A DNA stretch of 64,000 bases from Pseudothermotoga sp. GTDB taxonomy: Bacteria > Thermotogota > Thermotogae > Thermotogales > DSM-5069. Positions 1 through 64,000 of the stretch are shown here, piece after piece; within the stretch, counting starts at the first letter, position 1; every line of letters begins with the position of its first letter. The DNA lies in assembly GCA_025060105.1 (NCBI GenBank), contig JANXCS010000002.1, positions 186,001-250,000 of the forward strand. The letters run 5' to 3'. A model generated the notes under the pieces. The model saw only the letters and a list, made by a program, of their open reading frames with translations. It was not told the origin of the DNA and did no database searches. Position numbers and translations under genes: made by a program.

Positions 1-44
1 CCTATGGAAGAAAAAGCAAAAGCAATCAAAATATTGTCAACCAC
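1..44 (-). CDS. 5' end of an unidentified gene, cut by the window edge
   Basis: A GTG codon at 44..42 directly follows the TGA stop of the SPFH gene on the minus strand. It opens a frame whose first residues (V-D-N-I-L-I-A-F-A-F) look like the start of a hydrophobic or membrane protein. A GGAG-like ribosome site lies in the end of the SPFH gene. Only about 14 codons are visible, so no family can be named. It would be the next gene of the rplI-rnz-nfeD-SPFH operon. Confidence 0.3.
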   Translation of the reverse strand, partial: MVDNILIAFAFSSI

Positions 45-962
45 TCAGTTCTTCTCTCCTTCCTGTGTTTCTCTCCTAAGGGCTTCGGCTATACCAGCTA
101 AACTCGATATGATCGATGTAGCCTCGATCGGAAGGAATATCTTCGTCGCTTTACCGTTCGCTATTTCTTTGAGCGCTTCGAGATATCTTATGGCTATCAA
201 ATCACTCGTCGGGGAACCTTCATGTATCGCCTTGAAAACGCTCAGTATGGCCTGAGCTTGTCCCTCTGCTTCGGCGATCAGTTTATAACGGTTAGCTTCA
301 GCAACTTTTTTTATCGCTTCAGCCTCTCCTTCAGCCCTCAAGATAGCAGCGTTCCTTTCACCCTCAGCTTTCAAGATTTCAGCTTGCTTGATGCCCTCAG
401 CTTCCAATATTGCGGCTCTCTTGGTTCTTTCGGCCTTCATTTGCTTGCTCATCGCTTCAGTGATGTCCTTTGGTGGGTCTATCTTTTTGATTTCAACTCT
501 CGTGATGCGAACTCCCCACTTATCTGTTGCGTCGTCTAGAACCGTTCTAAGCTTTGCGTTGATTTTCTCACGCGAAGTTAGGGTTTGGTCCAACTCGAGT
601 TCACCTATAACGTTCCTGAGGTTGGTCTGCGCGAGCTTGAGAGTAGCAAATTGGAAATTGTTGACGTTATAAACAACTTTGTATGCATCAGTGACTTCAT
701 AGTAGATGACGGCATCAACCGTCACGACGACGTTATCTTTAGTTATGACCTCTTGTGGCGGAACATCTATGACCATTTCTCTGAGATCTACTTTGATCAT
801 CCTATCAAAGAATGGAACGATGAAGTGAAGACCTGGCCCGACCTCGCGATGGAATTTTCCAAGACGTTCAATTAAGCCCCTCTGAAAGGGCCTGACAACT
901 TTGATACCTGTTGCTGCAATGACGAACAAAAGAACCACTAGAACTATCAAACCTATCATCAT
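45..962 (-). CDS. SPFH/band-7 (stomatin-like) membrane protein, QmcA family
   Basis: The 305-residue protein has one N-terminal membrane segment (about residues 3-20), then the SPFH/band-7 domain (about 20-190) with the typical RLGKF and GPGLHF motifs. A long Ala/Glu/Lys-rich coiled coil follows (about 180-245). Such proteins form large oligomeric membrane scaffolds and are linked to membrane microdomains and FtsH-type quality control. The start ATG overlaps the stop of the NfeD gene (ATGA), and SPFH/NfeD pairs normally act together. The family call is firm; the precise cellular role is unknown. Confidence 0.92.
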
Positions 963-1405
963 GTGACATCACCCCTTTCATGTTTTCGCACCACAACATG
1001 AGCACCTTCAACTCTCAAAATTACCACTTTCTGTCCTTCTTCGATCACAACATCATCGAACTCAGAATAAGCTCTCCAAATCTCTCCATTGACCTTCACC
1101 AAACCTTTACTCTGTTTGTTGTCTATCTTTTCAACTACGATCGCTTCCTTGCCTATTATCTCATCTATATGTATTTTCCTTGGCTCCGAACTCGTGATTT
1201 TCTTGGCCAAAGGTCTTGTGAGCAATACGAGAACTCCTGAGACTAGCATGAAAGTGAGTATCTGAATCAAAGTACCAGCAAGAAAGCTCATCCCAGCTGA
1301 AGCAAAGGCTCCAAGAGCGAACCAGAAGAAAAAGAAAGTTGGTGTCAGAATTTCAGCCACAACTAAGATGACCCCGAGTATGAGCCAAAAAACATAAGGT
1401 TCCAT
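959..1405 (-). CDS. NfeD-like membrane protein
   Basis: I chose the ATG at 1405 because a GGAGGTG ribosome site sits just upstream. An open frame extends further but carries no membrane-protein sequence. The 148-residue product has two or three hydrophobic segments over its first 75 residues, including a Phe-rich stretch. A small beta-rich OB-fold domain follows (about residues 85-140), typical of NfeD proteins. NfeD proteins pair with SPFH proteins, and the two genes overlap here. It is transcribed after RNase Z. Confidence 0.88.
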
Positions 1406-1418
1406 GGCTTCACCTCCT

Positions 1419-2255
1419 TCACATCGTGAACAATTCGTTTGGATCGACGAAGAATATTTCAAAAGGTTCTTCACTCAAATTCCTCAAATACTTTTCTATC
1501 TTACCGGAGTAACGTGTCGAAATATGGTACAAAATCAATTTTTTTGCTCTCGCTTCCTTCGCAATCTTTATAACTTCCTCGAGTGAAGCGTGTGCATTCA
1601 TCTTTCTATCTTCTTTTCTCAAGAAAGTACACTCATGAAGTAAAATCTCGCTTTCAAAAGCGTCGATCGGATCTATTCCGTAGGTGTCACCCGAGATCGT
1701 CAAGACTTTCTTCTCGTAAGATTCAGTTATGCTATCTTGACCGATCTCCTTCGATAGACGCACTATTTCCGATTCTGGCAAATTTTTGTATTCTTCCTTC
1801 AATCGCTTACGCACTTCAATCACGTTGTAGCCAAAACTCTGATCGTACTGTGTGTGTTTCACCCTGAAAGGCACTATGTATCTTGCAAAACTCCCAGCTT
1901 GCCTTAAAAAAATCTTTTGGCCGGCAGATATCGGAACACAATTCAATTCAAATCTCAAATCCCCGTTCACTTTCACAATGAACTGAAGCCATTCTTCTAC
2001 TGCGCTGTTTCCTTTTGGATAGTAAATTGTGAGAGGTTTTTCTCTATCGCCCATCGAATTGTTCCTTGAGTTTATTATCGTCCATAAGCCAGATATGTGA
2101 TCGACGTGACCGTGTGTGAGAAATATATACTTTATGGCATAGATCTTATTGGCCATCGTCAAGGAAACGCCTTCTCCAGCGTCGAAAAGAATCCTCTCAG
2201 GAGCATAGTAGATCCAGGTGGAGTAAAGAGCCTTTGAATAAATTTGAAGTATCAG
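1419..2255 (-). CDS. rnz: Ribonuclease Z, with a probable non-canonical start codon
   Basis: This metallo-beta-lactamase-fold tRNA 3' endonuclease carries the metal motif HGHVDH (about residue 48) and a later C-terminal ISTRY segment. The first ATG, at 2162, would remove the first strand and the ILFDAGEG segment needed for the fold. Translation upstream of it gives Y-S-K-A-L-Y-S-T-W-I-Y-Y-A-P-E-R, which closely matches the T. maritima enzyme as I remember it. The only possible start in that stretch is a CTG at 2255 (or the ATA after it), because an in-frame TGA lies directly upstream. An AAAGGAG site is spaced 9 nt before the CTG. The length from CTG, 278 residues, fits the family. It follows rplI by 6 nt. 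Confidence 0.85.
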   Translation of the reverse strand: MILQIYSKALYSTWIYYAPERILFDAGEGVSLTMANKIYAIKYIFLTHGHVDHISGLWTIINSRNNSMGDREKPLTIYYPKGNSAVEEWLQFIVKVNGDLRFELNCVPISAGQKIFLRQAGSFARYIVPFRVKHTQYDQSFGYNVIEVRKRLKEEYKNLPESEIVRLSKEIGQDSITESYEKKVLTISGDTYGIDPIDAFESEILLHECTFLRKEDRKMNAHASLEEVIKIAKEARAKKLILYHISTRYSGKIEKYLRNLSEEPFEIFFVDPNELFTM

Positions 2256-2261
2256 TCAAAT

Positions 2262-2717
2262 TCACTCCTTTGATTCAGTTATGACTTCTACTTTTACTAC
2301 ACCTTTGACTCCTCCTGGGAGTCTCAATTTCACATCGTACAATCCAACTTCTTTAATGGGTTTTTCGAGCTCGATCCATCTTTTGTCAATTTCTGTTCCA
2401 ACACTCTTACTGAGGAGCTCTGCCAGCACCGCACTTGTTAGAGCACCAAAGAGTTTACCTCCGACTCCGGTTTTGGCTTCGATTTTATGGATCTTCCTTT
2501 GAAGTTGTCTCAAGAGATCTTCGCTCCTTTTTTTTGCCAAGTTTTCTTTGTGCTCTTTCATAACCTTTTCATTTTCTATTCTTTTGATCTCACTCTCAGT
2601 TGCTGGCTTTGCAAGACCTTTCGGTATTAGGTAGTTCCTCGCATATCCATCCGCAACTTCCTTGATCTCACCAGTTTTACCGGTACCCGGAACATCCTTG
2701 AGCAGTATCACCCTCAC
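2262..2717 (-). CDS. rplI: 50S ribosomal protein L9
   Basis: The 151-residue protein has the L9 N-terminal domain ([11 protein letters not shown], then the [13 protein letters not shown] signature at about residues 24-36). A long central helix and a C-terminal domain follow. The start is GTG, with a GGAGG site 8 nt upstream. It is the first gene of a leftward operon with rnz, nfeD and the SPFH gene. A TATAAT box lies about 25 nt upstream of the start codon. Confidence 0.97.
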
Positions 2718-2741
2718 TTCTCGTTCCTCCTTCCTCAGATC

Positions 2742-2770
2742 ATTATACCCACTAAAGTGAAGGATGTCTC
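2742..2770 (-). promoter_or_regulatory. Candidate promoter of the rplI operon
   Basis: On the minus strand, GAGACA (2770..2765) and a perfect TATAAT (2747..2742) are separated by 17 nt. Transcription would start about 2735, just ahead of the GGAGG site of rplI. The -35 box matches the consensus at 4 of 6 positions. Confidence 0.6.
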
Positions 2771-2859
2771 GTAAGAACTCATCTTTCGTTTCAACTCCAC
2801 AAAACTGTGTTCATCACAACCTGAGCTATCGTGGGATATACTCGTCTTTGGGTGAGAAA

Positions 2860-3087
2860 ATGGAATACGATGTGTATCTGAGAATGAACAGCGATGATGT
2901 TCATACTTTGAGTTATATCCTCGAAGTGGAAGATAATCTTTTGAACATGAGAAAATACCAGAACGGTCTATTGAGGATACTGGTTCCTGCTGATCTTCTC
3001 GACCAACTGCTTGGATTTTTGCAGAATGTGAGAAGCTATGTGAACTTTGAATTAGTGGACGTGAGGCTCAACCGTGGGATTATTTGA
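2860..3087 (+). CDS. DUF4911-like small protein
   Basis: I chose the ATG at 2860 because a GGTGAG site lies 4 nt upstream. The open frame before it (from 2764) looks like non-coding leader. The 75-residue product starts MEYDVYLRM, is soluble and mixed alpha/beta, and resembles the DUF4911 family of short proteins found next to YqeG/YqeH-type genes. No function is known. It overlaps the start of the phosphatase gene by 14 nt, so the two are probably translationally coupled. A TATACT box at 2837-2842 could be its promoter. Confidence 0.6.
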   Translation: MEYDVYLRMNSDDVHTLSYILEVEDNLLNMRKYQNGLLRILVPADLLDQLLGFLQNVRSYVNFELVDVRLNRGII

Positions 3088-3574
3088 TTTGTTCAAGCCG
3101 AATGAATTCGTGGACGATTTGAAGCAACTCAACATTGAAAAATATCTCTCATCGGGAAAGGATGTTTTCATCTTCGATTTTGACAACACCTTGGGTTTGT
3201 GGAGGAACGCCGAGATAAAAGATGAGTTCAAAGCTCTGTTGGAAAGTTTGAAACTGAAAGGAGCCGAGGTACTGATAGTGTCTAATGGGCGGCCAAGACG
3301 AGTGATGAATTTGGATGGCTTCAACATTGTGTGGCGCGCTGGAAAACCTTTTTCAAAAAGACTGAAGGATGTGTTCAAACGATTCGATCCCTCCCGGGTC
3401 GTTCTCATAGGAGATCAAATCTTCACCGATGTGGTTACTGGGAAAAGGTTCGGCTTCTATACAATCAAAGTGAAACCGCTGTCAGAAGAAGAATTCTTCG
3501 GCACGAAGATATTGAGATTTTTTGAGAAAATTCTGCTCAAAATTTTGAGAGGGAAGACGGAAAATGAAATGTGA
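3074..3574 (+). CDS. YqeG family HAD-superfamily (IIIA) phosphatase
   Basis: The 166-residue protein has the HAD nucleophile motif DFDNTL (about residues 34-39), the second motif V-S-N-G-R (about 69-73), and a GDQIFTDV motif (about 116-123) that binds Mg. This is the compact YqeG form without a large cap domain. Its substrate is unknown; related proteins include phosphatidylglycerophosphate phosphatases of the GEP4 type. The start is a GTG inside the preceding gene. The stop overlaps the start of the YqeH-like GTPase gene, a common gene pairing. Confidence 0.85.
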   Translation: MGLFDLFKPNEFVDDLKQLNIEKYLSSGKDVFIFDFDNTLGLWRNAEIKDEFKALLESLKLKGAEVLIVSNGRPRRVMNLDGFNIVWRAGKPFSKRLKDVFKRFDPSRVVLIGDQIFTDVVTGKRFGFYTIKVKPLSEEEFFGTKILRFFEKILLKILRGKTENEM

Positions 3575-4661
3575 GGGTTGTGGTGCAGAACTTCAATGTG
3601 AGAATGAAACGCTTCCAGGATACATACCAAGAGAAGTGCTTGAAAGCAAAGTGCTTTCTGGCGAGAAAATTCTCTGCCAGAGATGTTTTAGAGCCAGACA
3701 TTATGGAAAATTGATGCCTGTACACTTGAAAGATTTTTCTCAACAGTTGCGCGAGATAATCAATAGCATGAACATAGACATTGTGGTGTGGGTTTTGGAT
3801 ATCACCGATTTTGAAGGAAGTTATGATTCGATGATTTCAGCCATTTTGAGAGATGTCAGAAAAATCTTTGTTGTGAACAAGATAGATCTGCTCCCAAGAG
3901 CTGTTACAGTGAAGGAGATAGAAGGTTGGGTGAGAAAAAATCTCAATGAAGAATCTTTTGAGATAATCCTCACCAGTGCCACGAAAAACTACGGTTTGAA
4001 AAAGCTCTTCGAATCGATCAGTAAATTTCAGCGAGTACTTTTCATTGGTGTAACTAACGTTGGAAAATCCTCGCTTTTCAAAAAGATTACTGGAGCAGAT
4101 GTTAGCATCACACCCTTTCCTGGAACGACACTTGGTCTCATACATGCGAAGATCTTTAAAACGAATCTGTACGATTCTCCCGGCATAACAACCGGCCGTA
4201 GGGTGATAGATCTACTCAAACCAGACAGTCAGAAAAAACTTGTTCCTGTGAAACATTTGAGTAGATACACATTTAAACCTGAAAAAGACAGAGTCATTTT
4301 CCTTGGAGGATTGTGCAGGCTTGATGTAAACTTCGAATCAGAAATGCGTCCTATTTTCCAGGTTTTTGCGAGCGAGTCAGTGAAGTTTCACGAAACTAGC
4401 GAGACGAAAGCGGACGAATTGTGGCGAAAACTTTATGGAAAACTTCTCACACCACCATTTGATCCGGAAGAATTATCCATGGAGAGTTTAAATTTTCAGG
4501 AAAAAACTTTCGAATTGAACGTTGCTGAAGAGCTCTCTATAGCAGGCTTAGGTTGGTTGAGTGTCCGCCGCGGGCCACTTGAAATCTGCTTGAAAACCAT
4601 CGATGGTATATATGTGAGAAAGAGAGAAGCATTGATAAATCCTCTGAGAAAGGAGAGATGA
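3564..4661 (+). CDS. yqeH: Ribosome biogenesis GTPase YqeH-like (circularly permuted)
   Basis: The N-terminal zinc finger (C-E-G-C at the start, C-Q-R-C at about residues 38-41) is followed by G motifs in permuted order. NKIDLLP (G4) and TSA (G5) come before the P-loop GVTNVGKSS (G1), then the GTT switch and DSPG (G3). This order defines the YqeH family, which acts in 30S subunit assembly. The length of 365 residues is normal. It overlaps yqeG upstream and the pduL gene downstream. Confidence 0.93.
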   Translation: MKCEGCGAELQCENETLPGYIPREVLESKVLSGEKILCQRCFRARHYGKLMPVHLKDFSQQLREIINSMNIDIVVWVLDITDFEGSYDSMISAILRDVRKIFVVNKIDLLPRAVTVKEIEGWVRKNLNEESFEIILTSATKNYGLKKLFESISKFQRVLFIGVTNVGKSSLFKKITGADVSITPFPGTTLGLIHAKIFKTNLYDSPGITTGRRVIDLLKPDSQKKLVPVKHLSRYTFKPEKDRVIFLGGLCRLDVNFESEMRPIFQVFASESVKFHETSETKADELWRKLYGKLLTPPFDPEELSMESLNFQEKTFELNVAEELSIAGLGWLSVRRGPLEICLKTIDGIYVRKREALINPLRKER

Positions 4662-5248
4662 ACGTGAGAAAGAAAGAACCAGGCATTGTTGTGGGTGTAA
4701 GTAACAGACATGTACATCTTTCAAGAGAGGATCTAGACATTTTGTTCGGCAAAGGCTACGAACTGAAACCGATCAAAAATCTTGGTCAACCGGGACAATT
4801 CGCTGCGGATGAAAAAGTTATAATCGTCGGACCCAAAGGTGCCATCGAAGGTGTGAGAGTTCTAGGACCTGTCAGAAAAGACACGCAAGTCGAAGTATCC
4901 AGGACTGATGCTTTCAAGCTCGGCTTGAATCCGCCCGTGAGGGATTCAGGTGACATAGAGGGTTCACCGGGTATCGTAATCGTTGGCCCAAAAGGTGTTG
5001 TGGTGAAAGAAAAAGGTGTCATACTCGCCAAGAGACACATCCACATGCACCCACAGGATGCTGCGCGTTACAACGTTAAAGACAAAGATTTGGTGAAAGT
5101 ACTGTGCGAGAAAGAAGGCCGTAAACTCATTTTCGACGATGTGTTGATCAGAGTGAGCGAAAAATTCGCCTTGGAATTTCATGTGGACACAGACGAAGCT
5201 AATGCGGCTCTTTTGAACAATGGTGATCTTGTGTGGATAATAGAATAA
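4658..5248 (+). CDS. pduL: PduL-type phosphate acyltransferase (phosphotransacylase)
   Basis: The 196-residue protein has two PduL domains with paired His motifs, SNRHVHLS (about residues 15-22) and KRHIHMHP (about 125-132), whose histidines bind the two active-site zincs. It would interconvert acetyl- or propionyl-CoA and acyl phosphate, the step before acetate kinase in acetate formation. There is no microcompartment targeting peptide and no shell genes nearby, so it is probably the cytosolic housekeeping form. The ATG overlaps the yqeH stop. Confidence 0.92.
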   Translation: MNVRKKEPGIVVGVSNRHVHLSREDLDILFGKGYELKPIKNLGQPGQFAADEKVIIVGPKGAIEGVRVLGPVRKDTQVEVSRTDAFKLGLNPPVRDSGDIEGSPGIVIVGPKGVVVKEKGVILAKRHIHMHPQDAARYNVKDKDLVKVLCEKEGRKLIFDDVLIRVSEKFALEFHVDTDEANAALLNNGDLVWIIE

Positions 5249-5433
5249 TTGTGACTTATAAAGGGAAAACATTTGAAATTGAAAAACCTCTGACAGTGAA
5301 AAAACTTCTGAACGAAATGGGACTCAACCCATTGGAGCATCTAGTTCAGGTTGATGGAAAGCTTTACACAGAAGATAGAATCATCAAACTTGGTTCACGC
5401 GTGGTGATACATAAAGTCACCTCTGCCGGATAG
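5233..5433 (+). CDS. ThiS/MoaD-like ubiquitin-fold protein with an atypical C-terminus
   Basis: The 66-residue beta-grasp protein reads like a ThiS-type sulfur carrier (V-T-Y-K-G-K, L-T-V-K-K-L-L, R-V-V-I-H-K-V). It ends in Ser-Ala-Gly. True sulfur carriers end in Gly-Gly, whose last glycine is adenylated and thiocarboxylated. Either this protein is not a carrier, or the terminal AG still works, or one residue has changed. The GTG start lies inside pduL. Its partner adenylyltransferase is not in the window. Confidence 0.7.
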   Translation: MDNRIIVTYKGKTFEIEKPLTVKKLLNEMGLNPLEHLVQVDGKLYTEDRIIKLGSRVVIHKVTSAG

Positions 5434-5451
5434 AAAGGGGGGCAAGGATTC

Positions 5452-6633
5452 GTGATCGAACCTGATGTGCTAGGGTTAAAGGATGAACTCGTACAATTAC
5501 GCAGAACTTTTCACATGTATCCTGAAATCGAGTTTGAACTGCACAGGACTTCCAAACTTGTAGCGGATTATCTAGAATCAATAGGTTTAGAAGTGAAACG
5601 TAACATAGCAAGGACAGGCGTAGTTGCCCTTTTGAAGGGTAATAAGCCTGGAAAAACGCTCATGCTGAGGGCAGATATGGATGCTCTGCCGTTGCAGGAA
5701 TTGAACGACGTACCTTACAAATCGAAGATCGATGGTGCGATGCACTCTTGTGGTCATGACGGCCACACCGCAATGCTCCTCGTCGCTGCAAAAGTCCTTG
5801 CAAGTAGAAAAGATAGAATCGCTGGGAACATTAAGTTTGTCTTTCAACCATCCGAAGAACGATTCCCACCAGGTGGAGCAATTCCAATGATAGAGGAGGG
5901 GGTGTTAGAAAATCCAAAGGTTGACATGGCTTTTGGTATTCATCTTTGGAACGCTTTGCCTGTGGGAACCGTTGGCTTGAGAGCTGGGCCTCTGTTGGCA
6001 GCGGCCGATGAGTTCAAAATAATTCTGAAAGGTAAAGGGGGGCACGGTGCTTATCCGCACGCATGTAGAGATCCTATCGTTGCAGCGAGTGAATTAGTAC
6101 TTGCATTCCAAACCGTTGTGAGCAGAAGCGTTGACCCATTGGAAAGTGCCGTTGTGACTGTAGGAAAACTGCAATCCGGAACAGCGTTCAACATTATCCC
6201 CGAGACTGCCATCCTAGAGGGAACCGTGAGAACTTTGAATGAACAGATCCGCGGCGTGGTGAAAAAGAGAATGGAACGAATCATTCGTGGTGTTTGCGAA
6301 GCTCACGAAATAGACTTTGAGCTTGATTACAAGGATGGAACAGCTGTGTTGATCAACGACGCTGAGTTGACAAAGATGGTGAGAAAAGTTGCCGAAGAAG
6401 TCGTTGGAAAAGAAAATGTCGTTGAAGTACCACCATCGATGGGAGGAGAAGATATGTCCTTCTTTTTGCAGAAAGTTCCTGGTGTTTTCTACTTGGTTGG
6501 TTCTGCAAACCCAGCGAAAGGGCTTGACAAACCACACCATTCTCCATACTTCGATATAGATGAAGATGCTCTCCTTATAGGTACACAAATGCATGTGAGT
6601 TTGGTGATGAAAATTTCAGGGGAAGATGCATGA
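5452..6633 (+). CDS. M20 family metallo-amidohydrolase (N-acyl amino acid hydrolase type)
   Basis: The 393-residue zinc peptidase-fold enzyme has RADMDALP (about residues 80-87), CGHDGHTAM (about 100-108), the lid-domain motif GKGGHGAYPH (about 187-196) and a C-terminal PHHSP motif. Members remove acyl groups from amino acids or act on aminoacyl conjugates such as N-acetyl-diaminopimelate or hippurate, and sequence alone does not fix the substrate. The start is GTG after a GGGGGG-rich ribosome site. It overlaps the YdcF-like gene by 4 nt. Confidence 0.9.
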   Translation: MIEPDVLGLKDELVQLRRTFHMYPEIEFELHRTSKLVADYLESIGLEVKRNIARTGVVALLKGNKPGKTLMLRADMDALPLQELNDVPYKSKIDGAMHSCGHDGHTAMLLVAAKVLASRKDRIAGNIKFVFQPSEERFPPGGAIPMIEEGVLENPKVDMAFGIHLWNALPVGTVGLRAGPLLAAADEFKIILKGKGGHGAYPHACRDPIVAASELVLAFQTVVSRSVDPLESAVVTVGKLQSGTAFNIIPETAILEGTVRTLNEQIRGVVKKRMERIIRGVCEAHEIDFELDYKDGTAVLINDAELTKMVRKVAEEVVGKENVVEVPPSMGGEDMSFFLQKVPGVFYLVGSANPAKGLDKPHHSPYFDIDEDALLIGTQMHVSLVMKISGEDA

Positions 6634-7436
6634 TCGTTGTTCAAAAAATAATCGAAGCTTTTCTTTTACCGCCAGGTTTGTTTGTGACTGTACCATTGAT
6701 ATTGGGACTGAGTTGGTTAAAAAATTCTAAGACTAAAGCTTCACTACTTCTGCTTTTCGCAGCGTTCAACTACGTCCTCACAACGAGTGTCGGGTCTTTT
6801 TTGTTCGTCAAGCCGTTAGAGATGAGTTTTCGTAAAACGATACCGTCCACCTGTGACGCGGTTATCGTGCTCGGTGGAGGTGTAATTAAAAATCCAGATG
6901 GTTATGAACTACGCTCTCATACGTTTAAAAGATTCATCGAAGCCGTTGAACTTGCGAAAAATTTCGATGCTATCTTGATAGTTTCCGGTGGAACATTGCC
7001 GGGATTATCACAAGAATCTGAAGCCATCGTTATGGCAAAACTGGCAAAAGAATTTGGAGTACCAGAGGAAAAAGTGTTGATCGATGATAAAAGCAAGAAC
7101 ACTTACGAGAACGCAAAAAATATAGCAAACTTGATAAAGAACAGAGATCTCAAAAGAATCATCCTAGTAGCTTCCGCAGTACATATGAAAAGGGCAATGA
7201 TGAGTTTTGAAAAGTTCAAGATCACAGCTCAACCATATCCGGTTGACTACCTTTGCGATCACGGCCCACTGAGTTGGGTTGATTTCATACCAACTAGAGA
7301 ATCTTCGCACGCTAATATGCTGGGATTACACGAACTTATCGGACTCCTTTGGTACAAGTTACTGATCCGAGTTCATCTGAGTTCCGCTCCAAGTTCGTCA
7401 ACAAGCCTTCTGAGCTTTTTTTCTTCCAAAGCATAG
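6630..7436 (+). CDS. YdcF/ElyC-like DUF218 membrane protein
   Basis: Two hydrophobic segments (about residues 5-30 and 36-58) are followed by a DUF218 domain with VIVLGGG (about 75-81), an S-G-G-T segment (about 115-118) and the NTYENAKN motif (about 152-159). The family includes ElyC and SanA, which affect envelope integrity and peptidoglycan-lipid handling; the biochemical activity is unsettled. Its last 64 nt overlap the 3' end of nrdG on the other strand, and the Ser-rich tail there is probably a by-product of that overlap. Confidence 0.85.
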   Translation: MIVVQKIIEAFLLPPGLFVTVPLILGLSWLKNSKTKASLLLLFAAFNYVLTTSVGSFLFVKPLEMSFRKTIPSTCDAVIVLGGGVIKNPDGYELRSHTFKRFIEAVELAKNFDAILIVSGGTLPGLSQESEAIVMAKLAKEFGVPEEKVLIDDKSKNTYENAKNIANLIKNRDLKRIILVASAVHMKRAMMSFEKFKITAQPYPVDYLCDHGPLSWVDFIPTRESSHANMLGLHELIGLLWYKLLIRVHLSSAPSSSTSLLSFFSSKA

Positions 7437-8044
7437 TTGGTCAGAGATGATAAGGTCTTGTAAGGTTTGAAACGTTGTATGTACCAAGGCTTGTTTCCTA
7501 TGATCTTTTTAATTTCCTTTAAGTCTGTCTCGTTTATCAATCCGGGCACGAAGGTTGTTCTAATTTCGAATCGAACTGATGAATTATTGAGCAAATCCAA
7601 AGTGTCGAGAATTCGCCTGAAGATTTCTTTCGCTGTACTTTCATCAAGACCTGATATTGTTTGAAAATTCTCAGGACTAGACTTGATATCGAGTGCCACA
7701 TAATCGAGAAGTTCTTCTTTCAAAAGTTCATCAACCATTTGAGGGTTACTCCCGTTCGTATCGAGTTTTAGAGAATAACCTTTCTTTTTCAAATGGCGAA
7801 TGAAAATCGGAAGATCTCGATGAATCGTTGGTTCCCCACCAGTGATAACGATGCTCGAAGTAATTTTTCTTCTGAAAATCTCTTGTAATGCTTCTTGATC
7901 GCTTACAGTTTCAACACGTTCCAGCACCAAATCTTGATTGTAACAATACGGACAGCGAAAGTTGCATCCCACAGTGAACACTACTGTTGCGATGGATCCA
8001 GGATAGTCACAAAAACTTGTGAGAATGCTTTTTGCAAATTTCAA
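7373..8044 (-). CDS. nrdG: Anaerobic ribonucleotide reductase activating protein (radical SAM)
   Basis: I chose the TTG at 8044 because it overlaps the nrdD stop (TTGA) and a GAGGAGG site lies 10 nt upstream; the open frame extends further but inside nrdD. The 223-residue product has the radical-SAM motif C-N-F-R-C-P-Y-C near its N-terminus and the GGEPT motif. It uses SAM and a [4Fe-4S] cluster to form the glycyl radical on NrdD. It is co-transcribed with nrdD under probable NrdR control. Its 3' end overlaps the convergent YdcF-like gene. Confidence 0.93.
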   Translation of the reverse strand: MKFAKSILTSFCDYPGSIATVVFTVGCNFRCPYCYNQDLVLERVETVSDQEALQEIFRRKITSSIVITGGEPTIHRDLPIFIRHLKKKGYSLKLDTNGSNPQMVDELLKEELLDYVALDIKSSPENFQTISGLDESTAKEIFRRILDTLDLLNNSSVRFEIRTTFVPGLINETDLKEIKKIIGNKPWYIQRFKPYKTLSSLTNYALEEKKLRRLVDELGAELR

Positions 8045-9855
8045 ATCTTCAAATACCTCCTCAATTTGAACTCTTCTCTCTTCCCGGCGTTCCAGTGCCT
8101 TACGGGTCTGAAATAACCAACCACTCTTGAATACACTTCTGTTTCTCCGCCGCAGATTGGACAATTATTCATCTCACCTCTGAGGTAACCGTGTTCTTTA
8201 CAAATGCTGAAGGTTGGGGTTAATGTCAAGTAAGGCAACTTGTACTGGTTAAAGATGAGTTTCAAAAGTTTTGGGACTAGATGATCTTCAATCGGTTCGC
8301 CCAGATAAAGGTGTAGCACAGTTCCGCCTGTGTATAATGATTGCAGTTCATCTTGGTGCTCGAGTATGTAGGATAAATCGTAATCTTTGTCGATTGGTAA
8401 CTGTGTTGAATTGGTGTAGAAAGGTTCGTTGATTCCACTGGTGTAGATATCTGGGAATTTCCTCCTGTCTATCTTCGCCAATCTGTAACTAACTCCTTCT
8501 GCCGGTGTGGCTTCGAGATTGTAAAGATTACCAGTTTGCCTTTGAAACTGAAGTATTTTTTCCCTCATGAAGTTCAACACTTTTATGGCGAATTGCCTGC
8601 CTTCTTCAGAATCTATACCAACACCCAAGAAATTGATACAAGCTTCATGCATGCCGATCAAACCTATCGTTGAAAAATGGTTTGTCCAATAACCTCCGGT
8701 CAACTGATAAACCTCAGATAGGTAGAAACGCGAGTATGGGTATAGACCCCTTATTGTCAGATCCTCGATTACATCCCTTTTGATTTCCAAGCTTTTCTTT
8801 GCGATCTCCATCAGTTCAGAAAGTCGTTCAAAAAATTCTTCTTCGGTTGAAGAGAGGTATCCAATCCTTGGCATATTTATTGTGACCACACCTATACTTC
8901 CCGTAAGTGGGTTTGCTCCAAACAATCCTCCTCCTTTCTTTTTCAACTCCCCTCTATCAGTGACAAACTGCGTCAACCTCGTTCTGATGGAGGTGTTGTC
9001 CAAACGTAACCTGCAACACATACTCCTGACGTCGGATGGTTCCATATCACTGTTGATGAAATTTGAAAAGTATGGTGCACCGTACTTCGCTGTCAGCTTC
9101 CAGAGCAAATCGAATTCATCCGAATCCCATGGGAAATTTTTATCGATGGAGTAAGTGGGTATAGGGAAAGTGAAGATTCGACCGTGTGCATCGCCTTCAA
9201 TCATCACTTGCCAAAATGCTTTGTTAAGCATATCCATTTCTCTCTGAAAATCACTGTAAGTGTGTGGCTGGCGGTATCCTCCAACGATCACATTCTCATT
9301 TGCAAGATATTTTGGAACAACTAGATCAAAGCTCAAGTTCGTGAAAGGTGTTTGAAAACCCGTTCTTGTCGGAACATTGAGATTGAACACGAACTCTTGG
9401 ATAGATTGTTTCACTTCACAAAAACTCAGTCCGTCTTGAGCTATATAAGGAGCTAAAAGTGTGTCAAAATTCGAAAAAGCTATAGCACCTGCGACTTCTC
9501 CTTGAAGTGTGAACATGAAATTCACCACTTGACCCAATGCGCTTCTGAAATGCTTAGCTGGTTTACTCGCTATCTTTCCTTCAACACCTGTGAATCCCTT
9601 CAGTAACAAATCTTCCAAGCTCCATCCTGTACAATAAGCAGAAAGAGAACCAAGATCATGAATGTGAAGATCTCCTTGCAAGTGTGCAGAAGACACTTCT
9701 TCAGGGTATATTTCTTCAAGCCAATACCGCGAAATTATGGAAGAATAGAGATACTGATTCAAACCTTGAAGTGAATAAGACATATTGGAATTCTCGTTGA
9801 CCCTCCAATCACTTTTCGACAAATAATTATTGACGAGTTCATTCAATCGTGACAA
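8041..9855 (-). CDS. nrdD: Anaerobic (class III) ribonucleoside-triphosphate reductase
   Basis: The 604-residue enzyme reduces ribonucleotides to deoxyribonucleotides without oxygen. It shows the MCCRLRLDN segment (about residues 291-299) with the catalytic cysteine region. The C-terminal glycyl-radical motif RVVGY (about 578-582) is preceded by a Cys/His/Cys/Cys metal site (CKEH, then CPICGG). There is no clear N-terminal ATP-cone, and the protein begins directly with a catalytic-domain-like region. The start is TTG after a strong GGGAGGGAG site. The promoter carries two NrdR boxes. Confidence 0.95.
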   Translation of the reverse strand: MSRLNELVNNYLSKSDWRVNENSNMSYSLQGLNQYLYSSIISRYWLEEIYPEEVSSAHLQGDLHIHDLGSLSAYCTGWSLEDLLLKGFTGVEGKIASKPAKHFRSALGQVVNFMFTLQGEVAGAIAFSNFDTLLAPYIAQDGLSFCEVKQSIQEFVFNLNVPTRTGFQTPFTNLSFDLVVPKYLANENVIVGGYRQPHTYSDFQREMDMLNKAFWQVMIEGDAHGRIFTFPIPTYSIDKNFPWDSDEFDLLWKLTAKYGAPYFSNFINSDMEPSDVRSMCCRLRLDNTSIRTRLTQFVTDRGELKKKGGGLFGANPLTGSIGVVTINMPRIGYLSSTEEEFFERLSELMEIAKKSLEIKRDVIEDLTIRGLYPYSRFYLSEVYQLTGGYWTNHFSTIGLIGMHEACINFLGVGIDSEEGRQFAIKVLNFMREKILQFQRQTGNLYNLEATPAEGVSYRLAKIDRRKFPDIYTSGINEPFYTNSTQLPIDKDYDLSYILEHQDELQSLYTGGTVLHLYLGEPIEDHLVPKLLKLIFNQYKLPYLTLTPTFSICKEHGYLRGEMNNCPICGGETEVYSRVVGYFRPVRHWNAGKREEFKLRRYLKI

Positions 9856-9892
9856 GATGCTCCCTCCCTTAGTAAAAACTTTGACGGAAAAT

Positions 9893-9922
9893 ATTTTACA
9901 CCATATGTAGTGGTTATGTCAA
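9893..9922 (-). promoter_or_regulatory. Promoter of nrdD-nrdG
   Basis: On the minus strand, a perfect TTGACA (9922..9917) and TAAAAT (9898..9893) are separated by 18 nt. An NrdR box fills the spacer. Transcription would begin about 9886, some 30 nt before the nrdD TTG start. Confidence 0.75.
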
Positions 9923-9943
9923 TAAGTATACTATATGTAGTAT
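9898..9943. promoter_or_regulatory. Two NrdR boxes in the nrdD promoter
   Basis: ACACCATATGTAGTGG (9898-9913) and ATACTATATGTAGTAT (9928-9943) both fit the NrdR-box pattern (acaCwAtATaTwGtgt). Their start-to-start spacing is 30 bp, about three helical turns, which is the usual tandem arrangement. One box lies between -35 and -10 of nrdD and the other lies just upstream of -35. NrdR, the ATP/dATP-sensing repressor that reads these boxes, is encoded at 34465-34932. Confidence 0.85.
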
Positions 9944-9969
9944 ATCGTACTCAAAAATTTGATTCCACT

Positions 9970-9998
9970 TTGACGTGATTTTCTATAGCTGATAAAAT
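9970..9998 (+). promoter_or_regulatory. Promoter of the YhaM-PGM-topA-ddl operon
   Basis: TTGACG (9970-9975) and TAAAAT (9993-9998) have a 17-nt spacer, and a TG-A extension sits directly before the -10. It lies 22 nt ahead of the GTG start at 10020 and points away from nrdD. It does not overlap the NrdR boxes. Confidence 0.75.
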
Positions 9999-10019
9999 CG
10001 CCAGTGGGAGAGTGATGAA

Positions 10020-11063
10020 GTGAAGTTGGAAGATCTTTTACCGAAAGATGTCATCGATAAACTCAGGGAGCGTACTAAATCCACCAATCCTTACATACAA
10101 GAACTCTCTGAAAAAACGAAAGAGAACGTTGAATTGATTGGAAGGATCGTCAGTAAGAAATTACAAGAATCCAAGGACGGCAAGAAATTTCTTTTAATGA
10201 CCCTTTCAGATAGAACTGGAAGTATACGCGCCGTAGATTGGTACAACGCAGAGGAAAACGATATGCGATTTGCAGAAGGAGACGTAATACTGGCAAAAGG
10301 ACGTGTCGTGTTTTTCGAAGGTCATCTTCAGTTGAACATAGAGAAAGATAAAGACGCGTTGATACCGCTCAGTGAAGATCAATACGATTATGAAAGATTC
10401 GTCGAAATCACGAAGAGAAACATCGAATCACTGTACCAGAAACTCATCGAATTTATAAGGGATGTTCAGGACAGAGAAATACGATCGTTGATCGAAACTC
10501 TCTTGGTGCACGATAAAGAGTTCGTTTCAGCGTTCATTCAAGCTCCTGCGGGCGTGAGCGTGCACCATGCATACATGGGTGGACTGCTTGAGCACACAGT
10601 GGATGTCACAACGATGTGCAAAAGAATCTGTAGTGTTTACGATTTTCTCAACAGAGATATCCTCATCGCTGGCGCGATCTTGCACGATATAGGCAAAGTA
10701 AAAGAATACAAAATCACAAAGAAAGGTTTAGAAGTGACAACTGAAGGCGAACTGAAAGGTCACATTGCGCTGGGTTTGGAGGTTCTCCAGCAAACAGCGA
10801 GTAAAATCAACATAGCGAAAATGAAGCTATTACAACTAGAGCATATAGTCTTATCTCATCATGGCGAGTACGAATTTGGTTCTCCCGTTCTACCTAAAAC
10901 AGTGGAAGCTTACGTGGTACACGCACTGGAGAACATGGACTCGAAACTGTCAAGATTCAGAGTCATAAATGAAAAACAAAAGAATGGAGATAAGATGTGG
11001 AGTGATTTCGATAAGCATCTGGGAAGACGCGTTTGGTTGGGAAGGTGGAAGGATGAGGATTAA
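10020..11063 (+). CDS. YhaM-like 3'-5' exoribonuclease (OB fold plus HD domain)
   Basis: The 347-residue protein has an N-terminal OB-fold nucleic-acid-binding domain (about residues 35-120). An HD hydrolase domain follows, with HHAYMGGLLEHT (about 181-192), LHDIGK (about 220-225) and a later LSHHGEYEFGSP segment (about 279-290). This architecture matches YhaM/CBF1-type 3'-5' exoribonucleases. The start is GTG. The following phosphohexomutase gene begins inside its last codons. Confidence 0.88.
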   Translation: MKLEDLLPKDVIDKLRERTKSTNPYIQELSEKTKENVELIGRIVSKKLQESKDGKKFLLMTLSDRTGSIRAVDWYNAEENDMRFAEGDVILAKGRVVFFEGHLQLNIEKDKDALIPLSEDQYDYERFVEITKRNIESLYQKLIEFIRDVQDREIRSLIETLLVHDKEFVSAFIQAPAGVSVHHAYMGGLLEHTVDVTTMCKRICSVYDFLNRDILIAGAILHDIGKVKEYKITKKGLEVTTEGELKGHIALGLEVLQQTASKINIAKMKLLQLEHIVLSHHGEYEFGSPVLPKTVEAYVVHALENMDSKLSRFRVINEKQKNGDKMWSDFDKHLGRRVWLGRWKDED

Positions 11064-12462
11064 ATTTGGTACAAGCGGCTGGAGAGCGATAATAAGTGAC
11101 GATTTTACTTTCAAGAATGTTCGCATCGTTTCTCAGGCTATATCGGAATATCTGAAAAAGAACAATGGCAGAAGCGTTATCGTTGCACGCGATACACGTT
11201 TCATGACAGAGTTCTATGCGCGTTTGGTTGCAGAAGTACTCACAGCAAATGGCATAAAAGTTTTGATGCCCGAGAATCCCACACCAACACCAGTTGTTTC
11301 TTTCTCGATACGCCAGCACAAACTGTCCGGAGGGATCAATATAACAGCTTCGCACAATCCGCCCGAGTATTGCGGGATAAAGTTCAACCCAGCGGATGGC
11401 TCACCAGCACCTCCCGAGGTAACACAGCAGATCGAATCCATCATAGCTACGACCGATGAGAACAAGATTTCAACTATGTCTCTCGTTGAGGCCAACAATA
11501 AGGATCTCTTCGAAATATTCGATCCGAAACCAGATTATTTCAGTGCATTATCAAAAGTTATAAACTTTGAAATCATAAAAAAGGCAAAACCCAGAGTTAT
11601 TATTGATTTAATGTATGGTACAGCTATTGGGTATCTAGATGATTTGTGCTCAAAAGTATGTCATGAAATCGAAATTTTTCATAACTACAGAGACCCGTAC
11701 TTCGGCGGTGGCAGACCTGAACCAGACGAAGAAAGGCTCTCGCTACTTGCAAATCGTGTTAAATCTAAGAATTGGGATGTTGTGTTGGCTGTAGATGGAG
11801 ACGCAGACAGATTCGGCATCGTTGACGATGAAGGAAGGTACATCAAACCGAACGAAGTGATAGCGTTGCTAGCTCATCACCTTTACAAGAACAAAGGTAT
11901 GAAAGGACCTGTAGCTAGGACTGTCGCAACCTCACATGCTTTGGACGAAGTTGCTAAAGCTTTTGGAGGGAATGTCGTGGAAACCCCCGTTGGTTTCAAG
12001 TTCCTCGCCTCGGTTCTACTGAATGAAAAAGCGGTGATCGCGGGGGAAGAAAGTGGAGGATTGTCCATAGCTAATCACGTTCCAGAGAAAGACGGTATAC
12101 TTGCCTGTCTTCTCATTCTAGAAATGATCAGTTACGAGCAAAAACCGCTTTCTCAGATCAGAAAAGATTTTAATCAACGTTATGGTAACTTTTTCAACAC
12201 GAGAGTCGATTTGAAACTTTCAAACGATGAGGAAAAGAAGGCCCTTTTCGAAAAATTTGAAACAATAGAAAAGTATTTGACGGACTTGAAAGTGATCTCC
12301 AAAGATAGAGTGGACGGCTTACGTTACTTTTTTGACAAATCCAGCAGTTGGCTGCTCATCAGAAGCTCTGGCACAGAACCTGTTATAAGAGTTTATTTTG
12401 AAGCGAGAGACGAAGTTACTTACCAAAAGCTGAACATGCTCGTGAGAAAGATCAGCAGGTGA
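11053..12462 (+). CDS. Phosphoglucomutase/phosphomannomutase family protein
   Basis: I chose the ATG at 11053 (MRIKFGTSGWRA) because the GGTGGAAGG site precedes it and FGTSGWR is the normal family N-terminus. The 469-residue product has the phosphoserine loop TASHNPP (about residues 95-101), the metal loop DGDADRFG (about 240-247) and a C-terminal phosphate-binding segment R-S-S-G-T-E-P. It interconverts hexose 1- and 6-phosphates. Whether glucose, mannose or glucosamine phosphate is the substrate cannot be told from the motifs. Confidence 0.92.
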   Translation: MRIKFGTSGWRAIISDDFTFKNVRIVSQAISEYLKKNNGRSVIVARDTRFMTEFYARLVAEVLTANGIKVLMPENPTPTPVVSFSIRQHKLSGGINITASHNPPEYCGIKFNPADGSPAPPEVTQQIESIIATTDENKISTMSLVEANNKDLFEIFDPKPDYFSALSKVINFEIIKKAKPRVIIDLMYGTAIGYLDDLCSKVCHEIEIFHNYRDPYFGGGRPEPDEERLSLLANRVKSKNWDVVLAVDGDADRFGIVDDEGRYIKPNEVIALLAHHLYKNKGMKGPVARTVATSHALDEVAKAFGGNVVETPVGFKFLASVLLNEKAVIAGEESGGLSIANHVPEKDGILACLLILEMISYEQKPLSQIRKDFNQRYGNFFNTRVDLKLSNDEEKKALFEKFETIEKYLTDLKVISKDRVDGLRYFFDKSSSWLLIRSSGTEPVIRVYFEARDEVTYQKLNMLVRKISR

Positions 12463-12466
12463 GAAG

Positions 12467-14635
12467 ATGTCAAAAAGCAAAAAGATCATAATAGTTGAGT
12501 CTCCTGCCAAAGCAAGAACCATCATGGAGATATTGAAAGGTGAATACGAAGTCATTTCCTCCAAAGGTCACGTTCGAGATTTGCCCGAAAAACGTTTCGG
12601 CGTAGATATGAAAGATTTTGAACCTGTTTTTGAAATCATCGACGGTAAGGAAAAAATTGTGAGAGAAATTATCGAGAGAGCTAAAGGAAAAGAAGTGTTC
12701 CTAGCATCTGACATGGATAGAGAAGGCGAAGCGATAGCTTGGCATTTGGCTGATATACTGGGAATTCTTGGAAGAGAGAAAAGGATAGTTTTCAGCGAGA
12801 TAACTCCACAAACCATAATAAACGCTGTTCGTTCCCCGCGGCAAATAGATATGAGAAAAGTCCGCGCTCAGCTTGCGCGTCGCATTTTGGACAGAATCGT
12901 CGGTTATAAGATCAGTCCTTTATTGTGGAAATTGCTCAGGACCGGTTCTAGCGCCGGTAGAGTACAATCAGCCGCACTTAAATTAGTATGTGAACGAGAG
13001 TTACAACGCCATAAATTTGTCCCAAAGAAGTTTTGGAAAGTGCAAGGCTACATAGGTTCACTGAAGTTTTATTTAACGCATGTGGAAGGTAAGAAGATCG
13101 AAATGCAACAAGTGGACGAGGCTTTGGCAAAGAAAATACAGCAAGAAGTAAAAAAGTTGAAACTCGTACAGAAAAAGATTAGATTGGTGCAGAAAAAACC
13201 ACCGTTGCCATTCATAACTAGTACCATGCAACAAGAAGCTGCGAACAAATTCGGTTTCTCTGTCGCTCGAACTATGCAACTTGCTCAGATGCTTTACGAA
13301 GGTGTTGAGACGCCCGAAGGGCACAAGGCTTTCATAACCTATATTAGGACTGACTCAACACGCATCTCTGAATACGCAAGGTTTCAAGCTGAGAGATTCA
13401 TCGAGAAAAATTTTGGAGAGCGTTATATTGGAGAATTCAAATCAGATCAGAAGAAACCCAATATTCAAGACGCTCACGAGGCAATCAGACCAGTCGATGT
13501 TGAGTTGACCCCCGAAAAAGCTGAAAAGCTTCTCGATAGAGATCTATACAAACTTTATAAGCTGATCTGGGAAAGATTCTTAGCATCCCAAATGGCTCCC
13601 GCAACGTATGAGGAAATCGTTTATTTGTTCGAGTGTGACGTTTATATGTTTGAAGCTAAGGTAGAAAGAAGAATCTTTGATGGCTTCGAAGCAGTTTTTG
13701 GAAAACCAACTGAGGCACCGAAAACTTTGGAAGGTGAGACCTTCGAAGTTACAAGATGGGCAATAGAACAAGATGAAACGAAGCCACCTGCAAGGTATAC
13801 AGAATCATCTATGGTCAGGGCGCTAGAGGCAAGAGGGATAGGAAGGCCGAGCACCTATGCAACTATCATCTCCACATTGATCGAGAGAAAATATGTTGTT
13901 AAAGAATCGAAAGAACTCGTACCAACAGTACTCGGATCCATTGTGAACTATTATTTGGAACAAAGATTCCCAAAGATAGTGGATCTAGATTTCACTGCGA
14001 GAATGGAAGAAGCATTAGATGCGATCGAGAGGGGAGAAAAAAACCACAAACAGGTTTTGCAGGAATTCTATAGTGAGTTTTCCGAACAATTCGAGCGAGC
14101 GCAAAGGGAATGGTTATCCATAGATTTGAAGACGAATTTGAACTGCGAGTGCGGGGAAAAATTCTCCTTAAAAATGGGGCGATTCGGTCTTTATCTCACG
14201 TGTCGCACGTGTGGGAAAACCACATCGGTAGATTTGAGTAGTCCTGCGGTTATGGATTATGACTCAATGTATTTCATCGGTCAGGTTAAAAGTTATGCTT
14301 GTCCAAACTGCGGGGAACCTCTCAAAAAATACAGTGGTAAGTATGGTAAGTATTATCACTGCCATAAGTGTAACAAAAATTATAGAGATTTCGCACGCGG
14401 TAACTGTCCAAAATGTGGTTGGATGGTCGAGAAAAAACTCAGCAAAAACAAGCGACAGTTCTTCAAATGTACGAATGATGATTGCGATTATCTGAGTTGG
14501 CTCGAACCTGCGAATGATGCTTGTCCCTATTGCGGTGAGAGGTTACACTACAAAAAATTGCGCTCATCTGAAAAACTGTTCTGCCAGAAATGTAGAAAAA
14601 CTTTTGAAAAAATCGAGGGAGGCACAAAACATTGA
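12467..14635 (+). CDS. topA: DNA topoisomerase I (type IA)
   Basis: The 722-residue enzyme starts with the Toprim domain (VESPAKA at about residues 10-16, then the acidic DMDREGE). It carries the catalytic tyrosine in YIRTDSTR (about 288-295). Four Cys4 zinc ribbons lie at the C-terminus (about residues 562-722): two C-x-C/C-x2-C types followed by CPKCG and CPYCG types. It relaxes negative supercoils. The start ATG lies 5 nt after the previous stop, and ddl overlaps its stop. Confidence 0.97.
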   Translation: MSKSKKIIIVESPAKARTIMEILKGEYEVISSKGHVRDLPEKRFGVDMKDFEPVFEIIDGKEKIVREIIERAKGKEVFLASDMDREGEAIAWHLADILGILGREKRIVFSEITPQTIINAVRSPRQIDMRKVRAQLARRILDRIVGYKISPLLWKLLRTGSSAGRVQSAALKLVCERELQRHKFVPKKFWKVQGYIGSLKFYLTHVEGKKIEMQQVDEALAKKIQQEVKKLKLVQKKIRLVQKKPPLPFITSTMQQEAANKFGFSVARTMQLAQMLYEGVETPEGHKAFITYIRTDSTRISEYARFQAERFIEKNFGERYIGEFKSDQKKPNIQDAHEAIRPVDVELTPEKAEKLLDRDLYKLYKLIWERFLASQMAPATYEEIVYLFECDVYMFEAKVERRIFDGFEAVFGKPTEAPKTLEGETFEVTRWAIEQDETKPPARYTESSMVRALEARGIGRPSTYATIISTLIERKYVVKESKELVPTVLGSIVNYYLEQRFPKIVDLDFTARMEEALDAIERGEKNHKQVLQEFYSEFSEQFERAQREWLSIDLKTNLNCECGEKFSLKMGRFGLYLTCRTCGKTTSVDLSSPAVMDYDSMYFIGQVKSYACPNCGEPLKKYSGKYGKYYHCHKCNKNYRDFARGNCPKCGWMVEKKLSKNKRQFFKCTNDDCDYLSWLEPANDACPYCGERLHYKKLRSSEKLFCQKCRKTFEKIEGGTKH

Positions 14636-15525
14636 AAATTGCGGTTCTGATGGGTGGCATATCCAGAGAACGTGAGATCTCACTGAGGAGCGGTGAAAAC
14701 GTCGTCAAAGCTTTGAAGAAACTTGGACATCAAGTTGCACCGATAGACGTTAGAGAAGATTTCCTCAATATTTTACCAACTTTGAAGAAATTCGATCTGG
14801 TTTTCATAGCATTGCATGGTAAGTTTGGTGAAGATGGTACAATCCAAGCTTTACTCGAGTGGTTGGATGTACCGTACACAGGTTCCAGAGTTTTAGCAAG
14901 TGCGCTGTGTTTTGACAAATTGATGACCTACAGAGTGGTAGAAAAATTCGTTCCAGTCCCAGAATACGTCGTTGTGGATAGCCCCGTAAAAGAATCCCCT
15001 CTCGGTTTTCCCTGTGTCGTAAAACCTCGTAAAGAAGGTTCTAGCATTGGTGTACACATCTGTGATACTCCCGAAGAGCTGCATACATATCTCAAAGAGG
15101 AGCTGAAGATATACAAAGAAATGATCCTACAACGTTATGTTGCTGGTAGAGAACTCACTGTTTCTCTGATTGAGATGAATGGCGAGCTTCAGATATTACC
15201 CATACTTGAATTAAAACCTAAACGCAGGTTCTATGACTACATAGCTAAGTACACCCCAAACATGACAGAATTTGTGCTTCCTGCGCCACTGAGTGACGCA
15301 GAGTACAGAGTTGTTTGCGATAGTTGTTTGAAGGCTTTTAAAGTGTGTGAATGCAGCGGTTTTGCAAGGATAGATGGGATTTTGAAAGATGGAACGTTTT
15401 ATTTTCTTGAAATCAATACTATACCTGGTTTAACAGATTTGAGCGATATGCCTGCATCAGCCCGCGCTGCTGGTATGAGCTTTGAAGATCTAATTGACGC
15501 AATCGTGAAGACGGTGAAAAAATGA
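14632..15525 (+). CDS. ddl: D-alanine--D-alanine ligase
   Basis: The 297-residue ATP-grasp enzyme makes the D-Ala-D-Ala dipeptide for peptidoglycan. It shows the N-terminal GGISRERE motif (about residues 8-15), ALHGKFGEDG (about 61-70), VVKPRKEGSSIGV (about 128-140), and C-terminal FYFLEINTIPGLT with the metal-binding Glu and Asn. The TTG start follows a GGGAGG site and overlaps the topA stop as TTGA. Confidence 0.95.
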   Translation: MKIAVLMGGISREREISLRSGENVVKALKKLGHQVAPIDVREDFLNILPTLKKFDLVFIALHGKFGEDGTIQALLEWLDVPYTGSRVLASALCFDKLMTYRVVEKFVPVPEYVVVDSPVKESPLGFPCVVKPRKEGSSIGVHICDTPEELHTYLKEELKIYKEMILQRYVAGRELTVSLIEMNGELQILPILELKPKRRFYDYIAKYTPNMTEFVLPAPLSDAEYRVVCDSCLKAFKVCECSGFARIDGILKDGTFYFLEINTIPGLTDLSDMPASARAAGMSFEDLIDAIVKTVKK

Positions 15526-16550
15526 GAGTAATAATCGATACGTCGAATTTTTCTACCTGTTTGAGATTCTCCGATAAGATCATAGGTTCATCTGAATACA
15601 GCCTTGGCAACGTTTATTTCCTGTACAACAACGGTCTCGTTCTACGCGCAACCGATGGTTGTTTGAGCAGTTGGATGAGAGTCGGTTCATGTGAACCATT
15701 CGAGGGTGAGATCGCTGTACCTTTGAGACTTCTGAAGGGCTTCCTCACGGGTGATGTCGGTGAGAACTTAAATCTCACCTTATCAGGAGATCAGCTCGTT
15801 GTGAGCTACGGGAATGAAACTTTAAAAATGAAATTGTTCGGAGGCAGAGAAAAACAGTTTCCGGTCGAACACGAATTGGTGGCTCGCTCTAATAGCATGA
15901 GTTTTGTGAAAGCTTTAGACTTTGCCACATCGCCACTGGAGGAAGGAGATTTCACCTCTTTTGGATCGTTCGAGGACAGATTGTTCATCTTTGCTCCCAC
16001 TCATTCAATCGTTTGTTTATCTTGTGTGTCGGGTGAACTTGTAAAACCATTTGTCTTCTCTTTTCCTTACACGAGTGCGAGACATATCGTGAAAGCCTTC
16101 GAGGTTTATAAGAAGAAGGTACCTTTGAATTTTGGGTTGGATGAAGCGCTCATTATAGAATCTGTTGATTTCATCATGCAACTTTGCGGTGAAAAAGGCT
16201 CTGTTGATCCACGTATTGGTAGATTTCTTGGACAACAAAGAGAAAGTTTTCCATTACCAAATGGTTTTCGAAAGTTCATCTCCAAAGCTGCTTGGTTCAT
16301 ACCGAGAGAAAGCACCATCAAAATTGAGTGTACAAAAGGAAGCTTAAGGTTCTTTGGAACCTATGGTACTGTGACTTACAGAGCGATGCTACCGTTTGAA
16401 TTTCCATTGAGTTTTGGAGTAGAATTCTCACCTCACAAAATGAGGTCTGCCTTATCGCGCATGAGCACAAAGTTGCTGCTGAGTGTGGGGGATGATTTCG
16501 TCAAAATAGAAGATGGTAACGGCAAGATAGTGGTGGTGAAGAGGATATGA
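15522..16550 (+). CDS. Divergent DNA sliding-clamp (DnaN beta) fold protein
   Basis: The 342-residue protein lines up by pattern with the three domains of bacterial beta clamps. An N-terminal domain contains G-L-V-L-R-A-T-D-G (compare the family's LTATD) and E-G-E-I-A-V-P-L-R-L-L-K. A middle domain has a strand like R-L-F-I-F-A-P-T-H-S. In the C-terminal domain, E-S-F-P-L-P-N-G-F matches the family's G-x-F-P-d-y and V-E-F-S-P-H-K-M matches iafNpkyl. It ends V-K-R-I in place of the usual M-P-M/I-R-L. It is much more diverged than the T. maritima clamp as I remember it. It could be a paralogue with a special role or the only clamp here. It overlaps ddl and the next gene by ATGA. Confidence 0.6.
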   Translation: MRVIIDTSNFSTCLRFSDKIIGSSEYSLGNVYFLYNNGLVLRATDGCLSSWMRVGSCEPFEGEIAVPLRLLKGFLTGDVGENLNLTLSGDQLVVSYGNETLKMKLFGGREKQFPVEHELVARSNSMSFVKALDFATSPLEEGDFTSFGSFEDRLFIFAPTHSIVCLSCVSGELVKPFVFSFPYTSARHIVKAFEVYKKKVPLNFGLDEALIIESVDFIMQLCGEKGSVDPRIGRFLGQQRESFPLPNGFRKFISKAAWFIPRESTIKIECTKGSLRFFGTYGTVTYRAMLPFEFPLSFGVEFSPHKMRSALSRMSTKLLLSVGDDFVKIEDGNGKIVVVKRI

Positions 16551-17092
16551 CCAAGGATACTTTGAAGCGCGCTTGGAAGTTGTTTTTTGTTTTTTTGAGG
16601 ATTTCCTCCTTCACATTGGGTGGTGGTTATGCCATGGTACCAGTGATGCAATGGGAAATTGACAAGCTCGGCTGGATGAAAAAAGAAGAGTTCCTTTCAA
16701 TACTTTCCGTCGCGCAGTCTATACCTGGGCCTATCGCCTTTAACACTGCCGTCCTGGTTGGAAAAAAAATATCAGGATTGCTCGGTTCCATACTTTCTGG
16801 GATGGCTATTGCTCTTCCTCCCTTCGTTGCTATCGTTGCTGTGGCTAGTTTTCTGAAACCATTTTTGAACAACATCTACGTAAAAGCGTTTTTGATGGGG
16901 ACCTACGCAGCGGTGGTCGGATTGGTCTTCAACGTTCTTCTTGGATTGATTAAGAAGCAACAGTGGAAGTTTTTGAGGATCGTAGTGGTAGGATCAGGTG
17001 CAAGCTTACTCCTACTCAATAGGAATTCACTTTACGCAGTTTTTGCAATCAGCATCTTGGTGCTATACACTTGGGGGAAGGTGAAATCGTGA
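16547..17092 (+). CDS. Chromate transporter (CHR) family, first short subunit
   Basis: The 181-residue integral membrane protein has the CHR motifs F-T-L-G-G-G-Y-A-M near the N-terminus and S-I-P-G-P-I-A-F-N (about residues 62-70), and about five or six membrane segments. Short CHR proteins come in adjacent pairs that together replace one long ChrA; the second half follows immediately. The family was named for chromate efflux, but the physiological substrate in many members is unknown. Confidence 0.88.
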   Translation: MTKDTLKRAWKLFFVFLRISSFTLGGGYAMVPVMQWEIDKLGWMKKEEFLSILSVAQSIPGPIAFNTAVLVGKKISGLLGSILSGMAIALPPFVAIVAVASFLKPFLNNIYVKAFLMGTYAAVVGLVFNVLLGLIKKQQWKFLRIVVVGSGASLLLLNRNSLYAVFAISILVLYTWGKVKS

Positions 17093-17604
17093 GTTTGATC
17101 AAACTGAATCTGATCTTCTTGAAACTTGGTTTCCTCTCTTTCGGAGGTGGATGGGCCATAGTTGGTATTCTCAAAAAAGAACTCATTTCAGCAGGATTCC
17201 TCACATCCACCGAGTTTGCAGAAATGGTTTCCATTGCGCAGATGACACCTGGACCCATCGCATTGAATTTGGCAACATACGTGGGCTACAAATATTTTGG
17301 CTTTTGGGGTGGATTTTTGAACACGTTTTTCTTTTTGCTAGCTCCAGCGATCACTATGATCTCCGTCTTTATGGTAGGTAAAAACGTGAGGCTGAACTCG
17401 GATAGATTGTCTCAAGCTCTCACGGGGTTCACGACGATCATGGTGTTAGTCACCTTGATCTCACTCGCTAATTCAAGGCTTACCGATCTGTGGTTTTTTC
17501 TAATTGCGATGACCGTGTTTGTGTGTTTGAACCGCTTCAAGATTCATCCTTTGATATTGATATTCACCGGGGGATTCATGGGCATTCTTCTGTACGCTCA
17601 CTGA
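17089..17604 (+). CDS. Chromate transporter (CHR) family, second short subunit
   Basis: I chose the GTG at 17089 because it overlaps the previous stop as GTGA and a GGGGAAGG site lies upstream. The 171-residue product has the CHR motifs F-G-G-G-W-A-I and T-P-G-P-I-A-L-N and several membrane segments. It should pair with the preceding half-size subunit in opposite membrane orientation. Its last 29 nt overlap the end of nadE on the other strand. No terminator is visible between them. Confidence 0.88.
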   Translation: MSLIKLNLIFLKLGFLSFGGGWAIVGILKKELISAGFLTSTEFAEMVSIAQMTPGPIALNLATYVGYKYFGFWGGFLNTFFFLLAPAITMISVFMVGKNVRLNSDRLSQALTGFTTIMVLVTLISLANSRLTDLWFFLIAMTVFVCLNRFKIHPLILIFTGGFMGILLYAH

Positions 17605-18454
17605 TTCTCACGTTACACATACTTCTTCGCTGTGCTGCAAAATATATTTCTCTAACACGCTTCAAAAGCTTTGGATCTTCATCGGATAAGTCCAAATTGT
17701 TTTCCATTTTCATGAGTATTCTATCCAAATCTCGATAGTTCAAACCCAAAATGAATTCATCAGTTAAACCAGGGATTAGATCCGGTGTGGGTGGTCTTTC
17801 TATTATCTCATTTAAAATGTTCATTTGTTTTGCCATCTCGATTACCTGAGTTTTGTACAAATGAGCTATTGGTTCAATATCCGCTGCACTGTCACCCCAC
17901 TTCACATACAACCCCGTCTTCAGCTCGGTTTTGTTCACACAACCCACCACAGCGTAGCCTCTTTTCTCGGCTTCGAAATAAAGCAAACACATTCTCATCC
18001 TGTGTTTTATTCTGTAATATGCAAGCCCTTTTCTGAAAACCTCGTTTCCCACGTCAAGTAAGTCATCTATGTAAGGATCTTTTGATAGACTCACCCACTT
18101 GCCCTTCACATAATTCTCTTGAACTCTGCGGGGGAAGATAAAAGAGGGTGGAAAGAGTCGATAAACACCTATCTTTCTGAGAATAGAACTCATCGAGATG
18201 ATTTTGTATTCAACATTCAATTGTCTACAAAGCATTTTCGCCAGTCGTACACTCTCTCTCGACGAGTCTCTTTCGGGCAATATCAAACCGAGCACCTTAT
18301 CGCTACCTAAAGCTTTTGAACATAACGTTAAGACCACAGCCGAATCGATGCCTCCACTCACACCCACAATCGCACCTTTATAGTTATTTCTTTCGATGAA
18401 GGTTCTTATGAAATCTTTCAACTCTTCAATGGTTTTTGTCACATCGAAGGGCAT
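17576..18454 (-). CDS. nadE: NAD+ synthase (ammonia-dependent type)
   Basis: The 292-residue enzyme has the PP-loop GVSGGIDSA (about residues 31-39), plus GCVNKTEL and the W-G-D-S-A-A-D-I-E-P motif that marks NAD synthases. There is no N-terminal nitrilase (glutaminase) domain, so it should use free ammonia to amidate nicotinic acid adenine dinucleotide. The start ATG lies inside the end of the RNase H gene (29-nt overlap), with a GGGGGAG site upstream. Confidence 0.94.
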   Translation of the reverse strand: MPFDVTKTIEELKDFIRTFIERNNYKGAIVGVSGGIDSAVVLTLCSKALGSDKVLGLILPERDSSRESVRLAKMLCRQLNVEYKIISMSSILRKIGVYRLFPPSFIFPRRVQENYVKGKWVSLSKDPYIDDLLDVGNEVFRKGLAYYRIKHRMRMCLLYFEAEKRGYAVVGCVNKTELKTGLYVKWGDSAADIEPIAHLYKTQVIEMAKQMNILNEIIERPPTPDLIPGLTDEFILGLNYRDLDRILMKMENNLDLSDEDPKLLKRVREIYFAAQRRSMCNVRISERTEECP

Positions 18455-19076
18455 TCATCATCTCCCCCAGGTTCCACACAACGTTTTGGTTCTTTCTAAC
18501 TGCTAATTTCGCTAGTTTATCCGCTCTTTCGTTGCAAACATCCTTAGAATGAGCCTTAACTTTTTCAAACTCAATGCGAAGACCATTCGCCTCAGCTTGA
18601 TTGATAAAATTTTTGTACAAAACAGTCATGGGATGTTTTGCATCGTACTCACCACTGATCCATTTGTTGAGATTCTCAAAATCGTGTTTCACAACGAGGT
18701 GTTTTACCCGATTCCGAAGAGCATAATCGATCGCAAAAAGAACTGACAAAATTTCTGATGCTACATTCCTCAATTTAACGAGATTCTGATCGTCCGTCCA
18801 AAAATAAAATTCGTGCATCCCATTTCCATCACAGATCACTATCCCTGATCCACATATACCATTTCTGTAACTCCCATCCACGCAAGCAACGATGGCTTTT
18901 GCCAAAGATTTGGAACACTGCTGAGACTCACCAGACAGATATGCAACAGCTTCCTCTCTAGAGGAAAACGAACGATACTCTGCCCTTGAATAACCTTCTA
19001 CCTGTTGCTTTGCAATCTCCCAATCTTCGTACACACCTGGTAGTCTACCCTTTTTAACTGCGTAGTATCTAGCCAA
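18426..19076 (-). CDS. rnhA: RNase H1-type ribonuclease with N-terminal viroplasmin domain
   Basis: I chose the TTG at 19076 because a GAGGTGAG site lies 8 nt upstream and the product then begins ARYYAVKKGR, the usual start of the hybrid-binding (viroplasmin) domain. The RNase H domain follows, with VDGSYRN (catalytic Asp, about residue 67), S-E-I-L (Glu), K-H-D-F (Asp) and a final E-R-A-D. It degrades RNA in RNA-DNA hybrids. The length of 216 residues is normal for this two-domain form. It lies between the DUF368 gene and nadE. Confidence 0.9.
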   Translation of the reverse strand: MARYYAVKKGRLPGVYEDWEIAKQQVEGYSRAEYRSFSSREEAVAYLSGESQQCSKSLAKAIVACVDGSYRNGICGSGIVICDGNGMHEFYFWTDDQNLVKLRNVASEILSVLFAIDYALRNRVKHLVVKHDFENLNKWISGEYDAKHPMTVLYKNFINQAEANGLRIEFEKVKAHSKDVCNERADKLAKLAVRKNQNVVWNLGEMMNALRCDKNH

Positions 19077-19083
19077 GAGCTTC

Positions 19084-19866
19084 TCACCTCGCCGAAGCGT
19101 GTGAACTTTGCGAAAACTTGAAAGATATGTACCCAAAAATCGTAATCATTAGAAGAATGAAGATCAGCTTAGTAAAGCCTAAGCTTTCTTTCGTGAATGG
19201 TTCAATTTTGAGTAACGATGCGATGATTAAACCGAAGGTAAAACTTTTCGTTTGCTTTGGAAACTCTTCGCTTAACCAGTTCATGATCAAGGACATCACC
19301 GCTATACCAGCTATAACTCCAACACCAAAAGGAATAATTATCGAGAATTCTATTCTCGCGACAGCACTGACAATGTCATCGTAGATGCCAAAGATCAGGA
19401 GCACTAAAGAACCACTCAAGCCTGGCAGGATCATCGCACATGCAGCAACAAAGCCGCTCAGTATTAGATATGTTCCTGAAAGGCGAACAGCACGAGATGT
19501 CAGCTCCAGAGTTATCATGAGGAGTATCCCTGAAACAAAATAAAGTAGCTTGAGCTTTTCTATTTCTTTATAAAGCTTCGGTATCGAACCCAAAACAAGG
19601 CCGAAGAAGGTAGAGTAAGCCAGTGCAGGAAATCTCGCAAGAAGGAAGCTCATTCCAGCAGAACCAATGAATATCGCAGTGATTATACCTATTCCAATTG
19701 TTAACATAAACAATGAATCTTCCCTTTTGAGCTTGAATTTGACAAGCTTTGAAATTGAAGCGATCAGTTCATCGTAAACTCCAAGTATAACAGCCATGGT
19801 GGCGCCACTTATACCAGGAACAAGATTGGCGAGACCTATGAGCAAGCCTCTGATGACGTTCATCAT
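19084..19866 (-). CDS. DUF368 family membrane protein, probable undecaprenyl-phosphate translocase
   Basis: The 260-residue polytopic protein has the family's repeated motifs L-V-P-G-I-S-G-A-T (about residues 16-24) and I-L-P-G-L-S-G-S (about 143-150) in two inverted halves, with about eight hydrophobic segments. DUF368 proteins (PopT type) were shown in other bacteria to return undecaprenyl phosphate to the inner face of the membrane, recycling the lipid carrier for cell-wall synthesis. That role is carried over here by family only. Confidence 0.88.
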   Translation of the reverse strand: MMNVIRGLLIGLANLVPGISGATMAVILGVYDELIASISKLVKFKLKREDSLFMLTIGIGIITAIFIGSAGMSFLLARFPALAYSTFFGLVLGSIPKLYKEIEKLKLLYFVSGILLMITLELTSRAVRLSGTYLILSGFVAACAMILPGLSGSLVLLIFGIYDDIVSAVARIEFSIIIPFGVGVIAGIAVMSLIMNWLSEEFPKQTKSFTFGLIIASLLKIEPFTKESLGFTKLIFILLMITIFGYISFKFSQSSHASAR

Positions 19867-19879
19867 AGGGAGTCCCCCT

Positions 19880-20563
19880 TCAACCGTACATGTGTGTCAA
19901 TATGGTCTTTTCGAGTTCAAGAAAGGAAGGATCGAAGAAATCTATCTTCCGTTCTAAGTCCACTCGGTAAACGAATCTGGCAGGCCTTCCGCACATAACG
20001 TATACACGCTTTGCTAAGCTGAGAGCTTCTCTGATATCGTGAGTAACGAGCACATAACTGATCCCGATACTCGCCAGTAAGAGAGAAAGATCCTCCATAA
20101 GCCTCATTTTTGTTGGCGTGTCCAAGCTTCTGAACGGCTCATCAAGTAACAATAAATCTGGTTCCACCACCAGAGCTCTTGCCAGATTCAACCTTTGTCT
20201 CATGCCTCCACTGAGCTGTCCAGGTTTGTAGTGCTCAAATCCTGAAAGACCAACTTTTTGAAGTATCCGATGTACTTTCATCTCGTTGTCACACACGAAA
20301 GCAACATTCCTGTAAGCCGTTCGCCAGGGGATTAAGCGATCCTCTTGAAAAACGAACCCAAGACGTTTGTAGAACCTCCTCACATTCCCAGAATCTGGTT
20401 CTTCCAAACCAGCTATGATCCTCAACAAAGTAGTCTTACCACATCCTGAAGGTCCAACTATTGCCACTGCTTCCGATTCGAAGATTTGAAGATCGATCCC
20501 ACCGAGAACAGGCAAATTTCCGTAATTTTTGAAAACACCGTTGACCTCAAGAATGCACCTCAA
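19880..20563 (-). CDS. ABC transporter ATP-binding protein, SsuB/TauB type
   Basis: The 227-residue ATPase has Walker A GPSGCGKTT (about residues 37-45), the signature LSGGMRQR (about 121-128), Walker B LLLLDEP and the switch His in V-T-H-D. It starts at a TTG after a GGGAGAG site and overlaps the permease gene by 17 nt. It energises the SsuABC-type importer encoded here. Confidence 0.93.
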   Translation of the reverse strand: MRCILEVNGVFKNYGNLPVLGGIDLQIFESEAVAIVGPSGCGKTTLLRIIAGLEEPDSGNVRRFYKRLGFVFQEDRLIPWRTAYRNVAFVCDNEMKVHRILQKVGLSGFEHYKPGQLSGGMRQRLNLARALVVEPDLLLLDEPFRSLDTPTKMRLMEDLSLLLASIGISYVLVTHDIREALSLAKRVYVMCGRPARFVYRVDLERKIDFFDPSFLELEKTILTHMYG

Positions 20564-21299
20564 AAAAATCTCTCTCCCAGAGAATCGAGAACAAACCCTC
20601 TAGAATCAAACCAAATATCACAGCGACTATAGTGCATGCGAAAACTTCAACCGTGTTCACATAGAATTTAGCTTGCATGATTCTTACCCCTAGTCCTGTT
20701 TCACCTATGAGGTATTCTGCCACAATGGCCACCTTCCACATGGTTCCAATACTCAGTTTAATAGATGAAACCAAGAATGGCCAGATTGATCCAAGATAAA
20801 TTTCTTTTAGAATCCTGCGAACTGGAACTGAATAGATTCTCGCCATTTCTAAGAGTTTCTTATCCACAACTCTTACTCCTTCACAAACGTTGAATGTAAC
20901 AACTGGTAACAGGGATACAAAAACTATGAACACCACTCCCCGCCAACCAATTCCCCAAGCGAGTATCACAGTTGATAGCCAAGAAACGATTGGAACTGAC
21001 CTGATCACCATGTTCAACGGTTGTAGAAACACATAAGTTCTCTCAGAAAGACCCATGAGGAATCCGAGCATTGTACCTATGACTAGCGAAATCCCCATAC
21101 CTAGAAAAGCTCGAAGAAACGTAGAACCAATAGAAGTAAGTAACCTTCCCTCAAGAAGCAAACGAAAAGTATAGATCAAAACTTTTTCAGGACCAGGAAA
21201 AATGAGGTCCGATCCCACAAACTTTGACACGAAAAACCACAGAGCAAAAAGAAGAAATACTCCGAGGAACAGAAAACTAAAACGTGAAGAATTTCTCAT
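20547..21299 (-). CDS. ABC transporter permease, SsuC/TauC type
   Basis: The 250-residue protein has about six membrane segments and the cytoplasmic coupling (EAA) region near residues 155-185 (V-D-K-K-L-L-E-M-A-R-I-Y-S-V-P). This is typical of permeases for sulfonates, nitrate, taurine or thiamine precursors. It overlaps the substrate-binding protein gene by 23 nt. The substrate cannot be read from the permease. Confidence 0.92.
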   Translation of the reverse strand: MRNSSRFSFLFLGVFLLFALWFFVSKFVGSDLIFPGPEKVLIYTFRLLLEGRLLTSIGSTFLRAFLGMGISLVIGTMLGFLMGLSERTYVFLQPLNMVIRSVPIVSWLSTVILAWGIGWRGVVFIVFVSLLPVVTFNVCEGVRVVDKKLLEMARIYSVPVRRILKEIYLGSIWPFLVSSIKLSIGTMWKVAIVAEYLIGETGLGVRIMQAKFYVNTVEVFACTIVAVIFGLILEGLFSILWERDFFEVHS

Positions 21300-22191
21300 C
21301 AGGTAAGGAAGGCATGACGCTCGGATCTACTTGTTGTGTGATGCTCAAATAGTGAATCACTTCTGAAACTATCTCACTCGCGGGTCTGTACTCGTACAGA
21401 GTCCTAGTCAAGGATTCTTCCACAACTTCAACCGGTATACCTCCAAGATGTGGTGAAGATAAAGCAGCTGCCTCACGTGTGTTCTCCACGGCGTACTTGA
21501 GAGATTTCTCAACAGCTGTGAGTGTCTTATGGAGCGTTTCTTTATCCAGCACTCTTACAATGAATACACCTGTTATAGGGACTCTTGCAGGTAATCCTGT
21601 GTGTTCAGACCAGAGCTGTTGCAAATCGTAAGCAATACTAGCTTTGGCCTGCCTCATGGCTAGTGTCACGTAAGGTTCAGGAAGTACAGCGATTTTGATC
21701 TTTCCAGCGCTCATGAGTGATACGATTTCTGGAGGTGTGGCGTATCTTATTTTCACATCGTTGTCTGGCTTCAAGCCGATGCGTTCAAACAAGTATCTGA
21801 TCAGCACATCACCGGTTTGTCCCTTTCCTTGGGGTGTATAAACCTCCTGGCCTACCAGATCTTTCAAATCTACTTTTCCGAGATCTTTCGTGACTATGTA
21901 GAAACCACTCCACATGATGACCGCGGCGAGCTTGAGGTCAAGCCCTCTACTGTATAGAGACGCTCCTATAGAAACTGGCAAGACTATTAGATCAACATTC
22001 TTTGCCACAATCTGAGCATTCACCTGGTCGAGTGTTCTCCAGAAATCGATCTTGATCTCCACATCACCGCTGACTTTCTTCCCAAGCAAACCGGAAAAGG
22101 CAACTACTGTTGGACCAACGGGTATCGATATACTGACAGCGAAGCTGAGAACGGATAAGACTATGAATATGAGAATGAAAAACCTTCTCAT
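21277..22191 (-). CDS. ABC transporter substrate-binding protein, SsuA/NMT1-like
   Basis: I chose the ATG at 22191 because GAGGGTGAG precedes it and the product then opens with a clean signal peptide (M-R-R-F-F-I-L-I-F-I-V-L-S-V-L-S). The mature 285-residue protein follows the periplasmic-binding type II fold of SsuA/ThiY proteins. No lipobox is seen. The ligand is unknown; taurine, sulfonate, riboflavin or pyrimidine-like ligands are all possible for the family. The gene starts about 13 nt after a terminator hairpin that follows the hydrogenase gene. Confidence 0.85.
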   Translation of the reverse strand: MRRFFILIFIVLSVLSFAVSISIPVGPTVVAFSGLLGKKVSGDVEIKIDFWRTLDQVNAQIVAKNVDLIVLPVSIGASLYSRGLDLKLAAVIMWSGFYIVTKDLGKVDLKDLVGQEVYTPQGKGQTGDVLIRYLFERIGLKPDNDVKIRYATPPEIVSLMSAGKIKIAVLPEPYVTLAMRQAKASIAYDLQQLWSEHTGLPARVPITGVFIVRVLDKETLHKTLTAVEKSLKYAVENTREAAALSSPHLGGIPVEVVEESLTRTLYEYRPASEIVSEVIHYLSITQQVDPSVMPSLPDEKFFTF

Positions 22192-22203
22192 AGTCTCACC
22201 CTC

Positions 22204-22237
22204 TTCAAAAAGAGGCGAGGAAATGATCCTCGCCTCT
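22204..22237 (-). terminator. Intrinsic terminator after the hydrogenase gene
   Basis: An 11-bp perfect stem (22211-22221 paired with 22227-22237) with a 5-nt loop is followed on the minus strand by a run of about five T. It lies between the hydrogenase stop (22257) and the transporter start (22191). There is no room for a promoter after it, so the transporter genes must be read through it or from a promoter inside the hydrogenase gene. Confidence 0.8.
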
Positions 22238-22256
22238 CTATCATGTTCACCATTTT

Positions 22257-24005
22257 TCAAACCTCCATCGCGGTCAACGAAACTTTCTTCCTGGATCTGT
22301 CCACGTAGGTTGTATGGAGCAATTTGTGGGACACATGACTCAGCGGATGTTCAAGGAATTCTTCGTAGAGTTTCTTTATAGACGGGTTCTCGTGAGATTT
22401 TCTCAGCACACTTTTTTCATCTATAGTGTAAATGGCTTCCATTCGCTTCACCAAGACATCTTTGTCTAAGCTCTTCGGCTGACCTCCTCCGCCAATGCAA
22501 CCACCAGGACACGCCATGATTTCGATGAAGTCATAATAAACTTCACCTTTAATGATTTTGTCGAGCAACTTTCTCACATTAGCACCACCATGAGCGATCG
22601 CAACTCTTAGTTGCTTCCCGTCGAAATCGATAGTGGCTTCCCTGACACCACCCAGCCCCCTCACAGAAGCGAATTCAATCTTTGAGAGAGATTTACCAAG
22701 CCCAAGTTCGTATGCGGTTCTGAGAGCTGCTTCCATCACCCCACCAGTGACACCGAATATGGCCGCAGCTCCCGTGGATTCTCCGAGTGGATCGTCGTAG
22801 TTCTCTTCTGGAAGCGATGCATAAGGGATCTTCCGCATCTTTATGAGTTTTCCAAGCTCACGTGTCGTCAGTACAACATCTACAGCTGGCAAGTTACCGA
22901 CCATATGTTGAGGCCTAATGATGTCATCTTTCTTTGCTGTACAAGGCATGATGGAAACGACGAAGATCTTCTCCGGTGAAACGTTTATTTTCTTCGCAAA
23001 GTACGATTTTATCACTGAACCTAGCATTTGATGCGGTGATTTCGCGCTGGACAGGTTTTTCAAAAACTGTGGATAGAGTTTTTCTGCGAGGTTTACCCAT
23101 GCTGGGCAACAAGAGGTAAACATAGGGAAAGGTCCACCCTTTTTGAGTCTCTCCAAGAACTCAGACCCTTCTTCCATGATGGTCAAGTCCGCAGCGAAGT
23201 TTGTGTCAAAAACGTAATCGAAGCCGAGTCTCCTCAGAGCCGCAACCATCTTCCCAGTGGAGATACTTCCGGCTTCCATACCGAACTCTTCACCGAGGGC
23301 CACGCGTGTAGCTGGTGCTGTTTGAACTACCAATACTTTGTCATGTTTTTCAAGTTCTTCTATAACTCTTCTGATGTTGACGTTCTCCGTGATAGCACCT
23401 ACTGGACAAAAAGCAGAACATTGGCCACAACTTATGCAATCCGTTTCATAAAGAGGCATTTCAAAAGCTGTTTGCGGGAGCGCTTCGTAACCACGGTCGA
23501 CCATGGAATAAATGTCCATGCCCTGAAGTTCAGAACATGCCCTGACACATCTGCCACAAACCACACACTTCTCCAAATCTCTTACTACTGCCGGAGAGCT
23601 CAGATCCACACTTTCCGATCTTATTTCACTTGGAAAAATGTCTTTCACGTCGTACAGATATATTAGATCTTGAAACTCACACTTACCGTTGGAGTAACAT
23701 GTCATGCAATCTTTTGGATGTCGAGACAGCAAAAGTGCCAGGTTGAATTTCACTGCGTTCATGACACGTGATGTGTTCGTTCGAACTTTCATTCCATCTT
23801 GAACTTTCGTCACACAAGCTGGTTGCAAATTCCTTGCTCCTTCAACTTCGATGACACAAACACGGCAAGCACCAGTTGGTTCAAGCCGTGGGTGATTGCA
23901 GAGCGTGGGCACATATATACCAGTCTGATTGCATGCCTCCAGAATCGTTATTCCAGCTGGTACTTCGTACGTTTTCCCGTTGATCTCGATCTTCACATTG
24001 GCCAC
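22257..24005 (-). CDS. [FeFe]-hydrogenase, large single-subunit type
   Basis: The protein of about 582 residues has an N-terminal [2Fe-2S] domain (C-x10-C-x2-C-x12-C pattern, residues 32-63), a His/Cys [4Fe-4S] segment (H-x3-C-x2-C-x5-C) and two [4Fe-4S] ferredoxin motifs (about 146-210). The H-cluster domain carries TSCCPAW, MPCTAKK and M-A-C-P-G-G-C-I-G-G-G-G-Q-P, and a small-subunit-like tail ends it. Conserved Glu and Ser residues of the known proton path are present (T-I-M-E-E-G-S-E, S-A-K-S-P). In the second motif the usual Glu is Asp (K-K-D-D-I). No HydB/HydC genes lie nearby. I prefer the GTG at 24005 to the TTG at 24011 because of the GGGAGG spacing. Confidence 0.93.
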   Translation of the reverse strand: MANVKIEINGKTYEVPAGITILEACNQTGIYVPTLCNHPRLEPTGACRVCVIEVEGARNLQPACVTKVQDGMKVRTNTSRVMNAVKFNLALLLSRHPKDCMTCYSNGKCEFQDLIYLYDVKDIFPSEIRSESVDLSSPAVVRDLEKCVVCGRCVRACSELQGMDIYSMVDRGYEALPQTAFEMPLYETDCISCGQCSAFCPVGAITENVNIRRVIEELEKHDKVLVVQTAPATRVALGEEFGMEAGSISTGKMVAALRRLGFDYVFDTNFAADLTIMEEGSEFLERLKKGGPFPMFTSCCPAWVNLAEKLYPQFLKNLSSAKSPHQMLGSVIKSYFAKKINVSPEKIFVVSIMPCTAKKDDIIRPQHMVGNLPAVDVVLTTRELGKLIKMRKIPYASLPEENYDDPLGESTGAAAIFGVTGGVMEAALRTAYELGLGKSLSKIEFASVRGLGGVREATIDFDGKQLRVAIAHGGANVRKLLDKIIKGEVYYDFIEIMACPGGCIGGGGQPKSLDKDVLVKRMEAIYTIDEKSVLRKSHENPSIKKLYEEFLEHPLSHVSHKLLHTTYVDRSRKKVSLTAMEV

Positions 24006-24047
24006 CTTCAACCCTCCCCTTCTGCTGCGTTGACTGACTCCAATTTT

Positions 24048-24056
24048 ATTCTATCA
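24048..24056 (-). promoter_or_regulatory. Candidate extended -10 promoter of the hydrogenase gene
   Basis: TGATAGAAT on the minus strand (24056..24048) is a TG-A-TAGAAT extended -10 box at the end of rplT, about 40 nt before the hydrogenase start. No good -35 is seen. The same TGA-TAxxAT form recurs at other promoters in this window. Confidence 0.4.
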
Positions 24057-24062
24057 CAAAAT

Positions 24063-24434
24063 TTATTGTGCTGTGACTTTTTTCTCTAAGTGTTTTTTGG
24101 CGAGCTCCACATAAAGTGCGAAGGCATTCGGATCATTGACAGCAAGCTCAGACAACATTTTCCTGTTGATGTTTACATTGGCGAGCCTCAGACCATGAAT
24201 CAATTCACTGTACTTCAAACCATGTTGCCTGGCGGCGATGTTTATTCTGGTAATCCAAACGCTTCTGAAATCTCTCTTTTTTATCTTCCTCCCAGCAAAC
24301 GAATACCACTTAGCTCTCACGTAGTGCTGCTTGGCAAGCTTATACCTTCTACTGATTGCCCCTCTAAAGCCTTTAGCGGCCTTCAATATTTTTTTCCTCT
24401 TTTTCCGTGCGTGCAAAGACCGTTTGACTCTCAT
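24063..24434 (-). CDS. rplT: 50S ribosomal protein L20
   Basis: The 123-residue, very basic protein starts MRVKRSLHARKKRKKILK and contains the family motif Y-V-R-A-K-W-Y-S-F-A-G-R-K, then R-S-V-W-I-T-R-I-N-I-A-A-R. It is needed early in 50S assembly. In other bacteria L20 also represses its own infC-rpmI-rplT operon. It is the last gene of that operon here, 15 nt after rpmI, with a GAGAGGAGG site. Confidence 0.97.
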   Translation of the reverse strand: MRVKRSLHARKKRKKILKAAKGFRGAISRRYKLAKQHYVRAKWYSFAGRKIKKRDFRSVWITRINIAARQHGLKYSELIHGLRLANVNINRKMLSELAVNDPNAFALYVELAKKHLEKKVTAQ

Positions 24435-24449
24435 AGTCCGCCTCCTCTC

Positions 24450-24650
24450 TCAAACTCCGAGAAGTCTTTTGATCCTTTTGGCATCACCTTTGTGGAGAAC
24501 ATCTTTCTTTCTCAATTCGCGCAAAGTGGACCTCCTTCTCTTCCCAGTGGTGTGCCTTGTTCTCGCATGATTGAACAGGATCTTTCCACTTTTAGTAACC
24601 CTAAATCTCTTGGCAGCTGTTTTACTCGTCTTCATTTTGTTTTTAGCCAT
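24450..24650 (-). CDS. rpmI: 50S ribosomal protein L35
   Basis: I chose the ATG at 24650 because GAGGAGG lies upstream and the product then begins MAKNKMKTSKTAAKRF, the usual L35 start. The 66-residue basic protein ends K-R-I-K-R-L-L-G-V. It lies between infC and rplT in the standard operon order. Confidence 0.96.
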   Translation of the reverse strand: MAKNKMKTSKTAAKRFRVTKSGKILFNHARTRHTTGKRRRSTLRELRKKDVLHKGDAKRIKRLLGV

Positions 24651-24664
24651 CTCTTCAAACCTCC

Positions 24665-25183
24665 TCAATTTTCCTTCGGCTTGATCTGCATCCACATATC
24701 TTTACCTTCCAATTTTGGTTCCACTTCAACTGAACCTATGTCGCTTACGTCCTGAGCAATTCTTTTCAATATTTCTTCGCCTTTTTCAGCGAAGGCGATT
24801 TCTCTCCCCCTGAACATCACAGTTACTTTAACCTTGTCTCCTTCTTCCAGAAACCTCCGGATGTGTCTTAATTTTGTCATATAATCGTGTTCATCGATCT
24901 TCACTCTGAACTTCATTTGCTTTACCTCTTGCACTTTCTGCTTCTTTTTGGCTTCTTTCTGCTTTTTAGCAAGCTGATACATGTACTTACCGAAATCCAT
25001 GATCTTCGCCACTGGTGGATCGGTGTTGGGTGATACCAAAACTAGGTCCAATCCTTCTTTTTTCGCAAGTTCTATGGCTTTGTAAGTTGGAAGAACACCT
25101 ATCTGTTTCCCATCTTGTCCAACTACTCTGACTTTCGGTACCTTTATCTGCTCGTTTTTCAAGAAAATCTGTTCTTTCTCGAT
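24665..25183 (-). CDS. infC: Translation initiation factor IF-3, starting at a rare ATC codon
   Basis: I chose the ATC at 25183..25181 as the start. An AAGGAGGT site lies 8 nt upstream, the next residues (E-K-E-Q-I-F-L-K-N-E-Q-I) match the IF-3 N-terminus, and no ATG, GTG or TTG is placed correctly. The 172-residue product has the N-domain (N-E-Q-I-K-V-P-K-V-R-V-V-G), a Lys-rich linker and the C-domain with F-R-V-K-I-D-E-H-D-Y-M-T-K. In E. coli infC also uses a rare start (AUU), which lets IF-3 limit its own synthesis; the same control is likely here. A leader terminator lies just upstream. Confidence 0.93.
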   Translation of the reverse strand: MEKEQIFLKNEQIKVPKVRVVGQDGKQIGVLPTYKAIELAKKEGLDLVLVSPNTDPPVAKIMDFGKYMYQLAKKQKEAKKKQKVQEVKQMKFRVKIDEHDYMTKLRHIRRFLEEGDKVKVTVMFRGREIAFAEKGEEILKRIAQDVSDIGSVEVEPKLEGKDMWMQIKPKEN

Positions 25184-25202
25184 GTTCTCTACCTCCTTAA
25201 GC

Positions 25203-25223
25203 AAAAAAGCGGGCAAAGCCCGC
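25203..25223 (-). terminator. Terminator or attenuator in the infC leader
   Basis: On the minus strand GCGGGC-TTT-GCCCGC is followed by six T (25208..25203). It lies between tRNA-Lys and the infC ribosome site, which begins only about 5 nt later. It could end the tRNA transcript or act as an attenuator for infC-rpmI-rplT. No separate promoter for infC can be placed downstream of it. Confidence 0.7.
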
Positions 25224-25312
25224 CTCCCAGTTATCCACTTAGAGTAAAAAATCCCTTCGACCCCTTTGACTCTCGGTCTGGGGGTGGGAAGCAAGGCTTC
25301 CACTTCTGATCC

Positions 25313-25388
25313 TGGTGGGCCGTGCAGGATTCGAACCTGCGACCCCCTGATTAAGAGTCAGGTGCTCTACCTGCTGAGCTAACGGCCC
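25313..25388 (-). tRNA. tRNA-Lys (anticodon CTT)
   Basis: The 76-nt gene on the minus strand has a 7-bp acceptor stem GGGCCGT/ACGGCCC, D arm GCTC/GAGC, an anticodon loop C-T-C-T-T-A-A giving CTT, T arm GCAGG-TTCGAAT-CCTGC, and CCA encoded. It is the second gene after tRNA-Arg. Confidence 0.97.
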
Positions 25389-25399
25389 ATCCTTCTACT

Positions 25400-25474
25400 T
25401 GGTGCCCCTGGGAGGAATCGAACCTCCATTTGCGGATTAGGAATCCGCCGTTCTATCCATTGAACTACAGGGGC
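25400..25474 (-). tRNA. tRNA-Arg (anticodon CCT)
   Basis: The 75-nt gene on the minus strand has acceptor stem GCCCCTG/CAGGGGC, D arm GTTC/GAAC, an anticodon loop T-T-C-C-T-A-A giving CCT, T arm GGAGG-TTCGATT-CCTCC, and CCA encoded. It reads the rare AGG arginine codon. It is first in the tRNA-Arg, tRNA-Lys transcript. Confidence 0.97.
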
Positions 25475-25488
25475 TTGTACCTTTATGT

Positions 25489-25517
25489 ATCCTACCATGC
25501 ACCAAATGAAAAATCAA
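25489..25517 (-). promoter_or_regulatory. Promoter of the tRNA-Arg/tRNA-Lys (infC) transcript
   Basis: On the minus strand, TTGATT (25517..25512) and TAGGAT (25494..25489) are separated by 17 nt, and TGG directly precedes the -10 (extended -10). Transcription would begin about 25482, close to the tRNA-Arg 5' end. Confidence 0.7.
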
Positions 25518-25522
25518 GAGTG

Positions 25523-26101
25523 CTAACTTTCGTTCTTTCTGATCAAACCTCCTAGGATGAGGGATTCTATCGATTGAGGCACAGATCCACACGAAACCGT
25601 TGCTGTGAGAGCTTCCGTAATAAACTTGGCCGCCGTATGTGAATCGATGTCTGGATTAACCATTTCATTTTTCTTACCTTCTTCTATCAATTGTGCTACT
25701 TTATTTAAGAAATCATCATAACGTTTTCTGAGCCTCTTCCAAATGATCCCCTCTCCAGATTCATCGAGTACACTCGCTCGCTCCTTCTCTATCACTTTGG
25801 ATAAAACCGTCCTACTCGTCACAAAATCTATATAAGCTCTGAGAAATCTCTTTATTTTCCGAACGTAGTAATTTTCCCCCTCGACTTCCTTGAAAATATG
25901 GTTCTCGAGTTCTTCCAATGCCCTGTTCCAAACCTCCTCAAAGAGGACTTCCTTACTTGGAAAATAGTAATAAATGAGGGGCTTTCGTACACCAGCACGC
26001 TGAGCGATTTCTTCTACGCTTACACCATCAAAACCTTTCTCAGAAAATGCTGCTTTTGCGGCTTCTAAGATTTTTTCTCTAGCGCTAGACAATTTCCTCA
26101 C
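25523..26101 (-). CDS. TetR family transcriptional regulator
   Basis: The 192-residue protein has an N-terminal TetR helix-turn-helix (about residues 8-54: I-L-E-A-A-K-A-A-F-S-E-K-G-F, then V-S-V-E-E-I-A-Q-R-A-G-V and L-I-Y-Y-Y-F). A helical ligand domain follows. It starts at GTG, 12 nt after the radical-SAM gene, and is probably its co-transcribed autoregulator. A 20-bp palindrome at 27575-27594 is the likely operator. The ligand is unknown. Confidence 0.93.
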   Translation of the reverse strand: MRKLSSAREKILEAAKAAFSEKGFDGVSVEEIAQRAGVRKPLIYYYFPSKEVLFEEVWNRALEELENHIFKEVEGENYYVRKIKRFLRAYIDFVTSRTVLSKVIEKERASVLDESGEGIIWKRLRKRYDDFLNKVAQLIEEGKKNEMVNPDIDSHTAAKFITEALTATVSCGSVPQSIESLILGGLIRKNES

Positions 26102-26113
26102 TCTCCAGCTTTC

Positions 26114-27562
26114 TCATTTCAATGTTTTGTCCACGGCCAAGGCTTCTTCTCTGTTCATGTATCGTTTCATTCTTGTCTCATAGTTATAGATACCTCTGTT
26201 TACTGGATAGCGATCAACGTAACCATATTCGTACCAAAGTTTATCTGCATAAACTTTCCATTCTTCAGCTAGTTTATCGATCTCTGGAGCTAAATCTTCG
26301 ATCACTCTCTCAGAACCTTCGTGCTGCGGGATCGCGTTGAAATGTCTCACCATAGCCCTGTAAACTTTCGGATTGTCAATTATAGGACATGGTCTGAACA
26401 AATTGTTTGAGTAAGGAACCATTCGCTTGTAAGCCTCAAAGAAAGGTGATTTCAAAATCTCTACCAAGGACTTTTCTCGGATACTGTCAACCGCATACTG
26501 CTGAAAGACACAAGGTTCCACATAACCTTTCGCATTCACATGGAAATACTTCGCACCAGCAGCGAGACAACCATGCGTCAGAAAACCATGGTTCCAAAAA
26601 TCAGCAACGAAAGCGAATTTGCCGCTGAGCCTGACTTGATCTGTCTTGAAAAATCTTTCATATCTCTGTTGCGGTGTTGGCACTAAATCCATCGATGCAT
26701 TCATGCCAACTGGCATATACTGAAATACCCAAACGTAAACTATCTGCTGTTCCTCAAGGAATTGCCAGAACTCGTCTTTCATGAGTGTGTCGTGATTCAT
26801 CCTAGTAGCTGTTATTGATGCACCGAAAGGAACACCATATCTTCTCAGCCTTTCCCAAGCTTCGAGAACACTCTTAAACACTCCTCTTCCTCTTCTCCAG
26901 TCAGTATCCAGTTCGAAACCTTCAACAGAAATGGCTGGAGTGGCGTTCCCAAGTTCAGACAATTTCTTTGCTATCTCATCTGTTATGAGAGTCCCGTTAG
27001 TATAGATCAGAAAATAATTATCGTTGAATTCCTCCAATATTTCCATGAGATAAGGCCAGTAAAATGGCTCTCCTCCAGTTATCACCCAAAAATACAATCC
27101 CAGTTCATTTCCCTCGCGAATAACCTTGCTGACCTCTTCTTTAGTGAGTTCATACTTTCTACCATAAAGTCCTGCATAGCAACCAACGCAGTTCAAGTTA
27201 CAAGCATAAGTTGGGCTTATAACACCAAGCTTGGGTAAAACGAACTTGTATTCGTGCATTTTTTGCTGTCTTATTGGTTCCCCCAGCGCGAATTCGTTAA
27301 TGATCAAGTTGTTTATTATTTTTTCAACACATTTGGGACTGGAACGTCTAAAGACTTTAACCCAACTTGTGATCATTGGATGTTTGTCTTTAGCCATGAG
27401 AGCTAACTTTTTCAAACCGCTTTTGGATGGTTCCTTTGTTAAGGCGCTGAGTGTGGAGAATAATTTGTATAGGCCTTCCTCATCGGTGTTCCTGAGTACC
27501 GAAGCAACGATCTTGCCTGCTTGATGGTATATGAAACCTTTCACTCCTCCAACTACTGCCAT
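26114..27562 (-). CDS. Radical SAM enzyme, candidate membrane-spanning lipid synthase
   Basis: The 482-residue protein has a helical N-terminal region of about 110 residues, then the radical-SAM cluster motif C-N-L-N-C-V-G-C-Y (about residues 120-128), the GGEP motif (about 158-161) and a longer C-terminal part with several cysteines (H-G-C-L-A-A-G, V-E-P-C-V-F, R-P-C-P) that may hold auxiliary iron-sulfur clusters. The family is abundant in anaerobes. Thermotogales make membrane-spanning diabolic acids with a radical-SAM enzyme (mss), and this gene with its TetR regulator is a candidate. That function is inferred and unproven. A GGAGG site is adjacent to the probable operator. Confidence 0.8.
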   Translation of the reverse strand: MAVVGGVKGFIYHQAGKIVASVLRNTDEEGLYKLFSTLSALTKEPSKSGLKKLALMAKDKHPMITSWVKVFRRSSPKCVEKIINNLIINEFALGEPIRQQKMHEYKFVLPKLGVISPTYACNLNCVGCYAGLYGRKYELTKEEVSKVIREGNELGLYFWVITGGEPFYWPYLMEILEEFNDNYFLIYTNGTLITDEIAKKLSELGNATPAISVEGFELDTDWRRGRGVFKSVLEAWERLRRYGVPFGASITATRMNHDTLMKDEFWQFLEEQQIVYVWVFQYMPVGMNASMDLVPTPQQRYERFFKTDQVRLSGKFAFVADFWNHGFLTHGCLAAGAKYFHVNAKGYVEPCVFQQYAVDSIREKSLVEILKSPFFEAYKRMVPYSNNLFRPCPIIDNPKVYRAMVRHFNAIPQHEGSERVIEDLAPEIDKLAEEWKVYADKLWYEYGYVDRYPVNRGIYNYETRMKRYMNREEALAVDKTLK

Positions 27563-27574
27563 TTTGATACCTCC

Positions 27575-27594
27575 TTTACCAACCGGTCAGTAAA
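27575..27594. promoter_or_regulatory. Palindromic operator, probably for the TetR regulator
   Basis: TTTACCAACCGGTCAGTAAA is symmetric at 16 of 20 positions, and all four mismatches are transitions. It lies directly upstream of the GGAGG of the radical-SAM gene, so a bound dimer would block transcription or the transcription start. Size and symmetry fit a TetR-family operator. Confidence 0.65.
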
Positions 27595-27645
27595 AATGTT
27601 AACTCGGCCGTGTTGCAATATAGTTACTTATTAGCAATTTTTTAA

Positions 27646-28866
27646 TTAACCAACAGCCAACAACCGTAGTGCATCAACGACGAGTCGCGTCGCACGCACG
27701 TCGTCTTCATTGTATTTCAATACCACATCGAGCAAAGATGGTTCTCTTGACTCAAGCCATAGTTGAAAGTACCTGCTGGCACGCCAGCCATCCAGTTTGG
27801 TGTGCCAATTGAAACCATAATATCGTGCGACACTCTTGAGAGAATAACTGAACAAAGGTAATGCAACATGTTTCGACAGAACTTGATAGACATCAACGAA
27901 TCTTCTTTTCAACTGGTCATAAGCACGTTGTAAACTATAAAGCTGCGAGAGTTCTTTGAAACGCATAGGTTCATAAGAACAATAATGGTAAATACAGTTG
28001 TTCGTTGAAAGAAGAAAATCAACGACTTCTTTGAAAACCTTTTCTTCTTGGTCCTTTGTTTCACACAGAAAATAGATGTATCTATCTTCATTGAGGATTC
28101 CAAAAAGATAATCGTAGCCAGCTGTTACATGAGATTCGATGTCGAGAAACAATCCTTCTGAAAGCTGTGGAAGTGGTTGCAGCAAAACCGCGCGTCTATC
28201 GAGCAAAGCTATCGCTTTTTTCCTCAGTTTTTCAAGAACGTCTTTTGAAAAATTTCTCAACTTTTCAACTTTAATGAGATCCTCAAGATCGTCGATGCCT
28301 TCTCTCAATAATTTCAAACGTGTTCGTTCGTTCAAACCATGAATTGCTAGTAGATCTTTTTTCTGTATGAGCACCTCGCTACAATCTAAGACGTACGAAC
28401 ATGTTTTGCAGAGAGAAACTGGTTTGGGGTCATACAGTTCTTCCCTAAAAGAGGTAATGGCTTCAAGCAAAGACATCAATCTTGGAAGGGCGTTCTTCCA
28501 ATCAACATCGACTACGAAATGAGGAGAGCTAATCGTAACGCGTGTCACAAAGAACCCTCTTTGGCAGAAAATGTAAGCGTGATAAGCGGCCTCAATTAAG
28601 TATTTTTTCTTGAAACTCTTGGCTTCTTTTTTGAGTATCAATCTCCACCCATTTTCTTCTGGTACCGCAAGATCTGGGTCTGCAACGAATGTTCTTCCAA
28701 AAATTTCTGCTTCCAAAATAGGATTTTCCACAGAAAAACCTAGCCTGAGCAGTTCGGTTGAATCAGGGATCTCCTCACGATGCTCTAAATCTTTTCTTTC
28801 AAGTTGAAATCTTCGAGGACACAGCAAGAATTGCTCTAGATCACCGTACCAGATTTGCTCACTCAT
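27646..28866 (-). CDS. TM0106-type RecB-like/RNase H-fold putative nuclease
   Basis: I chose the ATG at 28866 (MSEQIWYGDLEQFLLCPRRF), which overlaps the end of hutH. The 406-residue product has an N-terminal RecB-like part with a cysteine (L-C-P-R-R-F) and a C-x2-C-x5-C set (C-K-T-C, C-S-E-V). A helix-hairpin-helix-like segment follows, then a C-terminal RNase H-like exonuclease domain (F-L-D-I-E-S at about 240-245, Y-N-E-D-D-V-R near the end). The family is named after T. maritima TM0106; its substrate is unknown. Confidence 0.85.
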   Translation of the reverse strand: MSEQIWYGDLEQFLLCPRRFQLERKDLEHREEIPDSTELLRLGFSVENPILEAEIFGRTFVADPDLAVPEENGWRLILKKEAKSFKKKYLIEAAYHAYIFCQRGFFVTRVTISSPHFVVDVDWKNALPRLMSLLEAITSFREELYDPKPVSLCKTCSYVLDCSEVLIQKKDLLAIHGLNERTRLKLLREGIDDLEDLIKVEKLRNFSKDVLEKLRKKAIALLDRRAVLLQPLPQLSEGLFLDIESHVTAGYDYLFGILNEDRYIYFLCETKDQEEKVFKEVVDFLLSTNNCIYHYCSYEPMRFKELSQLYSLQRAYDQLKRRFVDVYQVLSKHVALPLFSYSLKSVARYYGFNWHTKLDGWRASRYFQLWLESREPSLLDVVLKYNEDDVRATRLVVDALRLLAVG

Positions 28867-30379
28867 AAGCTGTCCACCAATCTTCATGGACATCTTCAAC
28901 AGTTTGCTTCACAAATTGTAGGACCTTTCTGAAACTAGATTGCCAGTAAGCATCACTCAATCCGGGTTCTATAAGACCCTCCACATCGGAGAAGAGTTTT
29001 TCATTGAGTTTTGATGATCTTAGAGGTCTTCGTGCTTGCAGCGCTCTTGCAGAACACATGAGCTCAATGGCTAGTAACACTTTGATATTTTCCAAAATCT
29101 TTAACAATTTCAGACAAGCGTTCATTCCCATGCTCACGTGATCCTCCTGAAAGCCACTCGTGGGGATCGTGTCTACAGAAGCTGGATGTGATAAAACTTT
29201 GTTTTCATTGCAAAGTGCAGCCGCTGTGTATTGCCAGATCATGAAACCAGAGTTGACTCCAGGACGATCGAAAGCTAAAAATGGTGGTAGACCCTCATTC
29301 AACTTCGGGTTCAAAAGTCTATCGATCCTGCGTTCTATCATGTTTCCAAGGTCAGTCAACGCAATACAAAGAAAATCTGCCACGAATGCGAGGGGTTCAC
29401 CATGAAAGTTACCTTGCGAGATTACTCTGCCGTTGTACACTATAGGATTATCAGTGGCAGAGTTGATCTCATCCTCTATGATTTTCTTGGCAAAAAAAAC
29501 CACATCCAGAACGGCTCCATGAACTTGAGGTATGCAACGCAACGAATAAGCATCTTGAACCCTAGTACAACCCACGTGTGATAGTCTGAGCTGACTCGTC
29601 TCAAACCTTTCTCGCAACATCCTGGCGATAATACCTTGACCACGGTGCTTTCTTGCTTGCGCGATGGCTTCATCGTACGCTTCTGGAGAAGCAAACAACA
29701 CATCCGCCGTTAAAGCTGCTGTTTCAGTCGATAAACGAAGTAAATTGATGGCGTCGTTCACAGAAAGTGTTAGACACGCTGCCATTGCCTGTGTTCCATT
29801 CACCAAGCTGAGACCTTCTTTCTCCATCAATTGAATGGGTTCAAAACCGACTGAATCTAACACCTCACGAGATGGTCTAATTTTCCCATTAACAAGTACC
29901 TCGCCTTCACCCATGATCACAAGTGCAACGTGAGCTAGTGGAATGAGGTCACCGCTTGCACCCACCGAACCTCTCGATGGAACGTAAGGAACGATTGATT
30001 TGTTTAAAAGCTCGCACAATTTCTCAACGACAATTGGTCTAACGCCAGAAAAGCCCAGTGCCAGCGTGTGAGCCCTCGTCAATATCATGGCACGGACTAT
30101 GGATGGATCCAGAGGATCTCCCACACCGCAGGCATGTGATAAAACAATGTTCCTTTGAAGAGATCGCAGATCTTCTTTAGAAATCTTTGTAGTGGCGAGC
30201 GCCCCAAAGCCAGTATTAATACCATAGATGGCTCTTTCAGAATTTACAAACTTTTCGACAACCTCTCTGGAGGAGATCATCTTCTTAATAGCTATGTCAG
30301 ATACAGCCACCTGTTCATTGAATCTAGCAACCTTAACGATATCACTCACCTTGAGGTCTCGTTCCCCTAAGAGCAACAT
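28859..30379 (-). CDS. hutH: Histidine ammonia-lyase
   Basis: The 506-residue enzyme carries the G-S-V-G-A-S-G-D-L segment (about residues 136-144) whose Ala-Ser-Gly forms the MIO cofactor. Family motifs N-G-T-Q-A and Q-E-D-H-V-S-M are also present. It converts histidine to urocanate and ammonia. No other hut gene is in the window, so it may act alone or with genes elsewhere. A related aromatic amino-acid lyase or aminomutase is possible but less likely. Confidence 0.92.
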   Translation of the reverse strand: MLLLGERDLKVSDIVKVARFNEQVAVSDIAIKKMISSREVVEKFVNSERAIYGINTGFGALATTKISKEDLRSLQRNIVLSHACGVGDPLDPSIVRAMILTRAHTLALGFSGVRPIVVEKLCELLNKSIVPYVPSRGSVGASGDLIPLAHVALVIMGEGEVLVNGKIRPSREVLDSVGFEPIQLMEKEGLSLVNGTQAMAACLTLSVNDAINLLRLSTETAALTADVLFASPEAYDEAIAQARKHRGQGIIARMLRERFETSQLRLSHVGCTRVQDAYSLRCIPQVHGAVLDVVFFAKKIIEDEINSATDNPIVYNGRVISQGNFHGEPLAFVADFLCIALTDLGNMIERRIDRLLNPKLNEGLPPFLAFDRPGVNSGFMIWQYTAAALCNENKVLSHPASVDTIPTSGFQEDHVSMGMNACLKLLKILENIKVLLAIELMCSARALQARRPLRSSKLNEKLFSDVEGLIEPGLSDAYWQSSFRKVLQFVKQTVEDVHEDWWTAYE

Positions 30380-30436
30380 CGCATCACCCCAACAGCAAAT
30401 CTACCACGGATACAAGGACAAGATTCTTAGCTTCTG

Positions 30437-30445
30437 TGATATGAT
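30437..30445 (+). promoter_or_regulatory. Candidate extended -10 promoter of the zapB-to-lysS operon
   Basis: TGATATGAT (30437-30445) is a TG-A-TATGAT extended -10 box, about 40 nt ahead of the first TTG start. The -35 region is poor, with AGGACA the nearest match at 19 nt. Confidence 0.45.
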
Positions 30446-30484
30446 TGCATGTGAAAAAAGCACGCGTGGAAGGAGTGTGCCACC

Positions 30485-30715
30485 TTGGATAAACTTGCTG
30501 AACTGGAGGATTTGATAAACAAGCTTTTGGAGGATTACAGAAGATTGAAAGAGGAGAACGAACAGTTGTGGACTCAAATGAACGAAGTTCTCAGTAAAAT
30601 GGAGCAAGTGGATAGGGAAAAGAAAGAACTTGAAAAATTAGTTGAAACTTACCGCAACACAATGAATTCACTCGTAGAAAAGCTTCAAAAAATGATCAGC
30701 ACGGCAGGGAACTGA
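30485..30715 (+). CDS. Short coiled-coil protein, ZapB-like
   Basis: The 76-residue product is almost wholly a charged coiled coil with heptad leucines, as in ZapB. It starts at TTG with a GGAAGGAG site 9 nt upstream. It is 6 nt from a ZapA-like gene, so a role at the FtsZ division ring is likely. Coiled-coil resemblance alone is weak; the adjacency carries most of the inference. Confidence 0.65.
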   Translation: MDKLAELEDLINKLLEDYRRLKEENEQLWTQMNEVLSKMEQVDREKKELEKLVETYRNTMNSLVEKLQKMISTAGN

Positions 30716-30721
30716 TCCCTT

Positions 30722-30982
30722 ATGAGGAGGACGCTCATCTTAAAGCTGGGCGATAAATCATACGAGCTGACAACTGATGCGTCTGAAGAGTTCGTTCTCG
30801 CAGTGATTAATAGAATTCAAAATCAATTCACTCAGATCAAAAACAGTTCTACAGAAGCAAGTTTAGACGAGATACTGGTTGTCATGCTTGCAAACTCAGT
30901 TCTGAACGAAATAAAGTATGAGGAGACACTTGAAAAGATCACGAATAAAATCAAAGCCCTGTTCGATCAAAAAAAGAGGTGA
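30722..30982 (+). CDS. zapA: Cell division protein ZapA-like
   Basis: The 86-residue protein starts with a small beta hairpin (L-I-L-K-L-G-D-K-S-Y-E-L) and continues as a long helix, the ZapA pattern. ZapA crosslinks FtsZ filaments. A short inverted repeat (AGGGA/TCCCT, 30706-30720) covers its only ribosome-site-like sequence, so translation is probably coupled to the gene before it. Confidence 0.75.
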   Translation: MRRTLILKLGDKSYELTTDASEEFVLAVINRIQNQFTQIKNSSTEASLDEILVVMLANSVLNEIKYEETLEKITNKIKALFDQKKR

Positions 30983-30989
30983 TGAGAGA

Positions 30990-31754
30990 TTGAAATTGGG
31001 CTTGTTTGATTCCGGAGTGGGTGGACTCACAGTTTTGCACCAGTTTTTGGCGCATGGATTGAAGTTCGAATACTTATACCTTGCCGATACAGCTCGAGCA
31101 CCATTTGGGACGAAAAGCGTCGAGGAAATCAGGAAAATTGCGTTGGAATGTATTGATTTCTTGCTCGAGAAAGATGCAGATGTTGTAGTCTCAGCTTGCA
31201 ACACAGCTCAAGCAGCATTGAAGATTTCAGGAACCAATCTTGGGGATAGATTTTTTGGGATACTCGATTTTGATTTTCCCTATGGATTTAAGAAAGTTGG
31301 CATATTAGCAACGGAAGCCACAGTAAAAAGTAGCGTTTATCTTGAAAAACTGTGTGCTATTGGCATCGAAGCAATTCAGCAACCATGTCAAGCTTTGGTT
31401 GCAGCGATCGAATCTTGCGCTCAAGATAACGAGATCAGAAATATCATCGCTGGAAGCATTCAACCTTTGATGAGAGCGAAAGTGGAAGCTGTCATCCTTG
31501 GTTGTACACACTTTCCAATAGTTAAGCATATCTTTCAAGAACTTTTTGAAAATATACCCGTACTCGATCCGGCTGCACTCTTAGCAGAAAAACTCGTGAG
31601 GATTCTTCCAACGAGCTCAAACCAAGAAGCACACGTGAAACTTTACGTTACAGGTGATGATGGAGATTTTCACAAGAAAATCAAAAGATACGAACATCTC
31701 ATTGGTGTTCCTTACAGTATCGAGAAGGTCCTCTGGGGTGAATCTGCGAAGTGA
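30990..31754 (+). CDS. murI: Glutamate racemase
   Basis: I chose the TTG at 30990 because GAGGTGATG precedes it and K-L-G-L-F-D-S-G-V-G-G-L is the normal N-terminus. The 254-residue enzyme has both catalytic cysteines: S-A-C-N-T-A (about residue 71) and G-C-T-H-F (about 175). It makes D-glutamate for peptidoglycan. The rapZ start overlaps its stop as GTGA. Confidence 0.95.
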   Translation: MKLGLFDSGVGGLTVLHQFLAHGLKFEYLYLADTARAPFGTKSVEEIRKIALECIDFLLEKDADVVVSACNTAQAALKISGTNLGDRFFGILDFDFPYGFKKVGILATEATVKSSVYLEKLCAIGIEAIQQPCQALVAAIESCAQDNEIRNIIAGSIQPLMRAKVEAVILGCTHFPIVKHIFQELFENIPVLDPAALLAEKLVRILPTSSNQEAHVKLYVTGDDGDFHKKIKRYEHLIGVPYSIEKVLWGESAK

Positions 31755-32587
31755 AAAAAATACTTATTGTGTCAGGACTTTCCGGTGCTGGTAAAAGTAC
31801 AGTTATAAAGATCCTTGAAGATATGGGCTTTTTCTGCATAGATAACCTTCCTCCAGCATTGCTGAACGATTTCATGGCTATCGTAATGAGCTCTTCCATA
31901 GACAGGATAGCTTTGGTCTTAGATGTCAGGAGCGCACAGTTTGGTGATTTAACCGAAGCCGTCAAGAAATTACTACAAAGCTATGGAGAATCGGTTACAG
32001 TACTCTTCCTTGAAGCTTCCAAAGAAGAATTGATCAGAAGGTTCTCTATCACTCGCAGGAAGCATCCGCTTGAGGGAAAGGTTAGCCTTTCTGAAGCAAT
32101 AGATCTCGAAAGAGATTTACTTCAAGAGATAAGAAATATGTCCCTCATCATAGATACAACTGAGATGGACGTACAATCTTTGCGTGAAAAAGTAAGTTGT
32201 TTGCTGTCAGTTCAAAGGATTTTTTTAATAAGGCTGAGAAGCTTTGGTTTCAAATATGGTTTACCAGTGGATACAGATTTTGTACTGGATACAAGGTTTA
32301 TGCCGAATCCGTACTATTGTCCGGATCTTGCGCCACTTGATGGAAGGGATGAGAGAATCAAAAGCTTTTTTGAATCTCATGAGAAAATAGCCGAATATAT
32401 TCAACATGCTGCCAGCATGATAAAAACCGCTGCAGAAGAGTACAAAAAGGTTGGTAGGGCTGGCATAACAGTTTCAATCGGATGCACTGGGGGACGACAC
32501 AGATCCGTCTATGTCGCCGAAAAACTGGCTGAGAAACTTTCCAAGGAATTTGAAGTTCACATCGAACATCGGGATGTGAACAAATGA
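31751..32587 (+). CDS. rapZ: RapZ/YvcJ family P-loop nucleotide-binding protein
   Basis: The 278-residue protein has the Walker A G-L-S-G-A-G-K-S-T (about residues 8-16) and the C-terminal signature G-C-T-G-G-R-H-R-S-V. In E. coli RapZ controls amino-sugar synthesis through a small RNA; in Firmicutes YvcJ affects competence. It lies in the conserved trio rapZ-yvcK-whiA. GTG start. Confidence 0.95.
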   Translation: MKKILIVSGLSGAGKSTVIKILEDMGFFCIDNLPPALLNDFMAIVMSSSIDRIALVLDVRSAQFGDLTEAVKKLLQSYGESVTVLFLEASKEELIRRFSITRRKHPLEGKVSLSEAIDLERDLLQEIRNMSLIIDTTEMDVQSLREKVSCLLSVQRIFLIRLRSFGFKYGLPVDTDFVLDTRFMPNPYYCPDLAPLDGRDERIKSFFESHEKIAEYIQHAASMIKTAAEEYKKVGRAGITVSIGCTGGRHRSVYVAEKLAEKLSKEFEVHIEHRDVNK

Positions 32588-33549
32588 AAGTGATTGCCAT
32601 AGGTGGAGGAACGGGTCTTTCGACGATCCTCCGTGGCTTGAAGAACAAAGGTTTGGAATTGACCGCAATAGTTGCTGTCACGGACGAAGGTGGTAGTTCC
32701 GGCAAGATCAGACAAGAATTGAACGTGCCACCACCTGGAGATGTACGAAACAACATCATAGCGCTTGCAAGAGATGAGAGCCTTATGAGTAGACTTTTTT
32801 CTTACAGATTTTCAACGAACGGAAGCCTTTCGCAACACAGCGTCGGCAACATAATACTCGCAGCGTTGACGATGATGACCGGAAGTTTTGCCAAGGCTGT
32901 GAGGCATGCGTGCGATATACTCGCCATAGAAGGAAAGGTTTTACCAGTTTGCGAGCAACTCATCCGACTTGTAGCATTCTACAGCGATGGATCCGTTGTC
33001 GTAGGAGAAACTGAAATTTCTAAGAAAGTCGACGCAAGAATCGTCTCAGTTCGACTCGACAAGAAAGTACAAGCATTGGAAGAAGTGATTAGAGAAATTT
33101 CTCAAGCGGATGCTGTTCTACTTGGACCTGGGAGTCTGTACACAAGTGTGATAACGAACCTACTGGTGGAGGGTGTTGCTGAAAGTATTTGTGATAACAA
33201 AAAGGCCAAGAAAATTTACATAGCCAACATCATGACACAGCCAGGAGAGACGATAGGTTTCAGTCTGGAAGACCACGTTTCAGAGATCGAGAAATATCTA
33301 AAAACTGAATTAGATTACGTGGTTGCCAATAACACCTTACCACCTAAAGATGTGTTGTTGTCCTATGCAAAACAGTGTGCAGAACCTGTTCTGCCGCGCG
33401 GTCATGTGGATAAGAGATATCTCTTTTATGACCTTCTGGAAATCACTTACGAACCGAGTGATCCAAGACCCAAAGCCAGGCATAACCCTGTTATAACAGC
33501 TAAGATCTTAACGAATCTGTTGGGGGAGCGATCTTTCAGTGAAAAGTGA
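32584..33549 (+). CDS. yvcK: YvcK/CofD-like gluconeogenesis factor
   Basis: The 321-residue protein has the G-G-G-T-G-L-S motif at residues 7-13, T-D-E-G-G-S-S-G (about 33-40) and P-P-G-D-V-R-N (about 50-56), typical of UDP-sugar-binding YvcK proteins. These adjust peptidoglycan precursor supply during growth on gluconeogenic carbon sources. It overlaps rapZ by 4 nt and whiA by 11 nt. Confidence 0.94.
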   Translation: MKVIAIGGGTGLSTILRGLKNKGLELTAIVAVTDEGGSSGKIRQELNVPPPGDVRNNIIALARDESLMSRLFSYRFSTNGSLSQHSVGNIILAALTMMTGSFAKAVRHACDILAIEGKVLPVCEQLIRLVAFYSDGSVVVGETEISKKVDARIVSVRLDKKVQALEEVIREISQADAVLLGPGSLYTSVITNLLVEGVAESICDNKKAKKIYIANIMTQPGETIGFSLEDHVSEIEKYLKTELDYVVANNTLPPKDVLLSYAKQCAEPVLPRGHVDKRYLFYDLLEITYEPSDPRPKARHNPVITAKILTNLLGERSFSEK

Positions 33550-34468
33550 AATCAGTTTTTCCGAATTGGTTCGAAATGAACTTTGCTCCTTATTTGTAGA
33601 AGATTCAGAACAAGCAATGAATGAAATTTACGGGTTCATCAAAGCCAGGGGATCTTTGAACATCTCTCAATCAAGTGTGGAAGTTTTAGTGAGGCTGCCA
33701 AATATTCAAACTACTAGGAGATTTTTGAAACTTCTCAAGACGCTGTCTGTGAAGGATTACCAAATGGTGGTTACTTCAACGAAAGGACTGTGGCCTATGA
33801 AAGGAGTTCAAGTGAGCTTTGGAACAGATTTCTTAGAGAAAATCGGTGCGGGGGAGGTACTGTGGGAAAATATCACGAGGTTTAAAGATCCTGCCATTTT
33901 TGGCGCATTTTTGAGAGGTTTTTATCTTGGTTGTGGTTCCATCTTGAATCCATCTCGGACATACCATTGGGAGCTTACATACCACGATGGAGAATTCTTG
34001 AAAGAATTGTCAAAGATTTTGAAAGAGAGTCTAGCTATGGAACCAAAGATTTGGAAGTTAAGACACGCTTACAGGCTTTCTCTCAGGCGAGCTCAAGATG
34101 TCGTTGAGGTGCTACACTTGATGGGTGCCATTGAGGCTGCCAACCACATTGAGGAACTCATACAGCAACGTTCAATTGCATCTGATGTTAACAGAAGTAT
34201 GAACTTCATTTCTGCTAACGCTGATAGAATAGGTAGAAGCACTGCCGAACAGTTGAAGGCTTTGCATATCATAGAAGAAGTGATAGGTATAGATTCGTTG
34301 GATGAAGAGTTAAAACAGCTAGCCAAATTGAGGTTGGAGAATGAGGATCTAAGTTTGAGAGAGCTGGGCGAACTGATGACGCCAAAGATGAGCAAATCAA
34401 TGGTTTACTCACGAATGAAAAAAATTCTGAGCATCGCAAGAAGTTTATTTGAGAGGTCAAGAAAATGA
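33539..34468 (+). CDS. whiA: WhiA, LAGLIDADG-like DNA-binding protein
   Basis: The 309-residue protein has an N-terminal degenerate LAGLIDADG homing-endonuclease fold ([12 protein letters not shown] at about residues 123-134). The C-terminal helix-turn-helix (L-S-L-R-E-L-G-E and S-K-S-M-V-Y-S-R-M) is the WhiA signature. It affects cell division and chromosome segregation in Gram-positive bacteria. GTG start; overlaps nrdR. Confidence 0.94.
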
Positions 34469-34932
34469 AATGCCCGTACTGCGGCTATCCAGATAGCCGA
34501 GTTCTTGACTCAAGACCCACGTTAGATGGTACCGCGATAAGGCGTAGGAGGGAGTGTCTCGAATGTGGTGCTCGTTTCACAACGTACGAACGTTACGAAC
34601 TACTTCCCATAATCGTTGTCAAGAAGGATGGTCGAAGGGAAACCTTCGATAGAAAGAAAGTGTTGAACGGTGTTTTAAAAGCGTGTGAAAAAAGGCCTAT
34701 ACCGTACGAGACCCTCGAAAAGCTGGTGGAGGAAGTGGAACTTACGATACAAAAAATGGGTTACACTGAAGTCCCGTCAAAGGTTATAGGAGAATTGGTG
34801 ATGGAGAAGCTTAAGAACATAGATCAAGTTGCCTACGTGAGGTTCGCATCTGTTTACAAAGATTTTAGGGAAATAGATCAGTTCATGGAAATAGTGAGAG
34901 AATTGAAAAGGAACGGGGAGGGAAGATCATGA
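34465..34932 (+). CDS. nrdR: Transcriptional repressor NrdR
   Basis: The 155-residue protein has an N-terminal zinc ribbon (C-P-Y-C at residues 3-6 and C-L-E-C at 31-34) and an ATP-cone domain ([11 protein letters not shown] at about 50-60). It senses ATP/dATP and represses ribonucleotide reductase genes. Two of its boxes lie in front of nrdD, 24 kb to the left in this window. Confidence 0.97.
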
Positions 34933-35402
34933 AGAAGAATGTCATCAAACTGACGAGGGAAGGTTATGATGCGCTCAAACGAGAACTGGATAGTTTGAGG
35001 CAAAAGCTCATGTATGAAATATCCCAACGCATAAAAGAAGCAAGAGAGTTGGGTGATTTGACAGAAAACACTGAATACGATGAAGCAAAGAACGAACAAG
35101 GAAGGATCGGTAGTAGGATTGCTGAACTAGAACAGATACTCAACAATGCTGAGATCATAGAAGCGACGGAATCAGATACAGTTTCTATTGGCTCGTGGGT
35201 CGTGATAAGGAATCTCAACACAGGTGAGGAAAGAACCATCAGATTGGTAAACCCGCAAGAATCGGACATATTCTCGAACAAGGTGAGCGTTGATTCGCCC
35301 GTGGGAAGGGTGATCATTGGAAAGAAAATAGGCGAAATAGTTCGCCTCAAAACACCTTCAGGACAGGTGAGATATGAAATAGTGCGCATAACAACGGAAT
35401 GA
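34929..35402 (+). CDS. greA: Transcription elongation factor GreA
   Basis: The 157-residue protein has the N-terminal coiled coil with the acidic tip ([11 protein letters not shown] at about residues 40-50) and a C-terminal FKBP-like domain ending near I-G-E-I-V. It rescues backtracked RNA polymerase by stimulating transcript cleavage. It overlaps nrdR by ATGA, and lysS follows after 9 nt. Confidence 0.97.
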
Positions 35403-35411
35403 GGTGATCCT

Positions 35412-36917
35412 GTGAGTTGGGAGATCCGAAATCAAAAGTTGCAAAAAGTAAATGAGCTCCGTAAGATTGGCATCAATCCCTATCCTTACAGATTCGATAA
35501 AGCTTGTTCTAGTGCTCAGATACGCGAAAGATTTAGCCATCTAAATCCTTCAGAAGCTTTGGAAAACGAAAAGATTTCTACAGCAGGACGTGTGATGACC
35601 ATAAGACTGCACGGTAAATCCTGCTTTTTCACTCTGAAAGATTTCGATGGAAAGATCCAAGCTTACATAAGGCAAGATTCAGTTGGTGAGAGTGCCTACG
35701 AATTTTTTAAGAAATACGTAGATGCAGGCGACATAGTTGGAATCAAAGGGTTTCCATTCAGGAGTAAAACAGGTGAATTGACAATCTTTGCAGAAGAATT
35801 TCAGTTGTTGTGTAAAGCTCTAAGACCTTTGCCTGAGAAATGGCATGGACTTAGGGATAAAGAAATGGCATACAGACAAAGGTACGTCGATATGATTGCG
35901 AATGAAGATACCATAGAGCGCTTCAAAATACGATACAGGGCGATAGCATTCATACGTCAATTTCTCATGGAAAGAGGTTTCATCGAAGTTGAGACACCCA
36001 TATTGAATTTCATACCCGGTGGTGGTACCGCTAGACCTTTTGTGACAAGACTTGAAGCACTCGACTGTGATGTATACTTAAGAATCGCACCAGAGTTGCA
36101 TTTGAAGCGTTACATCGTCGGCGGATTCGAAAAAGTTTTCGAGATAGGTAAAAATTTTAGAAATGAGGGAATCTCTTACAAACACAGTCCAGAATTCACA
36201 TCGATAGAAATCTACCAAGCCTACGCAGATTACAAAGACATGATGGAACTGACTGAGCAGATGATCTCACAGCTGGTTTTACATCTCTTCGGAACTTACA
36301 AACTCACTTACCAAGGGATTGAAATCGACTTCACTCCTCCCTGGAAACGCATCAGGATGCATGAATTCATAAAGGAGAAACTGGGTATCGATATACTTGA
36401 AGATAGTGAAGAAAAAATTTTTCAATACCTCAAAGATCGTGGGATCGAACCAGAACTCAAAACGAAGAGCAAGATGATTGAAAAACTCTGGGATTTAGTC
36501 GAGGACCAGGTGGTGCAACCCACTTTCTTGATGGATCACCCCGTTGAAATTTCGCCACTTGCGAAAAGGCACAGAGATGACCCTCGCCTCACCGAGCGTT
36601 TTGAGCCTATCATCTGTGGTATGGAATTAGGCAACGCTTTCAGCGAATTGAATGACCCCCAGGAGCAACTAGAACGCTTCTTAGTTCAGGCAAAACTTCT
36701 CGAAGCTGGTGATAAGGAAGCTCACCGCATGGACCTAGACTTCATAAGGTCATTAGAATATGGAATGCCTCCAACAGGTGGATTGGGCATAGGCATTGAC
36801 AGGCTGACCATGCTTTTGACTAACGCACCGTCCATAAGAGACGTTATCCCATTTCCACTAGTCAGTCAAAATTTGGATGAGGCTTTCGATAACGGTGAAA
36901 GGAGTGCTGAATCATGA
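35412..36917 (+). CDS. lysS: Lysyl-tRNA synthetase (class II)
   Basis: The 501-residue enzyme has an N-terminal OB-fold anticodon-binding domain (about residues 50-155) and the class II core. Motif 2 is F-R-N-E-G-I-S, and motif 3 is [10 protein letters not shown] near the end. It charges lysine tRNA; one such tRNA (CTT) is in this window. GTG start. The greA-lysS pairing is common. Confidence 0.97.
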
Positions 36918-38521
36918 GAAACTGGTTCAAGAAGTGGCAAAATGTTATCGTTTGGACTTTGGCAATTTCTTTCGTCGCAGGCATCGCTTGGTGGTCGGTG
37001 GCAAGTTACATTTCTGGCCGCTCTAGAAATCCCACAACTGAAGTAGAAGCAGTGGGTTACGTGGCGATCAATGGACAGATACCAAAAGACTCAATAGCTC
37101 GCGTGTCGACTTATGAACTCGATATGGAGTATGCGAACTTCCTTTCAGGCTATTCCTTATCCGCTTTGGATGCGTTGTTCGAAGAGCCTGAACAAAAAGC
37201 TTATCTGCTTAAAGAGATCTTGAAAGAACGAGCGATACTTTTGTACGCGAAAGAGAACAAACTGTTGCCTACTAAAAAGGAGATCGAAGATAAACTTAAA
37301 GAGTATAGGACAGAAATAAACAAAAATCAGACGCTTGTACAGTACATAAAACAGCGTTACGGAAGTGTTGATAATTATCTGGACAAGACGCTTAGACCAT
37401 CCATAGAGAAAACCTTGACTCTAGAGAAAGTAAAGAACAAGGTAGCAAACGTGAGTGAGGAAGAGATGAAAAAGTACTTTGAAGAACATTTGGAGGATAT
37501 CAAAATTAAGTACGACACTGCGAACGTGAAATTAGCTTGGTTTGAGAAAGAAAACGAGGCAAAGAAATTCATTTCACTCTTATCAAACATGAACTTCGAT
37601 CAAGCCGCAAGCAAAATGAACGTTCAAACTACCCCTTTATCGAACTTACGCAGAGGTTTGTTCGATAAAGAAGTCGACGAAAAGATATTTTCTGCAACTC
37701 CCGGCAGTATTGTAGGACCGTTCAAGCTTTCAGACACATGGATTGTAGCCGAAGTAAAAGAAGCCACTATTGTGAAAGACTTCGCCAGTTTTGCACTGAG
37801 TGATTTTTACGAAACGGAACGATCAACGCTCCGCAATCAGGCTCTAGAAAAATGGTATGAAAGCTATGTTGAGAGTAAAAAGGTGGAGCTCCGCATAGTC
37901 AATGAAGTTCTATCTACATGGGACAGGATCAATCAAGCTGCCACCCAATCTGAGTTACTCAAACTCGAAGAAGAACTTTCAAAGAAGATATTCTCCGAAA
38001 GTGTTGAAATATCTCCCGACGTTCCTGACACACTCAAAAGTGCTTACGTAACCCTTGTGGAAAAAATACAAGACTTCGATGGCAATATCGATGGAACCAT
38101 CAAGAAGAAAAGAGAAGTTTTGGTACGATACCTGTATGAACAGTATCCATCTTCTTTACATGTAGCTCGAAGAATGTATGAAATTGATAGGGGCAACACA
38201 CAAGTTAAATACAATTACTTCACACTGCTCTATTCTTCGATAAAACCCTATATTGCTATCACTGGACCTCAGGTTTTACTACAAAACATACTCGAGATAG
38301 AAGCGGGCTTGGCTTCCATCATGTTGGACACCTCGGTGGCTACAGATTTGCGTGCGAGCGCTTGCTATAATCTTTACGATCTATCAAAAGAATTAAAAGA
38401 CGCCACCTCCGCAAAATTCTATCTAGACCAACTGAGGAAATTGAACCCTAACTACATAGATTTCGAAGCAGCCGTGAAAGAACTGGAAGAAATGAAGAAA
38501 TCATCGGAGCAAAAAGAATAG
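36914..38521 (+). CDS. Membrane-anchored SurA/PpiD-like chaperone with parvulin-like region
   Basis: The 535-residue protein has one N-terminal membrane anchor (about residues 11-33) and a SurA-N-like helical region (about 55-185). A degenerate parvulin-type domain follows (about 190-285: A-K-K-F-I-S-L-L, then G-S-I-V-G-P-F-K-L). The helical C-terminus may contain TPR-like repeats. It probably assists folding of exported proteins across the periplasm. Catalytic prolyl-isomerase residues cannot be confirmed. It overlaps lysS and is followed directly by a terminator. Confidence 0.75.
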
Positions 38522-38545
38522 GTGGGCCTGTACGGCCCACTTTTT
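38522..38545 (+). terminator. Intrinsic terminator of the zapB-to-lysS operon
   Basis: A 7-bp stem GTGGGCC/GGCCCAC (38522-38528 and 38534-38540) with loop TGTAC is followed by five T (38541-38545). The last T is also the encoded CCA end of tRNA-Gln on the other strand, so the two transcripts converge here. Confidence 0.9.
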
Positions 38546-38620
38546 GGCTGGGGCGGGAGGATTCGAACCTCCGAATGTCGGATCCAAAGTCCGATGCCTT
38601 ACCAGCTTGGCGACGCCCCA
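38545..38620 (-). tRNA. tRNA-Gln (anticodon TTG)
   Basis: The 76-nt gene on the minus strand has acceptor stem TGGGGCG/CGCCCCA, an anticodon loop C-T-T-T-G-G-A giving TTG, T arm GGAGG-TTCGAAT-CCTCC, discriminator G and CCA encoded. The 5' T paired with A is usual for tRNA-Gln. It appears to be transcribed alone from a promoter at about 38638-38646. Confidence 0.97.
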
Positions 38621-38630
38621 ACTTTCACCG

Positions 38631-38646
38631 TGATATAATTCTATCA
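38631..38646. promoter_or_regulatory. Overlapping divergent extended -10 promoters (tRNA-Gln and udk operon)
   Basis: On the plus strand TGATATAAT (38631-38639) faces the uridine kinase operon. On the minus strand TGATAGAAT (38646..38638) faces tRNA-Gln. The two boxes overlap by 2 bp in a near-palindrome, so each -10 occupies the other's start-site region. No good -35 is visible for either. Confidence 0.65.
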
Positions 38647-38680
38647 CCGGCCGTGAAAACATTCAAGTGGGGTGAGAAGG

Positions 38681-40354
38681 TTGAAAGAAATTCTGCTCAA
38701 GATTTTAGACACAAATGAAGAATTACGTGTACCGGCTGGTGAAAAACTTTTGGAATATGCAAAAAGGTGTTGGAAATATCATGATACTCCTATAGTTGCC
38801 GCGCGACTGGACAACACAATTGTTGAGCTCACGCGGCCGCTTGAACGTGGTGGAACGGTTGAATTCATAGATTTGCGCTGCCTCGATGGCTTGCGGATAT
38901 ACCAAAGAGGTGTTCTGTTCGTTTTGAACATGGCGCTCAAAGAAAGATATCCGAACTGTGAGTTGTGGGTTTTACATTCCTTAGACAACGCACTCTATTG
39001 CGAGTTGAGATGTGATGGCATACCCCATCCGCTCTCTGAGGAAGAGATTCAGTGGATCAAAGCCAGGATGAATCAAATAGTAGCACATGATTTGATATTC
39101 GAAAAAGGTGAGTATTACAAAGATGAAGCCTTCAAAATATTCACTCAGCACAATGATAGAGACAGGATCAGACTCTTCAGGTTCAGGAAGAAAAAAACCA
39201 TTAAACTCTATAAATGTGGTGATCACTACGATTATTACTATGGTTACATGCCACCAAGTACCGGTGTACTCAAATGGTTCGATTTGGTGAAAGAAAGTGA
39301 AGGATTTTTGTTGGTTCTACCGGATCAGAAAGATCCGCTCACAGTGAGCCGCCCAAAGCCCTTAGTAAAACTTTCCTCTGTTTTCTACGAATACGCTCGT
39401 TGGCTTGATGTCATAGGTGTTAGAACCGTTGCGGACTTGAACGAAATTATCTCTAGAGGTGAACGAGAAGTAGCTGAGCTGATGATCATCAATGAGGCAC
39501 TCCACGAAAAGAAAATCTCTCAAATAGCCGAGCAATTTGCAAACAGCGGCGCAAGGTTGATACTCATTGCAGGTCCATCCTCGTCTGGTAAAACCACCTT
39601 TGCTAAAAGACTGTTAGTTCAGTTACGCGTTCACGGTTTTAAACCTCTGGTGATATCTCTCGACGATTACTTCGTCGATAGAGAATTAACTCCAAGAGAC
39701 GAAGAGGGTAATTACGATTTTGAATCTCTAGAAGCAATAGATTTGAAGTTGTTCAACGAGCATCTTTCAATGCTCATAGAGGGCAGGGAAGTAGAACTTC
39801 CTAAATTCGATTTCAAACTCGGAAGACGTATTTGGAGCGGTCAAAAAATCAAGCTCGAAAGGAATCAACCCATAGTGATCGAAGGTATCCATGGCTTGAA
39901 TGAAAAATTAACATCGAGTGTGGACAGATCAATGAAGTTCAAGATATATGTCAGTGCCCTTACACAATTGAATCTTGACCCTCATAATAGGATAACCACA
40001 ACTGATACACGTCTCTTGAGAAGGATCATAAGAGATTACAAATTCAGAGGTCATTCCGCCACGGATACTTTGAAAATGTGGCCAAGTGTCAGAAAAGGCG
40101 AAGAAAAATACATTTTTCCGTTTCAGGAAGAAGCCGATGTTATGTTTAATTCTGCTATAGTTTACGAGTGGGCAGTTTTGAAGATCTTTGCTGAACAGTT
40201 GTTGGTCCAAGTATCACCAGAAGAGAGAGAATACACTGAAGCTCTGAGACTCATGAAACTGCTAGACTATTTTTTACCCATAACTAATCTGGAAGACATT
40301 CCAAGAACATCTATCTTGAGAGAGTTCATTGGAAGGAGTGCATTCAAGTATTGA
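38681..40354 (+). CDS. Nucleoside (uridine) kinase fused to TGS/ThrRS-like N-terminus
   Basis: I chose the TTG at 38681 because GGGGTGAG lies 6 nt upstream. The N-terminal half (about residues 1-240) resembles the TGS and second additional domains of threonyl-tRNA synthetase. The C-terminal half is a uridine kinase-like P-loop domain with A-G-P-S-S-S-G-K-T-T (about 294-303) and S-L-D-D-Y-F (about 322-327). This fusion is typical of Thermotogae and some Firmicutes. It likely phosphorylates uridine or cytidine; the role of the synthetase-like half is unknown. Confidence 0.88.
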   Translation: MKEILLKILDTNEELRVPAGEKLLEYAKRCWKYHDTPIVAARLDNTIVELTRPLERGGTVEFIDLRCLDGLRIYQRGVLFVLNMALKERYPNCELWVLHSLDNALYCELRCDGIPHPLSEEEIQWIKARMNQIVAHDLIFEKGEYYKDEAFKIFTQHNDRDRIRLFRFRKKKTIKLYKCGDHYDYYYGYMPPSTGVLKWFDLVKESEGFLLVLPDQKDPLTVSRPKPLVKLSSVFYEYARWLDVIGVRTVADLNEIISRGEREVAELMIINEALHEKKISQIAEQFANSGARLILIAGPSSSGKTTFAKRLLVQLRVHGFKPLVISLDDYFVDRELTPRDEEGNYDFESLEAIDLKLFNEHLSMLIEGREVELPKFDFKLGRRIWSGQKIKLERNQPIVIEGIHGLNEKLTSSVDRSMKFKIYVSALTQLNLDPHNRITTTDTRLLRRIIRDYKFRGHSATDTLKMWPSVRKGEEKYIFPFQEEADVMFNSAIVYEWAVLKIFAEQLLVQVSPEEREYTEALRLMKLLDYFLPITNLEDIPRTSILREFIGRSAFKY

Positions 40355-41277
40355 GAAAAATTTTGATCTTTTTAACCTTAGTGCTGGTGTTCATTTTAAC
40401 TTTCGCTGTAGAAATCTATGTCGGAGATCAGCTCATCTTTACCTCCAGTGGAGATTCTCTACTGAAGTGGGATAAATTTGTAGAACTCATACGATCCTAT
40501 TTTGAACGCATGAATTTTGAAGTGCCCACGGTTGGAAGCGTAGGTAGTTTCAATTATCTCATCTGGAATGGGCACACGGTTGGCTTTGACTCATCTGCGG
40601 GATTTGTGAATTTGGATGGTGTTACAAAACGCAGTTCTGGTGTTAATTTGATCGAAGTACTGAAGACTTTTGGACTACCATTCGTTCTTCGAGAGAACCG
40701 TTTGATATTACCCAACATGTGGATTTACGAAGTTCAGAAAATCCAAGATATTATCGATATCACTTATGGTGGGGAGAGGAAAATCGAAGTGAAGCAAGAT
40801 GGAGAAAGCATATTTCTCGAAAGCCGTGGGTATGTTTTCTACAACAACACGTTGTACGAACCTGGTCAAACTGTGACTAAATTTAACCGAGAACCAAATG
40901 AATCAATAAAGCAAGAAATCGAGTTGAAAGGACTTCTTCGCTTGGTTTTGGGAAAAAGCTTGGCACCATCTAAAGTACGAATCGTAGCGCTGAATGAAAA
41001 CGCTCTTTTCGTTCAGAACGAGCTGACCATTCTGTACACCCATGGAGATGGTAGAATCATTATCAGACCGTATGCTCCTGAGTATGATGGTACCGACTGG
41101 CCAGTTTATGCTGAATTGAGAAGGATTGCAGAAAAGCTGCGTGAGAAATTTTCATTCAAACTTGAAATCTGTCCCCTGATCGTTCTACCACCCCAAACAA
41201 CCACGATGTTGTTGTTGATAGAAGATGAAGCAATCATTGCTCAAGTTAAGGATTTTTTGGAGGAGCTTTTAAAGTGA
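40351..41277 (+). CDS. Secreted protein of unknown function
   Basis: The 308-residue product has an N-terminal signal peptide (about residues 1-19, I-L-I-F-L-T-L-V-L-V-F-I-L-T-F-A). The mature part is beta-rich, with no recognisable enzyme motif. A region near residues 70-125 loosely resembles the copper-amine-oxidase N-terminal (stalk) domain found in cell-wall amidases. TTG start overlapping the kinase stop. The GerMN gene follows with a 4-nt overlap, so the two probably work together outside the membrane. Confidence 0.55.
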   Translation: MRKILIFLTLVLVFILTFAVEIYVGDQLIFTSSGDSLLKWDKFVELIRSYFERMNFEVPTVGSVGSFNYLIWNGHTVGFDSSAGFVNLDGVTKRSSGVNLIEVLKTFGLPFVLRENRLILPNMWIYEVQKIQDIIDITYGGERKIEVKQDGESIFLESRGYVFYNNTLYEPGQTVTKFNREPNESIKQEIELKGLLRLVLGKSLAPSKVRIVALNENALFVQNELTILYTHGDGRIIIRPYAPEYDGTDWPVYAELRRIAEKLREKFSFKLEICPLIVLPPQTTTMLLLIEDEAIIAQVKDFLEELLK

Positions 41278-41735
41278 GGAAAAACATGGTCTTCTTCATG
41301 TTGATGCTTTTGTCTCTCTCAAGCTTGGCAACGCAATTGGTTTTGTTCTATCTAGATGAACAGTTTAGACCTGTCGTTGTTCGTGAGGAGATACAACGAG
41401 GTAGTGACGTTGTGAAAGCGATCTTCGACAAACTATCCTCACCACCGATCGGTTTAAAGAGTTTCGTTCCAAAAGACTCATTGAGAGCCTATTTCTTTGT
41501 TGAAAGATACCTTGTCATTGATTTGAAGAGAACTGCCCTTGCAACTTTTGATTTCACTCAGGAACGTTTTTTCGTACATCAACTTTTGAGAACCATTTTC
41601 GAAAATTTTCCAGGAATAGATGCGATATACTTCTTACTCGATGGCTCGAGGGGAGATGTTCTAGTCAACATGGTGGATGTAAGATTCGGATTCGCAAGAC
41701 ATTTCTGGGCACGCTGGCCAGTGGAGGGTGAATGA
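41274..41735 (+). CDS. GerMN-domain exported protein
   Basis: The 153-residue product has a signal peptide (about residues 1-19). One GerMN-like domain follows: L-V-L-F-Y-L-D-E-Q near the start, S-D-V-V-K-A-I-F-D-K-L, then L-V-I-D-L. GerMN domains occur in cell-wall amidases and spore-germination lipoproteins; in non-spore formers the role is unknown. GTG start overlapping the previous gene. Confidence 0.65.
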   Translation: MRKNMVFFMLMLLSLSSLATQLVLFYLDEQFRPVVVREEIQRGSDVVKAIFDKLSSPPIGLKSFVPKDSLRAYFFVERYLVIDLKRTALATFDFTQERFFVHQLLRTIFENFPGIDAIYFLLDGSRGDVLVNMVDVRFGFARHFWARWPVEGE

Positions 41736-41736
41736 C

Positions 41737-42513
41737 GTGGAACGAGTTCGAGTTGGAGACAGAGTCTTAGCAATGTTTGAGGATGGAAGGTCTTTTCTCT
41801 TTAAAATTCAGGAAGGAAAGCTTCAAACACACAACGGTGTGATAAATTTGAGTGATATTACAGGCAAAAGTTATGGTAGTTCATGTCAAACCCACACTGG
41901 GAAACGATTCTACATCATGAAACCTCGCCTTGTAGATGAGATTTACAGAATGAAAAGGCAGACACAAATAGTCTATCCTAAAGATATAGGTTACATACTG
42001 TTGATGCTGGATGTACACGAAGGTATGAAGATCATAGATGCGGGTGTTGGCAGTGGAGCAATGTGCGCAGCCTTAGCGCGTGCCGTTGGTGAGACAGGTA
42101 AAATTTATGCTTACGAAAAGAGAGAAGATTTCAAAAAACTTGCCGAAGAAAACTTAACGAAATGGGGTTTGATCAGTAGAGTAGAAATCAAACTTCGGGA
42201 CATATCACAAGGTTTCGATGAGACAGCTGATGCGATTTTTCTAGATGTACCAGATCCATGGAATTACATTCGCCAATGTTATGAAGCACTGGTCGGGTCT
42301 GGAAACCTTGCGATCGTATCTCCTACGACGAACCAAGTACAACTCGTACTTGAAGAGATCTCCAAATTTCCGTTCGTTGGTGTGGAGGTTTGGGAAAGTT
42401 TGTTCAGGCAGTACAAGACTGTGCCATCGAGACTCAGACCATTCGACAGAATGGTTGCACACACCACTTACATGATATTTGCTCGCAAAGTTGTGAACGA
42501 CTGGAGGGATTGA
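41737..42513 (+). CDS. trmI: tRNA (adenine-N1)-methyltransferase TrmI
   Basis: I chose the GTG at 41737, with GGAGG 9 nt upstream; an earlier GTG at 41728 sits inside that site. The 258-residue enzyme has an N-terminal beta domain and a Rossmann fold with D-A-G-V-G-S-G-A-M (about residues 97-105) and the D-V-P-D-P-W motif. TrmI makes 1-methyladenosine at tRNA position 58, which helps thermophiles stabilise tRNA. Confidence 0.93.
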   Translation: MERVRVGDRVLAMFEDGRSFLFKIQEGKLQTHNGVINLSDITGKSYGSSCQTHTGKRFYIMKPRLVDEIYRMKRQTQIVYPKDIGYILLMLDVHEGMKIIDAGVGSGAMCAALARAVGETGKIYAYEKREDFKKLAEENLTKWGLISRVEIKLRDISQGFDETADAIFLDVPDPWNYIRQCYEALVGSGNLAIVSPTTNQVQLVLEEISKFPFVGVEVWESLFRQYKTVPSRLRPFDRMVAHTTYMIFARKVVNDWRD

Positions 42514-42514
42514 T

Positions 42515-43723
42515 ATGAGGAAAAACCTGCTTGTGGTGATTGGTATTGCCGTTGTAGTTGTCCTCACCAGTTGGTTTTTGAGTGGAGCTATCAGCCCAAG
42601 GGATGTTGACAAAGCTTTAACGCCTTTCTACCAAACCCTCTCATATATTTTGAACGCCTACTACGAAAGAGATAGTATCGATCTGAACAAAATCATCAAT
42701 TCAGCGATCGATGGCCTTGTGAAAGGTTTAGGTGATGATTTTTCTTACTATGAAGGACCTGAACAAGTTGAAGAAAAACAGATTGAGATGGAAGGACAAT
42801 ACGGTGGCCTTGGTATAGAAGTGACATACGATAGTGAGTATAAGGCTGTCAAGGTTATAGCACCCATGTACGGAACACCAGCATGGCGAGTTGGATTGAA
42901 ACCAGGAGACAGGATCGTTTCCATAGACGATCAACCAGTGAGCGAGATGGAGTATATGGAAGCTGTTCGAAAGTTAAGGGGCCAACCTGGAACGAAAGTG
43001 AGAATAAAAGTCCTTCGAGAGGGTGTGAAAGAATTATTGACATTTGAGATTGTGAGGGAGGTCATCCAAATCATCCCAGTCAAACATGCTTATATTGAGA
43101 CTGCAAAGGGACGAGTTGGCTACGTGATGATAACACGCTTTGGTGCGAAAACCTCACAAGAAATGGCTGCAGCTTTGGATGAAATCTTTCAAAAAGGCGT
43201 GCAAGGTATTTTACTAGATCTCAGGAACAATCCAGGAGGCTATTTGAACAGTGCCATAGACGTTGCAAGTTATTTCATAGACAAAGGGGTAATCGTGAAA
43301 ACGAGAAACGCTTACGGTGTGGAGGAGGTTTATGAATCCAAGGGCAACAGATATCCGAATGTTCCTGTGGTAGTTTTAGTGAACAAAGGATCTGCATCTG
43401 CCTCAGAGATAGTCACAGGAGCATTGAAAGACCACGGATTGGCCAAGATCGTTGGTCAGAAAACGTTCGGAAAAGGCTCAGTTCAAACGGGTTTCCCTCT
43501 AGCAAACGGTGGTACTCTCTATCTAACAACAGCCAGGTACATGACACCCTCAGGGAAGGATATTCACAGAACAGGTATTGAACCAGATGTGCTGGTTCAA
43601 GAAGAAAGCGAAGTTCCAAGGGAAACTCTCGTTTATGATTACACAAAGAAGGTTGTTGAAGTAAATCTAGAAGACCCATTCATCGCTAAAGGATTAGAAA
43701 CTTTGCTGAGGCTGATTAAATGA
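42515..43723 (+). CDS. C-terminal processing peptidase (S41), CtpA-like
   Basis: The 402-residue protein has an N-terminal membrane or signal segment (about residues 4-25), a PDZ domain (about 90-180) and the S41 core. The catalytic Ser is in N-K-G-S-A-S-A-S-E-I and the Lys in T-F-G-K-G-S-V-Q. It cleaves C-terminal tails of exported proteins. ATG 1 nt after trmI. Confidence 0.95.
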   Translation: MRKNLLVVIGIAVVVVLTSWFLSGAISPRDVDKALTPFYQTLSYILNAYYERDSIDLNKIINSAIDGLVKGLGDDFSYYEGPEQVEEKQIEMEGQYGGLGIEVTYDSEYKAVKVIAPMYGTPAWRVGLKPGDRIVSIDDQPVSEMEYMEAVRKLRGQPGTKVRIKVLREGVKELLTFEIVREVIQIIPVKHAYIETAKGRVGYVMITRFGAKTSQEMAAALDEIFQKGVQGILLDLRNNPGGYLNSAIDVASYFIDKGVIVKTRNAYGVEEVYESKGNRYPNVPVVVLVNKGSASASEIVTGALKDHGLAKIVGQKTFGKGSVQTGFPLANGGTLYLTTARYMTPSGKDIHRTGIEPDVLVQEESEVPRETLVYDYTKKVVEVNLEDPFIAKGLETLLRLIK

Positions 43724-44301
43724 CAGCTTTTGGGGTAGCAGCGATCTGCTTCACTGTTTGCTTTGTTGTAGCCATAATTGTTCAGTTTCAACTTGGAACA
43801 AGGAAGGAAGTCATTCAGATAGAACCTTTTCCAAAGGTTGTGTTGATTTCACCTTTACAACAATTACTGTTAAAATTGGCGCACAGAATGGATCTATTGA
43901 TGGAGATGAGACAATATCCAACTGCGAGTCTTTCTCTTTCTTCCGCCGATCGAATGACCACGATCGTTAAATTGGAACGACTCACTGAATATGAGCTGAC
44001 AGCCTCGCGCTTCGATATGAATAGAAAAGATCGTCGAACAACGATAGATGTGGCAGGTACGAGCAAGATTGTTCATGCTGAGTTTGAGAAAAACAATGTC
44101 AGGTTTGTATACTCTGCCTCGGTGTTTTTACGGCGAGGAGGTCAAATACTGACGAGTCATTTGGATGTCGCAAAGGCTTTGATACAAGCTTTGAACGGCG
44201 AGCCACCCTACATAGATGTTGAGAAAAGCGACAGAGATTACGTGGAATCGCTAAAAATTCTTGCTTCAAAATATGGTATTGAGGTGCTCGAGCTGAAATG
44301 A
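43720..44301 (+). CDS. Membrane-anchored protein of unknown function
   Basis: The 193-residue product has one N-terminal hydrophobic segment (about residues 2-25). The mixed alpha/beta domain behind it is probably extracytoplasmic or cytoplasmic, depending on orientation. No family was recognised. It overlaps ctpA and the next membrane protein gene by 4 nt each, so it belongs to the same operon and may be a partner of one of them. Confidence 0.55.
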   Translation: MTAFGVAAICFTVCFVVAIIVQFQLGTRKEVIQIEPFPKVVLISPLQQLLLKLAHRMDLLMEMRQYPTASLSLSSADRMTTIVKLERLTEYELTASRFDMNRKDRRTTIDVAGTSKIVHAEFEKNNVRFVYSASVFLRRGGQILTSHLDVAKALIQALNGEPPYIDVEKSDRDYVESLKILASKYGIEVLELK

Positions 44302-44744
44302 AAATCTTAAAGATTTTCGTAAGGAGAGACGATTTCCAAAAGATTGAAGATGCTTGGTCGTTCGCCATCTCGATCATAGTTTTTAATACTGTAATAATTT
44401 CGTTCTGGCGACAGTTCTACTATACATTCATTGGAAGCAACGTCTTCTGGAAGTTTATCGAAATGAACGTGGCATTCTCGATGTATCTGTTTTTACTGTG
44501 CGGTTTAGTTGCTATGCGTAGTGGTATTCAACGCGCCATTTCTTTTCCTCTAGTAACTCTTCCTTACATTTTCACTCCAATATATGCTTTGATGCTTTCT
44601 TGGTTGAACTTACCCAGAGGTCTTGCCTTTACGATAGCATTCATCCACTCTCTTTTACTGAGTAGTAAACACGATCCAGTGATCCTCTCAGTGAGGATCT
44701 TCGCTTATAGTCAGTTGTTTTTGGTGGTGAGACATTGGCTCTAA
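44298..44744 (+). CDS. Small polytopic membrane protein of unknown function
   Basis: The 148-residue product has four or five hydrophobic segments covering most of its length, with a short positive N-terminus. It is possibly Yip1-like, but the match is too weak to name. The RND gene starts 10 nt inside its 3' end, so it may be an accessory subunit of that exporter. Confidence 0.5.
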   Translation: MKILKIFVRRDDFQKIEDAWSFAISIIVFNTVIISFWRQFYYTFIGSNVFWKFIEMNVAFSMYLFLLCGLVAMRSGIQRAISFPLVTLPYIFTPIYALMLSWLNLPRGLAFTIAFIHSLLLSSKHDPVILSVRIFAYSQLFLVVRHWL

Positions 44745-47059
44745 TCAAGTTTGTGCTGAAACGTTCTAAAATCTTATTCGCCATTTTCTTATTCTTGACA
44801 GCTTTATTCACATCCTTCGGGATCATGAAAATCTCGATAAATTCCGATTTGACAAATTTGGCCGATAAGCTCGACGAAGTGTACAAAGAACAGATAGATT
44901 TCTTATCAAAAAAGCTATCCTCGAATACCTTAATAGTACTCGCCCACACTGAGGGAAATGTAGATAAAACTAAGAAAGCTCTAGAACTTCTCAAACAACG
45001 TTTTGAGGAAAGTGGACATATTGCTGAAACATTGAAGATGGACAATCCTGAACTATTCGTAAAATATGGTTTTCTAGGTCTAGATACAGAGATTCTGAAG
45101 CAAATGAGTAAAACGATGAATCTAAATGAGATCAATTTCCTTGATTTTTCCCAATGGAGGCAAACTGTCACCTCGTTGTCGCTGCTATATGAACTTGCTG
45201 AAGACTATTCTAATAGGAAAGGAATCGAACAATACATATTGGTATCCCCCGATCGAAACATAATTTTGATTAATTTCACACTGAGGGAGAATTTGAGCGA
45301 AGTTAAAGCTATCAGTCAAGCCATCTCTGATCTGCGTGGTATAGCGAGAGACGTTAGTAAGGCCACCGGTGTCAGATTTGCTTTCACTGGAACTCCGGCA
45401 GGTGTATACGAATCAAATAAACAAGTGCAGAGAGATTTTGCGATTACTTCTGTAGTTTCATTGACGGGTATTAGCTTGATAGTTTATTTAGGATATGGAA
45501 GTTTCAGCGTTCTTTTGTGCCTTTTTCTTTCGATGGTGGTCGGTATGTGCTTGACTCTCGGTTTAGCAGGTTTACTAGTTGGTGAAATCAACATAGTTAC
45601 CTCTTTCGTGAACGCGATGGTTCTCGGTTTAGGAATAGATTATGGCATCCACGTCATGACAAGGATCAGTGAATACTCTAAGCAAGCGAACATCGAAGAG
45701 AGTGTGAAAGAATCACTCTCAGAGCTCCTCAAACCCAGCTTAATGGCTCTTTTGACGACCATTGGTGCCTTCTCCTCCATGTACTTTGGTTTATCTAAAC
45801 CTTTCGTTCAAATGGCTACTTTCTCCATAGTGGGCATGTTATCCTTTTACTCAACGATGATGCTTTTCTTGCCATCTTTGATACTCATGTTTAGAATCCG
45901 TCCCGCAGAGCAAGATAGACTTAAATTCTTATGGTGGCTTTTTCAACTAGGTAAGTCTAGAAGATTTGCACTAGTAATGATCTTTATTTTCATTGTTCTG
46001 ATTCCATTTGGAGTGTTGAACCTGAAAGAGTATTGGTACACACCATCTGGACTCGTTGCAGAGAAAGCGGAATCAGCTTTAGCCTTTTCTCAACTCAAGC
46101 AAAGCTTTCAAAGAGTAGGGTTCGGTGAAATTTGTGTCGTAGCAAAGGACCTGGAAGAGCTGCGCAAGATCGATAAACTTTTAAGGAATTCAAATCTTTT
46201 CATACCACCTCTTTCAGTGCTGAGCTTACTAGAATTCTCCAAATTTGATGGTGGTAAAAGTACGCTCGATTTGTACGCACAACTCAGTGAAATGGTGAAC
46301 AACCCGTTCCTTTTGGCCGTTTTCAAAAGAATCGGAATGTATCCTCAAATACTTGACATGCTTAGACTCCTCAAGAGTTCAAAAGATCTAACTGATATCT
46401 TAAATGAACTTAGAAAGGACGTTCCTCTTTTCTTCTATGAAAAAGATGATCAAATCATGTATGTGCTTTATACAGACACAGTGAAAGATCTATACAAAAA
46501 CAATCACTTAAAAACGGTACAAAATTTTCTATCTTCCAACGGCGTCAAAACTTTCGGAACACCCACCATACTTTACAAGATCATGGAAGACATGAGAAAA
46601 AGCATGTATCAGTTAACACTCTTGACAGTAGTGGGCATTTTCATCATGTTATTGTTCGGTACCAGATCCTTGAAGGGTAGTCTGCTGATCGTTACAGCAG
46701 TGCTGTTATCAATCTTTGTGACGTTTGGTATCGGTGTACTCTTCAAAATTCACTCTACTTTCATGACATTGTTACTGATACCATTACTTTTAGGCTTGGG
46801 GGTTGATGGTTTAGTTCACATGAGGTACGCTATTTTGAAAAACGAAGAAGCTCACACTTATAGAACGTTCAGATCTGTCTTCCTTTCAATCGCAACGACT
46901 ATAGCTGCCTTTGGGAGTTTCTCCCTCGCACGTGGAAAGCTGCTTCAAGAGTTTGGTATACTTATGGGAATAGGCTTCACAGTTTGTTTTTTCATCACCA
47001 TCGTTTTGAGTTTTCATTTTTTCGGAGGTGAAACACGTGAGAATTGCGATGTTCACTGA
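44735..47059 (+). CDS. RND/MMPL family transporter
   Basis: The 774-residue protein has two halves, each with one membrane segment, a large exported loop and then five membrane segments. The RND repeats show as A-M-V-L-G-L-G-I-D-Y-G-I-H in the first half and P-L-L-L-G-L-G-V-D-G-L-V-H in the second. The Asp residues in these helices carry protons. The family exports hydrophobic lipids (HpnN, MmpL). TTG start. The glycosyltransferase downstream suggests an envelope lipid as substrate, which is inference. Confidence 0.88.
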   Translation: MALIKFVLKRSKILFAIFLFLTALFTSFGIMKISINSDLTNLADKLDEVYKEQIDFLSKKLSSNTLIVLAHTEGNVDKTKKALELLKQRFEESGHIAETLKMDNPELFVKYGFLGLDTEILKQMSKTMNLNEINFLDFSQWRQTVTSLSLLYELAEDYSNRKGIEQYILVSPDRNIILINFTLRENLSEVKAISQAISDLRGIARDVSKATGVRFAFTGTPAGVYESNKQVQRDFAITSVVSLTGISLIVYLGYGSFSVLLCLFLSMVVGMCLTLGLAGLLVGEINIVTSFVNAMVLGLGIDYGIHVMTRISEYSKQANIEESVKESLSELLKPSLMALLTTIGAFSSMYFGLSKPFVQMATFSIVGMLSFYSTMMLFLPSLILMFRIRPAEQDRLKFLWWLFQLGKSRRFALVMIFIFIVLIPFGVLNLKEYWYTPSGLVAEKAESALAFSQLKQSFQRVGFGEICVVAKDLEELRKIDKLLRNSNLFIPPLSVLSLLEFSKFDGGKSTLDLYAQLSEMVNNPFLLAVFKRIGMYPQILDMLRLLKSSKDLTDILNELRKDVPLFFYEKDDQIMYVLYTDTVKDLYKNNHLKTVQNFLSSNGVKTFGTPTILYKIMEDMRKSMYQLTLLTVVGIFIMLLFGTRSLKGSLLIVTAVLLSIFVTFGIGVLFKIHSTFMTLLLIPLLLGLGVDGLVHMRYAILKNEEAHTYRTFRSVFLSIATTIAAFGSFSLARGKLLQEFGILMGIGFTVCFFITIVLSFHFFGGETRENCDVH

Positions 47060-48314
47060 AACCTATATCCCCCAAAGGAATGGTGTGGCAACCTCTGTCT
47101 TTCTCTACAAACGAGCGCTGGAAGAACGAGGCCATCAAGTTTATGTGGTCACGACCGTTGGTGATAACAGTGATGACATCTTCGTATTGAAAAGTAGTCA
47201 ATTCAAGTATGAATCGAACCATGTGATACCTTTGAATGGCCGATTGTTGCCCGTTCTTGATTTCGTTCGCAACAAAGCTGTTGAAGTTATACACAGTCAT
47301 GCTCCATTCGCCCTAGGTTTGAGAGCTCTTGCAGCTCAAAAATATTTGAAACTTCCGCACGTACACACGTATCACACACTCTTGGTAGAGTATCGCCACT
47401 ACATTCCAAAACCTCTCACACCTTCTAAGGAAAGTGTTGCAGAGTTTTCGGCTTGGTTCTGCAACATGGTCAACCATATAATCGCACCGACTGAGAACAT
47501 CAAGCAAGAGTTAGTACGCTATGGTATAGTCAAGCCCATACATGTGATACCTACTGGTATCGATGTTGATTCCTTTGAAAAGTCCCCAAGCTTCGATGTG
47601 CGTCATAGGCACGGAATATCAAAGAACACAAAGCTGTTACTCTACGTTGGGAGACTAGCGAAGGAAAAGAATGTGACCTTTCTCCTCCACGTACTCAAAA
47701 ACCTTTTGGATAGAAAGAACGATGTGCATCTAATACTCGTTGGTGACGGACCTGAAAGGACTCAACTTGAAGAAGAAGCGAAGCAACTTGAGATTGAAGA
47801 TAGAGTCACTTTCACTGGTGCGATAGCTCGAGAAACTTTAGTTAACTATTATCGACAAGCTGACGTTTTCACCTTCGCTTCAACGACAGAAACGCAAGGT
47901 TTGGTGGTACTAGAATCACTGGCTTCTGGAACACCTGTGGTAGCTGTGGCGAAAATGGGTGTCGCGAATGTTCTGAAAGATGGAGAAGGTGCTTTCCTAT
48001 TGAAAGAAGTTGACTTGCAAGAATTCACCGACAAAATAGAATTGCTACTTTCTGATCCGAAGTTGTCCGATGAAATGAAATTAAAAGGAAAAGTTTATGT
48101 GAAGAAACACTGGTCGATACAAAAAACAGTGGAAGAGCTTGAAAAGGTCTACCAAATGAGCATCTCAGAAGGTGCAGTTGAGGTGGAGTATTACAGTAGT
48201 GTTTGGTTAGAGATCATGATAGAGAAAATGAAGCAAATCTCAAGCAAGATTTTTACTGCAGGAGGTGGCAGGCGTGTTACCTTTGCACCTTTTTCTCGGA
48301 CACGTAGTCGCTGA
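47037..48314 (+). CDS. GT4 glycosyltransferase, probable glycolipid synthase
   Basis: I chose the GTG at 47037 because GGAGGT lies 7 nt upstream. The 425-residue enzyme starts R-I-A-M-F-T-E-T-Y-I-P-Q-R-N-G-V (acceptor side) and has the donor motif E-T-Q-G-L-V-V-L-E (about residues 286-294) of GT4 enzymes. It resembles diacylglycerol glucosyltransferases, including one in T. maritima. UDP-glucose is the likely donor and a membrane lipid the likely acceptor, but this is by family only. Confidence 0.85.
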   Translation: MRIAMFTETYIPQRNGVATSVFLYKRALEERGHQVYVVTTVGDNSDDIFVLKSSQFKYESNHVIPLNGRLLPVLDFVRNKAVEVIHSHAPFALGLRALAAQKYLKLPHVHTYHTLLVEYRHYIPKPLTPSKESVAEFSAWFCNMVNHIIAPTENIKQELVRYGIVKPIHVIPTGIDVDSFEKSPSFDVRHRHGISKNTKLLLYVGRLAKEKNVTFLLHVLKNLLDRKNDVHLILVGDGPERTQLEEEAKQLEIEDRVTFTGAIARETLVNYYRQADVFTFASTTETQGLVVLESLASGTPVVAVAKMGVANVLKDGEGAFLLKEVDLQEFTDKIELLLSDPKLSDEMKLKGKVYVKKHWSIQKTVEELEKVYQMSISEGAVEVEYYSSVWLEIMIEKMKQISSKIFTAGGGRRVTFAPFSRTRSR

Positions 48315-48903
48315 CCATGCATTCACAAACAATGCAAAGATAAGAACTTACAGAGGTTCCAAACTGATAGGCCATATACTTTGGTCGTTCTTCGCCATCC
48401 TCGCCTTTACGTTCGATGTTTTCTTGTATTCGAAGCTAGGCATTTTAATAATTGCTGTGTTTTTTACTATACATGCCGTACTTGATGTATTACGTGTGAA
48501 ACTTTACCCCAAAAAGAGGTTATTGGATCTCGTTGAGGTTTTGGGCCTCGGTTTAGCCTTCTTTTTCAACATGCTTGGTTCAAGGCTATTGAGGAGTTCT
48601 TATTTATCCAGCGAGTTTGTTCTTTACTTACTTGGTATGTCCTCCGTTTCGGTTGGTATTACGTATTTTTTCAGAAACTTCTATCCAAAAGATGAATTCA
48701 TGTCAGATATAGATGGAATCTCTGAAAGGCTCGCAGTGTTTGTTTTCTTGATGGCATCAAAGCCGTTGTTTGTTTTTCTCTCACTTGTGATCGCATTTCT
48801 CTACCGCTTAATCTTTATCAAGAGACCAAACCACACTTGGTGGATCAGTCCCATGAGTGGTTTGTTAATAAGTCTGGCATGGAGGTTCATGTTGTATCAA
48901 TGA
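48274..48903 (+). CDS. DUF3307 family membrane protein
   Basis: I chose the GTG at 48274 because a GGAGGTGG site precedes it. The 209-residue product has H-x5-H-x3-D-H near its N-terminus (L-H-L-F-L-G-H-V-V-A-D-H) and H-A-V-L-D (about residue 68), inside several membrane segments. This His/Asp pattern is typical of DUF3307 and hints at metal binding. Function unknown. It overlaps the glycosyltransferase by 41 nt and birA by 4 nt. Confidence 0.75.
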   Translation: MLPLHLFLGHVVADHAFTNNAKIRTYRGSKLIGHILWSFFAILAFTFDVFLYSKLGILIIAVFFTIHAVLDVLRVKLYPKKRLLDLVEVLGLGLAFFFNMLGSRLLRSSYLSSEFVLYLLGMSSVSVGITYFFRNFYPKDEFMSDIDGISERLAVFVFLMASKPLFVFLSLVIAFLYRLIFIKRPNHTWWISPMSGLLISLAWRFMLYQ

Positions 48904-49619
48904 TCGGTGAAAAAATCATACATTTACCGATTACGAGCTCAACGAACGATTTTCTCAAAGAAAACTGGAATATTTTTCCGCACGGTACCGTGGTGGTGGC
49001 TGATGTACAAACGGCGGGGCGTGGTCGATTCAATAGACCTTGGTATTCACCCGAAGGAGGTCTTTGGTTTTCTGTACTTTTCAAGCCGAGGAAAAACGTC
49101 AAACCGAATTTTTACACCAAGTTGTGTGCTGTTTCTATTGTGAGAGCTTTGAAACATCTAAAAATAGATGCAAAATTGAAATGGCCAAATGATATCTACG
49201 CTGACGGAAAAAAGCTTGCAGGGATACTCACCGAAACTATTTTCAAGGAAGAAAAACTCGTAGCAGTGATCGTTGGAGTCGGTATGAACATAAACAACGA
49301 TATTCCCGAGGAACTCAATACGAAGGCTACTAGTCTGAAGCTCTTGACCAACGTCGAGTATAAAAAGCTTTCAGTTCTATCCATGATCTTACGGCAGATC
49401 AACAAAGCTTTGAAAGTTTATTCGAAAAAACCTGAAGCTTTAACAAGAGTTTGGAAAAATCTTTTGATGCAAAAAGAAGGCCAGTTAGTCTGCGTTCGCA
49501 CCGACGATGAAACGCTCAAGGGTGAAATAATAGCCATAAATGAAGATAGTATCACACTCAGGACGGACCGAGGTCTGACCAGTTTAACATCACTCGAGAT
49601 AATAGGATTTCAAACGTGA
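48900..49619 (+). CDS. birA: Biotin--[acetyl-CoA-carboxylase] ligase (BirA, no HTH)
   Basis: The 239-residue enzyme starts at the ATG that overlaps the DUF3307 stop. It has T-S-S-T-N-D near the N-terminus, the biotin-binding G-R-G-R-F-N-R-P-W, K-W-P-N-D-I and a C-terminal SH3-like domain. It lacks the N-terminal DNA-binding domain of E. coli BirA, so it should act only as a ligase. An upstream ATG in the same frame (48879) is possible but less likely. Confidence 0.93.
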   Translation: MIGEKIIHLPITSSTNDFLKENWNIFPHGTVVVADVQTAGRGRFNRPWYSPEGGLWFSVLFKPRKNVKPNFYTKLCAVSIVRALKHLKIDAKLKWPNDIYADGKKLAGILTETIFKEEKLVAVIVGVGMNINNDIPEELNTKATSLKLLTNVEYKKLSVLSMILRQINKALKVYSKKPEALTRVWKNLLMQKEGQLVCVRTDDETLKGEIIAINEDSITLRTDRGLTSLTSLEIIGFQT

Positions 49620-49625
49620 TATAAT
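49617..49625 (+). promoter_or_regulatory. Extended -10 promoter of the lipoprotein gene
   Basis: TGATATAAT (49617-49625) overlaps the birA stop and lies 27 nt ahead of the lipoprotein ATG. It is the same TGA-TATAAT box as at 38631. There is no good -35. Confidence 0.55.
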
Positions 49626-49651
49626 TTACGCTGAAAATAGGGGGGATTTCG

Positions 49652-50314
49652 ATGAAGTGGGTGGCAATTGTATGCGTAGTTCTATTACTATCATCGTGTC
49701 TGAGCCTTAGAACAGATAGCACGATGCAAGAAATAGATTTGATCCTGATCCCGAACGTCGGGATCTCTGATGGTTTGAACCTCAAGACGGAATTTGATGT
49801 AGTACTAGAATCTAAAAATTACATCTCCAATCTCAGTGGATACATCAGAAGTGGTAACTCTTCTCAAAAGCTGATTTTCACCCCAGCTGGAACCTTGACG
49901 AGTAAAACCTGGACGGCAAAAGTTACAATCATCCCTATAGATGAAGTGAATATCGAGATAGAGTACTATGCATATGGTTATCTGAAAAGAACTTTGGAAA
50001 AAACATTCAAAGCCGATGACGATGGAACAGTTGAGGTAACACTTGATATGGTGCGCGAGACTCCAGTCTCTACTGAAGTAGAAACAAGTAAAGTGTATGT
50101 ATTGCTCAAATCGAACCGCATCGTCACAAATGTTGCGGGTTACTTGAAGGGTGAGAATGGGATTTACGAACTGAGCTTTAAACCTCTTGGTACTAACTGG
50201 ATCGCAGAAACAAGTGTTGCCACAAGTGAAGTATTGATATCTACAACTGTAGAATATTACATCTTCAAAAAATACGCATACGTGAAGGACACGATAACAA
50301 AATTTTGGCCTTGA
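49652..50314 (+). CDS. Lipoprotein of unknown function with two similar domains
   Basis: The 220-residue product has a lipoprotein signal peptide with lipobox L-S-S-C (cysteine at about residue 16). Two similar beta-rich units follow: F-D-V-V-L-E-S-K-N-Y-I-S-N-L-S-G-Y-I-R with L-I-F-T-P-A-G-T, and V-Y-V-L-L-K-S-N-R-I-V-T-N-V-A-G-Y-L-K with L-S-F-K-P-L-G-T. They look like a duplicated Ig-like domain. It has its own promoter and a GGGGGG ribosome site. Function unknown. Confidence 0.6.
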   Translation: MKWVAIVCVVLLLSSCLSLRTDSTMQEIDLILIPNVGISDGLNLKTEFDVVLESKNYISNLSGYIRSGNSSQKLIFTPAGTLTSKTWTAKVTIIPIDEVNIEIEYYAYGYLKRTLEKTFKADDDGTVEVTLDMVRETPVSTEVETSKVYVLLKSNRIVTNVAGYLKGENGIYELSFKPLGTNWIAETSVATSEVLISTTVEYYIFKKYAYVKDTITKFWP

Positions 50315-50408
50315 TACTGTAAAGGAAAAATTTGCCGCAAATTCACTCAAAAAGTGTAAGGATTCAGTAATGTCTTCGTGATCCATATTTTCAAACACAT
50401 TCTTTAGG

Positions 50409-50642
50409 TCAAAGCGGTTCTCTTTTAGATTCTCTCAGAATTTTGAAACTATTTTCTTCTGTGACCATTGCCTCTACTTCTCGAAATGGAAAGATTATTC
50501 TTATTACATCACCAATTTTCACTTCATAAGATGATCTAACATTCCTCCCATTAACTTGAACCTTCCCACTTTCTATCATCTGCTGTGCAACTACTCTGCG
50601 TTTGATCAAACCAGTTTGTTTTAAATATTTGTCTATCCTCAC
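50409..50642 (-). CDS. S4-domain RNA-binding protein (RqcP/HslR-like)
   Basis: I chose the GTG at 50642 (R-I-D-K-Y-L-K) because a GGGTGG site precedes it. The 77-residue product is a lone S4 domain: R-I-D-K-Y-L, then R-R-V-V-A-Q-Q-M-I-E-S-G-K-V-Q-V-N-G. Such proteins bind rRNA or tRNA; RqcP stabilises stalled 50S complexes during ribosome quality control. It is a single-gene unit between the lipoprotein and the pilus operon. Confidence 0.85.
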   Translation of the reverse strand: MRIDKYLKQTGLIKRRVVAQQMIESGKVQVNGRNVRSSYEVKIGDVIRIIFPFREVEAMVTEENSFKILRESKREPL

Positions 50643-50659
50643 AAATACCACCCATTCGT

Positions 50660-50667
50660 AGTATACT
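50660..50667. promoter_or_regulatory. Palindromic AGTATACT: possible back-to-back -10 boxes
   Basis: AGTATACT reads TATACT on both strands (plus 50662-50667, minus 50665..50660), between the divergent S4 gene and pilC-like gene. Both leaders would be about 10-15 nt. The -35 regions are weak. Confidence 0.35.
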
Positions 50668-50688
50668 TTTTATTAAGAGGTGAAATGC

Positions 50689-51882
50689 GTGCCGTATTTC
50701 AAGTATACGGCCTTGACACCCGAAGGAAGAAGAATAGGGGGAACTGTTCAAGCAAACAACGAATCTCAAGCTATAGATCTCATCAGAAGAAGGAACTACG
50801 TCGTTCTGAAAGTACAACCCGTCTCTGAGAAAACGGAGATAGTGCTCTTTGGTGTACATCTGAACGAATTAGTCATTTTCTGTCGCCAGCTCACTACGAT
50901 GGTGAGTGCTGGAGTGAGACTTAAAGATGCCCTTTCTATACTCTCACGTCAAAATGTTTTCTCGCCCCGCTTCAGAAGGATCATTAATAACTTGGTTTTG
51001 TCGCTTGAAATGGGCATGTCCTTCTCAGAGGCTCTGAGAAATGAGAAAGTTTTCGATCAGATATTCATCAATCTAGTTTCTGCAGGAGAAGAAGGTGGTG
51101 TACTAGATAAATCTTTGGAAAAAGCTGCGGATTTCTATGAATCATCGAAGAAGTTACACGATGAGGTTAGATCGGCGATGGCGTATCCGACGTTTGTTCT
51201 CTTTTTCGCAATAGGAGTGATATTTTTGATAACTTTTTATATCCTGCCGAGGTTGATTTCCGTTTTCGGCAATATACCGACCAGCGGAGTCGTTAGGTTC
51301 TTGATGAATGCGAACAGATATTTGTCGCAGAATTGGCTATCAGTTTTGATAACAGTTATCCTGGTGATCACCGGTGGCATAGTTTTTTCAAAAACGAGAT
51401 ATGCTAGCTATGTCAAAGAATGGCTCGCCACACTTTTTCCACCAGTGGCAAAATTGAGGAACATGATGGCCGTAGAACGCTTTTGTAGGGTACTGGGTAC
51501 ACTGACAGGAAGTGGTGTCCTCCTGACGAAGGCTATCGAAATGGCCGCAGCGGCGTCGAACAGTCCAAAAATGATACGCGTGAGTAAACGTGTTAGCGAA
51601 AGAGTTCGTGAAGGTGCAAGCTTAAGGCAAGCGATGCTTGAGAGTGGGGTTTTTCCTCAACTCGTCTACGAAATGGTTGGAACCGGTGAGGAGACGGGTA
51701 AGCTCGAAGAGGTGCTTGTGAAAGTAGCAGAATTTTACGAAGATCAGATAAGAACTGGTGTGAAAAAACTAGTTTCCCTCGTTGAGCCAATGTTGATCGC
51801 AGGTGTCGGTGGATTCATTGCGTTCATGGCGTTGACCATGTACTCAACGATCTTCCAATTGCAACAGACTATAGGCAGGTGA
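50689..51882 (+). CDS. pilC: Type IV pilus inner-membrane platform protein PilC (T2SF)
   Basis: I chose the GTG at 50689 (PYFKYTALTPEGR) because GAGGTG lies upstream. The 397-residue protein has two T2SF domains (about residues 65-190 and 265-390), each with the helical core and a G-x-x-L-x-x-A segment, and three membrane segments. It is the platform on which pilins assemble. First gene of the pilus operon; the pilin-like gene follows directly. Confidence 0.92.
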   Translation: MPYFKYTALTPEGRRIGGTVQANNESQAIDLIRRRNYVVLKVQPVSEKTEIVLFGVHLNELVIFCRQLTTMVSAGVRLKDALSILSRQNVFSPRFRRIINNLVLSLEMGMSFSEALRNEKVFDQIFINLVSAGEEGGVLDKSLEKAADFYESSKKLHDEVRSAMAYPTFVLFFAIGVIFLITFYILPRLISVFGNIPTSGVVRFLMNANRYLSQNWLSVLITVILVITGGIVFSKTRYASYVKEWLATLFPPVAKLRNMMAVERFCRVLGTLTGSGVLLTKAIEMAAAASNSPKMIRVSKRVSERVREGASLRQAMLESGVFPQLVYEMVGTGEETGKLEEVLVKVAEFYEDQIRTGVKKLVSLVEPMLIAGVGGFIAFMALTMYSTIFQLQQTIGR

Positions 51883-51888
51883 TTCTGA

Positions 51889-52293
51889 ACGGTCATCGAG
51901 ATTCTTTTCAAATTGCTTGTTTTAGTTTGTTTTGCCGTTGGGGTGTTTTCATGCTTTCCCATCATAGACAAAGTCATCGAATATGTTGAACCACTGTATG
52001 TGAAGTGTTTAACATACTCAGCATTGAGGTATGTTCACGGACAGAATCCATCTGGAGTGGTGACGATAACTGTTAGCAATGGTGAGATAAAATTTAGATG
52101 TGTACCATCAGACAGAAACAAGGACGTCTTGACGATCACAATGGTTCCCAAGGGGAATGTGAAGCTCATAGCGAAAGATTCAACCTCTATAGTCCTATCG
52201 CCTGTCGCAGTGCTTAAAGCTGGAAGTATCGTGAGCGACAAGTGGACTGTCAGTTTTCCTCCAGTGGTTGTTAAAGTGAACATCAAGAGGTGA
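51889..52293 (+). CDS. Pilin-like gene with a broken or missing leader
   Basis: The open frame encodes T-V-I-E-I-L-F-K-L-L-V-L-V-C-F, the hallmark N-terminal helix of type IV pilins including Glu5. A beta-rich globular part follows (total 134 residues). An in-frame TGA lies directly before the Thr codon, so the usual leader and Phe1 are missing. A GTG at 51879 overlaps the pilC stop as GTGA and reads M-I-L-N-G, which looks like a short prepilin leader, but in the wrong frame by one. TTG at 51913 is the first standard start and would delete the motif. A small deletion or a sequencing error is likely. Confidence 0.55.
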   Translation, partial: TVIEILFKLLVLVCFAVGVFSCFPIIDKVIEYVEPLYVKCLTYSALRYVHGQNPSGVVTITVSNGEIKFRCVPSDRNKDVLTITMVPKGNVKLIAKDSTSIVLSPVAVLKAGSIVSDKWTVSFPPVVVKVNIKR

Positions 52294-52297
52294 TAAT

Positions 52298-53278
52298 GTG
52301 CAGATATTTCACAAGATGATCACAGCGATCGATATAAGAAAGGATCGAATCTACGGGATGAGAGCAAGAAAATTTGGAGGTATCCTTTCGAAACCCGTTC
52401 ATGATACGGTGAGAATCGAAGGCAACGTGGTTGAACATCTCAGAAAACTTAAAGAAAAACTGAATCCCGATGTTGAAGATATCGTTGTTACTAATTTTCC
52501 AGTTGAAGATGTGCTTTTCAATACCCTGGATATCCCAAAGGAGATAAAGAGATCGGAGCTCAGAAACTATGTAACGGCTGAGATGTCTAGAATTTTGAAC
52601 TTATCTTCCTCAGAGATAGCTTTAGATTGTCTTAGAAATCCAATTGGAAAAGTGCTGGTAGTGCTTACAAAAAGTCGACGTTTGAACGAATGGGTATCGA
52701 ACCTGACCTCGGCGGGTTTCCCTCTACCCGATGTAGTGATACCAGACGTTTTCAAGTATCTACAACTAATTAGGATAACTACTTTGGAAACTTGCGTTCT
52801 CATTCTTTTAACTCCCGATTACAGTGGGGTCGTTGTGTACATATCGGGATCACCCGTTGGAATGAGAACTTTCGGACATTCAATAGAAGAAACTCTCATG
52901 ATAGTGAGTGAGGAAACCGGTTTGAATGAAACTGAAATAATCGAAGAAATCTCTAGCTCAGGGAGTGGTCGTGTGAGAGATGTCTTTGAATCAATCGTAG
53001 TTGATCTTCCTTATTCTGTTGAAAGAGAGATCATATTCATGCTCAGTTCAGCTTTGCCTGGTTCTTCCATAAGAGACGTCGCTAATTTCTATGTTTTCTG
53101 TGACCCACCAGATTTAGCCCAGCATTATTCTAGATTGTTCGAAACTGTAGAAACCTTCCAAGGAAAAATTAAAACTTTGCAACCACAGATTTCTCCGAAA
53201 GGACTCGCCATAGGAACTTTGGGACTATTGCTCCGTGGGGGTGAAGAATTTGGAAAGAATAAACTTGTTCAGGTATAA
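52298..53278 (+). CDS. pilM: PilM-like type IV pilus assembly protein
   Basis: The 326-residue protein looks like an actin-fold PilM: it starts I-T-A-I-D-I-R-K-D-R, and has V-T-N-F-P-V-E-D-V and a V-V-V-Y-I-S-G-S phosphate-loop-like strand. It binds the cytoplasmic tail of PilN. Sequence likeness is modest; the place before pilN-pilO supports the call. GTG start after GAGGTGA. Confidence 0.78.
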   Translation: MQIFHKMITAIDIRKDRIYGMRARKFGGILSKPVHDTVRIEGNVVEHLRKLKEKLNPDVEDIVVTNFPVEDVLFNTLDIPKEIKRSELRNYVTAEMSRILNLSSSEIALDCLRNPIGKVLVVLTKSRRLNEWVSNLTSAGFPLPDVVIPDVFKYLQLIRITTLETCVLILLTPDYSGVVVYISGSPVGMRTFGHSIEETLMIVSEETGLNETEIIEEISSSGSGRVRDVFESIVVDLPYSVEREIIFMLSSALPGSSIRDVANFYVFCDPPDLAQHYSRLFETVETFQGKIKTLQPQISPKGLAIGTLGLLLRGGEEFGKNKLVQV

Positions 53279-53828
53279 AAGGCCCATCTTGAAAATTTCT
53301 TCATTCATTGTCTTCACCGCCGCACTACTTTCACCGGTCTTAGCGATGCGTTTCACACTAGAATTTTACAAACGTTCTGCGATCAATTCCATTCAACTCA
53401 ATCATAGTAAAATAGTGGAAAAATATAAACTCAACTTAGTGGATACACCATTACCTTCTCTTCTCTCAGAGCTCGACAAAATCAGCAATCAGCTCGTTCA
53501 AACTAGCAAACACTTGCAGAATCAAATAGACTACTTAGAATCACACATAAAAAATCACAACGAGAAAATGGAACCACTCATAAAGGTTTTAAGTTCTTTG
53601 CAAAAGAGCGATCAAAATTGGATAGTGTTGAGACAATTCGAGTATGACGACTCAGTCAAAGTTGAACTGTACGAACTTTACGAACCATATGTTCCCAGGA
53701 AAGCAGATCTGTTGGAGAAGGTTTTGATGGAGCTTGGGTATAAAGTGAGCAAAAATGTTACTTATGACGCATCCATGAGATTCCTCAACAAGAAAATATC
53801 GAATGTAATCATAGAGGGAAGGAAGTAA
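53250..53828 (+). CDS. pilN: PilN-like type IV pilus assembly protein
   Basis: I chose the TTG at 53250 because GGGGGTG precedes it and the product then begins M-E-R-I-N-L-F-R, matching the conserved PilN cytoplasmic peptide (I-N-L-L-P) that docks on PilM. The 192-residue protein has one membrane segment (about residues 14-34), a coiled coil and a ferredoxin-like domain. It overlaps pilM by 29 nt. Confidence 0.75.
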   Translation: MERINLFRYKRPILKISSFIVFTAALLSPVLAMRFTLEFYKRSAINSIQLNHSKIVEKYKLNLVDTPLPSLLSELDKISNQLVQTSKHLQNQIDYLESHIKNHNEKMEPLIKVLSSLQKSDQNWIVLRQFEYDDSVKVELYELYEPYVPRKADLLEKVLMELGYKVSKNVTYDASMRFLNKKISNVIIEGRK

Positions 53829-53830
53829 TT

Positions 53831-54295
53831 ATGCCGAGAAAATTGGCCATCATCTTGTCTCTATCGATCGTCTTGGTTCTGGCACTTTATCTCGATGTGT
53901 ACGATTATCTAAGATTCAACAATCTTTCTGCAAAGTTGGAAAGTTCACTTGCGAGGATCGAGCAGTACGACAGGAACGTATCGGAAAAAAGAGATTATCT
54001 GACCAAGCTAGAAAAGTTGTTGCAACCAAGAACAAACATCAAACAAATTGAATCTCTGGTGCGGTCAAACAATTTGTCTTTCTCTACGCAAAAAGATGGA
54101 ACTTTTTTGATCGAAGGTAGATGTGAGCCGGAGAGGTTAACTTCCATCTTAGTAGAGTTTCTCAGCTACGCAAACTTGATAATTCAATCCGTGCACATAG
54201 ATGGTTCAGAGATCTCTCCTGTAACAATCGAGCAGACACGGACACCTGTTTTTTTGAACATCAGAGTCGTTCTGAAGGGTGTGAAACTCGAATGA
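53831..54295 (+). CDS. pilO: PilO-like type IV pilus assembly protein
   Basis: The 154-residue protein has a short cytoplasmic tip, one membrane segment (about residues 5-25), a coiled coil (about 30-65) and a small alpha/beta domain, the PilO layout. Sequence motifs are weak; the call rests on layout and place after pilN. Confidence 0.65.
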   Translation: MPRKLAIILSLSIVLVLALYLDVYDYLRFNNLSAKLESSLARIEQYDRNVSEKRDYLTKLEKLLQPRTNIKQIESLVRSNNLSFSTQKDGTFLIEGRCEPERLTSILVEFLSYANLIIQSVHIDGSEISPVTIEQTRTPVFLNIRVVLKGVKLE

Positions 54296-54756
54296 ACAAG
54301 CGCCTGATAGTGCTTCTGTTTGTGCTCGTTGGTGTCTGGGGGGTGGCAATCTACGTGTTGTTCTTTTATCAGAAATCCCCCACGTTAGCTACTGCTGCTC
54401 AGAGGACAGAGAGTGTGATTCAACCAATGATCAGAAGACTCAATGAATCTGAGATAGAGAGATTCAGAAAAAACGTTGAAATGCCACATCCGTTGGTAAA
54501 CGTTTTTGAGCCTTACGTCATGAAACTCGATAAAGAGAAATTGATGCGTCAAGCTCTGTCTCAGTTAGAAGTGCTACCCGGATACAAGTTCAAAGGATAT
54601 TTCTCAAGTGAAACCGAAAATTTTGTCTTGCTTTCAGATGGGACTGCAAGATCCATCGGAGCCATTCTTGATGGCAGATATTTGATAGTCCATGCGATGA
54701 GTTTTGCAGCGATTGTTCTGGATCTTTCAAGCGGAAATCTTTTAGTAGTGAGGTGA
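54292..54756 (+). CDS. PilP-like pilus assembly protein
   Basis: The 154-residue protein has one N-terminal hydrophobic segment (about residues 5-26), a linker region and a small beta domain (about 95-154) ending in L-D-L-S-S-G-N-L-L-V. Position between pilO and the secretin gene, plus size, suggest PilP, which links the inner-membrane complex to PilQ. No lipobox is seen, unlike typical PilP. Confidence 0.55.
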   Translation: MNKRLIVLLFVLVGVWGVAIYVLFFYQKSPTLATAAQRTESVIQPMIRRLNESEIERFRKNVEMPHPLVNVFEPYVMKLDKEKLMRQALSQLEVLPGYKFKGYFSSETENFVLLSDGTARSIGAILDGRYLIVHAMSFAAIVLDLSSGNLLVVR

Positions 54757-54768
54757 GGGAGGGGTACG

Positions 54769-57700
54769 ATGAGGAAATCATTTTTGTTGTTGCTTTTAAT
54801 CGTTAGCGCTCTGATTTTTGCAACTTCACTGATCAAAATCTCGCCTATTTTCAGCCCATCCGGTGTGACTCTGTCGTTCGAATTCGATAGCGATGTGAGT
54901 GAGAAAAATGTATATTTGGAGAAGAACGCCTCAGGCTCTCTAATTTCTATATACCTTCAAGGCATTAAACCAGTGCTCGATTCGTTCTTCCTACCCATTG
55001 CCTACGGGCCCGTTGAATCTTTGAGGATCATCAACACGCGTCAAGGAAGCCTGGCCATGGTTCAATTGCTCGTCCCGAAGCAACCTGAGATGACCCTGTC
55101 GCGACGAACGTTGAAATTATTCTTCCCATCATCCGAGAAGAGACTTAGTATCGCTCTGACTGGTGGGGATCTGGAAACTGCGATCAAATATTTGGCCGAA
55201 GAATTAAAGTTGAACGTCGTACTCTCTGAGGCGGTGAAAAACCATCAGGTTTCTTTGAAGTTAGACAATATACTGCCGGAAGATGTGCTCAGAAATATTT
55301 TGGTGATCGTTCGGGTCAACAACGAACCTTTAGCTTACAGTTACATGCCCGACGGAACCTTGCACATAGGCACGAGGAGCGACATCGCAACCAGATTTGA
55401 AAAATTTTGGGGTGTTTTCGAGGTTAAAGACGAGAAAATCGTTCAAAAACTCGAATCCTTGCTTTCTCCAAACGTTGTTATGAGCTATTTGGCAAACAAA
55501 TCTGTACTCTTCGTTTACGGCGATGTCCAAGAACAAGAGATCATAGCGAAAATCCTATCGCTCACCCCCCAGATCGAGACTAGGGAATTCATCTCAGTTG
55601 GTTTTATCGAGGAAACCAAGAAGTTGTTGGAGGCATTGAAAGGTTTATACAGCTTTGAATACCATCTTCTCGATGGTCTTGATAAGTTCATTTTGAAATC
55701 TGATCCCCAAACGCTCGATAGAGTCTTCCACTATCTAGGTGAACTTGAAAGATCTATCAAATTGAAACAAGTCCAGCAACAAAGAATAGAGGGCACTGAA
55801 CAACAAACGATTCAGCGAACAGTTACTGATGTGGTCAGGATCATATATCCTAAAGAAGCCATCGAGATTTTAAAAAAATTGAACATTGGGGTTGAAGAAA
55901 TTTCCTTCGGTCAACTCCAATTGACTGCAGAACCTGAAAAGATTGAACTTGCCAAGAAGATCCTCGAAGATCTCGGTTTCTTTGATGTTCAACAAATCAG
56001 GAAGATCACGGTTCCGAAAGCTTACTCAGAGAAAGTTTTGGAAGCCCTAACACAGATCATCGGTTTGCCGGTTTCGCGCATTCTTGCCTACGAAGACAAA
56101 GCTGTTGTAAATATTGCCCTACTGGCGCCCGCATCTGTACAAAGCACTGCTGAAGAACTCATCCAACGTTTAATACACATTTTCACAACGACCAAACTCA
56201 GCGAGATTTTCTTCCTCAAGGATAAAGACACATCTAAGCAAATCGCAACAATTCTCAATCAAGTTTATGATGTAGAAGCGAGCAGCATTGAGAATGTCTT
56301 GAAAATCACTGGTACGCCTCAAGATGTAGAGAAAGCGAGAAGATTCATTGATACCTTTGTAAAGCAAAGACACACTAAGGTATTAAACCTGACTGTAGAG
56401 CAAGATTTGTTCATAGAGCTCAAAACTCTTGTTGAATTGACGTTCGATGTCAAACTTGAAGCGAATTTGAGATCGCTCGGTTTGATAATCATGAGTTCCG
56501 AAGACAAAGAACAACTCGAATTGGCTGCCAAAGAGATTGAAAACATTACGAAGCTTTTGCTGAAAAAACCATCGGAAACCTATGAACTGGTACCAGTTGT
56601 CGAAGGTGTTGATTTCAACGATTTAAGGCTGTTGATGACCGAAATCTACAAAGTGAAGATCGAAAAGACACAGTTTTTTTACCTGCTTGTGGGTCAGAAA
56701 GAGTCAATTGATGGTGCAAAACAGCTTCTAGAAAATATCCGGAGATTGGTTGGAAAACCTATCGAGACAACTTACAAACTCGTGAAGGTCAGAAACGATC
56801 TGGACATCAATGCTTTGACAAAAGCAGTCGGTAGTGTTACTAAGGTAGAATTGATCAACATCGATAATCTCTTACTAGTTAAAGGTGAAGAAACACAGAT
56901 TTCTAAAGCGATTGAACTTATCAAAATCATTGAAGAGAATGTCCCCATCAAGGTTGAAGAAAACAAAAAGCAAACCGTGATTGTGAAACAGCATATACCA
57001 AACTTCCCCACCGAAGAGTTCAAAACCTATCTGGGGAAGATCGGTTTAGATGTAGACCTTGAGGCATTCTCTACGTTGGGTGTAGTAGTCATATCTGGTC
57101 AAGAGGAGAAAGTGATCAAAGCTGGTGAAGAATTCGAAAGATTCTCTCAGATGGTTCTGAAGAAGATACAAATTCAGAGAGAAGAAGAACAAAAAAGACA
57201 AGAAAAACCTTTGAAAGTGAGGAAGATTTCAGAAAGCGCTGTTGCTGTAGAATGTGACAACATACCACTCAAGGACATCGTTGAAGCTGTGGCAAAAGAG
57301 CTTGGTGTTTCACTCATTTTTGTCTCTTCTCCACAAGAGACCATTACGATGAAAGTTTCCTCCATCGATTGGCAACAATTCAAGAACGTCATCGAGAAGA
57401 ACTACGGTTATTCCTTCATAGAAACAGAGAATGTGACTGTTTTTTTGAAGTCATCCCCTACAGTTGATAAAACTGTCGAGCAAAAGTTTATTTACAAAGT
57501 TTCCCACAACTTAGATAAAATAAAATCCGTTGTCGAATTCTATGGTGGGAAAGTTTATCTGGATGATCTGAACGATTTGCTCATCATAACTGGTATCCCA
57601 CGACAAGTTAAAGAAGAGGTGGAAAAGCTCATTGGCGAACTCTCCAAGCCTTTGAAACAGGTTGAGATAGAGGCAAAATTTATTGATAGAGGGTTAGTCG

Positions 57701-58350
57701 ATGAACTAACCAGGGAAGGAAACATCAAACTCAACATGACTCCAATGTCGCTGGAGATGGGTAGTTCAGGAGGATTGAACCTTTCTATGGGAGTAATCGA
57801 CCTATTGGATTATAGAACGATCTTGAGCCTACTTGGAGGGGCCACCGCAACTGTATCTTTGACTGCTCAAACTTCTAACAATTTAACTGATCTTCTAGCG
57901 AGTCCGAGGATAGTAACACTGAGTGGTAAAGAAGCTCGTATCTTAATTGGTGAGCACGTTCCATACGTTGCAGGCATAGATGAAAATGGTCGTCCAATAC
58001 CAGCGTTTATGGACGTGGGTATACAGCTCAGGATAACCCCAACTGTACGCACTGATGATACAATTCACTTGCGTTTATTCACCGAAGTTAGCGAGGTGAA
58101 AGAACGCAAGCTCTTGGGTCTCGACACTTACGGAAAAGTCTCCAGAGAAGCTCAAACGGAAGTCATTCTCAAAAACGGTCAAACTCTTGTCATAGGCGGA
58201 CTTGTTCAAGATAAGATCGTTAAGAACATATCAAAAGTACCTATATTGGGTGATCTTCCTTTCATAGGTCAACTGTTCAGATCTGTGACCGATAAGAAAT
58301 CGAAAACCGAACTTCTCATTTTCATCACAGCAAGGGTGGTTGAACCATGA
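54769..58350 (+). CDS. pilQ: PilQ-like secretin with a very long periplasmic region
   Basis: The 1193-residue protein has a signal peptide (1-19), an AMIN-like domain (about 22-120) and an STN domain (about 124-204). About nine secretin N1-like repeats of 50-70 residues follow (about 214-800). Next come a charged linker, a second STN domain (about 816-897), one more repeat (about 905-957) and the secretin barrel domain (about 966-1193), which ends with V-P-I-L-G-D-L-P-F-I-G-Q-L-F. Most PilQ proteins have only one to a few repeats; Thermus PilQ is a known long case. The extra rings would span a wide periplasm, as under the Thermotoga toga. Strong ribosome site GGGAGGGG. Confidence 0.88.
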   Translation: MRKSFLLLLLIVSALIFATSLIKISPIFSPSGVTLSFEFDSDVSEKNVYLEKNASGSLISIYLQGIKPVLDSFFLPIAYGPVESLRIINTRQGSLAMVQLLVPKQPEMTLSRRTLKLFFPSSEKRLSIALTGGDLETAIKYLAEELKLNVVLSEAVKNHQVSLKLDNILPEDVLRNILVIVRVNNEPLAYSYMPDGTLHIGTRSDIATRFEKFWGVFEVKDEKIVQKLESLLSPNVVMSYLANKSVLFVYGDVQEQEIIAKILSLTPQIETREFISVGFIEETKKLLEALKGLYSFEYHLLDGLDKFILKSDPQTLDRVFHYLGELERSIKLKQVQQQRIEGTEQQTIQRTVTDVVRIIYPKEAIEILKKLNIGVEEISFGQLQLTAEPEKIELAKKILEDLGFFDVQQIRKITVPKAYSEKVLEALTQIIGLPVSRILAYEDKAVVNIALLAPASVQSTAEELIQRLIHIFTTTKLSEIFFLKDKDTSKQIATILNQVYDVEASSIENVLKITGTPQDVEKARRFIDTFVKQRHTKVLNLTVEQDLFIELKTLVELTFDVKLEANLRSLGLIIMSSEDKEQLELAAKEIENITKLLLKKPSETYELVPVVEGVDFNDLRLLMTEIYKVKIEKTQFFYLLVGQKESIDGAKQLLENIRRLVGKPIETTYKLVKVRNDLDINALTKAVGSVTKVELINIDNLLLVKGEETQISKAIELIKIIEENVPIKVEENKKQTVIVKQHIPNFPTEEFKTYLGKIGLDVDLEAFSTLGVVVISGQEEKVIKAGEEFERFSQMVLKKIQIQREEEQKRQEKPLKVRKISESAVAVECDNIPLKDIVEAVAKELGVSLIFVSSPQETITMKVSSIDWQQFKNVIEKNYGYSFIETENVTVFLKSSPTVDKTVEQKFIYKVSHNLDKIKSVVEFYGGKVYLDDLNDLLIITGIPRQVKEEVEKLIGELSKPLKQVEIEAKFIDRGLVDELTREGNIKLNMTPMSLEMGSSGGLNLSMGVIDLLDYRTILSLLGGATATVSLTAQTSNNLTDLLASPRIVTLSGKEARILIGEHVPYVAGIDENGRPIPAFMDVGIQLRITPTVRTDDTIHLRLFTEVSEVKERKLLGLDTYGKVSREAQTEVILKNGQTLVIGGLVQDKIVKNISKVPILGDLPFIGQLFRSVTDKKSKTELLIFITARVVEP

Positions 58351-59180
58351 AGAGAGAACCTGTCGTGGCAGGTAGTTTTTATCCCTCCTCACCAAAGAAA
58401 TTGATCGAACTGATAGAAGCTTGCTTTAAATCCGAACTGGGACCAGGTGAGATTCCAAAGAAGCCTGAAAGAGTCCTTGAGAAGGCGCTAGCTGTGATAG
58501 TTCCGCATGCTGGATACATCTACAGCGGACCTGTTGCAGCACACGCCTATGCAGAAGTTATGAAGCTTGGCAATCCAAGACTCGTCGTGCTCCTTGGTCC
58601 TAATCATACGGGATACGGTGCACGTATCGGTGTGTGGTCCGACGGTAGTTGGTCCACACCGCTCGGTGAGGTTCGAGTGTGCCGACAAGCAGCCGAGTTC
58701 TTTTTAGAAAAGTGCAAAGAGGCTTCGAAAGACGTTCAATGTCATATAGCTGAGCATTCGCTTGAAGTCCAACTTCCATTTCTCCAATACACCTTCAAGG
58801 AATTTGAAATACTTCCAATAAGTATGTTCCCTGTCAGTTTATCTGTGTGCAAATCAGTCGCACAAAGTTTGGATGAATTATTGAAAGTTTTCTCCTCCAC
58901 ATTGTTCGTAATTTCGAGCGATTTCAATCACTATGAAGATGACCAAACTACGAGAAGGAAAGATCAGCTCGCGATAGATGCGATACTGAAAAGAGAGCCG
59001 GAAAACTTGTACAAGGTAGTCGGCAGTGAAAAAATAACGATGTGTGGTCTTTCGCCGGTTGCTTGTTTACTCTACATGAAAAGCTTTTCAAAAGTGAGAT
59101 TGTTGAAACACGCCACTAGTGCTGATACATCGGGTGATCGTTCGCACGTCGTTGGGTATGTGAGTTTCATCTTCGAATGA
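58347..59180 (+). CDS. MEMO1 family protein (AmmeMemoRadiSam system protein B)
   Basis: The 277-residue protein starts R-E-P-V-V-A-G-S-F-Y-P and has V-P-H-A-G-Y-I-Y-S-G (about residues 51-60), G-P-N-H-T and S-S-D-F-N-H-Y, the three-histidine metal site of MEMO1/LigB-like proteins. In many prokaryotes it occurs with an AMMECR1 protein and a radical-SAM protein, neither present here. Function unresolved. It overlaps pilQ as ATGA, so it is the last gene of the pilus operon. Confidence 0.88.
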   Translation: MKREPVVAGSFYPSSPKKLIELIEACFKSELGPGEIPKKPERVLEKALAVIVPHAGYIYSGPVAAHAYAEVMKLGNPRLVVLLGPNHTGYGARIGVWSDGSWSTPLGEVRVCRQAAEFFLEKCKEASKDVQCHIAEHSLEVQLPFLQYTFKEFEILPISMFPVSLSVCKSVAQSLDELLKVFSSTLFVISSDFNHYEDDQTTRRKDQLAIDAILKREPENLYKVVGSEKITMCGLSPVACLLYMKSFSKVRLLKHATSADTSGDRSHVVGYVSFIFE

Positions 59181-60609
59181 TTTTGACCAACAATCGTGCT
59201 TCTTCTATTTTTAGAATCAAGCAAAGAGAAACATAGACAACTATACCAAATCCCACAAGGAAAAGCGTGAACAATTTTGAAACGCTCAGTTGTTCCAATA
59301 TCAAAAGCACAAAGCCCATGACTGTGGAACAAAAAAGTACTTTTTGAAAGTGCTTCATATCGACCTCAGGACGAAGCTTGAGCATCAAGTATACAGACCC
59401 GATCACACCAGAAAGCGCCGTTGCTAAGGCTATACCAGCCGTTTTCAAAGTCAAACCTAAGACGAAATCGAGCACAGCATTCGAGAGAAAAGATATGACA
59501 GTCGCTTTGAAAGGTAATTTCATGTCCTTTCTCGCATGACATACCCTTGAGAGTAGAGCCATGATCGAGTAGAAAGGCAACCCTATGGAGTAAAACAAAA
59601 GTGCCGTGGCTGTTCTCAGCGCATCCGAGTGTGTGAATGCTCCGTGTTGATAAACTAGCACTGTTAGTCTTTCACTGAGCACTACTAAACCAACAGTTGA
59701 AGGAATACTCAAAAAGAACGTCGCTTTCATAGCGTCTTTCAAATGACTCTGTGATTCTTCACTCTCACCTGACATGAGAGGTAACACCACGGTCGACATC
59801 GCCACGCCAAAAACTCCAAAAGGCAGTTGGTAGAATCTGTTTGCGTACTGCAAAACTGAGACACTGCCTGGACCAATCAAAGAAGCTACATTCACATCTA
59901 TCAAAACGTTGAACTCCGAAACTGTCATGGCAAGTAGAGCTGGAAAAAAGAGTTTGAAGAACTCTTGAACACCTATGAAAGTTGGTTTGTAGAAAAAACC
60001 CACCTTTCTCGCTCCAGGTATCAAACTCAACAGCATCATCATTCCGCCTAGAGTAAAACCGACTGTCGGACCCACGATTCTTGGATTGAAGAATTCACAC
60101 GCGAGCGCCCCAAGAATGATTCCAATGTTCATAAAAACTGGCGACAACGCCGGAAGGAAAAATCGTTCAGAAGAATTCTGAACTGCGTAGAGAACGGCCC
60201 AAAGGAACACGAACACAACAAACGGGGTGCTGATACGCGCGAGTTTTGATGCAAGTAATTTGATCTCTGCATTCGCCCCACTCGCCAGAAAGAACGGTAC
60301 AACTTCAGGGAAGAATTCCACAAAGAGCGTCAAGCTGATCGTCACGATTCCTAGAGTTGTTATCACGGCTGAAGCAAACTCATTACTGTTACCTTTTTCT
60401 TTGTAGAGGGGAATGAAGGCGGACGTCATTGCCCCCTCAGCGAAAGCACGTCTGAGAAGAAATGGAAAAGCAATGGCAATAGAGTATGCATCGAACTCGA
60501 TCCCGACTCCGAATTTGTTCGCCAAAAGGATATCTCTCATCAAACCAGTGAGCCTTGAGATAAAGGTTGCGATCGCAAAGAGAGTTCCGTATTTCAAGAC
60601 TTTCGTCAT
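59167..60609 (-). CDS. murJ: Lipid II flippase MurJ (MviN)
   Basis: The 480-residue polytopic protein has about 13-14 membrane segments and the family motifs near its N-terminus (F-I-S-R-L-T-G-L-x-R-D, about residues 17-27; R-A-F-A-E-G-A at about 54-60). It flips lipid II across the inner membrane for peptidoglycan synthesis. It overlaps the MEMO gene (convergent) by 14 nt and the aminotransferase by 4 nt. Confidence 0.94.
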   Translation of the reverse strand: MTKVLKYGTLFAIATFISRLTGLMRDILLANKFGVGIEFDAYSIAIAFPFLLRRAFAEGAMTSAFIPLYKEKGNSNEFASAVITTLGIVTISLTLFVEFFPEVVPFFLASGANAEIKLLASKLARISTPFVVFVFLWAVLYAVQNSSERFFLPALSPVFMNIGIILGALACEFFNPRIVGPTVGFTLGGMMMLLSLIPGARKVGFFYKPTFIGVQEFFKLFFPALLAMTVSEFNVLIDVNVASLIGPGSVSVLQYANRFYQLPFGVFGVAMSTVVLPLMSGESEESQSHLKDAMKATFFLSIPSTVGLVVLSERLTVLVYQHGAFTHSDALRTATALLFYSIGLPFYSIMALLSRVCHARKDMKLPFKATVISFLSNAVLDFVLGLTLKTAGIALATALSGVIGSVYLMLKLRPEVDMKHFQKVLFCSTVMGFVLLILEQLSVSKLFTLFLVGFGIVVYVSLCLILKIEEARLLVKIIRR

Positions 60610-61799
60610 ATCTTCTCCCTGTATGCTCTTATTCCTAAAGCCAAGATCTTCATAGCATCTCTCAGTTTATCACAATCTAAAACATAAGCTACTCTCATCT
60701 CATCAACACCAGCACCTGGTGTGATGTAAAAGCCATCGAGGGGAGCAACCATTGTTGTCTTGCCATCGACTTCAAAGTTGCTGAGCATGAATTTCACAAA
60801 GTTTTCTGTGTTATCAATGGGAAGCTTCGCTGCTATGTAAAAAGCTCCGTGGGGTTTTTTGAAAACAGCCCCTTCCACCTTCAACAGTTCCTCATAAACG
60901 ACATCACGCCTCGCTTGGTATTCAATCCTCATTCGTTCAATGTAACTATCATCGATTGTCAACAAACCAATCGTGGCATACTGCGAGGTCATGGATGGGC
61001 ACAACCGCGCTTGTGCAAATTTCAAGGCGGCTGAATACAATTCTCTGTTCTTGGTGACAAAAGTTCCTATCCTTGCCCCGCAGGCACTGTATCTCTTCGA
61101 AACACTATCCACCAATATGGTTCTGTTAGCTACTTCTTCAAAAGTCAACATAGAGATCGCTTTGTAACCATCAAATACGAATTCTCGGTAAACTTCATCG
61201 GAAATGATAAAAAGATCTTTCTCGATCGCTACGTCCACTATGATTCTGAGTTGATCTTCATCGTACACCGAACCAGTTGGATTACAAGGGTTTGAAAAAA
61301 TCACCGCTTTAGTTTTCGGCCCAATCACTTCAAGAAACTTTTCCTTCTTTGGTACTGAATAACCATCCTCTGGATAGGTGCGAACTGGAACGAGTTTAAT
61401 CCCGAGTTGGTGTGCAAAGCCTGCGTAATTCGCGTAGAATGGTTCCAAGACAATTATCTCGTCCCCAGGATCAGCCACAACAGACATCGCAAAAATCACA
61501 GCTTCGCTTCCACCATTCGTGACTATGATTTGTGAGGGATTTATGAATATTCCAAATTTACTGTAATAGTGTACGAACGCCTCCCTCAACTCGAGCAAAC
61601 CTGCTGAATGAGTGTACGCCACCACCGAAGGTTTATATTTCTCAGCGTACTCAAAATACACAGGCGGTGTCGGTATGTCGGGCTGTCCTATGTTCAGATA
61701 GTAGATTTTCTTTCCTCTCTTCGCTGCTTCTTCAGCATACGGTATGAGCCTCCTTATTGGACTCGCTGGTGCTTCAACAGCACGCTGTGATATTTTCAT
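60606..61799 (-). CDS. Class I/II PLP-dependent aminotransferase (aspartate aminotransferase-like)
   Basis: The 397-residue enzyme has N-I-G-Q-P-D-I-P near residue 37, N-P-C-N-P-T-G and the PLP-binding lysine in S-V-S-K-R-Y-S (about residue 233), plus a C-terminal R-V-A-Y. It resembles thermophilic aspartate/tyrosine aminotransferases; the exact amino donor is uncertain. It lies 1 nt after the RlmI-like gene. Confidence 0.92.
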   Translation of the reverse strand: MKISQRAVEAPASPIRRLIPYAEEAAKRGKKIYYLNIGQPDIPTPPVYFEYAEKYKPSVVAYTHSAGLLELREAFVHYYSKFGIFINPSQIIVTNGGSEAVIFAMSVVADPGDEIIVLEPFYANYAGFAHQLGIKLVPVRTYPEDGYSVPKKEKFLEVIGPKTKAVIFSNPCNPTGSVYDEDQLRIIVDVAIEKDLFIISDEVYREFVFDGYKAISMLTFEEVANRTILVDSVSKRYSACGARIGTFVTKNRELYSAALKFAQARLCPSMTSQYATIGLLTIDDSYIERMRIEYQARRDVVYEELLKVEGAVFKKPHGAFYIAAKLPIDNTENFVKFMLSNFEVDGKTTMVAPLDGFYITPGAGVDEMRVAYVLDCDKLRDAMKILALGIRAYREKI

Positions 61800-61800
61800 A

Positions 61801-62964
61801 TCAAAAACGCCTCCTCACCTCTGCTATTATGAACTTCAGATATCTAGTTTCAGGCACCTCTAACAAAAATGGATGATCAAATCCTTGACCCCCAGTATAC
61901 AAAACATTCAAAAGCACCTTGCTATCGTTAGCTGCATCCAAGAGAATTGCCTCAAATTCTTGCTCAGTGATCACCTGAGTACACGATGCTGTGGCGAGCA
62001 CGGCAGGTTTTTTTAGAATCTTCATGGCCCTCAAATTTATTTCCTTGTGCCCACGTTTTGCCGACTCCTTCGAAACCGAGGTCTTGGCAAAAGAAGGAGG
62101 ATCCAGAACGACGAAATCGAACCGTTCAAACTGTGAATTTTCCTTCAACCAATCGAAAGCGTTTGCGCGAACAAGTTCGTACCTGCCATAGAACCCATTC
62201 AAAGCCAGGAGTTGTCCAGCGATCGAAAGGCTTCTCTCAGAATAGTCTATCAAAGTAACGAATCTCGCACCAGCTTTTAAGAGGTGAAGTGCAAAATTTC
62301 CAGTGTAACAGAATACGTCTAAGCATACTTTATCCTTGGCAAACAGAGAACAAATGTGACTGTTATGAAGTTGGTCAAGAAACGCACCAGTTTTCTGACC
62401 CTTCAAATCGGCAGCCAACAGCAAACCGTCATGTTCGAAATACAGAATATCTGCTCCTCTACCTACTAACCAATCACACCTCTCGTCCAATCCTTCCTTC
62501 AATCTTGTGGGGGCGTCTGATTTTTCGTAAATACCTAGCGGATTGAATTTTCTTAAGAGTTTTTCTACAATCAGACCTTTCAGCTTTTCCATTCCAAGGG
62601 TGTTGATCTGCAGAACAAGATATTCGCCATACTTATCAACAACAAGTCCTGGTAAACCATCAGCTTCACCGTTCACTAAACGATAAGTTTGACGATCTTC
62701 TAACAACATTTTACGCCTCTCGATGGCTTCTTCAAGCCGTTGGTCAATCATCTGTTCGATCGTGGCAGGTTGCGTTGAAAGCAATCTAACAGTGATCTTC
62801 GATTTAGTGTTGATGTATCCTAATCCATAGAATTTTCCGTTGGATAGATGAATTTTGATAACATCACCATTTTCAAAATCACCTTCGATCTTGGCGATTT
62901 CATTTTGGAATATCCAAGGATGAAAATCTCTACGATCAACCTTTAAATAGACACGGGCTTTAAT
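61801..62964 (-). CDS. RlmI-like 23S rRNA methyltransferase with PUA domain, probable ATT start
   Basis: Standard start codons give only a shortened protein from a TTG at 62784. Reading upstream in frame gives a full PUA domain (V-Y-L-K-V-D-R-R-D-F-H-P-W-I-F-Q-N-E, then F-Y-G-L-G-Y-I-N-T-K-S-K-I-T-V-R-L), typical of RlmI. The frame opens at an ATT (62964..62962), with GGGTG 7 nt upstream and an in-frame TGA a few codons before. From ATT the protein is 387 residues, close to E. coli RlmI (396). The methyltransferase core has L-D-V-F-C-Y-T-G-N-F and L-D-P-P-S-F. It probably makes 5-methylcytosine in 23S rRNA. Confidence 0.88.
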   Translation of the reverse strand: MKARVYLKVDRRDFHPWIFQNEIAKIEGDFENGDVIKIHLSNGKFYGLGYINTKSKITVRLLSTQPATIEQMIDQRLEEAIERRKMLLEDRQTYRLVNGEADGLPGLVVDKYGEYLVLQINTLGMEKLKGLIVEKLLRKFNPLGIYEKSDAPTRLKEGLDERCDWLVGRGADILYFEHDGLLLAADLKGQKTGAFLDQLHNSHICSLFAKDKVCLDVFCYTGNFALHLLKAGARFVTLIDYSERSLSIAGQLLALNGFYGRYELVRANAFDWLKENSQFERFDFVVLDPPSFAKTSVSKESAKRGHKEINLRAMKILKKPAVLATASCTQVITEQEFEAILLDAANDSKVLLNVLYTGGQGFDHPFLLEVPETRYLKFIIAEVRRRF

Positions 62965-64000
62965 GGATTCTCACCCTCTCGTAGAGGTACTTTATCAAAT
63001 CTTCGGTGAAACTACCTCTGGTCCATTGGAGATGGGGAGCATTCTTTACCCTCGCTATCCAAAGTTCAAGCTCCTCTTCATTTATAGGAACCTTCACGTC
63101 CAAGCCCACACGTTTCAAAAAAGCTGAAACTTCACCAAGTACGGACTTCACAAAACCGACCTTCTCAGGTACCTCTAGAACTGCTTGCTCAACGATCGCA
63201 TCGAGAAAGGCTGCCGTCGCGTCACCGTGCCTAATGTTTTTAAAGGTTGTCAAAGGATAACCTAGGGCGTGTGCGACTGTGGTACTCGTTTGGCTTATCA
63301 CCATACCAGCAAGACAAGAAGCTAGTAACATATTGGCGCGAGCCTCTAGCTCATCTGGTTTCTGTAACACCTTCGGAAGATTTTCTGCAATCAATTCAAT
63401 CGATTTCTTCGCATATAGATCAGAAATGGGAGTTGCTCTCCTTGAGAGGAAACCTTCAACCGCATGACAGAGTGCATCTAAACCTGTGGATCTCGTTAGC
63501 GATTGACTCATGTTCAAAGTGTATCGAGGATCGAGAAAAGCCAACTTTGGAAACGTCACTACTGGGTGAGAAAAACCGCGCTTGAAACCCTGATCGTCCG
63601 TAAGTACAGAATATTGAGTGACCTCACTTCCAGTACCGGCTGTGGTGGGAATGGCACAGATAGGTAACGCTTCAGTGTATTTAGAGACGTCGTATAGATC
63701 TTCAACTTTTAACTCACGATTCTTCATCAGCACTGCAACAGCCTTTGCGCTGTCCATGGGGCTGCCCCCACCGAGACCGATAATAAAATCAAACGAAGCT
63801 TCTTTATATTCGGATAGAACACTCCTTATCAAGCTGAAGGTCGGATTCTCTTCGACTTCATCGAAAATCTCATAGTCAGTACCAATCTGAGACAAAACTC
63901 TGAGTAAGTCGTCAAGGGAACCATTTTCCTTCGACGATCTTTTGCCGGTGAGAATTAAAGCTTTCTTACCAAGCGATTTCAAAACATCCTTATTTTGTTC
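62960..64000 (-). CDS. Iron-type alcohol dehydrogenase, 5' part beyond window
   Basis: The frame stays open to the right edge, so the N-terminus lies outside the window; a TTG at 63982 is internal. The visible part has the NAD-binding G-L-G-G-G-S-P-M-D-S-A-K, the metal site D-A-L-C-H-A-V-E and a later H-A-L-G. It is an iron-containing alcohol dehydrogenase or a butanol dehydrogenase-like enzyme, acting on short alcohols or aldehydes in fermentation. Its stop overlaps the ATT start of the next gene. Confidence 0.92.
   Translation of the reverse strand, partial: EQNKDVLKSLGKKALILTGKRSSKENGSLDDLLRVLSQIGTDYEIFDEVEENPTFSLIRSVLSEYKEASFDFIIGLGGGSPMDSAKAVAVLMKNRELKVEDLYDVSKYTEALPICAIPTTAGTGSEVTQYSVLTDDQGFKRGFSHPVVTFPKLAFLDPRYTLNMSQSLTRSTGLDALCHAVEGFLSRRATPISDLYAKKSIELIAENLPKVLQKPDELEARANMLLASCLAGMVISQTSTTVAHALGYPLTTFKNIRHGDATAAFLDAIVEQAVLEVPEKVGFVKSVLGEVSAFLKRVGLDVKVPINEEELELWIARVKNAPHLQWTRGSFTEDLIKYLYERVRIH

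Follow-up and report, generated by a model that had tools for sequence, protein, structure and literature searches.

A divergent second beta-clamp paralogue conserved across the Thermotogota

The window analyzed here, a stretch of 64,000 nucleotides of Pseudothermotoga sp. DNA, encodes a 342-residue protein, hereafter clamp2, which on the basis of profile alignment and a predicted structure is a homologue of the bacterial beta clamp along its full length, and which is present in addition to an ordinary DnaN. In the textbook view a bacterium has one beta clamp, and the only exceptions known to us are recent duplicates and phage copies. We consider it reasonably probable, though far from settled, that clamp2 is an ancient accessory clamp of the Thermotogota that rings DNA and recruits other partners, with the ring, its loading and the partners all being inferred.

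The clamp2 reading frame begins with ATG and overlaps by 4 bp both ddl upstream and a putative transporter frame downstream (Table 1). Because the ends of the frames overlap by 4 bp, topA, ddl, clamp2 and the two short frames that follow make up a tight, probably co-translated run in this genome. The two short frames resemble halves of a ChrA-type chromate transporter, and their function is presumably unrelated to that of clamp2.

Table 1. Features of the clamp2 locus, numbered from the first letter of the window.
Feature	Position	Strand	Basis or remark
topA (DNA topoisomerase I), upstream in the same gene run	12467..14635	+	Identity from sequence, no domain search
ddl (D-alanine--D-alanine ligase), 4-bp overlap with clamp2	14632..15525	+	Identity from sequence, no domain search
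clamp2 gene, divergent second beta-clamp paralogue, 342 aa	15522..16550	+	ORF list, homology, structure, orthologues
Clamp domain 1, about residues 1-114, helices 7-21 and 68-75, beta strands	15522..15863	+	AlphaFold2; boundary approximate
T-D-G-C-L motif, residues 44-48, domain 1	15651..15665	+	Conservation; C47 90%, D45 95%
Clamp domain 2, about residues 118-224, helices 125-135 and 183-196	15873..16193	+	AlphaFold2; boundary approximate
P-Y-x-S/T-x-R-H-x-V-K motif, residues 182-191	16065..16094	+	R187 and K191 invariant; H188 90%
C-G-E motif, residues 222-224, end of last domain 2 strand	16185..16193	+	C222 92% conserved
Clamp domain 3, about residues 243-342, helices 249-259 and 304-311	16248..16547	+	AlphaFold2; R308 and R313 conserved
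Two short overlapping ORFs directly 3' of clamp2	16547..17604 (16547-17092, 17071-17604)	+	

Searched as a single sequence, clamp2 had no matching family in Pfam or NCBIfam up to E 1. It did not reach the cut-offs of the DnaN models in these collections, which gave only scattered weak matches among members of the family, and a BLASTP comparison with the DnaN of its own genome was at chance level (E 1.5), ruling out a recent duplication of dnaN. The only library match of the single sequence was to phrog_947, a family of phage processivity factors (E 6.9e-7), which was matched by 11 of 28 clamp2 family members. Weak matches to haemolysins (E 0.1), from a phmmer search of the PDB with the single sequence, were judged to be due to chance.

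The homology was established with an alignment of 53 sequences, the orthologues having been taken from related genomes. Compared by hhalign with 19 canonical DnaN proteins of Thermotogota, the clamp2 family aligned over 332 columns with a probability of 97.7 and an E-value of 2e-12, while no decoy, neither the reversed DnaN alignment nor any of ten with shuffled columns, reached a probability of 0.5 (E 0.13-0.71). In a PDB search with the family profile, every match at E < 0.3 was a beta clamp (best 6.9e-6), and with the same profile the canonical dnaN genes of several relatives were also picked up, with E-values reaching 1e-18. A usable AlphaFold2 model came only from the 53-sequence alignment (pLDDT 93.8, pTM 0.91; pLDDT 33 with the single sequence), and it predicts three tandem domains with two main helices in each. 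The best 50 of 528 significant matches to this model in a Foldseek search of the PDB were all bacterial beta clamps, mostly with TM scores of 0.75-0.83 (about 0.8 for E. coli beta) and identities of 12-15%. The original prediction had called the product clamp-like from short motifs, proposing structure prediction as a check; the motifs are indeed in the translation, the likeness exceeds chance by hhalign and its decoys, and the modelled fold is that of a three-domain clamp. One of its two domain 3 motifs, FSPHK, aligns with the canonical FNPKF, whereas the other, FPLPNGF (residues 243-249), is simply the start of the domain and is not diagnostic.

Like canonical DnaN, both that of E. coli (2POL/3BEP) and those of Thermotogota, clamp2 has three tandem domains in the same order that align over the full length, including the L-x-K/R-A-A at the start of domain 3 and the F-S-P-H-x-x-R helix. 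The two nevertheless share only about 14-16% identity, and clamp2 proteins, mostly 320-370 residues long, are net positive where DnaN is strongly negative.

The window genome has one canonical dnaN (G000:C2:255137-256231), located 53 kb from clamp2 on the same contig and encoding a protein that ends in VMPIRIV. With a separate, ordinary dnaN in the same genome, clamp2 is therefore a true paralogue and not the main chromosomal clamp gene. This search of the genome, which the original prediction had suggested, bears out its idea of a second clamp, here a chromosomal one outside mobile elements. Elsewhere in the phylum, divergent extra copies of the canonical type, which may be carried by mobile elements, occur at G039:C23:20505-21584 and G058:C55:30324-31463; they are 31% and 26% identical to DnaN. 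A further clamp gene, closer to canonical dnaN and with an internal TAG, is found at G060:C1:1818039-1819064, and roughly 10 kb away this genome has a second polC-like gene, which contains a TAA (G060:C1:1829520-1831880); second polC-like copies are also present in several other genomes of the same family, f9.

Matches to clamp2 were found in 99 of 103 Thermotogota genomes, representing 37 of 38 genera, and almost always as a single copy; two of these matches are weak, one being a fragment near a contig end (G081) and the other being the DnaN of its genome (G054). The four genomes without clamp2 (G010, G033, G035 and G048) are all drafts, and a repeated search of them at a loose threshold gave nothing credible; the gene may truly have been lost from G033 and G035, two species of one genus. 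In a genome taken to be that of T. maritima MSB8, clamp2 lies between alaS and an hslO-like gene, and is, we believe, TM1395. Outside the phylum, no match at E <= 1e-15 was obtained in about 287 genomes, and a pattern scan of the genomes of 84,980 species with a narrower clamp2 alignment returned Thermotogota records only. On the clamp2 gene tree, families f1, f3, f4, f5, f8, f9 and f11 are each monophyletic, and therefore the gene has been inherited vertically and was probably already present in the ancestor of the Thermotogota.

Two irregular copies were seen. At G089:C9:270749-271671, clamp2 is in two pieces with an internal TGA and TAG and seems to be interrupted by a frameshift or by stops, which would be either one of the few apparent losses or a sequencing error. 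A close relative (G004:C1:11552-13097, L057) carries, behind the 3' half of clamp2, a near-identical second copy of that half, the first copy having an altered C-terminus that ends in TPSLTIFSPPQS; this may be either a tandem duplication or an effect of assembly.

In close species pairs, clamp2 has dN/dS values of 0.04-0.11, and those of dnaN in these pairs are 0.015-0.04; clamp2 is thus strongly constrained yet faster-evolving than DnaN. These values rule out a decaying gene. Identity between clamp2 proteins of different families is only about 20-30%, which could be taken as the mark of an ordinary dnaN duplicate, fast-evolving or decaying and without a distinct function, but this explanation is contradicted by the presence of the gene in nearly every genus, by the selection on it and by residues that are invariant across the phylum, and we regard it as highly improbable.

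A phage origin, in which a captured phage clamp became chromosomal, is harder to dismiss and would be compatible with an accessory clamp. Phage beta-type processivity factors (PHROG 947) give the sole single-sequence match noted above, weak but significant, and phage clamps share the clamp2 fold, fitting it about as well as bacterial clamps do. Unlike those factors, however, clamp2 is a chromosomal gene among housekeeping neighbours, inherited vertically from the ancestor of the phylum onward, and no relative was found in one pattern-based scan of viral contigs. We accordingly rejected the notion that it is a gene of a mobile element or phage today, and consider a phage source distinctly unlikely, although an identity of about 15% is too low to resolve where the gene came from.

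Clamp2 also differs from DnaN in having lost the motifs of the peptide-binding pocket. The C-terminus of domain 3 lacks the canonical MPMRL/MPIRI tail, and the loss of MPMRL that had been remarked on in the one protein extends to the family, with MPxR absent from every aligned row. Neither half of the pocket, SDG(H/F)RL in domain 2 or the C-terminal MPxR, occurs in any of 74 clamp2 rows (two of them duplicates), while canonical DnaN has them in 18 and 14 of 19, respectively. In their place are conserved motifs absent from the canonical pattern, namely TDGC, PYxSxRHxxK and CGE, and the most conserved positions of the family are C222, C47, H188, P182, Y183, D45, R187, G22, D133 and K191. We infer from pseudo-symmetry that TDGC occupies in domain 1 the position that SDG(H/F)RL has in domain 2 of canonical clamps, and that CGE, which closes domain 2, likewise corresponds to the MPMRL that closes domain 3 in canonical clamps. 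Given this placing, the conserved surface may be a displaced pocket or, alternatively, may reflect a contact between C47 and C222, the inference having been made without coordinates.

R187, H188 and K191 belong to the motif where the second helix of domain 2 begins, and all three residues lie in that helix, which in beta lines the channel. The equivalent helix of E. coli beta has R197 and the DNA-contacting K198 at its start (PMC5042465). In the alignment, the E. coli DNA contacts K12, R24, Q149, Y153, Y154 and K198 are not individually retained. The six channel-side helices of clamp2 have a mean charge of +9.0, compared with +2.3 in DnaN, and the net charge of the whole protein is +5, compared with -18; both the charges and the orientation of the helices are inferred from the sequence and its secondary structure rather than from coordinates. 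Conservation is also seen at E99, L101 and Y286 of the edge strands.

These features allow for a protein with the clamp fold that does not encircle DNA, being either a monomeric or one-sided binder of DNA or polymerase, or a decoy that limits loading by occupying the clamp loader or DnaN. The absence of both pocket halves, the faster evolution relative to DnaN and the missing canonical DNA contacts are all in keeping with this. Clamp2 nevertheless retains three intact domains, each with its two main helices, and basic residues on the channel side, which a pure decoy would not need, are among its best conserved, so that we think this alternative unlikely.

The same data could point to a heterodimer, a mixed ring of clamp2 and DnaN having one canonical pocket and one altered face, comparable to the heterotrimers of archaeal PCNA. 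Both proteins are present in nearly all Thermotogota genomes, the opposite charges of basic clamp2 and acidic DnaN would favour pairing, and the edge-strand residues are conserved. On the other hand, nothing has evidently changed in the canonical Thermotogota DnaN that would call for another partner, and the expression of two unlinked genes would have to be matched; we do not expect this arrangement to be the right one, but it cannot be set aside.

The genes around clamp2 provide a lead to its function. The link between ddl and clamp2 is kept in all four genomes read from the family of the window, while topA adjoins clamp2 only in the genus of the window; in other families alaS, an M23-peptidase gene, tsaD or a YchF-type GTPase gene is nearby. 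An earlier suggestion that clamp2 might aid topoisomerase can therefore be discarded as a general explanation. In families f9 and f11, however, clamp2 follows immediately after polC, on the same strand and within about 25 bp, in 30 of 37 scorable genomes (16/16 in f11, the Kosmotogaceae; 14/21 in f9, covering all but one genus), usually in the order ruvC-polC-clamp2, with RuvC and PolC identified by Pfam. A role near PolC is the strongest lead to follow from so close an arrangement in two families, although other families, including that of the window, keep clamp2 without the polC linkage.

At all 15 polC-linked loci read, PolC ends in Q[ILM]xLF. A C-terminal motif of the Q-x-x-L-F type is the usual beta-binding peptide (PMC3919608). 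As far as can be judged from sequence alone, this peptide suits the intact pocket of DnaN, and with the C-terminal QxxLF retained, the possibility that the clamp motif of PolC has been altered to suit clamp2 is unsupported. The clamp-loader delta family PF06144 had no match in the window genome, though it was matched in T. maritima, probably reflecting divergence below the threshold and not absence.

We therefore return to the accessory clamp as the preferred explanation. Two copies of clamp2 would close head-to-tail into a ring on double-stranded DNA, as DnaN does, and this ring would act beside PolC as an accessory clamp, either at the replication fork itself or in repair or recombination linked to it. 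Having given up the canonical pocket for QLxLF peptides, clamp2 should not compete with DnaN for PolC, and would instead recruit other partners, perhaps through the conserved surface formed by TDGC of domain 1 and CGE of domain 2. Ring closure, the encirclement of DNA, loading, partners and any work with PolC are inferred, with the basic helices and conserved edge strands bearing only indirectly on the ring. A bolder version, which remains possible but which we would not yet bet on, is that Thermotogota replicate or repair DNA with two different sliding clamps, canonical DnaN serving PolC and another ring in which the partner site has moved from the cleft between domains 2 and 3 to that between domains 1 and 2, making it a new class of clamp with its own clients and possibly able to form a mixed ring with DnaN.

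Duplicate clamps have been described before. DnaN-2 of Bacillus anthracis and its relatives shares about 40% with DnaN-1 and is reported to support replication (reviewed in PMC3290774, citing Yang and Miller 2008). Like clamp2, it is encoded on the chromosome of a PolC-using bacterium that also has an ordinary DnaN. Unlike DnaN-2, clamp2 no longer has the pocket, goes undetected when compared by BLASTP with the DnaN of the same genome, and is nearly universal in its phylum. The searchable literature, which excludes subscription papers, yielded no description of a second clamp in Thermotogota, and as far as it shows, what is new about clamp2 is how deep and conserved it is, the loss of its pocket and its linkage to polC.

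A second clamp without the canonical pocket, present since the ancestor of the phylum and linked to polC in two families, would be a missing component of the Thermotogota replisome, which structural biologists use as a thermophilic model. Such a clamp raises questions that can be tested, including whether a bacterial cell has two rings, what loads each of them and what the partners of the second are. A well-studied model genome, moreover, still contains a core-type replication gene without a Pfam or NCBIfam model. Clamp2 thus suggests that a part of the DNA replication or repair machinery of the Thermotogota has yet to be described.
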